Part shown: positions 1 through 64,000 of the stretch, one piece after another | How positions within the stretch are numbered: the stretch's first letter is position 1 | Layout of the letters: the number at the start of each line of letters is the position of its first letter | NCBI RefSeq assembly: GCF_014202435.1 | Contig: NZ_JACHGU010000002.1 | Location: 558,001-622,000, forward strand | Direction of reading: 5' to 3' | DNA from: Pseudoxanthomonas broegbernensis | Lineage (GTDB): Bacteria; Pseudomonadota; Gammaproteobacteria; Xanthomonadales; Xanthomonadaceae | DNA: 64,000 bases | Made by a program: the position numbers and the translations under genes | The notes under the pieces: model-generated | Databases searched by the model: none | The model's input: the letters and a program-made list of their open reading frames with translations, nothing else | What the model was told of the DNA's origin: nothing

Positions 1-484
1 CTATCGCCTGGAACCGAAGAAGGTCCCCGACCTGCCCGAGGGGCGGGCGGTGATGGTCCGCGGCAAGACCGCCGGCGGCCCGCACCGGTTCTACCTGGAG
101 CACATGCACATGATGGTGCCGGTGGTGGTCACCCTGCGCCCGCTGCAGCCGGATGCGCGGCTGGACCTGGCCATCGGCAAGTACCCGTGGCAGCAGCCGG
201 TGCGCCAGGGGCAGGCGCGGAACGGCGAGCAGGTCAGCTTCCGCTTCCGCACCGAGGGCGAGTTCCAGGTGGCGGTGAGCAGCCCCGATCCGGGCACCGC
301 GTACAAGCTCCTGGTCTGGGTGGGCGACGAGGTCAAGCCGGTGCTCACGCCGGTGGTGGTGCCGCGATCCCAGTACCGGGCGCCGGCCGGTTCCGGCATG
401 CGGGGGTGGCATGTGGCCGCCGCGGCCGCGGTACTGGCGCTGCTGGCGCTGGGATATCGAGTCCTGAGGAGGAAACGGCCATGA
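1..484 (+). CDS. C-terminal part of a membrane-anchored hypothetical protein (5' cut by window)
   Basis: The reading frame is open from base 2 and stops with TGA at 482-484, so the gene begins before the window. The visible 160 or so residues form a beta-rich extracytoplasmic-looking segment. It is followed by one hydrophobic helix (about 20 residues rich in Ala, Leu and Val) and a short basic RRKRP-type tail, which fits a C-terminal membrane anchor with a small cytoplasmic end. I do not recognise the family. The stop overlaps the ATG of the next gene (ATGA at 481-484), so the two are probably translationally coupled and may act together in the envelope. Confidence 0.6.
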   Translation, partial: YRLEPKKVPDLPEGRAVMVRGKTAGGPHRFYLEHMHMMVPVVVTLRPLQPDARLDLAIGKYPWQQPVRQGQARNGEQVSFRFRTEGEFQVAVSSPDPGTAYKLLVWVGDEVKPVLTPVVVPRSQYRAPAGSGMRGWHVAAAAAVLALLALGYRVLRRKRP

Positions 485-1170
485 ACGATGTACGGAGATG
501 GTGCACGGCCGCGGTGCTGGCCGCCTGCGCCGTGCACGCGAGCGCCCTGGCGCAAAGCCAATTCATCGGCGACCTGGAGGATTTCACCGGCATCGACGTG
601 CAGGGCGTGATGGACGTCGTGGCCGGCAACACCGGCGAACTGGGCAAGGCGGCGGGCTGGGGCGTGGCGACGCTGCGCTCGTCCGACGAGCTGGCCGGCC
701 TCTACGAAGCGCTGGACGGCGACGACGGGCAGTACGATCCGCTCGGCCTGGACGACGGCTTCCAGGCGCCTTCGGCCTGCGGCGACGACGAGGATTGCCA
801 GCAGTGCTACCACCAGGCGATGGAGAAGATCGACTTCAACCGTTATTACCTGCATCGCGCCTGGTCGATCACCACCCAGTACGCCCACTTCGCCGAGGGC
901 GCGATGGCTTTCGGCGATTCCGCCTCCGGCGTCCATGGCGTGGCCGGGCTGAGCTGGCAACTGCAGGGCCGGCCGCCGATCACCCAGTCGCTCAAGGGCT
1001 TGCGCAGCACCTATCGCGGCAAGTACGAGGCCTATGTCGAAGGGCTGGACGCGGCACTGAAGAAGCTGGGCCAGTGCGAGGCCGACCATGCCGGCGACGA
1101 CCGCTGGTTCGGCCGCTATGCCGCGGTATACCTGAGCCTGGTCAAGACCAAGTACCGGATCGAAGACTAG
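481..1170 (+). CDS. secreted hypothetical protein
   Basis: 229 residues. The N terminus has basic residues, an Ala-rich hydrophobic core and an ALAQS-type signal peptidase I site near residue 24, so the product is probably periplasmic or secreted. The mature part has a short acidic stretch, a CGDDEDCQQC cysteine cluster near residues 100-109 and one later Cys, which suggests disulfides. The ATG overlaps the stop of the upstream membrane-anchored gene. No domain was recognised and no enzymatic motif is visible. A function with its coupled upstream partner in the envelope is inference only. Confidence 0.6.
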   Translation: MNDVRRWCTAAVLAACAVHASALAQSQFIGDLEDFTGIDVQGVMDVVAGNTGELGKAAGWGVATLRSSDELAGLYEALDGDDGQYDPLGLDDGFQAPSACGDDEDCQQCYHQAMEKIDFNRYYLHRAWSITTQYAHFAEGAMAFGDSASGVHGVAGLSWQLQGRPPITQSLKGLRSTYRGKYEAYVEGLDAALKKLGQCEADHAGDDRWFGRYAAVYLSLVKTKYRIED

Positions 1171-1211
1171 CTGGGCGAGGCGACGGCGCGCGCGCCGCCT
1201 ACAATGGGCGC

Positions 1212-1940
1212 ATGAGCGGATCGCAGGCCCTGGACAGCTTCCTGGACAAGTGGCGCGCACGGTGGCCGGAATGGGCCGTGGCCGAGGTGTTCGTGCCGCC
1301 GGGGCAGCGCGCGCGCGCGGTGGCGTGGTTCGCGCTGCTGCAGGAGCTGGACGACATCCTCAACGTGCAGGGCGATCCGCTGCCGGCCGACGCCAAGCTC
1401 GGCTGGTGGGCCACCGAGCTGTGCGACTGGCAGGCGCATCGTTCGCGCCATCCGCTGGGGCGGCTGCTGGAACCGGCCGATGCGCCCTGGCAGCGGCTGG
1501 CCGACGCGTTGCCGGCGCTGGTGGACGCGCGCGCGCGCGCCAGCGACGGCGATGCGGCCCTGGCCGCCCTGGCAGGCTTTGCCGGCGCGGCGGCGGCGGT
1601 GGAGGCCGCGCTGCTGGAGGCGCCACCGGCCGTGGCGCCGGCACTGGCCGCGCAGGTACTCGCCTCGCGCCTGGCCGAGGCCGGGCTGGACGCGGTGCCG
1701 CAATCGCTGCAGCCCGCCACCGACGGTGCGGATGCGCGCGAGCAGGCCCGCCGCGCCTGGGCCGGATGGCTGCTCGACGCCTGGCCGGCGCGGGCCGGGG
1801 GGGCGTTGCCGCGGCGGGTATGGTCGGCGCTGGCCCGCGAGCGCCTGCGGTCGTTCGCGGCCGCCCGCCCGCCGGGGCGGGGAGGGCGGCCAATGCGCAC
1901 CCTCTGGCAGGCCTGGCGCGCGGCACGCCGCCGTTCCTGA
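1212..1940 (+). CDS. squalene/phytoene synthase-like protein
   Basis: 242 residues, mostly helical. The stretch around residues 35-80 (an LLQELDDI segment, then KLGWWATEL and an HPLGRLL motif) resembles the trans-isoprenyl diphosphate synthase fold of the squalene/phytoene synthase family. The two full Asp-rich DxxxD catalytic motifs are not clearly intact, so enzymatic activity is doubtful; it may be a degenerate family member. The start was chosen at ATG 1212, which lies seven bases after a TACAAT box at 1200-1205. The C terminus is short and basic. It precedes folE2 by 217 bp without an obvious functional link. Confidence 0.5.
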   Translation: MSGSQALDSFLDKWRARWPEWAVAEVFVPPGQRARAVAWFALLQELDDILNVQGDPLPADAKLGWWATELCDWQAHRSRHPLGRLLEPADAPWQRLADALPALVDARARASDGDAALAALAGFAGAAAAVEAALLEAPPAVAPALAAQVLASRLAEAGLDAVPQSLQPATDGADAREQARRAWAGWLLDAWPARAGGALPRRVWSALARERLRSFAAARPPGRGGRPMRTLWQAWRAARRRS

Positions 1941-2157
1941 GGTGTTGGCCGCGGCCTGGCGCCGCCGTGGCCACTCTTCGCCGGTTCATGGCGGCCTGCA
2001 CCCTGGATGCGACGGTCCGTTGCAGCTTCCCGTGCCGGCCGGGCGACCGGCAGGCGGTACAATCCGGCCCACATCGGTCCGAATTGACGGTCCGCCGTCC
2101 GCCCGCCCCGGGCGCCGCGTGGCAGGCCCGCCCCCCTCTATCCGTACTGCACAGCCC

Positions 2158-3102
2158 ATGTCCGTTCCCGCCCCTGCCGCGCCTGCCTACGCTCCGTTGC
2201 CCGATGTCGCCCACCAGCCCGCCGCCCTGGCGCGCCCGCTGGACTGGGTCGGCATGGAGGGCATCGCCTTGCCCGTGCGCGTTTCCGACGGCGCCGGCGG
2301 CCACGTGCAGGTGCCCGCGCAGGCGGACCTGGCGGTGGACCTGGGCCAGGCCGGCGCGCGCGGCATTCACATGTCGCGCCTGTACCTGCGGCTGCAGCAG
2401 GAACTGGCCCGCAACGAGGCGAGCGTGGACGGCCTGCGCCGGATCCTGCAGGGCAGCGTCGACTCCCAGGACGGCCTGTCCACCCGCGCGCGCCTGCGTC
2501 TGCGCTACGAGGCGCTGCTGCTGCGCCGCGCCTTGCGCAGCGACAACGCCGGCTGGAAGCGCTATCCGGTGGAGATCGAGGCGCTGCTGGATGCGGGCCG
2601 GCTGACGGTCACGCTTGGATTCGACCTCGAGTATTCCAGCACCTGCCCGTGCTCGGCCGCGCTGTCGCGCCAAGTCAACGCCGCGCGCTTCGCCGAGGAT
2701 TTCGCCGATGCCCGGCCGATCTCCACCGCGGTGGTCCGCGACTGGCTGGCCTCGGAGCGGGGCATGGCCGCCACCCCGCATGCGCAACGCAGCCGCGCCC
2801 GCGTGAGGGTGGAGCTTCGCCCGCAGCACAGCGGCGAACTGCCGCTGGTGGCGCTGGTCGATGCGCTGGAGGCGGCGCTGGGCACGCCGGTGCAGACCGC
2901 GGTCAAGCGCGAGGACGAACAGGCCTTCGCCGAGCTCAACGCGGACAACCTGATGTTCTGCGAGGACGCGGCGCGGCGCGTGGCCTCGGTGCTGTCGGCC
3001 GACTCGCGCATCGAGCGCTACGAGGCCACCGTCTCCCACTTCGAGAGCCTGCACCCGCACGATGCGGTGGCCAGCGTCAGCGGCCGCGGCGCGGCCGGGT
3101 AA
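2158..3102 (+). CDS. folE2: GTP cyclohydrolase FolE2 (type IB)
   Basis: 314 residues. It matches the metal-flexible GTP cyclohydrolase IB family, which converts GTP to 7,8-dihydroneopterin triphosphate at the head of tetrahydrofolate and queuosine synthesis. Seen features are the N-terminal DWVGMEGIALP segment, the STCPCSAALSRQ motif holding the conserved catalytic/metal Cys near residue 165, HAQRSRARV, and the C-terminal EDAARR and SHFESLHPHDAVA segments. In bacteria that also have FolE this paralog is often Zur-controlled. I could not recognise a Zur box in the 217-bp upstream region, but there is a TACAAT box at 2058-2063. Confidence 0.93.
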   Translation: MSVPAPAAPAYAPLPDVAHQPAALARPLDWVGMEGIALPVRVSDGAGGHVQVPAQADLAVDLGQAGARGIHMSRLYLRLQQELARNEASVDGLRRILQGSVDSQDGLSTRARLRLRYEALLLRRALRSDNAGWKRYPVEIEALLDAGRLTVTLGFDLEYSSTCPCSAALSRQVNAARFAEDFADARPISTAVVRDWLASERGMAATPHAQRSRARVRVELRPQHSGELPLVALVDALEAALGTPVQTAVKREDEQAFAELNADNLMFCEDAARRVASVLSADSRIERYEATVSHFESLHPHDAVASVSGRGAAG

Positions 3103-3256
3103 GAGCGTCCGGCACGCCGCCGCCGCCGGCGCGCAAGCGGCGCCTCCGGGGACGGCCATTGCGATTGTCGTCGCGGGAGCCGGGTACGGCCGGCGCCGCC
3201 CTGCCGGCGCGCCGACCATTCCTGGCCCACATCACTGCCGCAGGCCGAAGCCGGCC

Positions 3257-3421
3257 CTACTTGCGGGAGAACAGCATCCCCACACCCACCAGGACCAGGG
3301 CGGCCGGCCACCAGGTGGCGATCAGCCTGCCCAGGCTCATGTTGGTCCAGCCCAGGTTGTTGGACAGAAACAGCAGGCCGAGCACGATCAGGACCAGGGC
3401 GGCGACATGGTTGGATTTCAT
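3257..3421 (-). CDS. small LiaF-type/DUF5668 membrane protein
   Basis: 54 residues starting MKSNHVAALVLIVLG. Two hydrophobic helices are separated by an NNLGW turn and followed by a WWPAALVLVGVGMLF segment. This pattern of a GLLFLxxNLGW helix and then a WPxxLxxxGxGxLF helix is typical of the DUF5668/LiaF N-terminal transmembrane domain. It is likely an inner-membrane protein of unknown role. It lies just upstream of the HIT gene in the opposite flank but on the same strand. The 154 bp between folE2 and this stop are GC-rich and contain a weak REP-like GGGAGCCGG segment near 3174. Confidence 0.6.
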   Translation of the reverse strand: MKSNHVAALVLIVLGLLFLSNNLGWTNMSLGRLIATWWPAALVLVGVGMLFSRK

Positions 3422-3446
3422 GGAGGCGTCGGCAATGGAGGAAGGC

Positions 3447-3857
3447 CTATGCTAGCCGCTGCCGCCACCGTTCGGTAAGCGTGCGCAAGGCATCGGGCGC
3501 ATGCCGCCGGGCCGCGCCGCTGCCCCAGACCGGCCCGGGCCAGGCCGCGTCCCCGGCATGGCGGCCGACCACGTGCACGTGGAACTGGCGCACGATGTTC
3601 CCCAGGGCGCCGACGTTGAGCTTCTCCACTCCCGCCTCGGCGCGCAGCAGGCGCGAGAGCCGGTTGATCTCGGCCAGCAGCAGGCGTTGCTGGCCGCCGT
3701 CCAGGTCGATCCACTCGGCCGCGCCCGCGACGCGCGGCACCAGCAGCAGCCAGGGGAAGCGGGCGTCGTCCATCAGCCGCACCTGCGAGAGCGGGCCGTC
3801 GGCGACGAACACGCTGTCGGCGGCCAGGCGCGGGTCGGGCTCGAAGACGCCGCTCAT
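3447..3857 (-). CDS. HIT-family (histidine triad) protein
   Basis: 136 residues of the HIT superfamily of nucleotide-binding hydrolases/transferases. The signature near residue 95 reads [10 protein letters not shown]. Compared with the canonical H-x-H-x-H, the first position is Gln while the last two His are present. This occurs in a proteobacterial subfamily that also carries the downstream [10 protein letters not shown] segment seen here. Substrate is unknown; dinucleoside polyphosphates or AMP-linked adducts are the family norm. The start overlaps the stop of the dienelactone hydrolase gene by 4 bp (ATGA read on the minus strand), so the two form an operon. Confidence 0.85.
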
Positions 3858-4570
3858 CGCAGGTGCTCGGCGAAGAAGGCCAGGCTGCGCTCGCGCGCCA
3901 GTGCGGCGCTGGGGGCGTGGTAGGCCTTCGGGTCGACGTCGCGGTTGAAGGCGTGGTCGGCCGGGTAGGTGAATACCGGCATCGCGGGCAGGGCGCGCCG
4001 GTGCGCGGCCACCGCTTCCGGGGCGATGGATGCGTCGCGCTCGCCGAAATGGAACATCACCGGCGCCCTCGGCGCGGCCACCAGGGCCGGGTCGTCGAGA
4101 AAGCCCGCGTTGCGCGCGCCGTAGTAGCTGACCGACGGCAGGCCCAGCCGCAGCGCCGAGAGCATCGCCACCGTGCCGCCCCAGCAGTAGCCGACCGTGC
4201 CGATGCCGGCCGCGCCCGCTTCCCGGCAGCCGCCATGCGCGGCATCGACGATCCCGGCCAGCCGTTCGGCGGCGGCGCGCACGATCGCCAGCGCCGCGTC
4301 CAGCCCCAACCGGCCGGCCAGCTCGCGGCCGCGGGCGAAGCCGGCCGCGTCGTAGCCCAGTTCCACGCCAGGCTCGACCGGGTCGAAGAACGCCGGCGCC
4401 AGCACGGCGTAGCCCTCGGCCGCATAGCCCTCGGCCACCGCGCGGATGTGCGGGTTGGCGCCGAAGATCTCCTGGATCACCACCAGCCCCGCCCTGGGCG
4501 GAGTGCCCGCCAGCGCCTGCCAGGCCGCGACCGTGCCGTGCGGGGTATCGAGCTGGATCCACTGGCCCAT
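3854..4570 (-). CDS. dienelactone hydrolase family protein
   Basis: 238 residues with an alpha/beta-hydrolase fold of the dienelactone hydrolase type. The triad is readable as Cys129 (GYCWGG nucleophile elbow), Asp179 (FGERDASI) and His206 (PADHAFNR). The oxyanion-side [10 protein letters not shown] motif sits near residues 33-42. Family members open dienelactones or hydrolyse other small esters in the cytoplasm. The true substrate cannot be told because no aromatic degradation genes are nearby. It is the promoter-proximal gene of a two-gene unit with the HIT protein and is divergent from rimO. Confidence 0.9.
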
Positions 4571-4758
4571 GGCGGTGCCTCCATATGCAGGTGCGGGATG
4601 TCTCGATTATGGATGACCCGGGAGTGGAGGCCGCGGCAAGCGCGACAGCCGCTTGCAGGCGGGTGCCCCGTGGGAACCGCCGGCCGGCATGGCCGGCGGC
4701 ACCATGCCCGGCTCCCGCGCGGGGCGAGCGGGGCAGCGCCGGCGGCGGCGCGGGTGGC

Positions 4759-4764
4759 TATAAT
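4759..4764 (+). promoter_or_regulatory. candidate -10 box for rimO
   Basis: A perfect TATAAT lies 65 bp upstream of the rimO ATG in the divergent region between dlh and rimO. No convincing TTGACA-like -35 is present at 16-18 bp spacing, so this is a -10 match only. Confidence 0.45.
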
Positions 4765-4828
4765 CGCGCGCCCCGGCCGAGCCGGGTCCGCCACCGCCCC
4801 CGGCAGCCCGTCTTTCCCCGAGTGTCCC

Positions 4829-6196
4829 ATGTCCCTGCAGAATCCCAAGGTCGGCTTCGTCAGCCTCGGCTGCCCGAAGGCGCTGGTCGATTCCGAACGC
4901 ATCCTCACCCAACTGCGGGTGGAGGGCTACGACATCGTCCCCAGCTACGACGCCGCCGACGTGGTGGTGGTCAACACCTGCGGCTTCATCGACTCGGCCG
5001 TGGCCGAATCGCTGGACGCCATCGGCGAGGCGATGAACGAGAACGGCAAGGTCATCGTCACCGGCTGCCTGGGCAAGCGCTCGGAGCTGATCCGCGCGCA
5101 GTACCCCGACGTGCTGGCCGTCTCCGGCCCGCAGGACTACGGCAGCGTCATGGACGCGGTGCACGCGGCGCTGCCGCCCAGGCACGACCCGTTCATCGAC
5201 CTGGTGCCCGACTACGGGGTCAAGCTGACCCCGCAGCACTACGCCTACCTGAAGATTTCCGAGGGCTGCAACCACCGCTGCAGCTTCTGCATCATCCCCT
5301 CGATGCGCGGCGACCTGGTCTCGCGCCCGGTGGACGAGGTGCTGCGCGAGGCCGAGCGGCTGGTGAAGGGCGGCGTGCGCGAGCTGCTGGTGGTCTCGCA
5401 GGACACCTCGGCCTACGGCGTGGACGTGAAGTACGCCGCGCGGTCGTGGCGCGGCCGCGAATACCAGACCCGGATGAAGGCACTGTGCGAAGGCCTGTCA
5501 GAACTGGACGCCTGGACCCGCCTGCACTACGTCTACCCGTACCCGCACGTGGACGACATCATCCCGTTGATGGCGCAGGGCAAGGTGCTGCCGTACCTGG
5601 ACATCCCGTTCCAGCACGCCAGCCCGCGCATCCTCAGGCTGATGAAGCGCCCCGGCGCGGTCGACAAGACCCTGGAGCGGGTGCAGCGCTGGCGCGCGAT
5701 GTGCCCGCACCTGACCTTGCGCTCGACGTTCATCGTCGGTTTCCCCGGCGAGACCGAGGCCGAGTTCGAGGAACTGCTCGATTTCCTCGACCAGGCCCAG
5801 CTCGACCGGGTCGGCGCGTTCGCCTATTCGCCGGTGGACGGCGCGGCGGCCAACGCCCTGCCCGGTGCGGTGCCCGAAGCGGTCAAGCAGGAGCGTCTGG
5901 CCCGCTTCATGCAGCGCCAGGGCGAGATCTCGATGGCGCGGCTGGAAGCCAAGGTCGGCACCGTGCAGCGCTGCCTGGTCGACCTGGTCGACGGCGAGCT
6001 GGCCATCGCCCGCTCGATGGCCGACGCGCCCGAGATCGACGGCACCGTGCAGATCCAGGACGGCCGCGACGCCGGCCTGCGGCCGGGCGAGTTCGTCGAC
6101 GTGCGGATCATGGGCAGCGACGAGCACGACCTCTACGGCGAGGTCGAGTACGCCGAAACCGCCAACGCCGCGCCGCTGGGGCTGCGCCTGCTCTGA
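4829..6196 (+). CDS. rimO: ribosomal protein uS12 methylthiotransferase RimO
   Basis: 455 residues. RimO is a radical-SAM enzyme that adds a methylthio group to Asp (E. coli Asp89) of ribosomal protein S12. Seen are the N-terminal UPF0004 domain with its three cluster-binding Cys ([31 protein letters not shown]), the radical-SAM CxxxCxxC at Cys147/151/154 (CNHRCSFC), the PFQHAS and FIVGFPGE motifs, and a C-terminal TRAM domain. [12 protein letters not shown] distinguishes RimO from the tRNA enzyme MiaB. The start was chosen at ATG 4829, where similarity to the family begins. Confidence 0.96.
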
Positions 6197-6287
6197 GCCC
6201 CGTTGGCGGCGCCGAAGCGCGCGCGCACGCCGGCGCCTCCCGGCCGATGGCGCGCGGAAGGCGGCGCGCCTTGCCCGCCGCGATCCT

Positions 6288-7298
6288 TCAGGGGGTTTCG
6301 CCGTGCGCCGGCCCGGCGAAGGCCAGGGTCAGGCCGCCGGGGCCGATGTTCATCATCCCGGTGATGCTCATCTGCAGCACGTGCAGGGACACGCCCGCGC
6401 CCTCGCAGGCCGAGCGCAGGCCGGCGAACTGCGGGATCGCGCGCACGTCCTGCAGCGGGCCGGCATAGGACACGATCAGGTGCGGCGTATGCAGGCCATG
6501 GGCGATGCGGCCGGCCGCGAACGCGAACAGCCGGCCCCAGGCCTCCGCGCGGCCGCGGCACTTGCTCACCGGGTGGGTGTCGCCGTGGTAGCCGCGGATG
6601 ATCGGCTTGATGTCCAGCGCGCCGCCGAGCATGGCGCTGATCAGGTTGATGCTGCGGTCGCCGCGCCCGCGCGAGCGGGTGCGGGCATACCGCAGGTCGT
6701 CGGGGACGTAGTAGGTATAGGTGGAATCGATGATGCGGAACAGCGAATCGCGGATGTCCTTGGGCTGCATGTGCTGGAGCAGCATGTCGCGCAGCGCCAT
6801 CGCCGGGATGCCGGAGCCGGCGAACATGTTCTTGGTGTCGATGACCCGGAACTGGAACGGGCGGCGGATGTCGGCCGCCTGGCGCATGTCGCGGATGCTG
6901 TTGAGCGCCATGGCGCTGCCCTGGCTCGACGCGTCGTGGATCGGGCTGCGGCTGGCGGTGATGGTCAGGCAGTAGACCGAGTCGTAGTCCAGGGCGAAGC
7001 GCTCCATGAAGAAGGCGCGCATCTGCTCGGCATCCAGTGGCGCCGACTGGCCCTGGGCGCCTTCGCCGTTGGCGTTCTCGCGCATGTAGCGGCTGGTCGC
7101 CTCCGGGTTGTGCTGGTCCACGTAGGTGGCCTGCCCGATCCGGATCGGGATGGGGATGACCGCCACGTCCGGGTCTGCCAGGAAGTCGGGGGATACGTCG
7201 CACGAGGCATCGATCACGATGCCGGTACGGATGAGGCGGCGGACGCCGGCGGTGCCGTCCTGGACGGGCGCGACGACGTTGAGTTCGGGTACTGGCAT
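6288..7298 (-). CDS. DegV family (fatty-acid-binding) protein
   Basis: 336 residues. The N-terminal IVIDASCDVSPDF motif, the PIPIRIG strand and the long middle segment with an SxxNLISAMLGGALDIKPII core match the DegV family. These proteins bind a single fatty acid and, in Firmicutes, act as FakB partners of a fatty acid kinase. No kinase gene lies nearby. The start at 7298 (MPVPEL) was preferred over an in-frame codon at 7346 because a strong AAGGGAGG ribosome site lies 5-12 bases upstream. Confidence 0.85.
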   Translation of the reverse strand: MPVPELNVVAPVQDGTAGVRRLIRTGIVIDASCDVSPDFLADPDVAVIPIPIRIGQATYVDQHNPEATSRYMRENANGEGAQGQSAPLDAEQMRAFFMERFALDYDSVYCLTITASRSPIHDASSQGSAMALNSIRDMRQAADIRRPFQFRVIDTKNMFAGSGIPAMALRDMLLQHMQPKDIRDSLFRIIDSTYTYYVPDDLRYARTRSRGRGDRSINLISAMLGGALDIKPIIRGYHGDTHPVSKCRGRAEAWGRLFAFAAGRIAHGLHTPHLIVSYAGPLQDVRAIPQFAGLRSACEGAGVSLHVLQMSITGMMNIGPGGLTLAFAGPAHGETP

Positions 7299-7405
7299 GG
7301 TTTCCTCCCTTGGATACATGACAGATTGCGCTGCGATAAAGAACACGCGGACGGCGACGCGTCAAATACGCAGGGGTACGGACCGGGAGGCCCATGCGGT
7401 GCGTT

Positions 7406-7912
7406 TCAAGGGTCGGGATAGGCGATGTCGACCACCGCGAAGCGCACCGGCCCGCCCGGCAGTTGCGCCTCGATCTCGTCGTCGACGCGCTTCTTCAACA
7501 GCGCCCGCGCCAGCGGCGAATCGATGCTGATCCAGCCGGCGGCCGCGTCGGTCTCGTCCGGCCCCACGATGCGGTAGCGGGCCAGCCGGCCGTCGTCGAC
7601 CCGCTCCAGCTCCACCCATGCGCCGAAGAACACCGCCGCCGGATCGGACGGCGCCCGCTCGACCACGCGCAGCGCTGGCACCCGCTTGCTCAGGTAGCGC
7701 ACGCGCCGGTCGATCTCGCCCAACTGCTTCTTGCGGTAGGTGTACTCGGCATTCTCCGAGCGGTCGCCTTCGGCCGCGGCGGCGGCCAGCGCCTTCACCA
7801 CCTCGGGCCGCCTCAGCCGCCACAGCTCGTCCAGCTCCGCCTTCAGCCGCGCGTGGCCGTCGCGGGTGATCAGGGCGGTGCTGCGTTCGGGAGGCGGGCG
7901 CCAGCGGGACAT
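7406..7912 (-). CDS. greB: transcription elongation factor GreB (GreA/GreB family)
   Basis: 168 residues. The N-terminal coiled coil contains the [26 protein letters not shown] signature region (residues about 47-75). Its acidic tip is inserted into the RNA polymerase secondary channel to stimulate cleavage of backtracked RNA. The C-terminal FKBP-like domain contains the VGPDETDA and [14 protein letters not shown] segments. The long basic linker and the YRKK motif fit GreB better than GreA. It is transcribed in the same direction as the neighbouring ATPase gene but with a 23-bp gap. Confidence 0.88.
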
Positions 7913-7935
7913 CGTCGGTAAGCGGCGGTGTGCGG

Positions 7936-9483
7936 TCAGCGCCGGCCGAAGATGCCGCCGAGGATGCCGCGCACGATCTGGTTGCCGATCTGGCCGCCGT
8001 ATTTCTTGCCCGTCTTGCCGCCGATGCTGCCGCCCACCGAGCTGCCGATGCTGCGCCCGATCGAGCCGCCGACGTTGCGCGTGGTCTGCTTGGCCACCGA
8101 CTCGACCACGCCCTGGCGGCGCTTGGTGCCGAACAGGAACTCGCTGACCTTCTGGCCGATGCCGCCCCCGCCCTCTGCCGCCGCCGCGTCCTGGGCGGCG
8201 GCCTGGACCCGGGCGGCGAGGATTTCCGCGGCCGACTCGCGGTTCACCGCGGCGTCGTAGCGCGTTCCCACCGGGCTGGTGGCGCGCACCTGGGCACGCT
8301 CCGCGTCGGTGATGGCGCCCATGCGGCAGCGCGGCGGCGCGATCTTGGTCTGCTGCACCGGCGAGGGCACGCCGTTGTCCTGCAGGGTGGAGACCAGGGC
8401 CTCGCCGGTGCCCAGCCGCGAGATCGACGCGGCCACGTCCAGCTTCGGGTTCGGGACGAAGGTCTGGGCCGCAGTCTTCACCGCCTTCTGGTCGCGCGGG
8501 GTATGGGCGCGCAGCGCGTGCTGCACGCGGTTGCCGAGCTGGCCCAGGATGTTGTCGGGCACGTCGTCGGGGAACTGCGAGCAGAAGTAGACGCCCACGC
8601 CCTTGGAGCGGATCAGCCGCACCACCTGCTCGATGCGCTGGCGCAGCGCGGCCGGCGCATCGCCGAACAACAGGTGCGCCTCGTCGAAGACGAAGGCCAG
8701 CTTGGGTTTCTCCAGGTCGCCCACCTCGGGCAGGGTCTCGAACAGTTCCGACAGCAGCCACAGCAGGAAGGTCGCGTACAGGCGCGGCTTGAGCACCAGT
8801 TGGTCGGCGGCGAGGATGCCGATCACCCCGCGGCCGTCGTGGTTGACCCGCATGAGGTCGTGCAGCTCCAGCGCCGGCTCGCCGAAGAAGCCCTCGCCGC
8901 CGTCCTGCGACAGGCGCAGCAGGGCGCGCTGGATCGCGGCCACCGATGGCGTGCCGACCAGGCCGTATTCGGTGGAGACCGCCTTGCGCTCCTCGGCCAC
9001 CAGGTTCAGCAGCGCGCGCAGGTCGTCCAGGTCCAGCAGCAACAGGCCGTGGTCGTCGGCCAGCTTGAACACGATGTCCAGCACACCGGACTGGGTGTCG
9101 TTCAGTTCCAGGATGCGGCCGAGCAGGGTCGGCCCCATCTCGCTGACCGTGGTGCGCACCGGGTGGCCCAGTTTTCCGTACAGGTCCCAGAACACCACCG
9201 GGCTGGCGCCGGGCGCATAGTCGGCCACGCCGATCTCCGCGGCGCGCTGCAGCAGCTTCTGGCCGCCGTCGCCGGGTACCGCCAGTCCGGCCACGTCGCC
9301 CTTCACGTCGGCCATGAACACCGGCACGCCGATCCGCGAGAATCCTTCGGCCAGGGTCATCAGGGTCACGGTCTTGCCGGTGCCGGTGGCCCCGGCGACC
9401 AGGCCGTGGCGGTTGCCGTACCGGGGCAGCAGGGTGACCGGGATGTCGTCGGTGAGGCCCTTGCCCAGCAGGATCGGATCCAT
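7936..9483 (-). CDS. HerA-like/DUF853 ATPase (YjgR type)
   Basis: 515 residues. The N-terminal ATPase begins [10 protein letters not shown] and carries a P-loop GATGTGKT near residues 32-39. Walker B-like acidic strands follow ([13 protein letters not shown] and [12 protein letters not shown]), as in the HerA/FtsK superfamily DUF853 branch. The C terminus is Gly-rich, with repeated GGSIG/GGKIG-type steps ending [10 protein letters not shown], a known hallmark of YjgR-type proteins that may mediate packing. The cellular role of this branch is unknown. The start was chosen at 9483, with an AGG ribosome site in front. Confidence 0.85.
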
Positions 9484-9631
9484 GTGATACCTCGTGGTGG
9501 AGTGGTCGTGGTGGCCGCGGCCATCGTGAGGGTCGATTCTAGCGACCGGTCCGGCGGCGCGGGCCAGATGGCCCGGGTGCACCTTGCCGCCCGCCGTCGG
9601 GGGCGGCTAACCTGCCGGTCGCTCCCGCCCG

Positions 9632-11203
9632 ATGTCGACGATGCCCTTGCACTTGCAGAAATCCCGGCTGTTCGCGGCCATCGTGCTGTTGTGCTGCATC
9701 GCGCCGCCGGCCCTGGCACAACGCGTCTCGGCCCGGGACAAGGCCGCCGCCGAGGTCCTGGTCCAGCAGATGGCCGCCGCCGAAAGCCGCTACCGGCAGG
9801 CCGTGGTGCTGGTCGCCAACGGCGATCCCAAGGGCACCGCGGAAAGCAACGCGGCGCTGGAGGACATGGAGGACGCGGTGGATGCCTGCGCCAGGCAGCG
9901 GGGTTGCCCGCTGTCGGACCTGCTGGCCACGTTCAAGCGGCTGCTCAAGGCCGGCGTCGACGCCCGCACCGCGGACCTGGAGGAAGACCCGGGCGACGAG
10001 GGCCTGCTGGAGGCCGATCCGGCGCTGGCCGCCGACGTGCCCGAGGCCATGCGCGCAGCGCGCCTGCTGGGCGACGACAGCCGCCATGGGTTCGACCGCA
10101 TGGTCCGCTTCAATCCGGCCATCCAGGCCGGCATCCGCCGCTGGCTCACCGACATGCGCCCGCAGTTGATGACCAGCTACGAGAACTACCAGGCCATGCG
10201 CCACCTGATGTGGCCGGAGTTCGAGCGCCGCGGCCTGCCCGAGGCGCTGCTGTTCGGCATCCTGGCCAAGGAGTCCAACGGCCGCGTGCACTCGGTCTCG
10301 CGCGCCGGCGCGGGCGGGCCGATGCAGTTCATGCCCGCCACCGGGCGCCGCTTCGGGCTGGGGCCGGACGGCACCGGCTTCGACACCCGCTACGACCCGC
10401 GCAGCGCGGCCGAGGCCAGCGCCACCTATCTCAACGAGCGCCTGCGCGAACTCAACGACGACATGGAGCTGTCGCTGGCCGGCTACAACGGTGGCGAGGG
10501 CAGGGCGCTGCGCGTGCATCGCAGCAGCGGGGGCACGGGCTTCTGGAACGCGTCGGTCTACGACCAGTTCCCCGCCGAGACCCGCGACTACGTGCCGATG
10601 GTGATCGCCGCGGCGTGGATCTTCCTGCACCCGCGGCAGTACGGGGTGAGCTTCCCCAAGGTCGATGCGCAACCGGCGCCGCTGAAGCTGTCGCGCCCGG
10701 CGAGCATCTACGAACTGACCGTGTGCCTGGGCAACACCGGCAACCGCGACGGCTACATGCGCACCCTGCGCAACCTCAACCCGCGCTACGAGGCCGAGAC
10801 CTGGATTCCCGCCGGGACCGTCCTGGCCGCCACCACCCGCATCGCCGGCCTGTACCACCGCCATTGCGAAAGCGGCGCGCGCGCGGAACTGGCCCATGCC
10901 CTGGTCACCGCCGACGTGAACGCGGCCATCGTCCGCGACGGGCCGGCCGGAAGCGTGGCGGTGGGCGAGGTGACGCCGCTTCCCGGCGTGGCCACCACCA
11001 TCGCCACCGAGCAGCCCCGGCCGGCCGCGCCGAAGGCGCAGCAGGCGCGCGGTTACCGGGTCGCCGCGGGCGACACCCTGGGCCGCATCGCCCAGCGCCA
11101 CGGCTGCGAGCTGAAGACGCTGGCCCGCGCCAACGGCCTCAAGGCGCCGGGCTATGCCGTGCGCCAGGGACAGCAGCTCCGGCTGGAGGGCTGCCGGCGG
11201 TAG
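9632..11203 (+). CDS. MltD-like membrane-bound lytic transglycosylase with LysM
   Basis: 523 residues. The order is a signal peptide ending ALAQ near residue 30, a helical region, a GH23 transglycosylase domain with catalytic Glu214 (ILAKESNGR) plus the GPMQFMPATGRRFGL and LAGYNGGEGRA motifs, and one C-terminal LysM (YRVAAGDTLGRIAQRHGCELKTLA) for peptidoglycan binding. It cleaves murein glycan strands in the periplasm, forming 1,6-anhydromuramic ends. An alternative ATG lies at 9641. The stop codon is directly followed by a hexanucleotide tandem repeat, so slippage or loss of the stop could add a Gly-Asn tail. Confidence 0.9.
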   Translation: MSTMPLHLQKSRLFAAIVLLCCIAPPALAQRVSARDKAAAEVLVQQMAAAESRYRQAVVLVANGDPKGTAESNAALEDMEDAVDACARQRGCPLSDLLATFKRLLKAGVDARTADLEEDPGDEGLLEADPALAADVPEAMRAARLLGDDSRHGFDRMVRFNPAIQAGIRRWLTDMRPQLMTSYENYQAMRHLMWPEFERRGLPEALLFGILAKESNGRVHSVSRAGAGGPMQFMPATGRRFGLGPDGTGFDTRYDPRSAAEASATYLNERLRELNDDMELSLAGYNGGEGRALRVHRSSGGTGFWNASVYDQFPAETRDYVPMVIAAAWIFLHPRQYGVSFPKVDAQPAPLKLSRPASIYELTVCLGNTGNRDGYMRTLRNLNPRYEAETWIPAGTVLAATTRIAGLYHRHCESGARAELAHALVTADVNAAIVRDGPAGSVAVGEVTPLPGVATTIATEQPRPAAPKAQQARGYRVAAGDTLGRIAQRHGCELKTLARANGLKAPGYAVRQGQQLRLEGCRR

Positions 11204-11211
11204 AAGTCGGG

Positions 11212-11304
<93 letters not shown>

Positions 11305-11596
11305 GTGGGGGGCGTCGACTCCGGAGGGAGTCGCGCCAGTATTGGGGTATCGCTCTCCCCTCGGGCGGGCATCCCGCCCTTGCTCGGGGTCGCGGGCCAT
11401 CCATGGCCCGCTTGCCGCGACATCCCGGCCCTGGCGCGTCTTCGCCTGCCTGGGCTGGCCCGCTTCCATCGGCCAGACGTGCGCCGCGCCCGGCTGGGGT
11501 CCTGGCCTTGTAGGAGCCGGGCCCGGGCCGCCTTATCCATGGCGGCTTGCGGAACCGGGTGGGGACGGAGGTCGAAACGCCTGGGTCGTTCCGCGC
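11305..11596. other. intergenic stretch with a REP-like segment
   Basis: No credible gene. It is GC-rich, has a short inverted repeat around CGACTCCGGAGGGAGTCG at 11313-11330, and a GTAGGAGCCGGGCCCGGGCC segment at 11510-11529 that resembles the GTAG-type REP family seen elsewhere in the window. Confidence 0.5.
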
Positions 11597-12445
11597 TCAA
11601 TCCGCGCGGTATGCCAGCGCCTGTCCCAGCCGTACCGGCGATTCGGCGGCCAGGTCCGGCGCCAGCGTCGCCGCGCCCGGCGGCAGCAGCACGATCACGG
11701 TGGAGCCGTAGTTGAAGCGCGCCATCTCCGCGAAGCGCTCCAGCACGATGCCCTGGCCGCGGTAGTCCTTGCGGGTGATGTCGTCGCCGTAGGCGGGGAT
11801 CTCCACGCCGCTCCACACCGTCTCCACGCCGGAGACCAGCATCGCGCCGACCATCACGCAGGCCATCGGTCCGAAGTCGGTGTCGAAGTGGCACGCCAGC
11901 CGCTCGTTGCGGGCGAACAGGCGCGGCACCCTGGCCACCGCGGAAGGGCCGACGCTGAACAGCCGTCCCGGCACGTGCACGGTCTCGCGCAGAATGCCGG
12001 TCCAGGGCATGTGCACGCGGTGGTAGTCGCGCGGGGACAGGTACACGGTGGCGAAGCTGCCACCGGCGAACGCGCGCGCGGCCTGCGCGTCGCCCAGCAG
12101 TTCGGCGGCGGTGAACGAGCGGCCCTTGGCCTGGAAGATGCGGCCGTCGGCGTCGATCGGGCCGAGCTGGCTGATGCGGCCGTCGGCGGGCATCAGCAGG
12201 GCGCGCGGGTCGGCATCGGCCGTGCGCGCGCCGGGCTTCAGCGCGCGGGTGAAGAAGGCGTTGAAGCTGGGGTAGGCGGTGGGGTCCGGCTCGGCCGCCT
12301 CGTCCAGGTCCACGCCGAAGCGGCGCACCACCGTGTCGATGAAGTACTGCTTCAGCCGCGGGTCCTGCGAGTACGCCGCGCTGCGCGCCAACGCGGACAG
12401 CAGCCGGTGCGGCAGCGCCCAGGTCAGGGTGGTCGTCAGGCTCAC
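11597..12445 (-). CDS. psd: phosphatidylserine decarboxylase
   Basis: 282 residues. Psd converts phosphatidylserine to phosphatidylethanolamine at the inner membrane, the last step of PE synthesis. Key features are the [13 protein letters not shown] segment, [13 protein letters not shown] with the conserved His, and the C-terminal YGST motif. Self-cleavage between Gly247 and Ser248 would create the pyruvoyl cofactor on the small chain. The start is GTG at 12445 because the proposed N terminus (VSLTTTLTW) fits the family and no ATG is available. The GTG overlaps the TGA of the SCO gene (GTGA), which suggests coupled translation. Confidence 0.95.
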
Positions 12446-13095
12446 GGCGCGTGGTCCGCGCCGCTCAGGCGGGCCAGGTCGTCGGCGATGGCCTGCGGCT
12501 GGAACGGCGGGCGGATCAGCCCGGCAAGGCGGCCCTGCGGGTCGAGCAGGGCGATGTTGGCCGAGTGGTCGACGCTGTAGTCGTTCGGGTTCTGCTCGAT
12601 GTTCTTGCCCGGCACCTTCATGAACACGAAGCCCAGCGAAGTGGCGAACTTCTCCAGCGCCGGCACGTCGGCGGTGGCCGCCAGGGTGTCCGGATGGAAG
12701 GCGTGGGCGTATTCGCCGGCCTTGGCGGGAGTGTCGCGCTCGGGGTCGACCGAGACGAACAGCACCCGCGGCCGGGTCGCCTCCGGCAACGCCTCCCATT
12801 GCTTCTGCGCCTGGGAAAGCTGGGCCAGGGTGGTGGGGCACACGTCCGGGCAGAAGGTGAAGCCGAGGAACGCCAGGGTCCAGTGCCCGGCCAGTTCGCC
12901 GGGAACCAAGGGCGTGCCGTCGGACTGGCGCAGGTTGAAGGCCGGCAGTTCGCGCGGCTGCGGCAGCAGGGTGGCGGTGCGCAGCGCCGTCGCGGCCGGG
13001 GCGCCGTCGCGTCCGAGGAAGTGGTGCGCGGCCACCAGGCCCAGGCCGGCGGCGAGCGCGGCGACGAGGATGTAGCCGAAGGTGCGGTTGAACAT
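12442..13095 (-). CDS. SCO1/SenC family copper-binding protein
   Basis: 217 residues. An N-terminal membrane anchor (residues about 8-25) leads to a periplasmic thioredoxin-fold domain. The copper site is complete: Cys82 and Cys86 in FCPDVCP, plus His177 in VDHSANI. The family assembles the CuA centre of cytochrome c oxidase or acts as a thiol-disulfide protein. No oxidase genes are adjacent; instead it overlaps psd by 4 bp downstream and is divergent from prmB. Confidence 0.93.
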
Positions 13096-13218
13096 GCGGC
13101 AGGCGTCCGGGTCGTGCGTGGGCCGGCCATGATACCGGGCGCGGGCGGGAAGGGGCCGGCGATCGCCTATAATCGCCGGCTCTTTCCGAACCGACGCGCC
13201 GCCCGGCGCCGCCGCATC

Positions 13219-14151
13219 ATGACCACCGCCGATCCGGCCCCCGAGCTGCACACGATCATCGACCTGATCCGCTACGGCGGCAGCCGCTTCAACGCGGCCG
13301 GGCTGACCTTCGGCCACAGCTACGACAACGCCATGGACGAGGCCACCCAGTTGGTACTGCATGCGCTGCACCTGCCGCACGACCTCAGCCCGGTCTACGG
13401 CCCGTCGCGCCTGACCGGCGAGGAAAAGCGCGCGATCCTGGGCCTGTTCCAGCGCCGCATCGACGAACGCGTGCCGGCCGCCTACCTGGCCGGCGAGGCG
13501 TGGTTCGCCGGGCTCAGCTTCAAGTCCGACCCCCGCGCGCTGGTGCCGCGCTCGCCTATCGCCGAACTCATCGAGGCCGGTTTCGAGCCGTGGCTGGGCG
13601 GCCGGCCGGTGCGCCGCGCGCTGGACCTGTGCACCGGCTCGGGCTGCATCGCCATCGCCATGGGCCATTACAACCCGGAGTGGGAAGTGGACGGCGCGGA
13701 CATCAGCGACGCGGCCCTGGCCCTGGCCGCGGAGAACAAGGCGCGCCTGCACGCCGGCAACGTCGCCCTGCTCAGGTCCGACCTGTTCGCCGGCCTGGCC
13801 GGCCGCCACTACGACCTGATCGTCAGCAACCCGCCCTACGTCACCGACGCGGAAACCGATGCGCTGCCGCCGGAGTATTCTCACGAGCCCGAACTGGGCC
13901 TGCGCGCCGGCGCGGACGGCCTGGACCTGGTGCTGAAGATTCTGCGCGACGCCCCGCTGCACCTGTCCCGGGACGGCCTGCTGATCTGCGAGGTGGGCGA
14001 GTCCGAGCGGCACCTGGCCGCGCTGCTGCCGGAACTGGAACTGGCCTGGATCGAGTTCAAGGTCGGGCAGATGGGCGTGTTCGCGGTGGAATGCCGCGAG
14101 CTGATCACGCACAACGCGCGCATCGCCGAGCTGGCCGCCGCACGAAAATGA
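13219..14151 (+). CDS. prmB: 50S ribosomal protein L3 N5-glutamine methyltransferase PrmB
   Basis: 310 residues. PrmB methylates a Gln of ribosomal protein uL3. The protein has the helical N-terminal domain ([23 protein letters not shown]), the SAM-binding [14 protein letters not shown] motif near residue 137, and the Gln-binding NPPY at residues 204-207. The long N-terminal domain and the DNAMDEA segment separate PrmB from PrmC. A TATAAT box sits at 13168-13173, 46 bp ahead of the ATG. The preceding genes are divergent. aroC follows 170 bp downstream, matching the common prmB-aroC order in gammaproteobacteria. Confidence 0.94.
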
Positions 14152-14321
14152 TGCCGCCGCGGCGCGCGTGCGCGCCGCGCGTCGCGCGACTTCCCCGGCA
14201 GGCACGGAACGTTACCGGCGCAACGGTCGCGCCGCCGCTGGTGCGGTGCAGCAGGCGGCGCCGAATAATGCGATCCTTCGCACCCCTCCCGACGTTTTTT
14301 CCTCATCCGCGGAGCGCCGCC

Positions 14322-15455
14322 TTGAGCAGCAACACCTTCGGCAAACTGTTGTCGGTCACCACCTTCGGCGAGTCGCACGGCCCGGCCATCGGCTGCGTCG
14401 TGGACGGCTGCCCGCCGGGGCTGGAGCTTGCGCCGGAGGAATTCGCCCACGACCTGCAGCGCCGCGCCACCGGCAAGAGCCGCCATACCTCCGCGCGCCG
14501 CGAGGCCGACGAGGTGGAGATCCTGTCGGGCGTGTACGAGGGCCGCACCACCGGCACGCCCATCGCCCTGCTGATCCGCAACACCGATGCGCGCAGCAAG
14601 GACTACGCCAACATCGCCGCACAGTTCCGTCCCGGCCACGCCGACTACGCCTACTGGCAGAAGTACGGCATCCGCGACCCGCGCGGCGGCGGCCGCAGCT
14701 CGGCGCGCGAGACCACCATGCGCGTGGCCGCGGCGGTGATCGCCAAGAAGTGGCTGCAGCAGCGCCATGGCGTGGCCGTGCGCGGCTTCCTCGCCCAGCT
14801 CGGCGAGGTGGCCCCGGCCGGCTTCGACTGGAGCGCGGTGGAGCACAACCCGTTCTTCTGGCCGCATGCGCCGCAGGTGCCGGAGCTGGAAACCTACATG
14901 GACGCGCTGCGCAAGTCCGGCGATTCGGTCGGCGCGCGCGTGACCGTGGTCGCCGACGGCGTGCCGCCGGGCTGGGGCGAGCCGATCTACGGCAAGCTCG
15001 ACGGCGAACTGGCCGGCGCCCTGATGAGCATCAACGCGGTCAAGGGCGTGGAGATCGGCGACGGTTTCGGCGCGGTCGTGCAGAAGGGCACCGCGCACCG
15101 CGACCTCATCGCCCCGGCCGGCTTCGCCAGCAACCACGCCGGCGGCATCCTCGGCGGCATCTCCACCGGCCAGCAGGTGGTCGCCTCGATCGCTCTCAAG
15201 CCCACCTCCAGCCTGCGCCTGCCCGGGCCGACCGTGGACGTGCATGGACAGCCGGCGGAGGTGATCACCACCGGCCGCCACGACCCGTGCGTGGGCATCC
15301 GCGCCACGCCGATAGCGGAGGCGATGGTCGCGCTGGTGCTGATGGACCAGGCGCTGCGCCACCGCGCGCAGTGCGGCGACGTGGGCGAGATCGCCCCGCG
15401 CATTCCCGCCGGTGGCGGCGCGATCGGCGGGGCGGGGCGGGGAGGCCAGGACTAG
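14322..15455 (+). CDS. aroC: chorismate synthase
   Basis: 377 residues. AroC makes chorismate from EPSP using reduced FMN, the last step of the shikimate pathway. Motifs seen are SFGESHG-like [12 protein letters not shown] near residues 12-23, GRSSARETT around 125, and the C-terminal [19 protein letters not shown] chose the TTG at 14322 because it gives the family-typical start M-S-S-N-T-F-G-K. An in-frame ATG at 14271 would add 17 atypical residues. The C terminus is Gly-rich and short. Confidence 0.95.
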
Positions 15456-15459
15456 GGCC

Positions 15460-16494
15460 ATGGCGCAATCGCGTCCGCGCGTGTGGGTGTCGCAGCCGCT
15501 GTTCGACGACATCGTCGGGCAGGTGGCGGCGCATTGCGACGTGCGCGCAACCCCCGAGGTCACCGAGTACGGCCAGGATGCCATCGCCGCCGCCCTGCGC
15601 GACTGCGATGGCGCGCTGGTCACCCTGAACGAGCGCATCGGCACGGACGCGATCGCCGCCGCGCCGCGGCTGCGCGTGATCGCCAACGTCGGGGTGGGCT
15701 ACGACAACCTCGACGTCGCCGCGCTGGACGCGGCCGGGATCGTCGCCACCAACACCCCCGACGTGCTCACCGAGACCACCGCCGACCTGGGCTTCGCCCT
15801 GCTGATGGCGGCCGCGCGCCGGATCGTCGAGTCCGAGCGCTGGCTGCGCGAGGGGCAATGGAAGCAATGGTCGTTCTCGTCCATGCTTGGTGCCGACGTG
15901 CACGGCAGCACGTTGGGCATCCTGGGCATGGGCCGCATCGGCCGGGCCATCGCCCGCCGCGGCCACCATGGCTTCGGCATGAAGGTGCTGTACCACAACC
16001 GCTCGCGCCTGCCGGCCGGCGTCGAGCGGGAGACCGGCGCGCAGTACGTGGACTTCGACGCGCTGCTGGCGCAGGCCGACCACCTGGTGCTGGTGCTGCC
16101 GTACTCGCCGGCCAGCCACCACCTCATCGGCGCCGCCGCGCTGGCGAGGATGAAGCCCACCGCCACCGTGGTGAACATCGCCCGCGGCGGCCTGGTCGAC
16201 GAGATCGCGCTGGCCGATGCCCTGGCCCAAGGCCGGCTGGGCGCGGCCGGGCTGGACGTGTACGAGGGCGAGCCGGCCGTGCGCCCGGAGCTGCTGGCGC
16301 TGCGCAACGTGGTGCTGACCCCGCACATCGGCAGCGCCTCGCGCCACACGCGCCGGGCGATGGTGCAACTGGCGGTGGACAACCTGCTGGCCGCGCTCGG
16401 CATCGGGCCGCGCGCCGGGCATCCGCCCACCCCGGTCACCGCGAAGAAAACCACTGCCGCCGTTGCCGGCCAGGGCGCGGCCGAAAAACGGTAG
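15460..16494 (+). CDS. D-2-hydroxyacid dehydrogenase (glyoxylate/hydroxypyruvate reductase type)
   Basis: 344 residues. It is an NAD(P)-dependent D-isomer specific 2-hydroxyacid dehydrogenase. The Rossmann motif GILGMGRIGRAIARR lies near residues 149-163. The catalytic set Arg (NIARGGLVDE), Glu (YEGEPAV) and His (TPHIGSAS) is present. The motif set is closest to glyoxylate/hydroxypyruvate reductases (GhrB/GyaR), but substrate is inferred. The C-terminal 25 residues are a Lys/Ala-rich extension not needed for the fold. The start lies four bases after the aroC stop, so the two are probably co-transcribed. Confidence 0.87.
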   Translation: MAQSRPRVWVSQPLFDDIVGQVAAHCDVRATPEVTEYGQDAIAAALRDCDGALVTLNERIGTDAIAAAPRLRVIANVGVGYDNLDVAALDAAGIVATNTPDVLTETTADLGFALLMAAARRIVESERWLREGQWKQWSFSSMLGADVHGSTLGILGMGRIGRAIARRGHHGFGMKVLYHNRSRLPAGVERETGAQYVDFDALLAQADHLVLVLPYSPASHHLIGAAALARMKPTATVVNIARGGLVDEIALADALAQGRLGAAGLDVYEGEPAVRPELLALRNVVLTPHIGSASRHTRRAMVQLAVDNLLAALGIGPRAGHPPTPVTAKKTTAAVAGQGAAEKR

Positions 16495-16615
16495 GGAGCC
16501 TCCACCGGCGCTCCACGAGCCGTACCAGGAGGAGGTTCCCCGAACCCGGCCCGCCCCGCGCGCCCGGCGCGCGACCCCAGGACGATTTTCCTAAACGTAC
16601 AGAGAAGAACATCCC

Positions 16616-17641
16616 ATGAGCAGTGCAGAACGTCGTTTCACCGTCGCCGTCGTCGGCGCCACCGGCGCGGTCGGCGAGACCATGCTGGCCATCCTGGCCG
16701 AGCGCCGCTTCCCCGTCGGCGAGCTGATCGCCCTGGCCTCCGAGCGCTCGGCCGGCGGCGAGGTCGAGTTCGCCGGCCGCAGCATCAAGGTCCGGGACCT
16801 GGCCACGTTCGATCCCAAGGGCGTGGACATCGCGCTGTTCTCCGCGGGCGGCGGCGTCTCCAAGGAACACGCGCCCAGGTTCGCCGCCGCCGGCGCGGTG
16901 GTGATCGACAACTCCTCGGCCTTCCGCTACGACGACGACGTGCCGCTGGTGGTGTCCGAGGTCAACCCCGAAGCGGCGAAGAACCGCCCGCGCGGCATCA
17001 TCGCCAACCCCAACTGCTCGACCATGCAGATGCTGGTGGCGCTGGCGCCGCTGCACCGCGAGTACGGCATCGAGCGGATCAACGTGGCCACCTACCAGTC
17101 CGTGTCCGGCGCCGGCCGCTCGGCGATGGAGGAACTGGGCCGGCAGACCGCCGACATCCTCAACTTCCAGGACGCCGACCCGCAGCGCTTCCCGCTGCAG
17201 ATTGCCTTCAACCTGATCCCGCACATCGACGACTTCCTGGACAACGGCTTCACCAAGGAGGAGATGAAGCTGGTCTGGGAGACCCGCAAGATCCTCGGCG
17301 ACGACAGCATCCAGGTGAACCCGACCGCGGTGCGGGTGCCGGTGTTCTACGGCCACTCCGAGGCGGTGGCGATCGAGACCAGGAAGAAGGTGACCGCCGA
17401 GGCCGCGCGCGCGCTGCTGGAGCGCTCGCCGGGCATCGAAGTGGTGGACGAGCGCAAGGCCGGCGGCTACCCGACCCCGGTGACCCATGCCTCGGGCAAC
17501 GACGCGGTGTACGTGGGCCGCATCCGCGAGGACATCTCGCACCCGCGCGGCCTCAACCTGTGGGTGGTCTCGGACAACATCCGCAAGGGCGCCGCGCTCA
17601 ACGCGGTGCAGGTGGCCGAGCTGGTCGCGCAGGAAGGCTGA
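16616..17641 (+). CDS. asd: aspartate-semialdehyde dehydrogenase
   Basis: 341 residues. Asd reduces aspartyl-phosphate to aspartate-semialdehyde, feeding lysine/diaminopimelate, threonine and methionine synthesis. Visible are the NADP-binding [13 protein letters not shown] near residues 10-22, the active-site Cys134 in NPNCSTMQM, and the [15 protein letters not shown] motif. Its position before fimV-truA-trpF is the order known from Pseudomonas and Xanthomonas. A partial ribosome site (AGAGAAG) precedes the ATG. Confidence 0.96.
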
Positions 17642-17710
17642 GCGGTCCGCCGGGGCGGCGGCGCAGGGCTTCCACGCCATGCACCGTCCCGCCTCGCACG
17701 TCATCGCCGG

Positions 17711-17903
17711 AACCATCGTCGCCATGCCGCCGTAGGAGCCGATTCCGGTCGGCGGCGTGCTCCCGAAGGCAGGGAACGCCGGCGTGCCCACGCGGCGCTC
17801 GCCGGCTGGCCCCCCGGTTCCCGCCGCCGTTGAAACCATCGTCGCCGTGCCGTTGCGGGAGCCGGCCTCGGTCGGCGACATACCTCCGGAGCCAGGGCCG
17901 GCC
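17711..17903. repeat. two diverged ~70-bp repeat units with GTAG/REP-type core
   Basis: The 323-bp gap between asd and fimV contains two related direct units (17711-17780 and 17834-17903). Both begin AACCATCGTCGCC and contain a GGAGCCGxxxxCGGTCGGCG core able to fold into a hairpin. A third inverted piece, CCGGCTCCTAC, is at 17934-17944. They resemble the GTAG-type REP (SMAG) elements known in Stenotrophomonas and relatives. No gene is seen here. Confidence 0.6.
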
Positions 17904-17974
17904 TGCCCGCCATCGAGGCGGTCGTCCGCCACCCCGGCTCCTACAAGGACGGAGCGTCCGCTATAGTGCGCCGC

Positions 17975-19747
17975 ATGAAACCGAGGGGACGGGGCGCCAC
18001 GCGCCCGTGGCACTGGCTGTTGGCGATCGCGCTGTTGCTGCTGAGCGGCGGCGCGGCGGCGCTCGGCCTGGGCCAGATCCGCGTGCTCTCCGCGCCGGGT
18101 CAGCCGCTGCTGGCCGAGATCCCGATCATCTCCAACGAGCCGGGCGAGCTGGAGAACGCCCACGCGCGCCTGGCCTCGCCCGAGACCTTCGCCCGCGTCG
18201 GCCTGCAGCCGCCGGTCGGCCTGGTCCGCGACCTGCAGTTCGAGATCGCCGCCGATGCGCAGGGCCGGGCGGTGGTCCGCGTCACCAGCCGCACACCGGT
18301 GGACGTGCCGGCGATCGCGTTCCTGGTCGAGGTCGACTGGGGCCAGGGACGGCTGGTGCGCGAATACTCGGCGCTGGTCGCCGCGCCGCAGACCGTCGCG
18401 GCGATGGAGGCCCCCGCGATCGAGGCGCCGCAGGCGCTGCCGTCGGACGCCATCGTGCGCGAGGCGGAACCCACGCCGCCCGTGCCGGTGCCCGCCGAAC
18501 AGCCCGCGCCGGAACACCCGCTGGCCGAGGCCGCGCCGCCGGAACCGGTGGTGGTTGCGCCGCCGCCGGCTGCCGCCGGCATGGATGCGCTCCGTGCCGC
18601 GCCAGGCGAGGTGCTGGCCCGGGTCGAGCGCGGACAGACCCTGTCGCACCTGGCCGTGGCGATGGATCGCGGCGGGCACACCCTCAACCAGACGATGCTG
18701 GCCCTGCTCCACGCCAATCCGCAGGCCTTCATCGACGGCAACATCCATCGCGTGCGCAGCGGCGCGGTACTGCGCATGCCCGACGCCGAGGATTTCGCGC
18801 GGCTCGACGCGGCCGGCGCCACCGCGCTGGTGCGCGAGCAGACCGAGCAGTGGCGCCAGGCCATGCACCCGGTCCCGCAACCGGCCGACCCCACCGCGGC
18901 GCCCAGTGCCGCGACCGCCGTCGCTCCGGCCCCGGCCACGACACCGGCCGGCGGGGATGCGCGGCTGGAAATTGCGCCGGCCGTCGCCGCGGCCGGCGCG
19001 CAGGCAACCGAATCCGGTCTTGGCGCCGGTGGCGAGGGCGACATGCTGGCAAACCAACAACTGCGCCAGGCCCAGGAAGACCTGGCCGCGCGCGACTCGG
19101 AACTGCAGGAGCTGCGCAGCCGGGTCGACGAACTGGAAAAGCTGCAGCAGCAGCAGATGAAGCTGATCGAGTTCAAGGACAGCGAGCTGGCCACCGCGCA
19201 GCAGCGCCTGGCGCAGGTACAGCAGCCGGCGGCCGCCACCGATGCCTCCGGCGGCACGCCGGCCTGGTGGTGGTGGGGCGGGCTGGTCCTGCTGGCCGTC
19301 GCGGCGGCGGTGTGGTGGCTGGCCCGCCGGCCCAAGCCGCTGCCGATCCCCGCCGCTGGCGCGCCGCGCTCGACCGGATGGGACGCCACCGCCCTGGCCG
19401 CGGCGATGCCGGCATCCGCCGCCCATGCCGACCCGGCGCGGTCCGCCGATGCCGACGCGCCATCGCCGCACGGGCACTGGCAGCACGCGCAGGCCGCCGT
19501 CCCCGCGGCCGCCCAGCCGGCGTTCGCCATGGAAGAAAGCCGCATTCCCGGCTGGCACAACGATGCCGCCCTGGAACTGGGGCCGCTCAATCCCGCCCCG
19601 GCCGGCCGCGAGCGCCTGGAGCTGGCCATCGCCTACCTCGACCTGGGCGACGTGGAGACCGCGCGTACCTTGCTGCGCGAGGTCGCCACCGGCCAGGACC
19701 CGGACGCGCGCGACGAAGCGGCCCAGTTGCTTCGCGAGATCGGCTGA
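17975..19747 (+). CDS. fimV: FimV/TspA-like polar peptidoglycan-binding membrane protein
   Basis: 590 residues. Order: signal/anchor segment (residues about 10-30); the FimV N-terminal domain starting [22 protein letters not shown]; a Pro/Ala-rich linker; a LysM-like segment near residues 205-262; a coiled coil around 350-410; one transmembrane helix near 430; and a C-terminal tetratricopeptide-like FimV domain ([20 protein letters not shown]). FimV organises type IV pilus and twitching functions at the pole. The protein is shorter than Pseudomonas FimV (about 900 residues). The start is uncertain: GTG at 17966 would add three residues. A TATAGT box at 17962-17967 would make the ATG nearly leaderless. 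Confidence 0.88.
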
Positions 19748-19770
19748 CGGCCAGCACGGAAGGCCACGGC

Positions 19771-20544
19771 ATGCGTTACGCGCTGGGCGTGGAATACGAC
19801 GGCGGCGGCTTCCAGGGATGGCAGGGCCTGGGGCCATCGGGCCCGCCGACCGTGCAGGCCGCGCTGGAACGGGCGCTGTCCTCGGTGGCCGACCAGGCCA
19901 TCACCGTCAGTTGCGCCGGGCGCACCGACGCCGGCGTCCATGCGCAATGCCAGGTCGTGCATTTCGACAGCACCGCCGTGCGCGACCCGCGCGCCTGGAC
20001 CCTGGGCACCACCGGGCGCCTGCCGCCGAGCGTGTGCGTGCGCTGGTGCGTGCCGGTGGCGGGCGACTTCCACGCCCGCTTCAGCGCGCGTGCGCGCCGC
20101 TACCGCTACCGGTTGCTCAACCGCCAGGTGCGGCCGGCGCTGTACCGCCACCTCATGGCCTGGGAGCGGCGTCCCCTGGATGCCGACGCCATGCACCGCG
20201 CCGCGCAGGCGCTGCTGGGCGAGAACGACTTCAACGCCTTCCGCACCGTGCACTGCCAGGCCCCGCATGCGCGCCGCAACCTGCATGACATCAGCGTGCG
20301 CCGGGATGGCGAAGCGGTGGAGATCGAAATCCAGGCCAACGCCTTCCTCCACCACATGGTGCGCAACATCGTCGGCTCGCTGCTGGAAGTGGGAGCCGGC
20401 GCGCAGCCGGAAGCCTGGATCGCGCAACTGCTGGCCGGCCGCGACCGCACCCTGGCCGGGCCGACCGCGCCGCCGCAGGGGCTGGTGTTCCTGCGCCCGC
20501 TGTATCCGCCAGAATGGGGCCTGCCCACGGAGGTGACCCTGTGA
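19771..20544 (+). CDS. truA: tRNA pseudouridine(38-40) synthase TruA
   Basis: 257 residues. TruA isomerises uridines 38-40 of the anticodon arm. The catalytic Asp53 lies in [12 protein letters not shown], and the [12 protein letters not shown] start, the [16 protein letters not shown] segment and [17 protein letters not shown] are all family-typical. It lies 23 bp after fimV, and its stop overlaps the trpF start (GTGA), as in Pseudomonas-type fimV-truA-trpF loci. Confidence 0.96.
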
Positions 20545-21197
20545 CCCGCACCCTGTACCGCACCCGCATCAAGTTCTGCGGCATGACCCGGCCCGGCGAC
20601 GTGCGCCTGGCCGGCGAACTGGGCGTGGACGCGGTGGGCTTCGTCTTCGCCGAAGGCAGTCCGCGCCAGGTCACCGCCATGCAGGCCCGGCAACTGCGCC
20701 TGGCCTTGGCGCCGATGGTGGGCGCCGTGGCGCTGTTCCGCGACAACAGCGCCGCGGAAGTGCGCGAGGTGGTGCGCCAGGTGCGGCCGAGCCTGCTGCA
20801 GTTCCACGGAAACGAGGACGACGCCTTCTGCCGTGCCTTCCGCCTGCCCTGGATGAAGGCCGTGCCGATGGGCGGCGGCGAGGCGTGGGATGCGCGCGCG
20901 CTGCAGCAGCACTGGCCGAACGCGGCCGCCTTCCTGTTCGACAGCCATGGCACCGGCGGTGCCGGCGGCACCGGCCATGCCTTCGACTGGAGCCGCATCC
21001 CCACCGGCCTGCACCGGCCCTTCGTGCTGGCCGGCGGCATCACCGCCGACAACGTGCACGACGCGATCCAGGCCACGCTGCCGTGGGCGGTGGACGTGGC
21101 CAGCGGCATCGAGGTCTCGCCCGGCATCAAGGACGGGGAGAAGATGCGGCGGTTCGTGGCCGAGGTGCGTCGGGCGGACTGCGCGGAGATGGACTGA
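20541..21197 (+). CDS. trpF: phosphoribosylanthranilate isomerase
   Basis: 218 residues in a TIM-barrel. TrpF converts phosphoribosylanthranilate to CdRP in tryptophan synthesis. Motifs: [14 protein letters not shown] with the catalytic Cys near residue 12, GVDAVGFVF, a QFHGNED strand, [13 protein letters not shown] for phosphate binding, and [11 protein letters not shown] chose GTG 20541 because it sits a few bases after an excellent GGAGGTGA ribosome site at 20530-20537 and overlaps the truA stop by 4 bp. In this genome it is separated from trpB by an accessory gap of 1.2 kb plus trpI. Confidence 0.95.
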
Positions 21198-21306
21198 AGG
21201 GCGGGAGCGTTTTGACCGTTTCCGTGTTGCGTGTGACCGGCCGAGATGACTCGCCGGGTCGTAAGTGACGGCTTCCCCTTCGGGTGCCGTCAGGCCCTGT
21301 GCTGTT

Positions 21307-21599
21307 CCCAGACGCGGTTTGCGCTTCCACCATGTTCAGCAGCATGCGCTGCATCTGCCGGCCAGCGGCGCGGAATGCGGCCAACAGGCGCATTTCGTCG
21401 GGGTCATATACAAATTCAACCTCTGCTGCCGGGATGTCGTTTGGGTCAGTGTCATAGGCGATCTGACCACGGCCCGGGCCAGCCATTCAAAGCAAACGCC
21501 CGTCGCATGCGCGATCGCTTCCAGTCGCGAGGTGGCGGACGACGCGCCATGCGGACATTCCCAGTTGGCGACCGCACCCCGGCTGACGCCGATCCTCAA
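21307..21599 (-). pseudogene. remnant of an XRE-type helix-turn-helix repressor
   Basis: On the minus strand, residues reading RIGVSRGAVANWE and then SRLEAIAHATGVCFEWLA are the second half of a phage-repressor-like HTH domain. The coding sense then continues, after a 1-nt frame change near 21480, as GRGQIAYDTDPNDIPAAEVEF and an ArgLeuLeu-rich helix with LLNMVEAQTA. The N-terminal half of the HTH is missing, because similarity stops at 21599 where the bacteriocin-like gene region begins. Truncation plus frameshift indicate a dead gene. It may once have regulated the neighbouring cassette or belonged to a prophage. Confidence 0.65.
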
Positions 21600-21613
21600 T
21601 GATGGAGGGTGTT

Positions 21614-21754
21614 ATGCGTGATCTATGTGTTGAAGAGGTGGATTTTATAAGCGGGAGCGGGATCGCCCATGATGCATTCCACTGGCTCGGCTCATCGGCA
21701 AGAGGGTACTTTAATGCAGGATTGGAGCATGTTTATAACGATCCTTGGCGATGA
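21614..21754 (+). CDS. putative double-glycine-leader bacteriocin/microcin precursor peptide
   Basis: 46 residues, preceded by a GGAGGG ribosome site at 21604-21609. The N-terminal 15 residues, MRDLCVEEVDFISGS, follow the leader pattern of class II microcins and CvaC-like peptides (M-R-E-L-x3-E-V/I-x2-V/I-S-G-G/A/S), with Arg2, Leu4, Glu8, Val9, Ile12, Ser13 and Gly14 in register. Cleavage after Ser15 would release a 31-residue peptide with several aromatic and His residues. The GC content is about 49% by hand count, far below the flanking genes. No C39-peptidase ABC transporter is in the window. The identification rests on the leader, spacing and composition, not on a known mature sequence. 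Confidence 0.5.
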   Translation: MRDLCVEEVDFISGSGIAHDAFHWLGSSARGYFNAGLEHVYNDPWR

Positions 21755-21819
21755 GGTGCTTTGATCTATTAAGGTGTGCGCCAGTGTTGGCGTCCACCTA
21801 TTGTAAAAAAGGATAGATA

Positions 21820-21987
21820 ATGAGAGTTTTATATATATTATCTTGCATTATTGGGGCTTATTTCTTGGTTGATTCAATATATGAGGTTATTTGGAATAAT
21901 ATAATTAACTACTTATATGTTTTGGTTGGTTTTGCTGCGATCATTTCTGGAATCGTCGGGTTGATGAGTATCAGGAATAGCAAATAG
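21820..21987 (+). CDS. small two-helix membrane protein, possible bacteriocin immunity protein
   Basis: 55 residues starting MRVLYILSCIIG. Two strongly hydrophobic helices (about residues 3-26 and 30-50) are joined by an NN turn and end in a short basic RNSK tail. This is the size and topology common among small bacteriocin immunity proteins, but no specific family was recognised. The GC content is 52 of 168 bases (31%) by hand count, and codon choice is AT-rich, unlike every neighbour. That implies recent transfer. An AAGGAT ribosome-site-like sequence precedes the ATG. It lies 65 bp after the peptide gene on the same strand. Confidence 0.5.
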   Translation: MRVLYILSCIIGAYFLVDSIYEVIWNNIINYLYVLVGFAAIISGIVGLMSIRNSK

Positions 21988-22415
21988 GGTTGCTATTATT
22001 TGTGGCGAATCTATGGCGCCCGTCAGGGGCCCGTCATCATTCGGGAGGGCAACGCTCTTCCGTGTGACGGGAGACGGCATGTGCGTGCTCGATGAAGGCG
22101 AGGGGCGATGCGTGCTGCCCCCTTGCGCCAGGGAGATTTCGCATCGACTACATGGACGTATGGATGCGCCCGTTTGAGTCGTGGCCGATCACGGTCGGAT
22201 GATGTTCATGGACTTCCCGATGTTGAAGGCCATGCTTCGTTGTCGTAAGCGACGCACTTATCCCTCGGGTCGGCGTTGGAGACCAGTGATGCTGGTCGTA
22301 GGCCCTGGGCGCTCCTTCCGAATCGTTGCCGGCATCTTCCTCCGCGAGCGAGGACTTCCCGCGCGAAGATCGTGCGATGTGGCGCCATCGTGCGGACCTG
22401 CACAGGTACCGGGCG
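21988..22415. other. accessory gap without a supportable gene
   Basis: GC content rises again from the AT-rich cassette towards trpI. Two CCCGTCA copies at 22019-22037 could pair with TGACGGG at 22067, but the loop is long. A 46-codon frame from 22108 and a 148-codon frame from 22181 lack ribosome sites and recognisable sequence; I regard the stretch as non-coding or decayed. Confidence 0.5.
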
Positions 22416-23303
22416 TCAGTCCTGCAGTTCGCTTCTCAGCCAGCCGGCCAGCGCGGCGACGCGGGCGTCGGCATTCCCGCGCACCGTGCATAGCGTCCAT
22501 TCGGCGCCGGTTTTCACGAAACCCCAGGGTGCGACCAGGCGGCCGCTGTCCAGGTCGGCCTGCACCAGTTCCTGCGGGGCGATGGCCACGCCCAGGCCGG
22601 CGGCGGCCGCTTCCAGCAGGTAGGTGAGGTGGTCGAAGGCGGTGCCCGGGCGCAGGCCGCCGGCATCGAGCCCGCGGGCGGCGAACCAGCGCGGCCAGGC
22701 CTGCGGGCGCGAGACGGTGTGCAGCAGGGGTTCGTCGAGCAGGGCGGCGGCGGGCGCACCGCGCAGCGCCGGGAAGCGGGCATGGCGCGGGCTGAGCACC
22801 GGGCCGATGCGTTCCGGCGCCAGCGCATGCACCTGCCAGTCGGCTGGCCAGGGTGCCTCGCCCAGCAGCAGGGCCGCGTCCATGCCGGTGAGGGCCGCGT
22901 CGAAGCCCCCTTCGTGCGCGGACAGGTGCAGCTTCACCTGGGGCAGGTCGGCCGCCAGCCGTTCCAGCCGCGGGATCACCCAGCGCGCCAGCAGGCTGCC
23001 CGGGCAGCCCAGTACGAGCGCGGCCGGCCGTGCATGGCGGCGCAGGCCGGCCCAAGCGGACTGCAGGCCGGCGAAGGCGTCGCCAGCCGCGTCGCGCAGG
23101 CGCAGGCCGGCGGCGGTCAGGGCCAGGCCGCGGCCTTCGCGCTCGAACAATGGCGCGCCCAACGCGTCCTCCAGCACGCGAACCTGCCGGCTGACGGCGC
23201 CGTGGGTGACGTGCAGTTCCTCCGCGGCGCGGCTCACGCTGCCCAGGCGGGCGGCGGCCTCGAAGGCGCGCAGGGCGTTCAGTGGCGGGAGTTGGCGGGG
23301 CAT
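22416..23303 (-). CDS. trpI: LysR-type activator TrpI
   Basis: 295 residues. The N-terminal winged HTH reads [20 protein letters not shown] with [20 protein letters not shown], the GcvA/TrpI branch of LysR regulators. The effector domain contains [18 protein letters not shown] and [17 protein letters not shown], as I recall from Pseudomonas TrpI. In Pseudomonas, TrpI senses indoleglycerol phosphate and activates the divergent trpBA operon. The divergent position before trpB here, with a T-N11-A palindrome between the genes, supports the same role. Confidence 0.87.
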
Positions 23304-23494
23304 GGGCGTGCCTTCAGGCGGGCAGGGCGTGCGGGGGTGCGGGACCGATGGCGGGGCCAGGCGGGCATCGCGGCCGGCTCCGGTCGCACTCGGTGTCTGG
23401 GCAGTCAGGGATTTGGTGCATGCGGGAAGAGTCCTTCGTGCCGGAGGACGCTGTTAGGAGGGCAGGCAAGCCCGATACGGATGGCAGACAACAT

Positions 23495-23509
23495 GTGAGT
23501 ATTTATCAC
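23495..23509. promoter_or_regulatory. candidate TrpI operator (T-N11-A palindrome)
   Basis: GTGAGTATTTATCAC is a perfect GTGA-N7-TCAC dyad with the LysR-type T-N11-A spacing. It lies about 65 bp upstream of the transcription start predicted from a TAGGCT box at 23554-23559, in an unusually AT-rich patch. In Pseudomonas the strong TrpI site lies in the -77 to -52 region, so the position fits an activator site for trpBA. Confidence 0.6.
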
Positions 23510-23594
23510 AATTAATTGAGCGAATCTCGCTTTTTATGTGGAAACTCGTGCGCTAGGCTGACATCCTGCCAATGCGACTTCCGGACCCGTATCC

Positions 23595-24806
<1,212 letters not shown>

Positions 24807-24957
24807 ATCCGCCTCCGGCCGCGGCCGCCGTTGCGGCGGGGCGGCGGCATCGCATCGCCCCGGCCGTCGCCAATGGCGCGGCGACCCTGCTCCTGAGGGC
24901 AGCGGCCGAATACCGGCACGCGGCCCCGTCCCCTTCAACGCAGAGCGTCCACGACCT

Positions 24958-25761
24958 ATGAGCCGCTTCGAACGCAAGTTCTCCACCCTCGCCGCCGCCG
25001 GCCGCAAGGCGCTGATTCCCTTCATGACCGCCGGCGATCCCTCGCTGGAAGCGACCGTGCCGGCGATGCACGCCCTGGTCGCGGCCGGTGCCGACGTCAT
25101 CGAGCTGGGCGTGCCGTTCTCCGACCCGATGGCCGACGGCCCGGTGATCCAGCGCAGTTCCGAGCGCGCGCTGGCGCGCGGCGCCGATACCGCCTACGTG
25201 CTGGATTGCGTGCGCCGCTTCCGCCAGCGCGACGCCGACACGCCGGTCGCGCTGATGGGCTACCTCAACCCGGTCGAGATCCGTGGCGCGGCGCGCTTCG
25301 CCGCCGAGGCGGTGGCCGCCGGCATCGATGGCGTGCTGCTGGTCGACCTGCCGCCGGAGGAGGCGGCGGATTTCCGCAAGCCGTTCGACGAGGCTGGACT
25401 GGCCCTGGTGATGCTGGCCTCCCCGACCACCACGGCCGAGCGCGCGGCGATGCTCTGCGCCAATGCGCAGGGCTATCTGTACTACGTCAGCTATGCCGGC
25501 GTGACCGGCGCGGACCGGCTGGACGCGGGCCAGGCAGGCAAGCGGCTGCAGCAGTTGCGCGCCACGTCGAAGGTGCCGGTGGTGGCCGGTTTCGGCATCA
25601 AGGACGCGGCCAGCGCGGCGGCGATGGCGGCCGATGCCGACGGGGTGGTGGTGGGCAGCGCGCTGGTGTCGGCGATGGCCGATGCACCGGACGCGGACGA
25701 AGCGGCCAGGCGGGCCGGTGCGTTCCTGGCGCCGCTGCGGCAGGCGATCGACGCGGGTTGA
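24958..25761 (+). CDS. trpA: tryptophan synthase alpha subunit
   Basis: 267 residues. TrpA splits indoleglycerol phosphate into indole and glyceraldehyde 3-phosphate and channels indole to TrpB. The PFMTAGDPSLEATV segment, ELGVPFSDPMADGPVIQ with catalytic Glu near residue 49, YLNPVEIRG and the SYAGVTGA loop are all present. The 151-bp gap after trpB is longer than in most gammaproteobacteria and contains no gene or clear terminator. Confidence 0.96.
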   Translation: MSRFERKFSTLAAAGRKALIPFMTAGDPSLEATVPAMHALVAAGADVIELGVPFSDPMADGPVIQRSSERALARGADTAYVLDCVRRFRQRDADTPVALMGYLNPVEIRGAARFAAEAVAAGIDGVLLVDLPPEEAADFRKPFDEAGLALVMLASPTTTAERAAMLCANAQGYLYYVSYAGVTGADRLDAGQAGKRLQQLRATSKVPVVAGFGIKDAASAAAMAADADGVVVGSALVSAMADAPDADEAARRAGAFLAPLRQAIDAG

Positions 25762-25817
25762 GAGCCGGCCATCGTGCCGCGTGGTTGCCATGGCCCGCCG
25801 CGTGCCGCCGCTTCCCT

Positions 25818-25950
25818 TGCAGGAACCGGCTTCAGGCGGCGACATGGCGCCGAGCCTGGAGCGGTCGGCTTGCGGGCATGGCGGTCGCCGGACGAATCCG
25901 GCTCCTGCGACGGTTCCGTCGTACCGCTCTTTCCTTCGTAGGCGCCGACG

Positions 25951-25962
<12 letters not shown>
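25818..25962. repeat. cluster of three GTAG-type REP elements
   Basis: Two direct copies (25818-25843 with TGCAGGAACCGGCTTCAGGC; 25937-25962 with CGTAGGCGCCGACGTCAGTC) flank an inverted copy at 25884-25911 (AATCCGGCTCCTGC). Each can form a short stem-loop. They fill the gap between convergent trpA and ogt. The last copy reaches into the end of ogt and supplies its final codons (VAD) and stop. Confidence 0.65.
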
Positions 25963-26486
<524 letters not shown>

Positions 26487-26490
<4 letters not shown>

Positions 26491-28013
26491 CGGGGATTCC
26501 TCGCGGAGGCGGCGGACGCCATGGCGTCGCGCCAGAGGTGGATGACGGCGTAGGCCCGCCACGGCCGCCAGGCTTCGGCACGGCTGCGCAGCGGTTGCGG
26601 GCTGAGCCGGCTGCCGTCGCCGGGCAGGGCCTTCTGCAGGACCAGGTCCTCGGCCGGGAACGCATCGGGATGGCCGAGCGCGCGCAGGGCCAGGTAGTGC
26701 GCGGTCCACGGGCCGATGCCGGGCAGCGCGGTCCAGGCCGCGGCGAATTCGTCCAGGGTGCGATCGGGGCGGAAATCGACCCGGCCGTCGAGCAGGGCCG
26801 CGGCGACCCGGCGCACCGTGGCCGCGCGCGCGGCGGTCAGGCCGAGCCCTTCGAGCCCCTCCTCGGCCAGCGCGGCCGGCGCGGGGAACAGGTGCGACAG
26901 TCCCTGCGGCCCGGCGAGGGCCACGGCATGCCCGTGCCGCTGCGCCAGCCGCGCGGCCAGGGTGCGTGCGGCGGCGACGCTGACCTGCTGGCCGATCACC
27001 GCGCGCACCGCGATCTCGAACCCGTCCCAGCCGCTGGGCAGGCGCAGTCCGGGGCGCTTGCGCAGCAGCGGGCGCAGGCGCGGGTCGGCGCAAAGCGCGG
27101 TGGATATCGCATCCGGGTCGGCGTCCAGGTCGAACATGCGCCGTACCCGGTGCACGGTATCGGCCAGGCGCACGGGCGGTACGCCATGCAGTTCCAGCTT
27201 CAGCGCATGGGTCGGTCCATCGCGGCCGCCGGGCCAGGCGCTCACTCGCAGCCAGCCGGGAGCGTCGGCGGTGCCGACCACGCGCGCGTAGCTGCCGGCA
27301 TCCACGGCTTCCACGCCGGGCAGGGCGCGCCCGCGCAGGAAATCGAGCATGGCCGCCAGGTCGTAGGGCGGGCGGTAGCCCAGCTTCAGCGTCAGCGGCC
27401 GTTCGCGGTCGGCCGCGGGGGGCGCGTCCTCGCGCGCGTCCCGGCGCAGGTCGCGCGGGGCCATGCGGTAGGCATCGAGGAAGGCGGCGTTGAAACGGCG
27501 CAGGCTGGCGAAGCCGGCGGCCAGGGCCACCTCGGTGACCGGCAGCGCGGTCTCGGTCAGCAACTGCTTGGCGAACAGCAGGCGGCGGGTACCGTGCACG
27601 CCGATGGGCGCGGCGCCCAGGCGCTCGACGAACAGGCGGCGCAACTGGCGTTCGCCCAGGTGCATCCGCGCGGCCAGGTCGGCCACCGGGTGCGCGGCGA
27701 GGAAACCCTGGTCGATCAGCTTCAAGGCGCGGGCCACTGCCTCGTCGCCGCGCCGCCACGTGCCCTGGCCCGGCGCCAGCTCCGGCCGGCAGCGCAGGCA
27801 GGGACGGAAGCCGGCCGCCTCGGCCGCGGCGGCGCTGGGGTAGTAGTCCACGTTCTCGCGCTTGGGCGCCGGCGCCGGGCACACCGGACGGCAGTAGATG
27901 CCGGTGCTGCGCACGGCGGTGAAGAACAGGCCGTCGAAGCGCGGGTCGCGGCTCAGCCGCGCGCGTTCGCACGCGCGGTGGTCGGGCAGGGCGTTGGCGG
28001 AGGCGAGCGACAT
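26487..28013 (-). CDS. Ada regulatory domain - AraC - AlkA glycosylase fusion
   Basis: 508 residues. Order: an Ada N-terminal zinc domain with four Cys (YCRPVC and CLRC, residues about 40-80) that accepts methyl from phosphotriesters; an AraC helix-turn-helix pair (residues about 90-180); and an AlkA 3-methyladenine glycosylase domain from about 200 with an HhH motif [18 protein letters not shown] and the catalytic Asp in FPAEDLVL. The C-terminal Ada O6-MeG transferase domain is absent here and supplied by the overlapping ogt gene. It probably activates its own operon after methylation damage. ATG 28013 was preferred over GTG 28019. Confidence 0.92.
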
Positions 28014-28117
28014 GGCCACTGCAGGCTAGCACCGCCGCGGGCGCATGACTGGCCATTTTCGGACATGAATGCCGGGGCCTGGCCCGGCCCCCGCCGTCCG
28101 CCCCGGGCCGGCCGCCG

Positions 28118-29365
28118 CTATGGTTCGCGCAAGGCGGGAAGCAGCGTGCGCGCGTCGCCGTCGTGCGGCTGCGCGGCGATGCCCAGCAGGTGCGCCAGCA
28201 AGGGATAGACGTCGGTGTTGTCGAACGGGGGCAACACCTTGCCCGCCACGAACGAAGGGCCGCTGGCGAGGAACACGGCGCGCATGGACGGCGCATCCGG
28301 GTCGTAGCCGTGCGCGCCGCGGTCGTGGCTGCCTTCGGCGTTGCGCCGCGCCACCGTCTGCCGCGGCAGCGCGTTCCAGCCTTCGTCCATCTGGCAGACG
28401 AGCGGCGGGATGCGCGGGTGGCTGCCGTAGTGCAGGCGCGCGGGGATGTCCGCCTTGCGCCAGCATTGGTAGTGCGGGTGGCGCCCGAGCAGCCGCGCCT
28501 GCACCTGCGCCTCGTGGCCGGGACGGGGCGCCAGCCCCACCACCTGGCCGACGCTGACCACCTCGGCCTCTTCCATCGCGGCCATGTCCTCGACCGCGAG
28601 ATAGTGGCCTTCCGGGACCGCGGCCATGCCGTGGTCGGAAACCACCACCACGTCCATCGCGATCCCGGCCGTGTCCACCGCGGCCAGCAGCCGGCCCAGC
28701 GCCGCGTCCACGCGCCGGATCGCCTCGCGGGTGGGCGCGGCGTCGGGGCCGAAGTCGTGCCCGGCCTTGTCGACCTGCTCCAGGTACACCGCCACGAAAC
28801 GCGCCCGCGTGGGCGGCGGGCCAGCCAGCCAGCCGGCGATCCGGTCCATGCGCTCGTCCAGCGGCACCGCGGCGTCGAAGGGATGGAAGTGCCGCGGCAC
28901 GATCGCGTCGATCGGCGCCGAGGCGCCGGGCCAGGCCCACACGCCGGTGACCAGTCCGGCCCGTTCGGCGCCGGTCCACAGCGGTTGCGCCTGCCACCAG
29001 CCGGGCACGCGCGCGGCCGCCGCGTCGGCGACGACGAAGCGGCCCAGCGCCGGGTCGCGCATGGTGTTGTGGACCACGCCATGGCGATCCGGCCGCAGGC
29101 CGGTGGCCAGGGTGAAATGGTTGGGAAAGGTGAGCGCCGGGTAGGACGGCCGCATCCATTGCGCGCGCGCGCCACGCGCGGCCAGGCGGTCCAGGGTGGG
29201 CGTGTCGCCGCGGCCGAGGGCGTCGGCGCGCAGGCCGTCGATGGAGACCAGCAGCAGGGCCGGTGCGTCGTTCGCGCCGGTGCGTGGCGCGGGGGAAGCG
29301 GCGCAGCCGGCAAGCGACAGCAGCAGGGCCAGGCAGGCGGTGCGGAACAGGGGGCGTGGCGGCAT
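28118..29365 (-). CDS. ectonucleotide pyrophosphatase/phosphodiesterase-like lipoprotein
   Basis: 415 residues, alkaline phosphatase superfamily, NPP type. A lipobox (LLLSLAGC, Cys21) indicates a lipoprotein. The active site shows Asp43 ([11 protein letters not shown]), the Thr79 nucleophile in [16 protein letters not shown], and later VVSDHGM plus an [12 protein letters not shown] segment, all metal ligands of the bimetallic site. Family members hydrolyse phosphodiesters such as nucleotide pyrophosphates; a related Xanthomonas enzyme has been used as an NPP model. Natural substrate unknown. A GTG at 29383 would add six residues. Confidence 0.9.
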
Positions 29366-29535
29366 TGCGCGATGAACGGGCACGGGGGCGACAGCTTGGC
29401 AGACTCCCGTTCAAGCCGCATGACAGCGCCTCGCTCGCGCGACCGGCATGACGGATGGCTGAAGCGGTGCCGCCGCATGCACGCCCGCGACCTTGCCGGC
29501 GCGCTATAACGCAGGCCAGACCCGTGGAGGATGGC

Positions 29536-30003
29536 ATGGCCGGCAAGGCATCCAGGCACCTTTCGATGCTGCTGCTCGCCGTGGCGCTGGCCGGCCCGGC
29601 GGCGCAGGCGCAATCGGTGCAGTCCAATCGTTACGGCACGCCGCCCACGGCCGGCGGCGACTCGTCGCGCAATGCCTACGAGCGCCAGCGGCAGGCCCAC
29701 CAGGAGGCCGATCGCCGCCAGGACGAAGCCGTGCGCCGCGCCGAGCGGGACCGCATCGCGGTCGCCATCGACGCCAACCGCCGGCGGATGGAGACCGACC
29801 GCGTCCGCACCGACCGCCGCCGCGCCGGCGCAAGCCCGGCCCAGGCGGATCGCCTGCGCCAGGACTTCGAACTGCGGCGGCAGGCCTACGAGCGCCAGCG
29901 CGAGGAACTGGAGCGGCAGCGCGCGGCGGCCGAATCGCGGCCATTGCCGCCGTCGCCGCCCGCGCCACCGCCGCCGGCCGTTCCACCGCCACCTCGTCAC
30001 TGA
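29536..30003 (+). CDS. secreted coiled-coil hypothetical protein
   Basis: 155 residues. A signal peptide ([16 protein letters not shown], cleavage near residue 25) is followed by an Arg/Glu/Gln-rich helix of about 100 residues with coiled-coil character (many [12 protein letters not shown]-type repeats) and a Pro-rich C terminus ending PPPPRH. No family was recognised. The start was set at ATG 29536 because a GGAGG box lies immediately upstream at 29526-29530 and the signal peptide begins there. It is divergent from the phosphodiesterase gene. Confidence 0.65.
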
Positions 30004-30062
30004 CGAGGCGCCCGGGCGTTCGCCGCAGTGGACGCGGCCGGTCCGGCGGACGGGCCGCGGCG

Positions 30063-31946
30063 CTACCCGCTCGGCGCCTGCCGCAACTGGCTGGCGAGGA
30101 AGCGGCGCAGGTCGGGCAGGTCCGGCTCCAGCAGCACGGGCAGTTCCGGCAGTTCCGGCGGTGGCAGCAGGTGCAGCCAGGCGTGGGCCTGTGCCTCCAG
30201 CGCCGGTGCGACCATGGCGGCGTCCTCCGGCCGCAGCGCCGGTGCGCTGGCGTCGCTTTCCGGAGCATCCACCAGGTTGCGCTCCACGTCCCAGCACGCG
30301 GCCAGCACCCGGTAGGCCAGGCGCTGGCAGATGGACACGCCCGGCCACCATTTCGCCGCGGCGCGCCGCGCCTGCGCGGGGCCGGCCACGGCCTCGTCCA
30401 TGGATTCGGCCAGCAGGAAGCTGCGGTGCTGCAGGTCGCGGCGCACGGCACGCGCCTCGGGGGTGGCCACCTCGCCCGAAGCCAGCACCCGGCAGGTGCG
30501 GCCCACCGCCTGCAGGCACTGGCCGATGCCGCCGGCCAGCGTGTGCGCGTCGGTGCGCGTGGGCAACAGCCGGTATACCAGCAGGGCGCAGGCGCAGCCG
30601 ATCAGCGTATCCAGGCCGCGCGCCAGCAACAGGCCGGCGATGTCGTCGACCGGCCGGCCGCCGCTGGCGATGGTCAACGCCGCGCCGGTGATGAACACCA
30701 CGGCGATGGCGTAGTTGCGTACCACCGCGATCTCGATCACGAACTGCAGAGCCATCACCATCATCGCCAGCCACGGGCCGGCCGGGTGCAGCCACAGGAT
30801 CGCGCCGGCCAGCAGCAGGCCGATCCACGTGCCCAGGGTGCGCTCCAGGCTGCGCTGCAGCGTACGCGGCCAGTCGAAGCCCTGGTGCAGCATCAGCAGC
30901 GCGGCGGCCATCGCCCAGTAGGCGCGGTGCACCTCCAGCGCACCGGCCACCACGCCGGCCAGCAGCATCGCCAGGCCCACCCGCAGGACCGTGCGCAGGG
31001 CGTTGGAGCCGGGCAGCAGGCCCTCGCGAAGCAGCGTCCAGGAATGCGGGTAGCCCTGCGGGATGGCGGTGGCCGGCAGCGTGGCCGGGCGCCGGATGGC
31101 CGGCCGCATCGCCTCGGCGGACAGCGCCCGCACGCGCTGCTGCATGCCGGTGCGCTCCTCCTCGGACAAGTGCGCGTCGATGCTGGCGGCGAACAGCAGG
31201 TGCAGTTCGCGGTTGAGCGCGCGCAGCCGCTCCAGCTCGCCGTGCCGGCGCGCCGGGATTGGCTGGAAGCCAACCAGCATCTGCCAGCTCTCGCGCAGCG
31301 CCTGGGCCGCGTGCCGGTGGGGATCGGGATGTGCGTCGTCCGCGTCGATGCTGGCGGCCACGGCGCGGGCGGCGGCGGTCACGGCCCGGCGCTCCGGCCC
31401 GCGCGGCTGGAACAGCGCGCCTGCCGTGTGCAGCACCCAGCCCACGGCGCCGCCGCCCAGAACCAGCAGCCCTGCATGCCACGGGTCCAGGTGCTGCGCG
31501 GGCATCGCCGTGCCGGCGGCGCAGGCGAGCACGAACATGTAGGCGCCGGGCGGGCCGAGCCTCACCGCGTTGCACAGCCACGTCGCCACCATGCCGACCA
31601 GCACCAGGGTCGGCAGCACCAGCCACGGCCAGTGATCGAGCCAGAGCCCGAACATCACCGCCACGGCGAAGGCGACCGCGATGACCGCCAGGGCGATCGC
31701 GCGCGCCGCGTACGGCCGGCTGCCGCAATACAGCGCGGTGAAGCCGCCGATGGTGGCCATCAGTCCGGCGGCCACGTCGCCGGCCAGCCAGCCGGCCAGG
31801 ACCGGGATGCCCATCGTCAGCGCGGCCCGCAGGGCGAAGGCGGTGCGCTCCGGCGGCGCGCCGCGGACACGGCGCAGCTCGTGCAGCAGCCCGCGCGCCG
31901 TGGGCCGGGGCGGTGGCGCGGGAGCGGGGGGGACGGGAACACGCAT
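30063..31946 (-). CDS. FUSC/YccS-type inner membrane transporter
   Basis: 627 residues. Two hydrophobic halves, each with about five or six transmembrane helices (residues about 40-180 and 350-490), are each followed by a cytoplasmic helical region. The repeated [31 protein letters not shown] motif region is the FUSC (aromatic acid exporter AaeB/YccS) signature. Such proteins may export aromatic acids or modify envelope traffic. The substrate is unknown and no membrane-fusion partner gene is adjacent. Confidence 0.85.
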
Positions 31947-32022
31947 CGGCCCATGGTACCCAGCCGCCTTGCTGCTAGGCTCCTGGGAGCGCCCACAGGC
32001 GCGCCGCCACGGAGAACGCACG

Positions 32023-32415
32023 ATGAGCATCGAAATCCAGTACCTGGCCTGGGCCGTCGTGCTCGGGTTCGCGCAATTGCTGCTGGCCAGCCTGCTGGCC
32101 ACCCGGCAGCGCGGCGTGGCCTGGAACACCGGCCCGCGCGATGCCGCTGCCGGGCCGCTGCCGGCGACCGCCGGCCGTGCCCAGCGCGCCCTGGGCAACT
32201 TCCTGGAAACCTTCCCGTTCTTCGCCGCGGCGGTGCTGGCGGTGGTCTGGAGCGGCCGCGCCGATGCGCATACCGCGCTGGGCGTGCAGCTCTATCTGTG
32301 GTCGCGGCTGGTTTACGTGCCGCTGTACCTGTTCGCGGTGCGCTACCTGCGTTCGCTGGCCTGGGCACTGGCGATGGCCGGCCTGGCCCTGGTGCTGTGG
32401 CCCTTGCTGGGCTGA
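32023..32415 (+). CDS. MAPEG family membrane protein
   Basis: 130 residues with four predicted transmembrane helices. The stretch RAQRALGNFLETFPFFAAAVL (residues about 54-74) is the E-x2-P-containing motif of MAPEG proteins (membrane-associated proteins in eicosanoid and glutathione metabolism), and the YLWSRLVYVPLYLF segment is family-typical. Bacterial MAPEG proteins may have glutathione transferase activity, but the substrate is unknown. Confidence 0.85.
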   Translation: MSIEIQYLAWAVVLGFAQLLLASLLATRQRGVAWNTGPRDAAAGPLPATAGRAQRALGNFLETFPFFAAAVLAVVWSGRADAHTALGVQLYLWSRLVYVPLYLFAVRYLRSLAWALAMAGLALVLWPLLG

Positions 32416-32497
32416 GCGCACCGTTCATCGACGGTTGCCCGTGCCGGGGGCGCACCCCCTAGACTGGGCGGCATCCCCCGCATCGCGTTGATTGTCC

Positions 32498-33703
32498 GTG
32501 CAGCGTTCCTTGGCCTCGCCTCGCTTCCGCCGAACCGCTTTCGCCGCCTTCCTGCTGGCCTGTGCATCGCCGCTTGCCGGTTGCCTCGGCCAATCACCCG
32601 CGCCGGCCCCGGCGGTGGAGACCCAGACGGTGACCTCGCCCGAGGAAGGCGGTGCGGTCAGCCGTGCGCCGATGCCCGAGGGTGCCGTGCCGGCGGCGCC
32701 CGCCCCGCAGGCCGCGCCGCCGGTGCCGGTGCCCAAGGCCAAGGCGCCGGACTGGTCGCCGATGGAGTTGACCTCCGGCCAGGCCTGGATCGGTTGCGCG
32801 CTCGACTACGACCAGGGCGACGGCGAGCCGGTGTCCGTGCCCAGCCGCGACAACCTGCGCCACCTGCTCGAACCCTGCGTGGAAGGCGACGTGCTGCGCC
32901 TGCGCTGGCGCGGCAAGGTCGCCAGCGACTTCACCGCCCTGGTGGAGCGGGTGACCCGCGTGGCCGACGCGCTGGACATCGGCAACCGAGTGCTGGACCT
33001 GGATTCCACCGGCGGCCAGGTCGAGGACGCGATCCGCGCGGGCGATTGGATCGGCCGCCACCACTGGACGCTGTGGGTGCGCGAGGATTCGGTGTGCCAC
33101 AGCGCCTGCGTGTTCGTGCTGGCCGGCGGCGACAGCCGCATGCTGGCCGGGCGGGTGGGCATCCACCGCATCATCCGGCTCAGCTCCACCGCCACCAACC
33201 GCGAGGAACTCAACACCGAGCTGCAGGCGGTGTACGCCACCGTGCGCGCCTACCTGGAACGCAACGGCGCCTCGCCGCTGCTGGCCGACGCGATGAAGAC
33301 CGTGCCCAACCGCAGCCTGCGCCTGCTCACCGTGGAGGAATTGCGCGTCTACGGGCTGGACGGCAACAACGCCGCCCAGGACGACCTGGACCGGGTGCGC
33401 CTGCTGGACAAGTGCGGCGACGACTTCATGCACCGGCGCGATGCCTGGGTGCGCGCGTTCGGCGAGCGCTGCCGGAGCGAGCGCGAGGTCCATGCCCTCA
33501 ACGCCTGCGGCCTGGAACTGCGCCGCGGCTACGGTTTCCCCGACGAGGCGTGCCCGGCGGAGAGCCCGCTGGCCGAGTTCAACGCCCTGGTCACGGTGGC
33601 CGAACCGACGCCGGAGGCCGAGGCGGGCGCCGGGGCGGAGGCCGCGCCGGCCGCGAAGACCGCCGGCGGCGGCGGGAAGGCGCCGGCCGGGCAGGGCGGC
33701 TGA
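32498..33703 (+). CDS. ClpP/crotonase-fold lipoprotein
   Basis: 401 residues. The N terminus has an Arg-rich start, a hydrophobic core and a lipobox (SPLAGCLG), then a Pro/Ala-rich linker of about 50 residues. The central domain reads VLDLDSTGGQVEDAIRAGDWI, then SVCHSACVFVLAGG and GIHRI, which is the ClpP-like serine protease pattern: a Gly-rich oxyanion loop, a Ser in CHSAC and a following His. The C terminus ends in a low-complexity Ala/Gly tail. It is probably attached to the outer membrane facing the periplasm. The start is uncertain between TTG 32492 and GTG 32498. Confidence 0.65.
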   Translation: MQRSLASPRFRRTAFAAFLLACASPLAGCLGQSPAPAPAVETQTVTSPEEGGAVSRAPMPEGAVPAAPAPQAAPPVPVPKAKAPDWSPMELTSGQAWIGCALDYDQGDGEPVSVPSRDNLRHLLEPCVEGDVLRLRWRGKVASDFTALVERVTRVADALDIGNRVLDLDSTGGQVEDAIRAGDWIGRHHWTLWVREDSVCHSACVFVLAGGDSRMLAGRVGIHRIIRLSSTATNREELNTELQAVYATVRAYLERNGASPLLADAMKTVPNRSLRLLTVEELRVYGLDGNNAAQDDLDRVRLLDKCGDDFMHRRDAWVRAFGERCRSEREVHALNACGLELRRGYGFPDEACPAESPLAEFNALVTVAEPTPEAEAGAGAEAAPAAKTAGGGGKAPAGQGG

Positions 33704-33865
33704 AGCCCGCTTCGTCGCCATGCGCGGGGCTTGCGGCCTGTTCCACTGAACGGAACCCGCCGCCCGTTCGATCCGGGGCGACAAGCCCGGTGGGGAAGGC
33801 GCACAATAGCGCCTTCTGACCAGCCCCCCGCCGCGCCTTTCCGGCGCGCGCCGCCGGAGTTCCGG

Positions 33866-35746
33866 ATGTCCACCCCCGAAAGCGAAACCCGCGCCGCGCC
33901 GCGCTTTGGCGACCTCGGCCTGCCCGAGCCGTTGCTTGCCGCACTGGCCGACGTCGGCTACGAATCCCCGTCGCCGATCCAGGCCGCCACCATCCCGGCG
34001 CTGCTGGCCGGCCGCGACGTGCTGGGCACCGCCCAGACCGGCACCGGCAAGACCGCCGCCTTCGCCCTGCCCGTGCTGGCCAAGCTGGACCTGTCGCGCA
34101 ACAAGCCGCAGGCGCTGGTGCTGGCGCCCACCCGCGAGCTGGCCATCCAGGTGGCCGAGGCCTTCCAGCGCTATGCCGTGCGGATTCCCGGTTTCCAGGT
34201 GCTGCCGATCTACGGCGGGCAGGGCTATGGCCCGCAACTGGCCGCGCTGCGGCGCGGCGTGCAGGTGGTGGTCGGCACCCCGGGCCGGGTGATCGACCAC
34301 CTGGAGCGCGGCTCGCTGGACCTGTCGCAGTTGCAATGCCTGGTCCTGGACGAGGGCGACGAGATGCTGCGCATGGGCTTCATCGACGACGTCGAGACCG
34401 TGCTGCAGAAGACCCCGCCCTCGCGCCAGGTGGCGTTGTTCTCGGCGACCATGCCGGCGCCGATCCGGCGCATCGCCCAGACCTACCTGAAGGATCCGGT
34501 CGAAGTCACCATCGCCGCCAAGACCACCACCTCGGCCAACATCCGCCAGCGCTACTGGTTCGTCAGCGGCCTGCACAAGCTCGACGCGCTGACCCGGATC
34601 CTGGAGGCCGAGCCGTTCGACGCGATGATCGTGTTCGCCCGCACCAAGGCCGCCACCGAGGAACTGGCCGGCAAGCTGCAGGCGCGCGGCGTGACCGCGG
34701 CGGCGATCAACGGCGACATGCAGCAGCAGCAGCGCGAGCGCACCATCGCCCACCTCAAGGACGGGCGCCTGGACGTGCTGGTGGCCACCGACGTGGCCGC
34801 GCGCGGGCTGGACGTGGACCGGATCAGCCATGTGCTGAACTACGACATCCCGTACGACACCGAGAGCTACGTGCACCGGATCGGCCGCACCGGCCGCGCC
34901 GGCCGCAGCGGCGAGGCGATCCTGTTCGTCACCCCGCGCGAGAAGGGCATGCTGCGCGCGATCGAGCGCGCCACCCGGCAGCCGATCGAGGAGATGCGCC
35001 TGCCGACCGTGCAGGCGGTGAACGACCGCCGGGTGACGCGCTTCTTCGAGCGCATCTCCGGCGCGCTGGAGACCGATGGGCTGGAACCGTACCGCGACCT
35101 GGTCGATCGTTATGCCGGCGAGCACGACGTCGGCGCCACCGAGATCGCCGCCGCGCTGGCGCGGCTGCTGCAGGGCGATACGCCGCTGATGCTGGACGCC
35201 TCCGTCGAGCCGGAACAGCGCCCGCACGCCGCGCGCGCGCCCCGCGAGATGCGCGAGCCCCACGGGCATGGCAACGGCGCGCCCGCCGCGCGAGGTCCGC
35301 GCGCGCCGCGCGGCCACGACGACGACGGCTTCGCCCCGCGTCCGCCGCGCGCGCCCAAGCCGCCGCGTGCCGCGCCCGAGTCGGGCATGGAGACGTACCG
35401 GGTCGAGGTCGGCCATGCGCACGGGGTGAAGCCGGGCAACATCGTCGGCGCCATCGCCAACGAGGCCGGGCTGGAAAGCCGCTACATCGGCCGCATCGAC
35501 ATCCACGACGATCATTCCATCCTCGACCTGCCGGAAGGCATGCCGCCGGAGGTCATGGCCCACCTTCGCAAGGCCTGGGTGGTCGGCCAGCAACTGCGGA
35601 TCAGCCGCTGGGACGGCAGCCACGAACCGTCGGCTCCCGCGCCCGGGCCGCGCGCGCGCGCCCGTCCGCCGGGCGCCCGACCGGGGCACGCGGCCAAGCC
35701 GCCGGCCAAGCCGCACCGCAAGGGCCCTGCCAAGCCCAGGGGCTGA
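33866..35746 (+). CDS. deaD: DEAD-box ATP-dependent RNA helicase with DbpA-like RNA-binding domain
   Basis: 626 residues. The RecA-like core shows the Q motif, AQTGTGKT, PTRELA, TPGR, DEGD (a DEGD variant of DEAD), SAT, and the C-terminal core motifs VATDVAARGLD and HRIGRTGRAGR. An Arg-rich linker follows. A C-terminal RRM-like DbpA domain (residues about 510-590, YRVEVGHAHGVKPGNIVGAIANEAGL) and a basic Pro-rich tail complete it. The layout fits CsdA/DeaD, acting in cold-shock mRNA unwinding and ribosome assembly. Confidence 0.92.
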   Translation: MSTPESETRAAPRFGDLGLPEPLLAALADVGYESPSPIQAATIPALLAGRDVLGTAQTGTGKTAAFALPVLAKLDLSRNKPQALVLAPTRELAIQVAEAFQRYAVRIPGFQVLPIYGGQGYGPQLAALRRGVQVVVGTPGRVIDHLERGSLDLSQLQCLVLDEGDEMLRMGFIDDVETVLQKTPPSRQVALFSATMPAPIRRIAQTYLKDPVEVTIAAKTTTSANIRQRYWFVSGLHKLDALTRILEAEPFDAMIVFARTKAATEELAGKLQARGVTAAAINGDMQQQQRERTIAHLKDGRLDVLVATDVAARGLDVDRISHVLNYDIPYDTESYVHRIGRTGRAGRSGEAILFVTPREKGMLRAIERATRQPIEEMRLPTVQAVNDRRVTRFFERISGALETDGLEPYRDLVDRYAGEHDVGATEIAAALARLLQGDTPLMLDASVEPEQRPHAARAPREMREPHGHGNGAPAARGPRAPRGHDDDGFAPRPPRAPKPPRAAPESGMETYRVEVGHAHGVKPGNIVGAIANEAGLESRYIGRIDIHDDHSILDLPEGMPPEVMAHLRKAWVVGQQLRISRWDGSHEPSAPAPGPRARARPPGARPGHAAKPPAKPHRKGPAKPRG

Positions 35747-35846
35747 TCCAGCCCGCTCCGTGCCCGTGCCCCCGCGTTCGCGGGGCGTGATCGTGCGCCG
35801 CAACCGCACCGGTATGATGGGCCGGGACACTACTCGCAAGGGGAGC

Positions 35847-37535
35847 ATGGACATCGGCGTCGAACCGGACCAGACACATGGCCCGTGGCGGCGATGGGCA
35901 CTGGCCGCGCCATTCGTGCTGGCGTTGCTGTGGGTCCTGCCGGGACTGGCCTCCGACCGCCCGGAACTGGGCCGGGACTACCTGGTGACCGGCGTGCCGG
36001 CGCTGGACCCGGCGCCGGTGAGGAGGTGCGATCCGGCGGTGCTGGCCGGCCTGGGCGAGCGGGTGGAAGTCCCGCCGCCGCCGGGCGGCTGGTCCGGCGC
36101 GCCGCAGGCGGTGGACGTGTTCAATGTGTTCGCCGGCGAGGTCATGGTCAGCCATGGTGAGCGCGAGGTTTGCGGCCACATGCACGATGCGCGCACCCGC
36201 GATTCGCGCTTCCGGGCCGGCGTGGGCATGGTGGTGGTGCCCGTGGCCGGCGACCTGGAGCCGATCCGGGTGGCGTGGGCCACGCCGCTGAAATCCCGCT
36301 GGATCCCGACGGTGCGGATCGGCGCGCCCAGCCCGGTGCAGCAGATCGACACCGCGCGGCTGCTGGTGCGCACGGCCTGCGTGGCCGTGGCGATCGTGCT
36401 GGCGTTCACCGCGTTGATGGGGTTCCTGAGCGCGCGCGACGGCCTGTTTCTGGGCTATGCCCTGCTGTGCCTGCTGGCGGTGGTGTGGCAGGCCATCGTG
36501 AGCGGGCTCAGCGGCTACCCCGAACCCTGGCTGCCGGTGGGCGGCGAAGCGTCGCGCTGGCTGGTGGCGCTGTCGTGCATGGGCCTGAGCGCGCTGCTTT
36601 ACGTGATGTGGCTGCTGGTCGGCGCGGCCGGGCGCGGGCGCGCCTGCCGCCAGTGCCTGCTGCGGACGGTCGGCGGGTGCTGGCTGCTGGGCATCGTGCT
36701 GGCGGCGGGGCTGCCGATGCCCGCGCTGGGGGCGTTCGCCGAGGCGGTGGATGCGATCTTCGCGGCCGGATGCGTGGCCGTCTTCGCCCTCGGCCTGTAC
36801 GCGGCGTGGCGGCGGCGCGGCGACGCGCTGGCCGGCATCGCCGCGATCCTGCCGTTCCTGGTGATGGTGTTGCTGGACCTGGCCGACAGTCGCTTGCTGA
36901 TCGAGTACCGGGTCGAGGCGATCCAACTGTCGATCACCTGGTTCCTGACCGTCAGCGCCTACGCATTGAACCTGCGCCTGGGCCGCCTGCGCCGGCAGCG
37001 CGACGAGATGCAACTGCTGGCCGACACCGACGCGCTGACCGGGCTGGCCAACCGGCGCGCGGGACTGGTGCGGCTCGAGCGCCATTTCCGGAGCGCGGCC
37101 GTGCGCGGCGGGATGCTTTCGGTCGCATTCCTGGACATCGACCTGTTCAAGCGCATCAACGACGTGCATGGCCACCACGCCGGCGACCGGGTGCTGGTGG
37201 CGGTGGCGCAGACGCTGGCCGCCGCGATCCGCGACGCGGCCGACGTGGTGCGCATGGGCGGAGAGGAATTCCTGGTGATGTTGCCGGGCGTGAGCGGCGA
37301 CTCGGCGTGGCAACGGATGGAAACCGTGCGCACCCAGGTGGCCCGGGTCGCGGCCGGGCTGGGCATCCCCGGGCTGACGGTGACCGCCAGCATCGGGATC
37401 GCCTCGCAGCATCCGCAGGACCACGACGCCAGCATGCTGTTGCGCCGCGCCGACGAGGCGATGTACCGCGCCAAGCGCAACGGCCGCAATCGCGTCGTCG
37501 CCGCGGAAACCCCCGTGGCCGGAAGCGGCGGCTGA
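35847..37535 (+). CDS. membrane-bound diguanylate cyclase (7TM-type sensor + GGDEF)
   Basis: 562 residues. A signal/anchor helix leads to a periplasmic region of about 150 residues, then about seven transmembrane helices (residues about 170-390) resembling 7TMR-DISM sensors, then a GGDEF domain. The active-site loop is RMGGEEF, and metal/substrate residues LDIDLFKRINDVHGHHAGD are intact, so it should make c-di-GMP. The product-inhibition I-site is not canonical: the position of its Asp holds Ala (RDAA instead of RxxD). ATG 35847 has a GGGGAG ribosome site. Confidence 0.88.
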   Translation: MDIGVEPDQTHGPWRRWALAAPFVLALLWVLPGLASDRPELGRDYLVTGVPALDPAPVRRCDPAVLAGLGERVEVPPPPGGWSGAPQAVDVFNVFAGEVMVSHGEREVCGHMHDARTRDSRFRAGVGMVVVPVAGDLEPIRVAWATPLKSRWIPTVRIGAPSPVQQIDTARLLVRTACVAVAIVLAFTALMGFLSARDGLFLGYALLCLLAVVWQAIVSGLSGYPEPWLPVGGEASRWLVALSCMGLSALLYVMWLLVGAAGRGRACRQCLLRTVGGCWLLGIVLAAGLPMPALGAFAEAVDAIFAAGCVAVFALGLYAAWRRRGDALAGIAAILPFLVMVLLDLADSRLLIEYRVEAIQLSITWFLTVSAYALNLRLGRLRRQRDEMQLLADTDALTGLANRRAGLVRLERHFRSAAVRGGMLSVAFLDIDLFKRINDVHGHHAGDRVLVAVAQTLAAAIRDAADVVRMGGEEFLVMLPGVSGDSAWQRMETVRTQVARVAAGLGIPGLTVTASIGIASQHPQDHDASMLLRRADEAMYRAKRNGRNRVVAAETPVAGSGG

Positions 37536-37697
37536 GCGCGGCGGGCCGGGTCCGCCTGCGCTGGAGGGCCGGCGGCCGTGGAGTGCCACGCCGTTCGCAC
37601 GGCGAATCCCTCCGCAGGGCGCGCGCCCATCATCCCGGCGGGACGATCGCCGCCTTGCGGTCGTCCGTGCGGCACCGGCCTGGTCGATAATGGCGGC

Positions 37698-38414
37698 ATG
37701 AGCATCCGCCTCAACAAGCACATCGCCCAGACCGGCTTCTGCTCCCGCCGCGAGGCCGACCGCCTGATCGCCGGGCGCCGGGTGAGCGTCAACGGCCAGG
37801 CCGCCGGCACGGGCGCGGTGGTCGGCGAGGGCGACACGGTCCTGGTCGATGGGCGGCCGCTGAAGCCGCGTGCCGCCCGGGCCGGGCGCCGGCACGTGTA
37901 CATTGCCTTGAACAAGCCGGTCGGCGTGACCTGCACCACCGAGCGGGAGGTGAAGGGGAACATCGTGGATTTCGTCGGCCACGAGCAGCGGATCTTCCCC
38001 ATAGGGCGCCTGGACAAGGATTCCGAGGGCCTGATCCTGCTGACCAGCAACGGCGATATCGTCAACCGCATCCTGCGCGCGGAGAACGGCCACCAGAAGG
38101 AATACCTGGTGGCGGTGAACAAGCCGGTCACCGACGAGTTCCTGCGCGCGATGGCGCGGGGCGTGCGCATCCATGGACAGACCACCCTGCCGTGCCGCAC
38201 CGCGCGGATCGCCCGGTTCGGCTTCCGCATCGTCCTGGAGCAGGGCCTGAACCGGCAGATCCGGCTGATGGCCGCGGCCTTCGACTACCGGGTCACGCAA
38301 CTGCGCCGGGTACGCATCGACAACGTCAAGCTGGGGGTGCTCAAGCCCGGGCAGTGGCGCAACCTGAGCGAGGCCGAGTTGCAGGGGCTGCTGCCGGATT
38401 TCTCCGACTGGTAG
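37698..38414 (+). CDS. rluF: 23S rRNA pseudouridine(2604) synthase RluF
   Basis: 238 residues. An N-terminal S4 RNA-binding domain (RLNKHIAQTGFCSRREADRLI) precedes the RsuA-type synthase domain with the catalytic Asp in IGRLDKDSEGL near residue 103. The lack of an added C-terminal domain and the NKPVGVTCTTE segment fit RluF, which modifies U2604 (and U35 of tRNA-Tyr). RsuA/RluB/RluE cannot be excluded from motifs alone. The GATAAT box at 37686-37691 would place the start codon at the predicted transcription start. Confidence 0.88.
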   Translation: MSIRLNKHIAQTGFCSRREADRLIAGRRVSVNGQAAGTGAVVGEGDTVLVDGRPLKPRAARAGRRHVYIALNKPVGVTCTTEREVKGNIVDFVGHEQRIFPIGRLDKDSEGLILLTSNGDIVNRILRAENGHQKEYLVAVNKPVTDEFLRAMARGVRIHGQTTLPCRTARIARFGFRIVLEQGLNRQIRLMAAAFDYRVTQLRRVRIDNVKLGVLKPGQWRNLSEAELQGLLPDFSDW

Positions 38415-38502
38415 GCGTCGGGCAAGAGGCCGCCCGCCACGCGCAAAGGCTGGAGGCGCGCGCCGACGGCAGCGGGGCCTCGCACGGGTGCCGGCCGCGT
38501 GT

Positions 38503-39474
38503 TCAGTCGACCAGCCGCTTGGCCTCGGCGGTGCCCAGCACTTCCGGATGCCGCGGGCCGGCGGTGTCCAGGGGCCGGCGCCGTGCCACCAGCGGGTCGA
38601 GGAACACGGCGGCCAGCACGATGGCCACGCCCAGGTAGAACCACGGGCTCAGCTCGTGCTGCTCGCCCAGCAGCAGCGCGGCCAGCGCGATCGCGTAGAC
38701 CGGCTCCAGGTTGGTGGCCAGTTGCACGGCATAGGCGCTGAGCTGGCGCAGGGCCACCAGCGCCAGGGCGAACGGCAGCAGCGTGCACGCCAGCGCCAGC
38801 AGCACCAGCAAGGCGCCATCGCGCGGGCCGGGCAGTACCAGCAGGTCGCCGGCCAGGGCCGGCAGCAGCATCGGCATCAGCGGTGCCAGCGCGGTCAGGA
38901 CCAGCGCGCCGGCGCCCAGCTCCAGGGCGGTGACGGTCAAGGGATCGGCATGCTCGACCAGGCGCTTGTTGAACGAGCCGAAGATCGCCACCAGCAGCGC
39001 CGACAGCGCGCCCACCGCCACGCCCAGCCGCATTCCGTCCGGCACGCCGCCCACCACCAGGGCCACGCCCGGCAGCACCGCCACGCCCAGCGCCAGCTCG
39101 CGCGGGCGGAACGGGCGCCGTGCGGCCCAGGGCTCGATCGCCGCGGTGAACACCGGCGCCAACGCGATGCAGGTGGCGGCCACCGAGGCGTTGGCCAGCT
39201 TGATCGCGCCGTAGAAGGTGAGCCAGTGCAGGGCCACCAGCGCGCCGATGCCGGCATAGGCCAGCACCAGCCGGGGGGAAAGCGTGCGCAGGCCACGCCA
39301 TACCCGCGGGACCAGCGCCAGCGCGGCGACCACCAGCAGCATCCGCCACCACACCAGGGGCAGCGCGGGCATGGCGATGAGCTTTCCGAGGATGGCGGTG
39401 AAGCCCCACAGCAGCACGCAGACGTGGATCTGCAGGTGCGCGCGGGAGCGGTCGGTCATCGGCATGGGGGGCAT
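38503..39474 (-). CDS. EamA/DMT-family transporter
   Basis: 323 residues with ten predicted transmembrane helices arranged as two EamA repeats (first about residues 15-145, second about 150-290). The second repeat contains the AYAVQLATNLEPVYAIALAALLLGE motif typical of drug/metabolite exporters. The substrate is unknown. In-frame ATGs at 39465 and 39459 are alternative starts; the last (MTDRSRAHLQ) may be more conserved. It converges with rluF. Confidence 0.85.
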   Translation of the reverse strand: MPPMPMTDRSRAHLQIHVCVLLWGFTAILGKLIAMPALPLVWWRMLLVVAALALVPRVWRGLRTLSPRLVLAYAGIGALVALHWLTFYGAIKLANASVAATCIALAPVFTAAIEPWAARRPFRPRELALGVAVLPGVALVVGGVPDGMRLGVAVGALSALLVAIFGSFNKRLVEHADPLTVTALELGAGALVLTALAPLMPMLLPALAGDLLVLPGPRDGALLVLLALACTLLPFALALVALRQLSAYAVQLATNLEPVYAIALAALLLGEQHELSPWFYLGVAIVLAAVFLDPLVARRRPLDTAGPRHPEVLGTAEAKRLVD

Positions 39475-39579
39475 TATTGCCCGGCCCCCCCGCGCCTGGC
39501 AGCCGGGTTGCAGCGGCGCGCGCCCGCGCGGGGCTGGGTGCCGGCGCTTGCCGCGGGAAAGTCCGCCGCGCCGGCGCCG

Positions 39580-40230
39580 TCAGCGCCGCGGTGCCATCCA
39601 GCCGCGCAGGCCCAGCACGGCCACGGCCAGCACCGTGCCCAGGGTGGCCATCAGCATGTCCTGCTGCGCGTCCCATACGTCGCCCTGGGTGCCGAGGTAG
39701 GCCTGTCCCAGGTCGCCGCCGAACACGCTGGCGGCCAGCCACTCGAACAGCTCGAACAGCAGCGAGTGCGACATGACGAAGCTGACCGGCAGCACGTAGC
39801 GCCAGGCGCCGCGCGGCGGTGCCACGCGGTCCAGCAGCTCGATGCAGGCCGGGGTGACCAGCACGCCATAGAGGAAGTGCACCAGCCGGTCGAAGGCGTT
39901 GCGCTGCAGCCCCAGCGCGGCATCCAGCGAAAACCCGAACGTGCGCTGGAAGAAGGCGTCGTACGGCACTTCGGCATACGTGTAGTGGGCGCCGATCTCG
40001 TGCAGCACGCCGAAGGCGAACAGGCAGGCGTAGCTGAGCAGGGTCAGCGGCATCCGCCGCCAGCCCCAGGCCAGGGCCGGCACCGCCAGCAGCACCAGCA
40101 CGTTTTCCAGCGCCCAGTCGTGGCGGTACTTCGGCGCGATGGCCAGCGCGATCCAGACGGCCGCGAAAAGCCCCAGCAGGACCCGCGCATGACGGGAGGT
40201 GGCGGGTTTGCGCAGCGCGGCCTCGGGCAT
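39580..40230 (-). CDS. DUF2238 inner membrane protein (YjdF-like)
   Basis: 216 residues with six predicted transmembrane helices. The segment GVLHEIGAHYTYAEVPYD and the later SHSLLFELFEWLAA and GTQGDVWDAQQDM motifs are characteristic of the DUF2238/YjdF family, which keeps His, Glu and Asp residues in membrane positions. The function is unknown. It is separated from the EamA transporter by 105 bp and lies on the same strand. Confidence 0.85.
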   Translation of the reverse strand: MPEAALRKPATSRHARVLLGLFAAVWIALAIAPKYRHDWALENVLVLLAVPALAWGWRRMPLTLLSYACLFAFGVLHEIGAHYTYAEVPYDAFFQRTFGFSLDAALGLQRNAFDRLVHFLYGVLVTPACIELLDRVAPPRGAWRYVLPVSFVMSHSLLFELFEWLAASVFGGDLGQAYLGTQGDVWDAQQDMLMATLGTVLAVAVLGLRGWMAPRR

Positions 40231-40319
40231 GGCCGCATCCTCGCATGGAATGCGGGCGGGAGCGGTCTGGGGCCAGGCGGCACCCCCGCCGGGCACCCGC
40301 GTTGCCGTCCGTCCAGCAC

Positions 40320-41171
40320 CTAGGCCGGCACCCGCAGGCGTGCGATCAGCGCCTGCGCCGCGGCCGGGTTGCGCTGCTTGGCGCCGGCGATGAAGAACAC
40401 GAATGCCTCGCGCGGCACGGTGCCCGGCTGCGGTGCGTCCAGGTGCGGCAGGTCGTCCGGATCGCCGCCGCCGGCCCAGTCGCGGGCGCGGCACGCCCAG
40501 GCGTCCAGGTCCGCCGCCGGGTAGCCCTGGGCCAGGCCGGCTTGCGATTGCATCAGCCGCGCGTAGGCGAAATCGGCGGTGAGGTCGGCGAACGAGGGGT
40601 GCTCGGCCGAGCCGGCGAACACCAGGGCCACGTTGCGCGCGCGCAGCAATGCCAGGAGTTGCGGCGAGAACAGGGCGTGGTCGCGCAGTTCCAGCGCATG
40701 CCGCAGCGGGCGGCCGCCGGCCCGCCCCGGCAGCAGCGCCAGGAATGCGTCCAGCTCCTCCAGCGCGGGCGCCTGGCCGCGGTCGAACTGCCAGAGCAGC
40801 GCGCCGAGCCGGTCCCCCAGCTCGGCGATGCCGCCGACGAAGTCCTCGACCTGGGTGCCGGTGCCGGCCAGCCGGCGGCTGGCCATGATCCGCTGCGGCG
40901 CCTTGGCGGCGAACACGAAGCCCGGCGGCGTCGCGTCGCGCCACTTCGCGTAGGTGGCCGGCTTCTGCGTGCCGTAGTAGGTGCCGTTGATCTCGATCGC
41001 GGTCAACTGGCCGCTGGCGTATTCCAGCTCGCGCCGCTGTACCAGCTTCTCGGGATAGAACACGCCGCCGCGCCAGGGCGCATAGGTCCAGCCGCCGATG
41101 CCGACGCGGATACGGGCGCCGGCCGCGTTCGCGGAAGATGCGGCCGGCGGCATGGAGAACAGGTCCTGCAT
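40320..41171 (-). CDS. DUF72 family protein (YecE-like)
   Basis: 283 residues with a TIM-barrel-like pattern. The start of the domain (VGIGGWTYAPWRGGVFYPEKL), the INGTYYGTQKPATYAKWRD segment and FVFAAKAPQRI are diagnostic of DUF72. The biochemical role is not established. An in-frame GTG at 41186 would extend it by five residues; ATG 41171 was chosen. The C terminus keeps the FVFFIAGAKQRNPAAAQAL stretch. Confidence 0.87.
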   Translation of the reverse strand: MQDLFSMPPAASSANAAGARIRVGIGGWTYAPWRGGVFYPEKLVQRRELEYASGQLTAIEINGTYYGTQKPATYAKWRDATPPGFVFAAKAPQRIMASRRLAGTGTQVEDFVGGIAELGDRLGALLWQFDRGQAPALEELDAFLALLPGRAGGRPLRHALELRDHALFSPQLLALLRARNVALVFAGSAEHPSFADLTADFAYARLMQSQAGLAQGYPAADLDAWACRARDWAGGGDPDDLPHLDAPQPGTVPREAFVFFIAGAKQRNPAAAQALIARLRVPA

Positions 41172-41312
41172 GTGCGTTCCATCCACCAGCGTGCGCCGAT
41201 CATAGCCGTCCGGCGAACGTGGCCGCGTTATCGCCGGAGGATTCCGAATCGCGCCGCAACGGGCGTCGGCCGAGGTGGCGGGGAATGCGCCGCCAGGATG
41301 GACCGTCGCCGC

Positions 41313-42179
41313 CTACTGCTGGCGCTCCAGCACCAGCAACGGGTCGATGCGCACGTCGAACCAGTTCATCCCCCAATGCAGGTGCGGCCCCGTCGCCCTG
41401 CCGGTGGCGCCCACCGCGCCGATCACCTGTCCCTGTGCTACCCGGTTGCCGGCCTTCACGTCGATCCTGGACAGGTGCAGGAAGTTGGAGCTGACGCCGA
41501 AGCCGTGGTCCAGCAGCAGCGTTCCACCGGTCAGGTACAGGTCCGGCGCGGCAAAGGTGACGATGCCGGCCGCAGGCGCCTTCACCGGGGTGCCGGTGGG
41601 CGCGGCGATGTCCATGCCCGAATGCGGCGCGCCGGGCTTGCCGTTGTAGACCCGCTGGTGGCCGAAGCGGCCGGTGATGCGGCCGTCCACCGGCCAGGCG
41701 AAGCGCTGGGCGAAGTCGGCCCGGTCGTCGTCGCGCGCGCGCGCGGCGGCGACCTGCGCCTGCTCGCGGCGGATGCGCTCGGCGACGGCCGGCGGCGGGT
41801 CCACCGTCCTCGGCGGCACGCCCTCCACCCGCTGCACCGGCCAGTCGCGCGGGGTCAGCGCGATGTCGGCGAAGGTGCGGCTGCCGTCGGGCCGGGTCAC
41901 CGCGACGCGGACCGGTCCCGTCGCGTCGCGGCCCACGCCGAACACTACGGTGCCGTAGCCGGTGGTGCGCAGCGTGCGCCCCGCGTATTCCACGCGGCTG
42001 CCCGGCGGGACCTTGCCCAGGACCATCGAGCCCTGCGGCACGCTGGCCGGGAACACGACGCGCAGGTCGGATGCGTCGTGCCCGCCCCGGGCCTGCGCGG
42101 GCAGGGGAGATGCAAGCGCGGCGAAGGCGGAAAGAACGGCGAGCGCGCAAAGGCCGGGGCGACGGCCGGGGCGGTTCAA
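41313..42179 (-). CDS. M23 family murein endopeptidase (secreted)
   Basis: 288 residues. A signal peptide ending LPAQA near residue 30 leads to a beta-rich N-terminal domain, then the LytM/M23 zinc domain with HSGMDIAAPTGTPV (HxxxD, near residue 194) and the HLHWGM motif near the C terminus; another conserved His is in NFLHLSR. It probably cleaves peptide cross-links in the periplasm. The only suitable start is TTG 42179, which overlaps the pyrC stop by 4 bp (TTGA). This suggests coupling to pyrC although the functions differ. Confidence 0.88.
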   Translation of the reverse strand: MNRPGRRPGLCALAVLSAFAALASPLPAQARGGHDASDLRVVFPASVPQGSMVLGKVPPGSRVEYAGRTLRTTGYGTVVFGVGRDATGPVRVAVTRPDGSRTFADIALTPRDWPVQRVEGVPPRTVDPPPAVAERIRREQAQVAAARARDDDRADFAQRFAWPVDGRITGRFGHQRVYNGKPGAPHSGMDIAAPTGTPVKAPAAGIVTFAAPDLYLTGGTLLLDHGFGVSSNFLHLSRIDVKAGNRVAQGQVIGAVGATGRATGPHLHWGMNWFDVRIDPLLVLERQQ

Positions 42180-43528
42180 CGCGCGAATTCCAGCCGCTGC
42201 CCGTCCGCGCTGCCGACCAGTTCGCGGCCGTTCCACACCAGGCGGCCGTTGACCCAGGTCGCGCCGATCCGCGAGCGGAAGGTGGTCCCCTCGAACGGCG
42301 ACCAGCCGCATTTGGACAGCACGTCCTCGCGGCGCACCGTCAACGGCGCGTCGTCCACCAGGGCCAGGTCGGCCCAGTAGCCCTCGCGCAGGAAGCCGCG
42401 CTGGGCCACGTCGAACAACTGCGCCGGCGCGTGCGCGGTCTTCTGCACCACCCGGGCGATGTCCATGCGGCCCTCGTGCACCAGCTCGATCGCCGCCAGC
42501 AGCGCGTACTGCACCAGCGGCAGGCCGGAGGGCGCCTGCAGGTAGGGCCTCTGCTTTTCCTCCAGGGTGTGCGGGGCGTGGTCGGTGGCCAGCACGTCGA
42601 TCACGTCGTCCAGCAGCGCCTGGACCAGCGCCTGGCGGTCCGAGGCGTCCTTGATCGCGGGGTTGCACTTGATGAAGTTGCCCAGCCGCGCGTAGTCGCC
42701 GCGGTCGAAGCGCAGGAAGTGGATGCAGGTCTCGGCGGTGATGCGCTTGCGCACCTTGCCGGCCGCGTCCACCAGGGGGCCGCGCTCGAACAGGGCCAGC
42801 TCATCGGCGGTGGAGATGTGCAGCACGTGCAGGCGGGTGCCGTGCCTGCGCGCCAGCGACAGCGCCAGCTCGGTGGACTTGATGCAGGCCTGGCGCGAGC
42901 GGATGTCCGGGTGCATCGCCGGGGTCAGGCCGTCCTCGCCGTACCTGGCCTTGAACGCGGCCATCGTCGCGTCGATGGTCGGCGTGTCCTCGCAGTGGGT
43001 GATGATCGGGGTCGGCGCCTCGCGGAAGATCCCGTCCAGGGTGTCCGGGTCGTCGACCAGCATGTTGCCGGTGGACGCGCCCATGAACACCTTGATGCCC
43101 GGCGCGGTCTTCGGGTCCAGGGTGCGCACCGCCTCCAGGTTGTCGTTGCTGGCGCCCAGGTAGAAGCCGTGGTTGGCCCAGGCGCGGCCGCGCGCCGCCG
43201 CGTACTTGGCCTCCAGCGCCGCGGCGCCGAGCGTGGGCGGGTTGGTGTTGGGCATGTCCATGAAGCTGGTCAGGCCGCCGGCCACGGCCGCGGCCGACTC
43301 GCTGGCGACGTCGCCCTTGTGGGTCAGGCCCGGCTCGCGGAAGTGGACCTGGTCGTCGATCATGCCCGGCAGCAGCCAGCGGCCGGCGGCGTCGACCACC
43401 TCCTCGCCGGGGCGGGCCTGCAGCCCGTCGCCGATCTGCGCGATGCGGCCGTCGGCGATGCGCAGGTCGCCTTCGTATTGGCGGCCTTCGTTGACCAGGC
43501 GGGCGTTGACGATGAGGGTACCGGACAT
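42176..43528 (-). CDS. pyrC: dihydroorotase
   Basis: 450 residues, class I dihydroorotase of pyrimidine synthesis. The first metal motif reads IDDQVHFREPGLTHKG, where the first His of the classic D-x-H-x-H is Gln60 and His62 is kept. The carboxylated-Lys region (IKVFMGASTGNM), HCEDTPTI and the C-terminal ATDHAPH motif are present. The Gln variant is common in the longer bacterial group, so loss of activity is not implied. It starts two bases after the yidD stop and ends overlapping the M23 gene. Confidence 0.92.
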   Translation of the reverse strand: MSGTLIVNARLVNEGRQYEGDLRIADGRIAQIGDGLQARPGEEVVDAAGRWLLPGMIDDQVHFREPGLTHKGDVASESAAAVAGGLTSFMDMPNTNPPTLGAAALEAKYAAARGRAWANHGFYLGASNDNLEAVRTLDPKTAPGIKVFMGASTGNMLVDDPDTLDGIFREAPTPIITHCEDTPTIDATMAAFKARYGEDGLTPAMHPDIRSRQACIKSTELALSLARRHGTRLHVLHISTADELALFERGPLVDAAGKVRKRITAETCIHFLRFDRGDYARLGNFIKCNPAIKDASDRQALVQALLDDVIDVLATDHAPHTLEEKQRPYLQAPSGLPLVQYALLAAIELVHEGRMDIARVVQKTAHAPAQLFDVAQRGFLREGYWADLALVDDAPLTVRREDVLSKCGWSPFEGTTFRSRIGATWVNGRLVWNGRELVGSADGQRLEFAR

Positions 43529-43529
43529 A

Positions 43530-43793
43530 TCAGTGGGAGCCTTTGCATGAACGGGAAGGGGACGGCACGCGGTCGCGGCCGGACGGCACCGGGTCGTGTC
43601 CGCCCGGATGCAGCGGATGGCAACGCGCGAGGCGGCGCACGGCCAGCCAGCCACCGCGTGCGGCGCCGTGCATGGCGATGGCCTGCATCGCGTATTCCGA
43701 ACAACTGGGGACGAACCGGCAGCGCGGGCCGAGCAGGGGGCTGATGAAGCGCTTGTAGGCGCGCAGCGCCAGAATGAGCGAGCGGGCGATCAC
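43530..43793 (-). CDS. yidD: membrane protein insertion efficiency factor YidD
   Basis: 87 residues. The signature [24 protein letters not shown] followed by [18 protein letters not shown] is diagnostic of YidD, a membrane-associated helper of YidC insertion. Start codons are GTG 43793 or TTG 43796; an upstream ATG is out of frame. Usually yidD sits in the rpmH-rnpA-yidD-yidC cluster. Here it lies away from those genes, in front of pyrC with a 1-bp gap. Confidence 0.9.
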
Positions 43794-43845
43794 CAAGCCA
43801 TGATACTCGCGGCCACGCGAGGTTGCCCCCTGGGGTGGGGTGGGC

Positions 43846-43897
43846 TATAAAGGCGCGCTTTCCCGACAACGGGGACACTCCCGGCAACGGGGACACT
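43846..43897 (+). promoter_or_regulatory. dksA promoter element and 18-bp leader duplication
   Basis: A TATAAA box at 43846-43851 is a candidate -10 for dksA. Downstream, 43862-43879 and 43880-43897 form a tandem near-repeat (CCGACAACGGGGACACTC and CCGGCAACGGGGACACTT). This duplication lies in the predicted 5' untranslated region, just before the GGAGGAA ribosome site. Confidence 0.5.
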
Positions 43898-43915
43898 TCG
43901 GAGGAACCTTCGTAC

Positions 43916-45022
43916 GTGGCTGCCAAGAAACCCGTGAAGAAGGCCGCCAAGCCGGCCAAGAAGCTCGCCCCTGCCAACAAGAAGTCCGCGGCCGTGGCGA
44001 AGAAGACCACCGCCAGGCCCGTAGCCAAGCCCGTGGCGAAAAAGGCCGCCAAGCCGGCGACGAAGAAGACGGCCAAGGCGCCCGCCAAGTCCGCCGTGAA
44101 GAAAGCGGTCAAGGCACCTGCCAAGGCCGTGAAGAAGGCCGTCAAGGCACCGGCCAAGCCCGTGCCGAAGAAGGCGGCCAAGGCCCCGGCCAAGACGGTG
44201 GCGGCGAAGAAGGCCGCGCCGGCCAAGCCCGTGCCAAAGAAGGCCGCCCCGGTCAAGAAGACCGCCGCTCCGGTGTCCAGGGCGGCGTCCAAGCCCGCTG
44301 CCGGCAAGCCCGCCGCCAAGGCTCCTGTTTCCTCCGCCAGGCCGACCAGCCGGTCCGCGGCCCCTAAATCCCCCGCCGCCAAGCCGGCCGTCGCCAAGAC
44401 GACCCCGGCCAAGGCAGTCGCGACTTCTCAAGCAAAGCCAGTGCCCGCAACGAAATCCCCCAACAAGCGCCATCCCGTCCAGCCGGCACCGACCGTCCCG
44501 CGCACGCCCGGCAAGGTCGCCGTCGCCGTGGTTCCGAAGAAGCTCGAATCCTCGGTGCCGCAGCCGGTCCGCCGCGCCACCGCCGACTACGAGGTCGACG
44601 AGGTCACCGGCCGTCCCCTGCTGCCGCCCGGCTACAAGCCGTCGGCCCGCGAGGAATACATGAACCCGCTGCAGCAGGAGTACTTCCGCCAGCGGCTGAT
44701 GCAATGGCGCACCGACCTGGTCGAGGAATCCAAGCAGACCATCGAGAACCTCAAGGACGAAGTGCGCGACATCGGCGACGAGGCCGAGCGCGCCACCCGC
44801 GAGACGGAGAACTCGCTGGAACTGCGCACCCGCGACCGCTACCGCAAGCTGATCGGCAAGATCGACAGCACGCTCAAGCGGCTGGAGGACGGCGACTACG
44901 GCTACTGCGTGGACACCGGCGAGGAGATCGGCCTGGACCGCCTGGACGCGCGCCTGACCGCCGAGCGCACCATCGACGCGCAGGAACGCTGGGAACACCT
45001 GCAGAAGCAGCAGGGCGAGTAA
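43916..45022 (+). CDS. dksA: DksA-family RNA polymerase-binding factor with histone H1-like N-terminal tail
   Basis: 368 residues. Residues 2 to about 215 are an extremely Lys/Ala/Pro-rich tail with many KKAAKAPAK-type units, like eukaryotic H1 tails. Residues about 245-368 form the DksA coiled coil and C4-type end. The coiled-coil tip reads DEAERATRE. The zinc site is degenerate: of the four expected Cys positions only Cys331 remains, with Thr334, Thr352 and Ala355 in the others. GTG 43916 follows GGAGGAA. DksA binds the RNA polymerase secondary channel and potentiates ppGpp. The tail could add non-specific DNA binding (inference). Confidence 0.87.
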   Translation: MAAKKPVKKAAKPAKKLAPANKKSAAVAKKTTARPVAKPVAKKAAKPATKKTAKAPAKSAVKKAVKAPAKAVKKAVKAPAKPVPKKAAKAPAKTVAAKKAAPAKPVPKKAAPVKKTAAPVSRAASKPAAGKPAAKAPVSSARPTSRSAAPKSPAAKPAVAKTTPAKAVATSQAKPVPATKSPNKRHPVQPAPTVPRTPGKVAVAVVPKKLESSVPQPVRRATADYEVDEVTGRPLLPPGYKPSAREEYMNPLQQEYFRQRLMQWRTDLVEESKQTIENLKDEVRDIGDEAERATRETENSLELRTRDRYRKLIGKIDSTLKRLEDGDYGYCVDTGEEIGLDRLDARLTAERTIDAQERWEHLQKQQGE

Positions 45023-45050
45023 AAGCCGCTTCCACCACGGCATGCAGCAC

Positions 45051-45083
45051 GAAGAACCCCGCCATGGCGGGGTTCTTCGCTTT
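45051..45083. terminator. strong bidirectional terminator after dksA
   Basis: A perfect 28-nt palindrome, 14-bp arms GAAGAACCCCGCCA and TGGCGGGGTTCTTC, is followed by GCTTT. It lies between convergent dksA and the MFS gene, so it can serve both directions. Confidence 0.85.
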
Positions 45084-45133
45084 GCGGGCGCGCAGATGCG
45101 CAAGGGCGGATCGCCCACTGCCGCGGCAGCCGG

Positions 45134-46375
45134 CTACTGCAGTTCCTTCAGGTCCAGCCTGCGCAGCCGCGGCGCCTTCCACGCGGTGGTGGCGGCCACG
45201 CCGAGGGTGACGCAGCCGCCCAGCACCACGGCCGGCACCAGGCCCAGCAGGCGCGCCATCGAGCCGGCGTAGAACGCGCCCAGCTCGTTGGACGAGCCGA
45301 TGAAGATGCCGTTGATCGAGGCCACCCGCCCGCGCATGCCGTCGGGGGTGACCAGTTGCATGATGGTGGAGCGCAGCACCACCGAGACGCCGTCGCACAC
45401 GCCCGACAGCATCAGGAACAGGGCCGACAGCCAGAAGTGCCGCGACAGGCCGAAGCCGATGATGCACAGGCCGAACCCGGCCACCGCGTACAGCAGCAGG
45501 CGCCCGGCATGGCGCCCCGGCGGCCGCCGCGCCAGCACCAGGCCCACCATCACCGCGCCCAGCGCCGGCGCGCCGCGCAGGATGCCCAGGCCTTCCGGGC
45601 CGTAGTGCAGGATTTCCTGGATGAAGGCCGGTGCCAGCGAGATCGCGCCGCCGAACAGCACCGCGAACAGGTCCAGCGCCTGCGCGCCGAGCATGATCTG
45701 GTTGCCGAACACGAAGCGCAGGCCGTCGCCGATGCTGGAGAACACCGGCGCGCGCGGCCCCTCCGGCCGGGGCTCGGCCACGCGCAGCGACAGCAACACC
45801 AGCCCGGCCGCCACCGCCAGCAGCGCGGCGAGCGCATAGGCGGCGGTCTTGCCCGCCCAGCCGACCAGCACGCCGCCCAGCGCCGGGCCGACCACCATCG
45901 CGCTCTGGACGAAGATGCTGCCCACGCCGGCCCCGCGCGCGAACTGCTCGCGGCGCAACACCTGCGCGAACAGCGCGGTGTACACCGGGGTGAGGAAGGT
46001 GCGCACCAGCCCGGTGAGCACGATCGCCGCGTAGATCGGCCAGACCTTTCCCGGCGCGACGCGGGCGGAGGCGATCAGCGCCAGCAGCAGCGCGGTGACG
46101 CACAGCCCGGCGCAGGCCATCGCCCCCAGCCTGCGCTTGGGCAGGTGGTCGACCAGGTAGCCGGCGAACGGCGCCATGCAGATGTAGGGCAGCACCTCGG
46201 CCAGGCCGATCAGGCCCAGGGCGAACGGGTCCCGGGTCAGTTCGTAGACGTGCCAGCCCACCGTGACCGCGACGATCTGGTAGGACAGGATCGCGCACAG
46301 CCGGTAGGCCAGCACGATGCGGAAGCCGCCCTCGCGCAGCGGCGGCGGGGTCGCCAGGGACGGCGTGGCCGCCAT
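45134..46375 (-). CDS. MFS transporter (EntS-like)
   Basis: 413 residues with 12 predicted helices. Features of the MFS_3/EntS group are the YRLCAILSYQIVAVTVGWHVYELT start, the GYLVDHLPKRR loop between helices 2 and 3, and GVGSIFVQSAMVVGPALGGVL in helix 5. EntS-type members export siderophores, but no siderophore genes are in the window, so the substrate is unknown. The ATG lies one base after the sufE stop, so they are likely co-transcribed. Confidence 0.85.
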   Translation of the reverse strand: MAATPSLATPPPLREGGFRIVLAYRLCAILSYQIVAVTVGWHVYELTRDPFALGLIGLAEVLPYICMAPFAGYLVDHLPKRRLGAMACAGLCVTALLLALIASARVAPGKVWPIYAAIVLTGLVRTFLTPVYTALFAQVLRREQFARGAGVGSIFVQSAMVVGPALGGVLVGWAGKTAAYALAALLAVAAGLVLLSLRVAEPRPEGPRAPVFSSIGDGLRFVFGNQIMLGAQALDLFAVLFGGAISLAPAFIQEILHYGPEGLGILRGAPALGAVMVGLVLARRPPGRHAGRLLLYAVAGFGLCIIGFGLSRHFWLSALFLMLSGVCDGVSVVLRSTIMQLVTPDGMRGRVASINGIFIGSSNELGAFYAGSMARLLGLVPAVVLGGCVTLGVAATTAWKAPRLRRLDLKELQ

Positions 46376-46376
46376 G

Positions 46377-46814
46377 TCAGGCCTGGCGGCGCGCGGTATC
46401 GCGGATGAAGGCCAGCAGCGATGCCAGGCCGTTGCTGCGGGTGGGCGACAGGTGCCTGGCCAGGCCGATGTGGGCGATGTAGTCCGGCTCGGTGGCCAGG
46501 ATCTCGGCGGCCGGCCGGCCCGAGTAGACGCGCAGGGCCAGGTAGATCAGTCCGGAGACGATGGCCGAGTCGCTCACGGCGTGGAAGTCCAGCCGCTCGC
46601 GGTTGCCCCGCGGCACGATCCACACCAGCGACTGGCAGCCGTGCAGGCGGTGCTCCTCGATCTTCCATTCCTGCGGGAACGGCGGCAGCTTGCGGCCCAG
46701 GTCGATCAGGTACTGGTAGCGCTCGGACCAGTCGGCGAAGAAGGCGAACTCCTCCTTGATCGCGTCCTGGGCCTGCACCGCGGTGGGTTCGAGGGGGAAG
46801 ATCGTTTCGGTCAC
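46377..46814 (-). CDS. sufE: SufE sulfur-transfer protein
   Basis: 145 residues. SufE accepts persulfide from a SufS-type cysteine desulfurase and passes it to the Fe-S scaffold. The active Cys60 is in EHRLHGCQSLVWIV, and a SDSAIVSGLIYLAL stretch follows. GTG 46814 was chosen because no ATG is near and the preceding bases are unlike the family. No suf genes are adjacent; it stands between cysS and the MFS gene. Confidence 0.92.
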   Translation of the reverse strand: MTETIFPLEPTAVQAQDAIKEEFAFFADWSERYQYLIDLGRKLPPFPQEWKIEEHRLHGCQSLVWIVPRGNRERLDFHAVSDSAIVSGLIYLALRVYSGRPAAEILATEPDYIAHIGLARHLSPTRSNGLASLLAFIRDTARRQA

Positions 46815-46863
46815 GTCGTTCGATTCGTGGATGGTGTGGGTGGCCGCGGGCAGCCGGTTCCCG

Positions 46864-46892
46864 TGGCGGGGCCGGCAAGCCGGCTCCTGCGG
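46864..46892 (-). repeat. GTAG-type REP-like element after cysS
   Basis: Read on the minus strand it is GCAGGAGCCGGCTTGCCGGC followed by CCCGCC, a hairpin-forming copy of the family found after trpA and before fimV. Confidence 0.55.
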
Positions 46893-46896
46893 GGGG

Positions 46897-48321
46897 TCAG
46901 CCGCGCTTCCAGCGCACGCCCTGCGGCGTGTCCTCCAGCAGGATGCCTTCGGCCGCCAACTGGTCGCGGATCGCGTCGGCGCGGGCGAAGTCGCGCGCCT
47001 TCTTGGCCGTCGCGCGCTCGGCGATTCGCTCGGCCACGTATTCCTCGATGGGCTTCGACTCGCTGCCCGCAAGGGTGGCGCCGCCTTGCGCACCATCCGC
47101 GAAATGGAGCTGCAAGCCTGTGCGCTGGAGCCATTCCTTCGGCGCCTGCTGCAGCAGGCCCAGGGCCAGGCCGGCGCCGAGCAGTTCGCCCTTGAGCCGC
47201 GCGCGGTCGCCGGCGCCGGTTGCCTTGCGCGCCTCGCCCGCGATCCGGGCGACTTCGGCCAGCGCCAGCGGGGTGTTGAGGTCGTCGTCGAGCGCGGCTT
47301 CCAGGGCGTCGGGAATGACGGCCGCGGCGTCCACCCCGGCCAGGTCGCGCAGGGTCCCGTACAGGCGGTCCAGCGTGCGCACCGATTGCTCGATCAGCGC
47401 GTCCGACCAGTCCAGCGGCTGCCGGTAGTGGGCGCTGAGCAGGGCGTAGCGCAGCGCCTCGGGCGGGTGCTCGCGCACCAGGTCGTGGACCTTCTCGATG
47501 TTGCCCAGCGACTTGCTCATCTTGGCGCCGCCGAAGTTGAGCATGCCGTTGTGCAGCCAGACCCGCGCGAAGGGCGCGCCGCCATGGGCGCACTGGCTCT
47601 GCGCGATCTCGTTCTCGTGGTGCGGGAACTGCAGGTCGATGCCGCCGGCATGGATGTCGATGGTGTCGCCCAGGTGGGCGGCGGCCATGGCCGAGCATTC
47701 GATGTGCCAGCCTGGGCGGCCGCGGCCCCAGGGCGAGTCCCAGCCGGGCAGGTCGCCGGTGGAGGGCTTCCACAGCACGAAGTCGCCCGGGTCGCGCTTG
47801 TACGGCGCCACGTCCACCCGTGCGCCGGCCAGCATCTCCTCCGGGTCGCGGCGCGAGAGCCTGCCGTAGCCCGGGAAGCTGGCCACCGAGAACAGCACGT
47901 GGCCCTCGGCCGCATAGGCGTGGCCGGCCTCGACCAGGCGCTGGATCATCGCCACGATCTGCGGGATGTGCGCGGTGGCCTCCGGCTCGATGTCCGGCGG
48001 GTCCACGCCCAGGGCCGCCATGTCCTGGCGGTAGGCGGCGGCGAAGCGGTCGGTGATCGCCGAGATCGGCACGCCCTGTCCGGCCGCCGCGGCGTTGATC
48101 TTGTCGTCCACGTCGGTGATGTTGCGCGCGTACCGCAGCGCCCCATGGCGCCGGCGCAGCAAGGCGGCCAGCACCCCGAACACCACCGGGCCGCGGGCGT
48201 TGCCGATGTGCACGTAGTTGTAGACGGTCGGCCCGCACAGATACATGGTCGGGCAGGCCGGATCGAGCGGCTCGAAGGCTTCGACCTGGCGCGTGAGGCT
48301 GTTGTACAGGCGCAGGGACAT
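46897..48321 (-). CDS. cysS: cysteinyl-tRNA synthetase
   Basis: 474 residues. It charges tRNA-Cys. The class I signature HIGN in [14 protein letters not shown] and KMSKS in [10 protein letters not shown] are visible. The zinc site uses Cys29 (MYLCGPT), Cys in WHIECSAMA, and His/Glu in [10 protein letters not shown]. The C-terminal anticodon domain is complete. ATG 48321 was preferred over an upstream extension because family similarity starts at MSLRLYNS. Confidence 0.96.
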
Positions 48322-48511
48322 CGGCACGGAGGACGGGGGCAAGACCGTGGATTCTAGCGCGCCGCGCGTCCCGGACGTCCGCGGTCCGCGCGTCGCCGCG
48401 CCGTATCGAGCGGCAGGCGGCGCGCGCGCGGGCGCGCGGAGGGGGGGCGGTTCAGCGGGCTGCAAGGCGCAGCGCCTACACTTGCCGCCAGTGCTGTCTT
48501 TCCGGGATCCG

Positions 48512-49051
48512 ATGCTCCGTCCGCCGAAATTCCCCCTGCTGCTCCTGGCCTGCTGCGCGACGTGGCCGGCCGTGGCGCAGCAGCCGGCCGCTCCGGAGGA
48601 CGAACGGATCCGGGTGGTGCCCATGGAGAACGTCAAGATCGACTACGCCCAGGTCCTGGGCGTGGAGCCGGTCTACCAGACCCTGCGCGCCACCCGCGTG
48701 GAGGAGCGCTGCGACTCCACGCCGGTGATCCAGGTGCAGCCGCCGGCCGGCGAGGAGGAGGCGTCGCCGGGCGTACTCTCGCGCATGGTCGACTCGGTCA
48801 AGGGCCTGTTCGCGCGCGAGGAGCCCCGGCGCGGCGCCGACGACGGGACGGCGGCGGTTCCGCCGCGCGGCGAGGGCTGCCGCCTGGTCCAGGTCGACCG
48901 CCAGTTCCAGCGCCCGATCGCCTACGACGTGGACTACGTCTACAAGGGCACCAAGTATCGCTCGCGCCTGGCGGAGGACCCGGGCAACCGCCTGCGCATC
49001 CGCGTGTCGGTGACGCCCTGGGTGGGCGACGCGCCGCTATCCGCGCCCTGA
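48512..49051 (+). CDS. secreted hypothetical protein (UmoD/glycine-zipper-associated type)
   Basis: 179 residues. A signal peptide ends AVAQQ near residue 23. The mature part has the segment [14 protein letters not shown] and a C-terminal domain [20 protein letters not shown] followed by [20 protein letters not shown]. That pattern is like the C-terminal domain of glycine-zipper 2TM surface proteins, but the zipper itself is absent here. A TACACT box lies at 48476-48481. It is divergent from cysS and upstream of the arginine operon leader, with no clear link. Confidence 0.65.
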
Positions 49052-49107
49052 GTCGGCGCCGTCCGCGGGCCTTGCGTGGTGCCCGGACGCGTGCGACCAT
49101 GCCCCCG

Positions 49108-49209
49108 ATGAATACCGACCTGCAGCCGCACGCCGCCAGCGCCGCCCGGATGGCCTCCGGGATGACCTCGCGCGCGCGCCGACCGGGACCCTACCTTTCC
49201 GCTGGGTGA
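49108..49209 (+). CDS. argL: putative arginine-operon leader peptide
   Basis: 33 codons between the upstream gene and the argF' terminator. It begins MNTDLQPH and carries four Arg codons, three of them within four codons (SRARRPG; CGC 49171, CGC 49177, CGA 49180). The stop at 49207-49209 lies inside the GCTGGGT segment that can pair with the terminator's 5' arm. No strong ribosome site is visible; an ATG three codons upstream is in frame. The gene symbol is a working label. Confidence 0.45.
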   Translation: MNTDLQPHAASAARMASGMTSRARRPGPYLSAG

Positions 49210-49261
49210 CCGGGGCGTCGTGCTGTCCGTTCGGAAAACCCAGCCCGAGGCTGGGTTTTTT
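49201..49261 (+). promoter_or_regulatory. putative attenuator (antiterminator/terminator) of the argF' operon
   Basis: A Rho-independent terminator has stem AAAACCCAGCC (49235-49245), loop CGA and GGCTGGGTTTT (49249-49259), ending in a T run. The upstream segment GCTGGGT (49201-49207) is complementary to ACCCAGC (49238-49244), so an alternative helix would destroy the terminator. The upstream segment coincides with the leader peptide stop. The terminator is 100 bp before argF'. It could also be a simple terminator of the preceding gene. Confidence 0.55.
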
Positions 49262-49362
49262 CGTTTCCGGCCCGGCAACGGTTTCAACCGTAAGGGAAAC
49301 CCCCGGAACAACGTGCCATGCAATCCCGCTCCGCGGGCAACCACCACCGCAAGGAACGATCG

Positions 49363-50370
49363 ATGTCGCTCAAGCACTTCCTCAACACCCAGGACTGGAG
49401 CCGTCCGGACCTGGACGCACTGCTGGCCCAGGCCGCGCGGTTCAAGCGCGACAAGCTGGGCGGCGAGCTGAAAGGCAGGTCGATCGCGCTGGTGTTCTTC
49501 AACCCGTCCATGCGCACCCGCACCAGCTTCGAGCTGGGCGCGTTCCAGCTCGGCGGCCACGCCATCGTGCTGCAGCCGGGCAAGGACGCGTGGCCGATCG
49601 AGTTCGACCTGGGCACGGTGATGGACGGCGACACCGAGGAGCACATCGCCGAGGTGGCGCGGGTGCTGGCCCGCTACGTCGACCTGATCGGCGTGCGCGC
49701 CTTCCCCAAGTTCAAGGACTGGGGCTACGACCGCCAGGACCACGTGCTCAAGGCGTTTGCGAAGTATTCGACCGTGCCGGTGATCAACATGGAGACGATC
49801 ACCCATCCCTGCCAGGAACTGGCCCACGCGCTGGCCCTGCAGGAGCACTTCGGCACCGCCGACCTGCGCGGCAAGAAGTACGTGCTGACCTGGACCTACC
49901 ACCCCAGGCCGCTGAACACCGCGGTGGCCAACTCCGCGCTGACCATCGCCACCCGCCTGGGGCTCGACGTGACCCTGCTGTGCCCCACGCCCGAGTACGT
50001 GCTCGACGAGCGCTACATCGGCTGGGCGAAGGACAACGTGGCCGAGAGCGGCGGTTCGTTCCAGGTCAGCCACGACATCGCGTCCGCCTACGCCGGCGCC
50101 GACGTGGTCTACGCCAAGAGCTGGGGCGCGCTGCCGTACTTCGGCGACTGGGAGCCGGAGAAGCCGATCCGCGACCGCTACAAGCACTTCATCGTCGACG
50201 AAGCCAAGATGGCGCTGACCAACAATGGCGTGTTCTCGCACTGCCTGCCGCTGCGCCGCAACGTCAAGGCCACCGACGCGGTGATGGACTCGCCCAACTG
50301 CATCGCCATCGACGAGGCCGAGAACCGCCTGCACGTGCAGAAGGCGGTGATGGCCGCGCTGGTGCGCTGA
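49363..50370 (+). CDS. argF': N-acetylornithine carbamoyltransferase
   Basis: 335 residues. It transfers carbamoyl from carbamoyl phosphate to N-acetyl-L-ornithine, giving N-acetylcitrulline, the xanthomonad variant of the OTC step. Motifs are the carbamoyl-phosphate loop [24 protein letters not shown], and [13 protein letters not shown], whose Lys is carboxylated in the characterised Xanthomonas enzyme. [12 protein letters not shown] near residue 75 is typical of the acetylornithine subgroup. ATG 49363 has AAGGAA upstream. The first structural gene of the operon, 46 bp before argG. Confidence 0.95.
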
Positions 50371-50416
50371 GCCGCCTTCCCGACCCGACTCCCGCATTCC
50401 CCACGGAAATCCCGAC

Positions 50417-51622
50417 ATGAGCAGCCCCAATACCTCCCGCGACATCGTCCTGGCCTTCTCCGGCGGCCTGGACACCAGCTTCTGCGTGCCCTACCTGAAG
50501 GAGCAGGGCTGGAACGTGCATACGGTATTCGCCGACACCGGCGGCGTGGACGCCGAGGAGCGCGCCTACATCGAGCAGCGCGCCGCCGAGCTGGGCGTGG
50601 TCAGCCACGTCACCATCGATGGCGGCGCGGCGCTGTGGAGCGGCTTCGTCAAGCCGTTCGTGCAGGCCGGCGAAGGCTACCAGGGCCAGTACCCGCTGCT
50701 GGTGTCCGACCGCTACCTGATCGTGGACGCGGCGCTGGCGCGCGCGGCCGGGCTGGGCACCAATGCCATCGCCCATGGCTGCACCGGCATGGGCAACGAC
50801 CAGGTCCGCTTCGACCTGGCGGTGAAGTCGCAGGGCGACTACCGCATCGTCGCGCCGATCCGCGAGATCCAGAAGCAGCACACCCAGACCCGCGCCTACG
50901 AGCAGAAGTACCTGGAGGAGCGCGGGTTCGAGGTGCGCGCCAAGCAGAAGAGCTACACCATCAACGAGAACCTGCTGGGCCTGACCATGTCCGGCGGCGA
51001 GATCGACGCGTGGGAAGCCCCGGGCGAAGGCGCGCGCGGCTGGTGCGCGCCGCGCGCGGCCTGGCCGGCCGAGCCGTTGACGGTGACCCTGAGGTTCGTC
51101 GCCGGCGAGGCGGTGGAACTGGACGGCAAGCCGCTGGAGGGCGCCAAGATCCTGGCCAGGCTCAACACCATGTTCGCCCAGTACGGCGTCGGCCGCGGCA
51201 TGTACACCGGCGACACCGTGATCGGCCTGAAGGGCCGCATCGTGTACGAGGCCCCGGGGCTGACCGCGCTGCTGGCCGCGCACCGCGCGCTGGAGGAAGC
51301 GGTGCTGAGCAAGCAGCAGAACCGCTTCAAGCCGGACGTGGCACGCAAGTGGGTGGAGCTGGTGTACGAGGGCTTCTACCACGACCCGCTGAAGGCCGAC
51401 CTGGAGGCGTTCCTGGCGTCCTCGCAGGCGCAGGTCAACGGCGAGGTGGTGCTGGAGACCCGCGGCGGCCGCGTCGACGCGGTGGCGATCCGTTCGCCGC
51501 ACATCCTCAACGCCAAGGGCGCCACCTACGCGCAGTCGGCCGACTGGGGCGTGGAGGAGGCCGAGGGCTTCATCAAGCTGTTCGGCATGAGCAGCACCCT
51601 GTGGGCCGAGGTCAACCGCTGA
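50417..51622 (+). CDS. argG: argininosuccinate synthase
   Basis: 401 residues. It joins citrulline and aspartate with ATP. The PP-loop AFSGGLDTS is near residues 13-21. [14 protein letters not shown] and the [22 protein letters not shown] segment are present. The latter region resembles the longer-substrate-loop argG found in Xanthomonas and relatives rather than the E. coli type. Confidence 0.95.
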
Positions 51623-51626
51623 GGCG

Positions 51627-52103
51627 ATGGGCATGAGCGCAGAAGCCACCGCGGCCGTGGACGTGCGCGGCGCCGGCCCGGGCGACCTGCCGGCGCTGGC
51701 CGCGCTGTTCGACGGCTACCGCGTGTTCTACGGGCAGCCGTCGGACCCGGCGCGTGCCGGCGCGTTCCTGGACGAACGGCTGCGGCGCGGCGATTCGCAC
51801 CTGCTGCTGGCGGTGGACGGGCAGGGCGCGGCGCTGGGCTTCGTCCAGTTGTACCCATCGTTCACCTCGGTGGGCACGGCGCGGATCGAGATCCTCAACG
51901 ACCTGTTCGTCGCCGCGCCGGCGCGCGGCCGCGGGGTGGCCCGGGCGCTGCTGCGCAAGGCCGCCGCCGATGCGCGCGGCCGTGGCGCGGTGAAGCTGGT
52001 GCTGTCCACCGCGGTCGACAACCGGCCCGCGCAGGCGCTGTACGCGGCCGAGGGCTGGGAGCGCGATAGCGGCTTCGTCGAATTCGCCAAGGTCCTGCCC
52101 TAG
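51627..52103 (+). CDS. GNAT acetyltransferase (first in arginine operon)
   Basis: 158 residues. The GNAT fold is recognisable from the acetyl-CoA loop [22 protein letters not shown] (R/Q-x-x-G-x-A-type, near residue 95-110) and the C-terminal [13 protein letters not shown] strand. The start lies four bases after the argG stop, so it is clearly in the operon. The substrate is unknown. It is not the NAGS activity, which is fused to argB here. Confidence 0.85.
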
Positions 52104-52105
52104 CC

Positions 52106-52549
52106 ATGGAAGCATTGCGCATCAGCACCGATCGCGGCGAGCTGGACGTGGGCCTGATCCACCGCTTCCTCTCGCAGGAGGCCTACTGGAGCCGCGGCAT
52201 CCCGCGCGCGACGGTGGAGCGGGCGATCGCCGGTTCGCTGTGCTTCGGCGGCTATCTCGAAGGCGTCGGGCAGGTGGCGTTCGCCCGGGTCACCACCGAT
52301 GGCGCGACCTTCGGCTACCTGGCCGACGTGTTCGTGCTGCCATCGCAGCGGGGGCGCGGCTTCGGCAAGCGCCTGATGGATGCGGTCATGGCCCATCCGC
52401 AGTTGCAGGGCCTGCGCCGCTTCATGCTGGCCACGAGCGACGCTCATGGGCTGTACGCGCAGTACGGCTTCGCGGCGCTTTCCCGGCCGCAGGCGCTGAT
52501 GGAAATGCTGCGTCCCGACATCTACCAGGCCGCCCCGGCGGCCCACTGA
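52106..52549 (+). CDS. GNAT acetyltransferase (second in arginine operon)
   Basis: 147 residues. The acetyl-CoA site is [21 protein letters not shown] near residues 75-95, followed by [13 protein letters not shown]. The N terminus with [22 protein letters not shown] resembles the arginine-cluster GNATs of xanthomonads. It starts two bases after the previous GNAT stop and ends 9 bp before argE. The substrate is unknown. Confidence 0.87.
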
Positions 52550-52558
52550 TCCCGACCG

Positions 52559-53659
52559 ATGACCGACCTGCTCGAACCCACCCTCGCGCACCTGGACAAG
52601 CTGGTGTCCTTCGACACCCGCAACCCGCCGCGTGCCATCGCCGCCGAGGGCGGCCTTTTCGGCTACCTGCGCGCGCACCTGCCGGGCTTCCGGGTCGAGG
52701 TGACCGACCACGGCGCCGGCGCGGTCAGCCTGTATGCGGTGCGCGGCACCCCGAAGCATCTGTTCAACGTGCACCTGGACACGGTGCCGGACTCGCCGGC
52801 CTGGAGCGCCGACCCGCACGCGATGCGGCGCCTGGACGACCGCGTGGTCGGGCTGGGCGTGTGCGACATCAAGGGCGCGGCCGCCGCGCTGCTGGCCGCG
52901 GCCGCTGCCGGCGACGGCGATGCCGCGTTCCTGTTCACCTCCGACGAGGAGGCCAACGACCCGCGCTGCATCGCCGCCTTCCTGGCCCGCGGCATCCCCT
53001 ACGAGGCGGTGCTGGTGGCCGAGCCGACCCTGGGCGAGGCGGTGCTGGCCCACCGCGGCATCTCCTCGGTGCTGATGAGGTTCGCCGGCCGCGCCGGGCA
53101 TGCCTCGGCGGCGCTGGATCCTTCGGCCAGCGCGCTGCACCAGGCGATCCAGTGGGGTGGCCGGGCATTGGAGCACGTGCGCTCGCTGGCGCATGCGCGC
53201 TTCGGCGGGCTGACCGGGCTGCGTTTCAACGTCGGCCGCATCGAGGGCGGGATCAAGGCCAACGTGATCGCGCCGGCGGCCGAGCTGCGCTTCAACTTCC
53301 GCCCGCTGCCGTCGATGGACATCGACCGGTTGCTGGCGGACTTCGCCGGCTTCGCCGCGCCGGCCGCGGCGCACTTCGAGGAGACCTTCCGCGGGCCGAG
53401 CCTGCCGTCGGGCGACGTCGCGCGCGCCGAGGAGCGCCGCCTGGCCGCGCGCGACGTGGCCGATGCGCTGGAGCTGCCGATCGGCAACGCGGTCGACTTC
53501 TGGACCGAGGCCTCGCTGTTCTCCGCCGGCGGCTATACCGCGCTGGTCTACGGCCCGGGCGACATCGCCCAGGCGCACACCGCCGACGAGTTCGTGACCC
53601 TCGAACAACTGGAACGGTACGCCGCATCGGTGGACCGCATCATCAACGGACCGCGATGA
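52559..53659 (+). CDS. argE: N-acetylcitrulline/acetylornithine deacetylase (ArgE family)
   Basis: 366 residues, M20 metallopeptidase fold. Motifs: HLDTVP (first metal His and Asp), the [14 protein letters not shown] bridging Asp, TSDEEANDP catalytic Glu, and AEPTLGEAV. With argF' upstream, its substrate should be N-acetylcitrulline, as shown for the Xanthomonas homologue. The reaction releases acetate and citrulline for argG. Its stop overlaps the argB ATG (ATGA). Confidence 0.92.
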
Positions 53660-55038
53660 ACCTGCCGATCCCCGCCCCGCCTCCCGCCAAGCCACCTCCT
53701 CCCTACCGCCGCGCCGATCCCATGCACGCCCACCAGCAGACCCGCCAGACCATCGTCCGCCTGCTCTCGAGCATGGCCAGCGCCAAGGAGATCAGCCAGT
53801 ATCTCAAGCGCTTCTCGCAGTTGGACGCCAAGCGCTTCGCCGTGGTCAAGGTCGGCGGCGCGGTGCTGCGCGACGACCTGGAGGCGCTGACGTCCTCGCT
53901 TTCGTTTTTGCAGGAGGTCGGCCTGACGCCCATCGTGGTGCACGGCGCCGGCCCGCAACTGGACGAGGAGCTGTCGGCGGCCGGCATCCGGAAGCAGACC
54001 GTCGACGGCCTGCGGGTGACCACGCCGCAGGCGCTGGCGATCGTGCGCCGCGTGTTCCAGGCCTCCAACCTGCGGCTGGTGGAGGCGCTGCAGCGCGCCG
54101 GCGCGCGCGCCACGTCCATCACCGGCGGCGTGTTCGAGGCCGACTACATGGACCGCGACACCTACGGCCTGGTCGGCGAGGTCAAGGCGGTCAACCTGGC
54201 GCCGATCGAGGCCAGCCTGCAGGCCGGCTCGATCCCGGTGATCGCCAGCCTGGGCGAGACCGCCGGCGGGCAGATCCTCAACGTCAACGCCGACTTCTCG
54301 GCCAACGAGCTGGTCCAGGTGCTGCAGCCCTACAAGATCATCTTCCTCACCGGCACCGGCGGCCTGCTGGACGAGCAGGGCAAGGTGATCGACTCGATCA
54401 ACCTGTCCACCGAGTACGGGCACCTGATGGCGCAGCCGTGGATCAACGGCGGCATGCGGGTGAAGATCGAGCAGATCAAGGCATTGCTGGACCGGCTGCC
54501 GCTGACCTCGTCGGTGTCGATCACCCGGCCGGCGGACCTGGCCAAGGAGCTGTTCACCCACCGGGGTTCGGGCACCCTGGTCCGGCGCGGCGAGAAGGTC
54601 CTGCGCGCCACGTCCTGGGACGAACTCGACCTGGCCCGGCTCACCTCGCTGATCGAATCCAGCTTCGGCCGCGCGCTGGTCCCGGACTACTACCAGCGCA
54701 CCACGCTGCTGCGCGCCTACGTGAGCGAGAACTACCGCGCCGCGGTGATCCTGGTCGACACGCCCGAGGGCGTGTACCTGGACAAGTTCGCGGTGCTGGA
54801 CGAGGCCCAGGGCGAGGGCCTGGGCCGCGCGGTATGGAACGTGATGCGCGAGGAGACCCCGGAGCTGTTCTGGCGCTCGCGCCACAACAACCAGGTCAAC
54901 ATCTTCTACTACTCCGAGTCCGACGGCTGCATCAAGCAGGAGAAGTGGAAGGTGTTCTGGTACGGGATCGAGGGCTTCGACCGCATCGGGCGCTGCGTGG
55001 CCCACTGCGCCACCCGCCAGCCGACGCTGCTGGGATGA
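53656..55038 (+). CDS. argB: bifunctional N-acetylglutamate kinase/synthase
   Basis: 460 residues. The N-terminal amino-acid kinase domain (about 60-310) has [12 protein letters not shown] and [13 protein letters not shown]; the C-terminal part (about 320-455) is a GNAT NAGS domain with [20 protein letters not shown] and KVFWYGI. This fusion resembles vertebrate NAGS and the xanthomonad NAGS/K. It removes the need for a separate argA. The start is ATG 53656 (overlapping argE); ATG 53722 is an alternative closer to the known family length. Confidence 0.95.
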
Positions 55039-55652
55039 CCATGGCCGCGTCGAATCCGCAGTCCGCATGGCGCGACGTGCCGGTCCTGGCGGGCCGGCAC
55101 GCGGTGCTGGAGCCGCTGCGGGCCGGGCATGCCGAGGGCCTGCGCGCCGCGCTGGAAGGCGGCGGCCTGGAACGGCTGGCCTACGCCAACGTGCCGGCGC
55201 CGGAGCGGGCCGCCGGCTACGTCGAGGCGGCGCTGCAGGCGCGGGCCTGCGGCGAGGCGCTGCCGTTCGCGGTGCTGGATGCCGCGGGGACGGTGGTGGG
55301 CAGTACCCGCTTCTACCGGCTCGAGCCGGAGGTGCCCCGGCTGGGCATCGGCTATACCTGGTACGCGCCGCGCGTGCAGCGCACCGGCGTCAACACCGAG
55401 TGCAAGCTGATGCTGCTGCAGCATGCGTTCGAGGCGATGGGCTGCGCCAGCGTGTTCTTCGAGACCAGCCTGCTCAACCAGGCCTCGCGGCGGGCCATCG
55501 TCCGGCTCGGCGCCCGCCAGGAAGGCGTGCTGCGCCACCACAAGCGCCACGCCGACGGCACGCTGCGCGACACCGTCGCGTTCTCCATCATCGACGCGGA
55601 GTGGCCGCAGGTGCGCGATCGCCTGCGGTCCCGACTGGAAGCCAATACATGA
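55035..55652 (+). CDS. GNAT acetyltransferase (third in arginine operon, RimJ/RimL-like)
   Basis: 205 residues. The GNAT domain shows [17 protein letters not shown] near the N terminus, [21 protein letters not shown] as the acetyl-CoA loop, [19 protein letters not shown], and a [20 protein letters not shown] end, which fits the RimJ/RimL group. ATGA overlaps at both ends place it tightly between argB and argC. The substrate is unknown; it may act on the pathway's intermediates or on an enzyme of the operon (inference). Confidence 0.87.
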
Positions 55653-56623
55653 GCAAGCAGAAGTTCACCCTCGGCATCGTCGGTGCGCGCGGGCACACCG
55701 GCACCGAACTGATCCGGCTGGTCGCCGCGCATCCGGGTCTGGAGCTGGCCTTCGTCTCCTCGCGCGAGCTTGACGGCCAGCGCGTGGCCGACCACGGCGA
55801 CGCCTATGCCGGCGAGCTGCGCTACGAGAGCCTGGACGCCGCCGCCGTGGCGGGCAAGGGCGCCGACGTGGTGATCCTGGCCCTGCCCAACGGCAAATCC
55901 GCGCCGTTCGTCCAGGCGCTGGACGAGGCCCGGCCCGACACGCTCATCGTGGACCTGTCGGCCGACTACCGCTTCGACCCGGGCTGGTACTACGGCCTGC
56001 CGGAGATCACCCGCGGCGACTACGCCGGCCAGCGGCGCATCGCCAACCCCGGTTGCTACGCCACCGCCATGCAACTGGCGATCTGGCCGATGCTGGAAGT
56101 GCTGGCCGGGCCGCCGCAGTGCTTCGGCGTGTCCGGCTATTCCGGCGCCGGCACCACGCCTTCGGACAAGAACAACACCGAGCTGCTGCGCGACAACCTG
56201 ATGCCGTACTCGCTGGTCGACCACCTGCACGAGCGCGAGGTCTCCGCGCGCCTGGGGGTGCCGGTGGAGTTCATGCCGCACGTGGCGCCGCACTTCCGCG
56301 GCATCACCGTCACCGTCAACCTGTGGCTGACCGAGGCGGTCGCCCCGGACTGGGTGCGCGCGCGCTACGTGCAGCGCTACGCCGGCGAGCCGCTGGTGCG
56401 GGTGGTGGAGCAGGCGCCGTGGGTCAGCCGCATCGCCGGCCGCCACCATGTCGAGGTCGGCGGCTTCGCCCTGGCCCCGGGCGGCAAGCGCCTGGTGGTG
56501 GTGGCCACCGAGGACAACCTGCTCAAGGGCGCGGCCACCCAGGCCATGCAGAACGTCAACATCGCGCTGGGCTTTGCCGAGCTGACCTCGATCCCGGCGG
56601 ACAAGGAGAACTCCGATGGCTGA
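55649..56623 (+). CDS. argC: N-acetyl-gamma-glutamyl-phosphate reductase
   Basis: 324 residues. It reduces acetylglutamyl phosphate with NADPH. The nucleotide loop [13 protein letters not shown] is at residues 9-21, the active-site Cys136 is in [11 protein letters not shown], and [10 protein letters not shown] plus GGRH-like [11 protein letters not shown] are present. The start overlaps the GNAT stop, and the end overlaps argH by 8 bp. Confidence 0.95.
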
Positions 56624-57911
56624 CCTGCTCTGGCAGAAGCCCGGCGTGGCGGTGGACGCACAGATCCAGCGCTTCCTGGCCGGCGACGACGTGATCCTGG
56701 ACCGCGAGTTCTTCCTCTACGACATCGCCGCCAGCAAGGCGCACGCGGAAGGGTTGCAGCGCATCGGCATCCTGAGCGAAGGCGAGCTGGCCGGCCTGCT
56801 GCGCGAGCTGGACATCCTGGCCGACGATTTCCGTTCCGGCGCCTTCGTCCTGGACGAGGGCTACGAGGACGGCCACTCGGCCATCGAGGCGCGGCTGACC
56901 CAGCGCCTGGGCGATGCCGGCCGCAAGATCCATACCGGCCGCAGCCGCAACGACCAGATCCTGGTCGCCACGCGGTTGTGGCTGAAGGAGAAGCTCGCGC
57001 GCGTGGCCGCGCTGTCGCGCCAGGTCGCCAGGGTGGCGCTGGACCGCGCCCGGGCCGAGGCCTCGCTGCCGCTGCCCGGCTATACCCACATCCAGCGCGC
57101 CGTGGTGTCCTCGGCCGGCATGTGGTGGGCCGGCTGGGCCGAGGCCTTCATCGACGATGCGGTGCGCGCGGCCGACACCCTGAAGCTGGTCGACGCCAAC
57201 CCGCTGGGCACCGCCGCCGGCTACGGCGTCAACCTCAGGCTGGACCGCGAGCACACCACCGCCGCGCTGGACTTCGCCCGGATGCAGGTCAGCCCGATCT
57301 ACGCGCAACTGTCGCGCGGCAAGTTCGAGATGGCCGCCCTGGAGGCGCTGGGCAGCGCCACCCTGGACCTGCGCCGCATCGCCTGGGACCTGTCGCTGTT
57401 CACCAGCGCCGAGTTCGGCTTCGTCGCCCTGCCGGCGCAGTACACCACCGGCAGCTCGATCATGCCCAACAAGCGCAACCCGGACGTGATCGAGCTGATG
57501 CGCGCCACCCACGCCAGCGTGGCCGCCGCGCGCACCGAGATCGAGCAACTGCTGTCGCTGCCGTCCGGCTACCACCGCGACCTGCAGGCGTCCAAGGGCG
57601 CCATCTTCCACGGCTTCGGCCGCGGCCTGGCGGCGCTGGAACTGCTGCCGGCACTGCTGGCCAACCTGGAATGGCGCGAGGAAAAGCTGCGCGCGGCGAT
57701 CGACTCGGGCATGTACGCCACCGACGCGGCGGTGGAGGCCGCGGTGGCCGGCGTGCCGTTCCGCGAGGCCTACAAGGCCGCTGCGGCCAGCGCCGATTCG
57801 GCCGGGCAGGGCAGGACGCCGGAAGGCAGCCTGGCCGCGCGCACCTCGCCCGGCGCGGCGGCGGACCTGCGCCTGGAGGCACTGCAGGCGCGCTGGGACG
57901 CGCTGGCCTGA
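56616..57911 (+). CDS. argH: argininosuccinate lyase
   Basis: 431 residues. It splits argininosuccinate into arginine and fumarate. The fumarase-superfamily signature [12 protein letters not shown] is at residues 279-290 with the catalytic Ser; HTGRSRNDQ and TPLGxGAL-like [10 protein letters not shown] are also seen. It closes the arginine pathway. Next is a YciI-like gene after 75 bp. Confidence 0.95.
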
Positions 57912-57986
57912 GGCCCGCAACGAATCGACAGGACGTCGTTTCCGCCGAGGCGGGAACGGCGAGGCAAACATCATCAGGCAAGGCCC

Positions 57987-58259
57987 ATGACCCACTACCT
58001 CGTCCTCGCCATGCGCAGGCCCGACTTCGACGAAGCCGCCATCGCCCCGCACCTGGCCTGGCTCGACGACCTGCGCGCCCGCGGCCTGTTGCTCCTGACC
58101 GGCGGCTTCAGCGACCGCAGCGGCGGCGCCTACGTGCTGCGGAACCTCGCCAGCCTGGCCGAAGCGCGGGCGCTGGCGGCCACCGACCCGCTGGCGCTCA
58201 CCGCCAGCTCGAACCTCACGGTCCACGAATGGAACGTCCACGAAGGGAGCGGGCGATGA
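57987..58259 (+). CDS. YciI-like protein
   Basis: 90 residues. The HLAWLDDLRARGLLLLTGGF core and the later ATDPLALTASSNLTVHEWNVHE fit the YCII ferredoxin-like fold with a conserved His/Asp pair. Family members have no settled role. It sits between argH and proB in the same direction, 14 bp from proB, so probably belongs to the operon. Confidence 0.82.
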   Translation: MTHYLVLAMRRPDFDEAAIAPHLAWLDDLRARGLLLLTGGFSDRSGGAYVLRNLASLAEARALAATDPLALTASSNLTVHEWNVHEGSGR

Positions 58260-58272
58260 GCACCCGACAGGC

Positions 58273-59415
58273 ATGAACGCGGCAGGGGAGCGGGAAACGG
58301 TGGCACTGCCGGCCTGGCGGCGGGCGGTGCTCAAGGTCGGCAGCAGCCTGCTGGCGGCCGATGGCGGCGGCCTGTCGCCGCGCTTTGCCCTGGGCCTGGC
58401 CCAGTTCGTGTCCTCGAACCTGGCGGCCGGGCGCGAGGTGGTGATCGTCTCCTCCGGCGCGGTCGCCGCCGGCCGTGCGATCGTGCCCAAGGCCGCGGAA
58501 GCCGGCGCGGCGATGGCCGCGCGCCAGGCCCTGGCCGCGCTCGGCCAGGCGCAACTGATCGGGCTGTGGCAGCGCTTCTTCGAGCGCCCGGTGGCGCAGG
58601 TGCTGCTGACCCACGACGACCTGCGCAACCGCCGCCGCTACCTCAATGCGCGGGCCACGCTCAACGAACTGCTGGCGCTGGGCGCGCTGCCGGTGGTCAA
58701 CGAGAACGACACCGTCTCGGTGGATGAACTCAAGCTGGGCGACAACGACAACCTGGCCGCCATCGTCGCTGCGCTGATCGATGCCGACGTGCTGTTCATC
58801 GCCACCGACATCGACGGCCTGTACGACGCCGACCCGCGCGCCCACCCCGGGGCGAGACTGATGCCGGAGGTGGCGGAGCTGACGCCGGCGGTGCTCGCCA
58901 TGGCCGGCGGCAGCGGCAGCGCCGCGGGCACCGGCGGCATGCGCACCAAGCTGGAGGCGGCAGCCAAGGCCGGTGCGGCCGGCATCGACACCGTGCTGTT
59001 CAACGGCCGTCGCGCCGAAGTGCTGCGGCAACTGCTGCAGGGCCGCCTGGAGGGCACCCGCATCCGCGCCGCGCACAGCCGCATCGCCGCGCGCAAGTAC
59101 TGGCTGCGGCATGCGCCGCTGGAGCCGGGCGCGATCGTGGTCGACGCCGGCGCGGCCGGCGCGCTGACCGGCAAGGGCGCCTCGCTGCTGCCGGGCGGGG
59201 TGCTCGGCGCGGAGGGCGACTTCCGCCGCGGCGACATGGTCGAGGTGGTGCAGCGCGACGGCGACGGCGAGCGCCGCATCGCCCGCGGCATCAGCCAGTA
59301 CTCGGCGGTGGACGTGCGCCGCATCGCCCGGCGGCACTCGCGGGACATCGAGTCCATCCTGGGCTACAACTATGGCGGCAACGTGATCCACCGCGACGAC
59401 CTGGTGCTGCTGTAG
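58273..59415 (+). CDS. proB: glutamate 5-kinase
   Basis: 380 residues. It phosphorylates glutamate at the start of proline synthesis. The amino-acid kinase domain shows [25 protein letters not shown], and [18 protein letters not shown]; a PUA domain follows from about residue 275. The stop TAG is part of a GTAGGAGCC motif, as in the REP family. proA follows after 155 bp. Confidence 0.95.
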
Positions 59416-59570
59416 GAGCCGCCGCCACGCGCCTCGCCGGTGGCGCCGCCGTGGCGAGGAAACCGCGGTTCCACGGATGGGCGGCCGCAGCCGGGTCGAC
59501 ATCGGCGGAAGCATCCACGCCCACACTTCCATCCACTTCCCGGCCGAGCCGGACCACGAGGAAACGGAAC

Positions 59571-60839
<1,269 letters not shown>

Positions 60840-60972
60840 GCGCGGCCGTAGTCGCCTGCGCTTGTGGCCGGCGGCGAGCGGCCTAGGCTCGATTGCCCCG
60901 GCAGGATGCGGCAAGGAGATCGTCCAGCGGCGCGCCGTCGCGCCCAGGGGCGTTCCTGCAACGCGGAGCGGG

Positions 60973-62229
60973 CTACCAGCGGTCCTCCAGGAAACCCGGC
61001 CGGCAGGCGAACCACGCCCCGGCCAGCATCACCCCCACGCACAGCGCCAGGAAGGCGAACGGCAGCGTCCAGCCGTGGCTGCGCGCCTGCAGCCAGCCGA
61101 ACAGCAGCGGCCCCGCGCAGCTCAGGCTGTAGCCCATGCCCTGCATGAAGCCGGACAGCGCCGCCGAGCCGCTGGGGCCGCGCGTGCGCAGGTTGATCAG
61201 GGTCAGCGAGATCGGGAAGGTGCTCGGGCCCAGCCCCAGCAGCGAGACCCACAGCAGCGGGGCGGCCATTGGCGCCCACAGCAGCCCGGCGAACGCGGAC
61301 AGGTGGCACGCGGCGCAGGCGATCACGATCGGGTAGGGGTTGCGCATCCGCACCGCCACCGACGGCATCGCCAGCGCGCTGACCAGGCCCAGGGCCGCGA
61401 ACAGCGCGACCATGGCGCCGCCGAAGGCGCGGCTGGCGCCGGCCTCCACCAGCAGCTTGGGCAGCCAGGTGAACATGGCGTAGGTGACCAGCGAGGTCAT
61501 CCCGAACATCAGCGCCGCGCCCCAGCCCAGGGCGGTGGCCCAGACCCGGCCGCGCGCCGGCGGCGCGGCCAGCTCCGGCGCCTCGTCGCCACAGGCGACC
61601 GCGCGCTCGTGCAGCCGCGCCAGGGCGCTGTCGGCGCGGCGCTCGATCCGCAGCACGCCCAGCCACGGCAGCATCGCCGCCACCGCCAGCAACGTCCACA
61701 CGCCCATGGAGATGCGCCAGCCGGCCGCCTCGGCCAGCGGCACCGCCAGCAGCGCCGGCAGCATGGTGCCCAACTGCAGCATGGTGATGTACAGGGTGCT
61801 GACCGGGCCGACCCGGTCGGGGAAGTAGCGCTTGACCAGCGGCGGCAGGATCACGTTGCCGATGCCCATCCCGGCCAGCGCCAGCGCCGAGCCGGCCAGC
61901 AGGCCGCCGGTGCCGCCGGCCAGCGAGCGCCACAGCAGCCCGGCCGCGGCCAGGGCCATCGACAGCAGCGCGGTGCGCTCCAGGCCCAGGCGATGGGCCA
62001 GCCGCGGCGTGCCGATGCCGGCGGCGGCGAAGGCGGCGGTGGGGATCATGCCCAGCACGCCGGCCACGGTGGTGCCGAAGCCGAACTGCTGCCCGAGCAC
62101 GTCCAGCAGCGGCGTCAGCGAGGTCACCGCGGTGCGCAGGTTGAATGCGGACAGCAGGATGCCGCACAGCACCAGCAGCCGGCCGGGGATCCGTGCGGAG
62201 GGGGAAGCGGGGGAGGTCTGCGCGTTCAT
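60973..62229 (-). CDS. MFS transporter, CynX/NimT type
   Basis: 418 residues with 12 predicted helices. ILLSAFNLRTAVTSLTPLLDVL in helix 1, GMGIGNVILPPLVKRYFPDRVG after helix 4, and FGMTSLVTYAMFTWLPKLL in helix 7 match the CynX/NimT branch (cyanate or nitroimidazole-linked). The substrate is unknown. The start was set at ATG 62229, which has an AAGG site; an upstream ATG at 62289 would add 20 Pro/Ala residues unlike the family. The gene converges with proA. Confidence 0.85.
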   Translation of the reverse strand: MNAQTSPASPSARIPGRLLVLCGILLSAFNLRTAVTSLTPLLDVLGQQFGFGTTVAGVLGMIPTAAFAAAGIGTPRLAHRLGLERTALLSMALAAAGLLWRSLAGGTGGLLAGSALALAGMGIGNVILPPLVKRYFPDRVGPVSTLYITMLQLGTMLPALLAVPLAEAAGWRISMGVWTLLAVAAMLPWLGVLRIERRADSALARLHERAVACGDEAPELAAPPARGRVWATALGWGAALMFGMTSLVTYAMFTWLPKLLVEAGASRAFGGAMVALFAALGLVSALAMPSVAVRMRNPYPIVIACAACHLSAFAGLLWAPMAAPLLWVSLLGLGPSTFPISLTLINLRTRGPSGSAALSGFMQGMGYSLSCAGPLLFGWLQARSHGWTLPFAFLALCVGVMLAGAWFACRPGFLEDRW

Positions 62230-62276
62230 CGGCCTTGCCGGGAGCGGCCCGCGAGCAGGGGGCGGCGGCGCCGTTT

Positions 62277-62310
62277 CCAAAAAATGCAAAGACCGGCACG
62301 AGGCCGGTCT
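62277..62310 (-). terminator. terminator after tRNA-Pro
   Basis: On the minus strand AGACCGGC-CTCGT-GCCGGTCT forms an 8-bp stem, followed by TTGCATTTTTT. It lies about 20 bases after the tRNA 3' end. Confidence 0.8.
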
Positions 62311-62331
62311 GCGTACCGCATCGATAACCGT

Positions 62332-62408
<77 letters not shown>

Positions 62409-62479
62409 ACAAGGCCGCCCATGATACTGGATGGACTTGGACGTGGGCAACAACGACGGCCGGTTTTTTTCGCAGACGC

Positions 62480-62608
62480 TCAGTCGGCGCCGTCCGGGCC
62501 GGCCCCGCCGCGGGCCTGCGCGTCTTCGCGCATCTCGAACCACATGCCGTTGAGGATGGCGAAGCTGGCCGCCAGGCCCACGCCCAGGATCCAGGAGAAA
62601 TACCACAT
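62480..62608 (-). CDS. cydX: cytochrome bd oxidase small subunit CydX
   Basis: 42 residues starting MWYFSWILGVGLAASFAIL. It is a single membrane helix followed by NGMWFEMRE, the CydX/YbgT pattern, which stabilises the haem site of CydAB. It lies 18 bp after cydB in the usual cydABX order and has a GGAGG-type site upstream. The C-terminal 15 residues are Gly/Asp-rich and variable. Confidence 0.93.
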   Translation of the reverse strand: MWYFSWILGVGLAASFAILNGMWFEMREDAQARGGAGPDGAD

Positions 62609-62626
62609 GGCGGGACCTCCTTGCGG

Positions 62627-63781
62627 TCAGTAGGCGTTGGGGTTTTCTTCCAGCGAGTCGGCGCTGACCTTGCCGCGCAGCACCCGGTACACCCAGGCCG
62701 TGTAGAGCATCACGATCGGCAGCAGCAGCGCGGTGACCAGCAGCATCACCCACAGGGTCAGGCGGCTGCTGGAGGCGTCCCACAGGGTCAGGCCGGCGTC
62801 GGGCAGGCTGGAGGAGGGCAGCAGGAACGGGAACACGGCGAAGCCGAAGGTCAGCACCGTGGCCGGCACTGCCATGCTGGTGCACACCAGCGCGGGCCCG
62901 CCGCGGCCCAGGTACAGGAAGTACGCGCCCAGCACCATCCCGGCCACCGCGCCGACCGGCGCCAGCCACAGCGCGGGCACCGCCCGGTAGTTCTCCAGCC
63001 ACAGCCCGGGGGCGGCCGTCACCGACTTCAGCAGCGGGTTGGACAGCCCGCCGCCGTCGATGGCCGAATCGATCCGGTAGCCCGGCAGCGCCGTCGAGAT
63101 CCATGCCCCGGCGGCCACGAACAGCACCGCGCAGACCAGCGCCGCCGCGCCGCCATAGCGCGCCGCGCGCACCGCCACCGGCCCGTCGGTCTTGACCAGC
63201 AGCGCGGCGGCGCCATGGGCCACCAGCAGCGACAGGCTGACCAGGCCGCAGACCAGCGCGTAGGGATTGAGCAGGGCGAAGAAGCCGCCGGTATACACCG
63301 GCCGCAGCGTGGCCGGCTCGAAATGGAACGGCACGCCGAGCTGCACGTTGCCCACCGCCACCCCGAACACCAGCGCCGGCACCGCGCCGCCCACGAACAA
63401 CGCCCAGTCCCAGGTGGCGCGCCAGCGCGGGTCGGCGACCTTGCCGCGGAACTTGAAGCCCACCGGACGCAGGATCAGCGCGAACAGGATCAGGAACATG
63501 GCCAGGTAGAAGCCGGAGAAGCTGACCGCGTACAGCGCCGGGAACGCGGCGAACGCGGTGCCGCCGCCGACCACCAGCCAGACCTGGTTGCCCTCCCACA
63601 CCGGCCCGACGGTGTTGACCACCAGCCGGCGCTCGGGATCGGTCCGCGCCACGAAGGGCAGCAGCGCGCCGACGCCCAGGTCGAAGCCGTCCATCACGGC
63701 GAAGCCGACCAGCAGCAGGCCCAGCAACAGCCACCAGATCACCCGCAAGGTGGCGTAGTCCAGGGGAATGAATTCGGCCAT
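62627..63781 (-). CDS. cydB: cytochrome bd ubiquinol oxidase subunit II
   Basis: 384 residues with about eight or nine helices. The LRVIWWLLLGLLLVGFAVMDG start, the NTVGPVWEGNQVWLV motif, and RPVGFKFRGK are characteristic of CydB. With CydA and CydX it reduces O2 to water using ubiquinol with high affinity. It starts 17 bp after the cydA stop. Confidence 0.96.
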   Translation of the reverse strand: MAEFIPLDYATLRVIWWLLLGLLLVGFAVMDGFDLGVGALLPFVARTDPERRLVVNTVGPVWEGNQVWLVVGGGTAFAAFPALYAVSFSGFYLAMFLILFALILRPVGFKFRGKVADPRWRATWDWALFVGGAVPALVFGVAVGNVQLGVPFHFEPATLRPVYTGGFFALLNPYALVCGLVSLSLLVAHGAAALLVKTDGPVAVRAARYGGAAALVCAVLFVAAGAWISTALPGYRIDSAIDGGGLSNPLLKSVTAAPGLWLENYRAVPALWLAPVGAVAGMVLGAYFLYLGRGGPALVCTSMAVPATVLTFGFAVFPFLLPSSSLPDAGLTLWDASSSRLTLWVMLLVTALLLPIVMLYTAWVYRVLRGKVSADSLEENPNAY

Positions 63782-63798
63782 TTCTCGGTTCTCCCGGT

Positions 63799-64000
63799 TC
63801 AGCCTGCGTCGCCGCCGGATTCGACCGGCATCACCGGCGCGGTCGGCCGTTCGTGCGCGGGCTGGCCGCCGCCGCCGTCGCCCGAGCCGCCGAAGCGCAG
63901 CATCGGGATGTCCTTGGGGCCCTTGCGCACCGTGGCCAGCATCAGCCGCACGTCGATCACCGCCAGCACCGTGTACAGCGCCACGAAGCCGGTCAGGGTG
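63799..64000 (-). CDS. cydA: cytochrome bd ubiquinol oxidase subunit I, C-terminal end (cut by window)
   Basis: The last 66 or so codons are visible. They include TLTGFVALYTVLAVIDVRL, the final helix, and the YTVLAVIDVRLM motif typical of CydA, followed by a Gly-rich and Pro/Glu-rich cytoplasmic tail ending ESGGDAG. The remainder lies beyond the window. Identity is supported by the following cydB and cydX. Confidence 0.9.
   Translation of the reverse strand, partial: TLTGFVALYTVLAVIDVRLMLATVRKGPKDIPMLRFGGSGDGGGGQPAHERPTAPVMPVESGGDAG

Follow-up and report, generated by a model that had tools for sequence, protein, structure and literature searches.

In the 64,000 nt stretch of the Pseudoxanthomonas broegbernensis genome analyzed here (the window), a 46-codon gene with a strong ribosome site lies between trpF and trpI, and the question was whether this gene, for which a bacteriocin-like precursor peptide with a double-glycine-type leader had been predicted, encodes a bacteriocin that this strain could process and export. 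The gene is likely to be a class II (double-glycine leader) bacteriocin precursor, possibly one of the two components of a two-peptide bacteriocin, left over at an export site located after trpF. Since the export pump of the sister loci is missing at the site, a stranded remnant is the most likely interpretation. The features of the gap and its flanks are compiled in Table 1.

Table 1. Features in and around the gap between trpF and trpI, with positions in the window.
Feature	Position	Strand	Basis
trpF (phosphoribosylanthranilate isomerase), left flank of the gap	20544-21197	+	Pfam PRAI, E 4.5e-41
XRE-family regulator remnant	21310-21599	-	similarity to XRE frames that occupy this place in 9 of 15 sister stretches
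Shine-Dalgarno sequence GGAGGG	21604-21609	+	sequence; 4 bases 5′ of the ATG
46-codon precursor ORF	21614-21754	+	read from the sequence
Double-glycine-type leader, 15 codons, Gly-Ser end	21614-21658	+	matrix scores and profile A6; profile A7 misses the leader
Predicted mature peptide, 31 residues, and stop	21659-21754	+	cleavage site assumed
Stem-loop separating the peptide and membrane genes, without T tract	21772-21799	+	fold of stretch 21755-21815
55-residue hydrophobic protein	21820-21987	+	starts 65 bp after the peptide stop, past the stem-loop
LysR-type regulator, right flank of the gap	22416-23303	-	Pfam LysR_substrate, E 7.1e-25; HTH_1, E 4.5e-23

The gene and its ribosome site are present as predicted, and the LysR-type gene on the right, which adjoins trpB, is trpI by position. 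The 46-residue product is composed of the leader MRDLCVEEVDFISGS and the predicted mature part GIAHDAFHWLGSSARGYFNAGLEHVYNDPWR, the latter being modelled as helical with low confidence (mean pLDDT 64.6). At the cleavage position it carries Gly-Ser, neither Gly-Gly nor Gly-Ala, which is, judged from the sequence, a variant of the predicted double-glycine site. The one promoter-like site detected coincides in part with the start of the membrane gene and scores at chance level. The 46-residue sequence gave 0 matches to Pfam, NCBIfam, PHROGs or PADLOC models. An undescribed peptide family had been suggested; the kind has already been published, predicted class II microcins being given for Xanthomonas in the available text of PMC13174018, whereas the 46-residue sequence itself is most likely new.

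A first matrix for the leader was built from 24 leaders, all from other genomes (one row with a wrong last letter), and with it the window peptide scored 17.3 bits and ranked 1 of the 3680 starts in the window, the next start reaching 6.8. Because 6 of the 24 leaders had come from, or from beside, matches of searches using the window peptide, the matrix was repeated with 18 leaders from loci fetched solely via their C39 or trpF gene. In this independent matrix the peptide again ranked 1 of 3680 (16.5 bits; next, 6.9). A control set of 80 named C39 loci (L150-L229; 1.24 Mb, 73,736 starts) contained 50 starts scoring at least 16.5, none of them in a frame longer than 160 aa, and the reversed sequences, likewise with 73,736 starts, reached 13.3 at best, below the score of the window peptide. 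The assignment of the first 15 residues to a double-glycine-type leader was borne out by this first rank in both matrices, above the reversed control.

A missing leader hit had been named beforehand as evidence against the idea; on this point profile searches of the own genome gave a divided outcome, the leader being matched by profile A6, as by the matrices, and missed by the strict profile A7. Profile A6 (20 rows) had the 46-codon gene as its sole match at E <= 5 (E 8.0e-4), and it is not independent, 7 of its 20 rows tracing to window-peptide searches. Profile A7 (15 columns, from the 18 leaders alone) yielded 0 matches at E <= 5 in the own genome; it is also without a match in G110, and 4 of 6 genomes do match. 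This genome-wide miss is a point against reading the gene as a bacteriocin precursor, and because of it the leader, which is real by matrix, is regarded as atypical; residues Cys 5, Phe 11 and Ser 15, the last at the cleavage position, score -3.2 each in the 24-leader matrix. In the 80 named C39 loci, 71 leader-like starts with highly varied mature parts were found, distributed over 47 loci. Some of these starts sit in betaproteobacterial records. One locus labelled Bacillus subtilis (L200) encodes a transporter 68% identical to a Pseudoxanthomonas one, for which contamination is a possible cause.

In the genus, trpF was found in 16 of 17 genomes, own included, and the region 3′ of it was read in the 15 others. 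A C39 peptidase-ABC transporter follows trpF in 8 of these 15 (G060, G188, G172, G204, G136, G087, G205 and G113; the stretch fetched for G204 ends before trpI), an HlyD-type adaptor in 10 (the same 8 as well as G199 and G202, whose contigs end within the stretch); an antisense XRE gene is seen in 9, of which seven belong to the transporter genomes and the others are G199 and G155. Long exact stretches are shared by G188, G136 and G113 with P. jiangsuensis, P. suwonensis and P. taiwanensis records. Leader peptides are present in 7 of the 15 stretches (G199, G205, G155, G136, G060, G172 and G188) and the mature parts behind them are mostly different; G155 combines XRE gene and leader peptide with no transporter match. 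The spacing of the trpF and trpI matches is 57 bp in G198, 73 bp in G010 and 236 bp in G203 (genome 57% complete, trpF interrupted), and G201 has 3.2 kb after trpF without transporter, adaptor or XRE gene. Four of the 80 named C39 loci, all labelled Pseudoxanthomonas, had matches to trp genes. Pseudoxanthomonas species differ in the gap after trpF, where bacteriocin-type export loci are kept, varied or lost. The bacteriocin-like origin proposed for the window gene is supported by this location at the site of sister export loci, by the leader tests, and by the conserved leaders with varying mature parts in C39 loci.

Three further observations were made in the genus. The transporter of G113 (P. 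taiwanensis; L096:2680-4761) reads EAAEGGLA where the seven others read EAAECGLA, and its peptidase is therefore probably inactive, though the frame is open. In a Pseudoxanthomonas MAG (L161), a C39 transporter is located ~340 bp before trpB on a short contig with no trpI match. Moreover, G203 carries at L131:2464-2984 two neighbouring leader peptides that belong to the same two types, and the 6 kb fetched around them gave neither a transporter nor an adaptor match.

In the window, the XRE remnant lacks ~23 N-terminal residues by comparison of N-termini, its frame is broken near 21474, and the XRE similarity ends within ~10 bases of the ribosome site of the peptide. In a simple reading, a deletion would have removed the start of the XRE gene, the divergent promoter and the adaptor, ending just short of the peptide gene. 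The stretch with the stem-loop behind the peptide gene has a fold z of -3.71, with 0 of 200 shuffles as stable; a repeat element was ruled out for this stem-loop, which has a single copy in the genome with <=3 mismatches allowed. An additional stable stem-loop without T tract is located after trpF (21256-21297; stretch 21255-21310, fold z -2.37) and may control read-through from trpF into the peptide gene. No convincing match to transporter remnants was obtained in 21988-22415. Among the tblastx matches listed against G199 were pieces of 22-38 residues (grouped E 9e-6), which span ~1.8 kb in G199 versus 0.3 kb in the window and with this differing spacing were judged unconvincing as a transporter remnant.

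The search for export genes covered the own genome, a 99.99% complete draft in 32 contigs. It gave 0 matches to the C39 peptidase, the control search being positive in 8 of 14 genomes; of the 198 family genomes, 128 gave C39 matches, among them every one of the 8 other genus members sampled. None of the 41 ABC matches in the own genome (four best frames read) covers the C39 part of the query, and no close HlyD-type adaptor was found, partial matches only being obtained (best E 1.6e-7). The C39 peptidase-ABC transporter that characterizes the class, and whose absence from the genome had been named beforehand as evidence against the idea, was not found in this strain. Because there is neither a C39 match nor an ABC match over the C39 part, export is unsupported here, and the export role given to the gene in the original prediction was not sustained; neither processing nor export of the peptide is expected in this strain. 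If the locus were intact, the precursor would be guided by its leader to the C39 peptidase-ABC transporter with its HlyD-type adaptor, and the leader would be cleaved off behind its last residue of glycine type; the mature peptide, a predicted helix, would target the membrane of related bacteria and presumably kill them, and the small membrane protein, here the 55-residue protein, may protect the producer. We infer a partner peptide as well as an order of losses.

The DNA of the 55-residue gene has ~27% G+C, and the protein was modelled as one long helix from the single sequence. It matched no Pfam model at cut-off (DUF308 weakly, E 0.0042), none in NCBIfam and PADLOC, and PHROGs weakly. When it was used as query over the 198 family genomes, 19 gave matches at E <= 1, own included (next best E 0.022), and these were judged unconvincing, most frames being long. 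Immunity proteins of two-peptide bacteriocins can be membrane proteins of 42-55 aa, as stated in the available text of PMC6957408, and by position, size and hydrophobicity the 55-residue protein is probably a candidate for such a putative immunity role.

For the peptide itself, the 46-aa query over the same 198 genomes gave matches in 55 at E <= 1. Most of the places matched lie inside long frames and were judged to be chance, and the best match after the own gene (L002, E 0.024) was discarded as a relative, the surrounding frames being unlike the peptide. The match L005 in G110 was kept; the G110 peptide is 41% identical over 37 residues (E 2e-7, one comparison), the match being leader-driven, and it precedes a CPBP-type membrane protein (Pfam Rce1-like), a type linked to bacteriocin immunity in the same available text of PMC6957408, with a second leader-like peptide upstream. 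The G110 locus is incomplete, because its C39 transporter is cut short (frame of 302 residues; query 18-275, ~258 residues, matched) and no adaptor was matched on its 16 kb contig, and it is possibly another decaying locus (L062:1187-3181). A search of the genome contigs with profile A1, from which own-genome records may have been left out, matched 95 stretches, of which 0 were confirmed. Variable mature parts, whose absence from relatives had been named beforehand as evidence against the idea, were found behind conserved leaders, whereas a close relative of this exact 46-residue peptide was not found in these searches.

More complete loci were present in P. helianthi (adaptor, two adjacent leader peptides, small membrane protein and transporter) and in S. 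pavanii and G349 (transporter, adaptor and paired peptides). The mature part of the window peptide is matched best by the second P. helianthi peptide, with a score of 31 that was reached by 0.8% of 3000 shuffles and exceeds all 71 other mature peptides (best 28), six comparisons having been made; in the other five, 11-39% of shuffles reached the score. Judged by these alignments, kinship of the mature parts appears moderate at best, and weak outside P. helianthi.

Adjacent peptide pairs, in P. helianthi, G110, S. pavanii and G349, raise the question of a two-peptide system. The lactococcin G alpha model was weakly matched by 3 of 5 relatives (S. pavanii 2.9e-4, G110 0.073, G349 0.077), with no match for the P. 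helianthi and Root630 counterparts, and the partner from P. helianthi, the one partner given to the beta model, matched it at 0.0064; all alpha and beta matches were under the cut-off. The S. pavanii peptide also matches the BlpC model (0.0076), ten mature parts alone gave 0 matches to family models, and the window peptide matched no two-peptide family model. With profile A4 (seven relatives) the PDB entry 2jpj, lactococcin G alpha, was obtained at E 0.4 as fourth of five rows, unrelated proteins ranking above it, and the single PDB match of the partner profile is an unrelated protein. A Gly-x-x-x-Gly register is kept in 6 of 6 aligned relatives; its first Gly is Phe in the window peptide, in whose sequence looser SxxxG and GxxxA steps are readable. 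No second leader peptide was present among the high matrix scorers of the window, and a genome-wide partner search, run without positive control, was empty. These data fit a half-system in decay and are a lead, not proof.

Several other explanations were weighed against a stranded bacteriocin precursor. A chance open frame without biology is disfavoured as highly improbable: the frame is short, with no promoter above chance, no close relative and the A7 miss, but its leader score lies beyond the matrix controls, and it has a ribosome site and a position at an export-locus site. That the peptide is in use as a bacteriocin or a signal, with a transporter encoded elsewhere in the genome doing the processing and export, would agree with the open precursor frame, ribosome site and downstream membrane gene and with the many ABC ATPases indicated by the 41 matches; in view of the C39 domain and close adaptor that were not found and of the ABC matches that do not extend over the C39 part, it is improbable.

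Two further explanations overlap with the preferred one. It is possible, if doubtful, that the peptide is silent debris and that only the 55-residue protein matters, serving as orphan immunity to the bacteriocins of those sister species in which a locus persists. The missing transporter and adaptor, the broken regulator, the two small frames that stayed open and the known immunity proteins of this size agree with this, whereas the protein has no convincing relative in the 198 family genomes and the attacker is not known. A tentative and rather unlikely alternative is that peptide and membrane gene form a cassette acquired later into an emptied site instead of an ancestral remainder, as the low G+C content of the cassette (down to 27%) and the peptides differing between species at the site would suggest; against this, the gap contains no repeats of >=14 bases, no long integrase-type frame was noticed in the ORF listing of the window, and on its left the cassette directly adjoins what remains of the XRE gene from the old locus. 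With the stranded precursor as the preferred reading, the window locus is an apparent decay intermediate, in which the 55-residue gene may have been kept for orphan immunity. Beyond this, a speculative and on balance improbable extension is that xanthomonads carry an unnamed lactococcin G-like two-peptide family whose cassettes are swapped at export loci, one of them after trpF, and that the window shows an ex-producer which has lost export, partner and regulator and kept one half and the immunity gene, a step from producer to merely immune. If the likeness to lactococcin G is true, Gram-negative xanthomonads harbour relatives of the two-peptide bacteriocins, a class best known from lactic acid bacteria. 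Of most interest are the site of export loci behind trpF and this possible family.

Among known systems, the class II microcins of the colicin V type (CvaC, CvaA, CvaB) are similar by description in the same 15-residue register of a double-glycine-type leader, and the sister loci likewise carry a C39 ABC transporter and an HlyD-type adaptor. In contrast to the colicin V type, the mature part in the window has merely 31 residues and no model match, and neither transporter nor close adaptor was found. As in lactococcin G and enterocin 1071 (class IIb), some relatives of the window peptide are paired, with weak model matches, but the hosts are Gram-negative and no partner was found in the own genome. 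The RaxX-RaxSTAB system of Xanthomonas, in the available text of PMC6637879, likewise has a double-glycine peptide, an adaptor and a C39 transporter between core genes and was gained and lost between species; the likeness is one of description, not of sequence, and the core-gene site is different. Of the papers searched, none joined double-glycine leader, bacteriocin and Xanthomonadaceae, and among the matches listed for Pseudoxanthomonas and bacteriocin, none concerned such a locus by title and start of the abstract. From the same bacterial family, a Blp-family bacteriocin gene of Xylella is described in the available text of PMC11885251, where neither ABC nor immunity genes were found in association with it; that gene is highly expressed and has a prophage-related setting, whereas the window gene is located in the trp gap.
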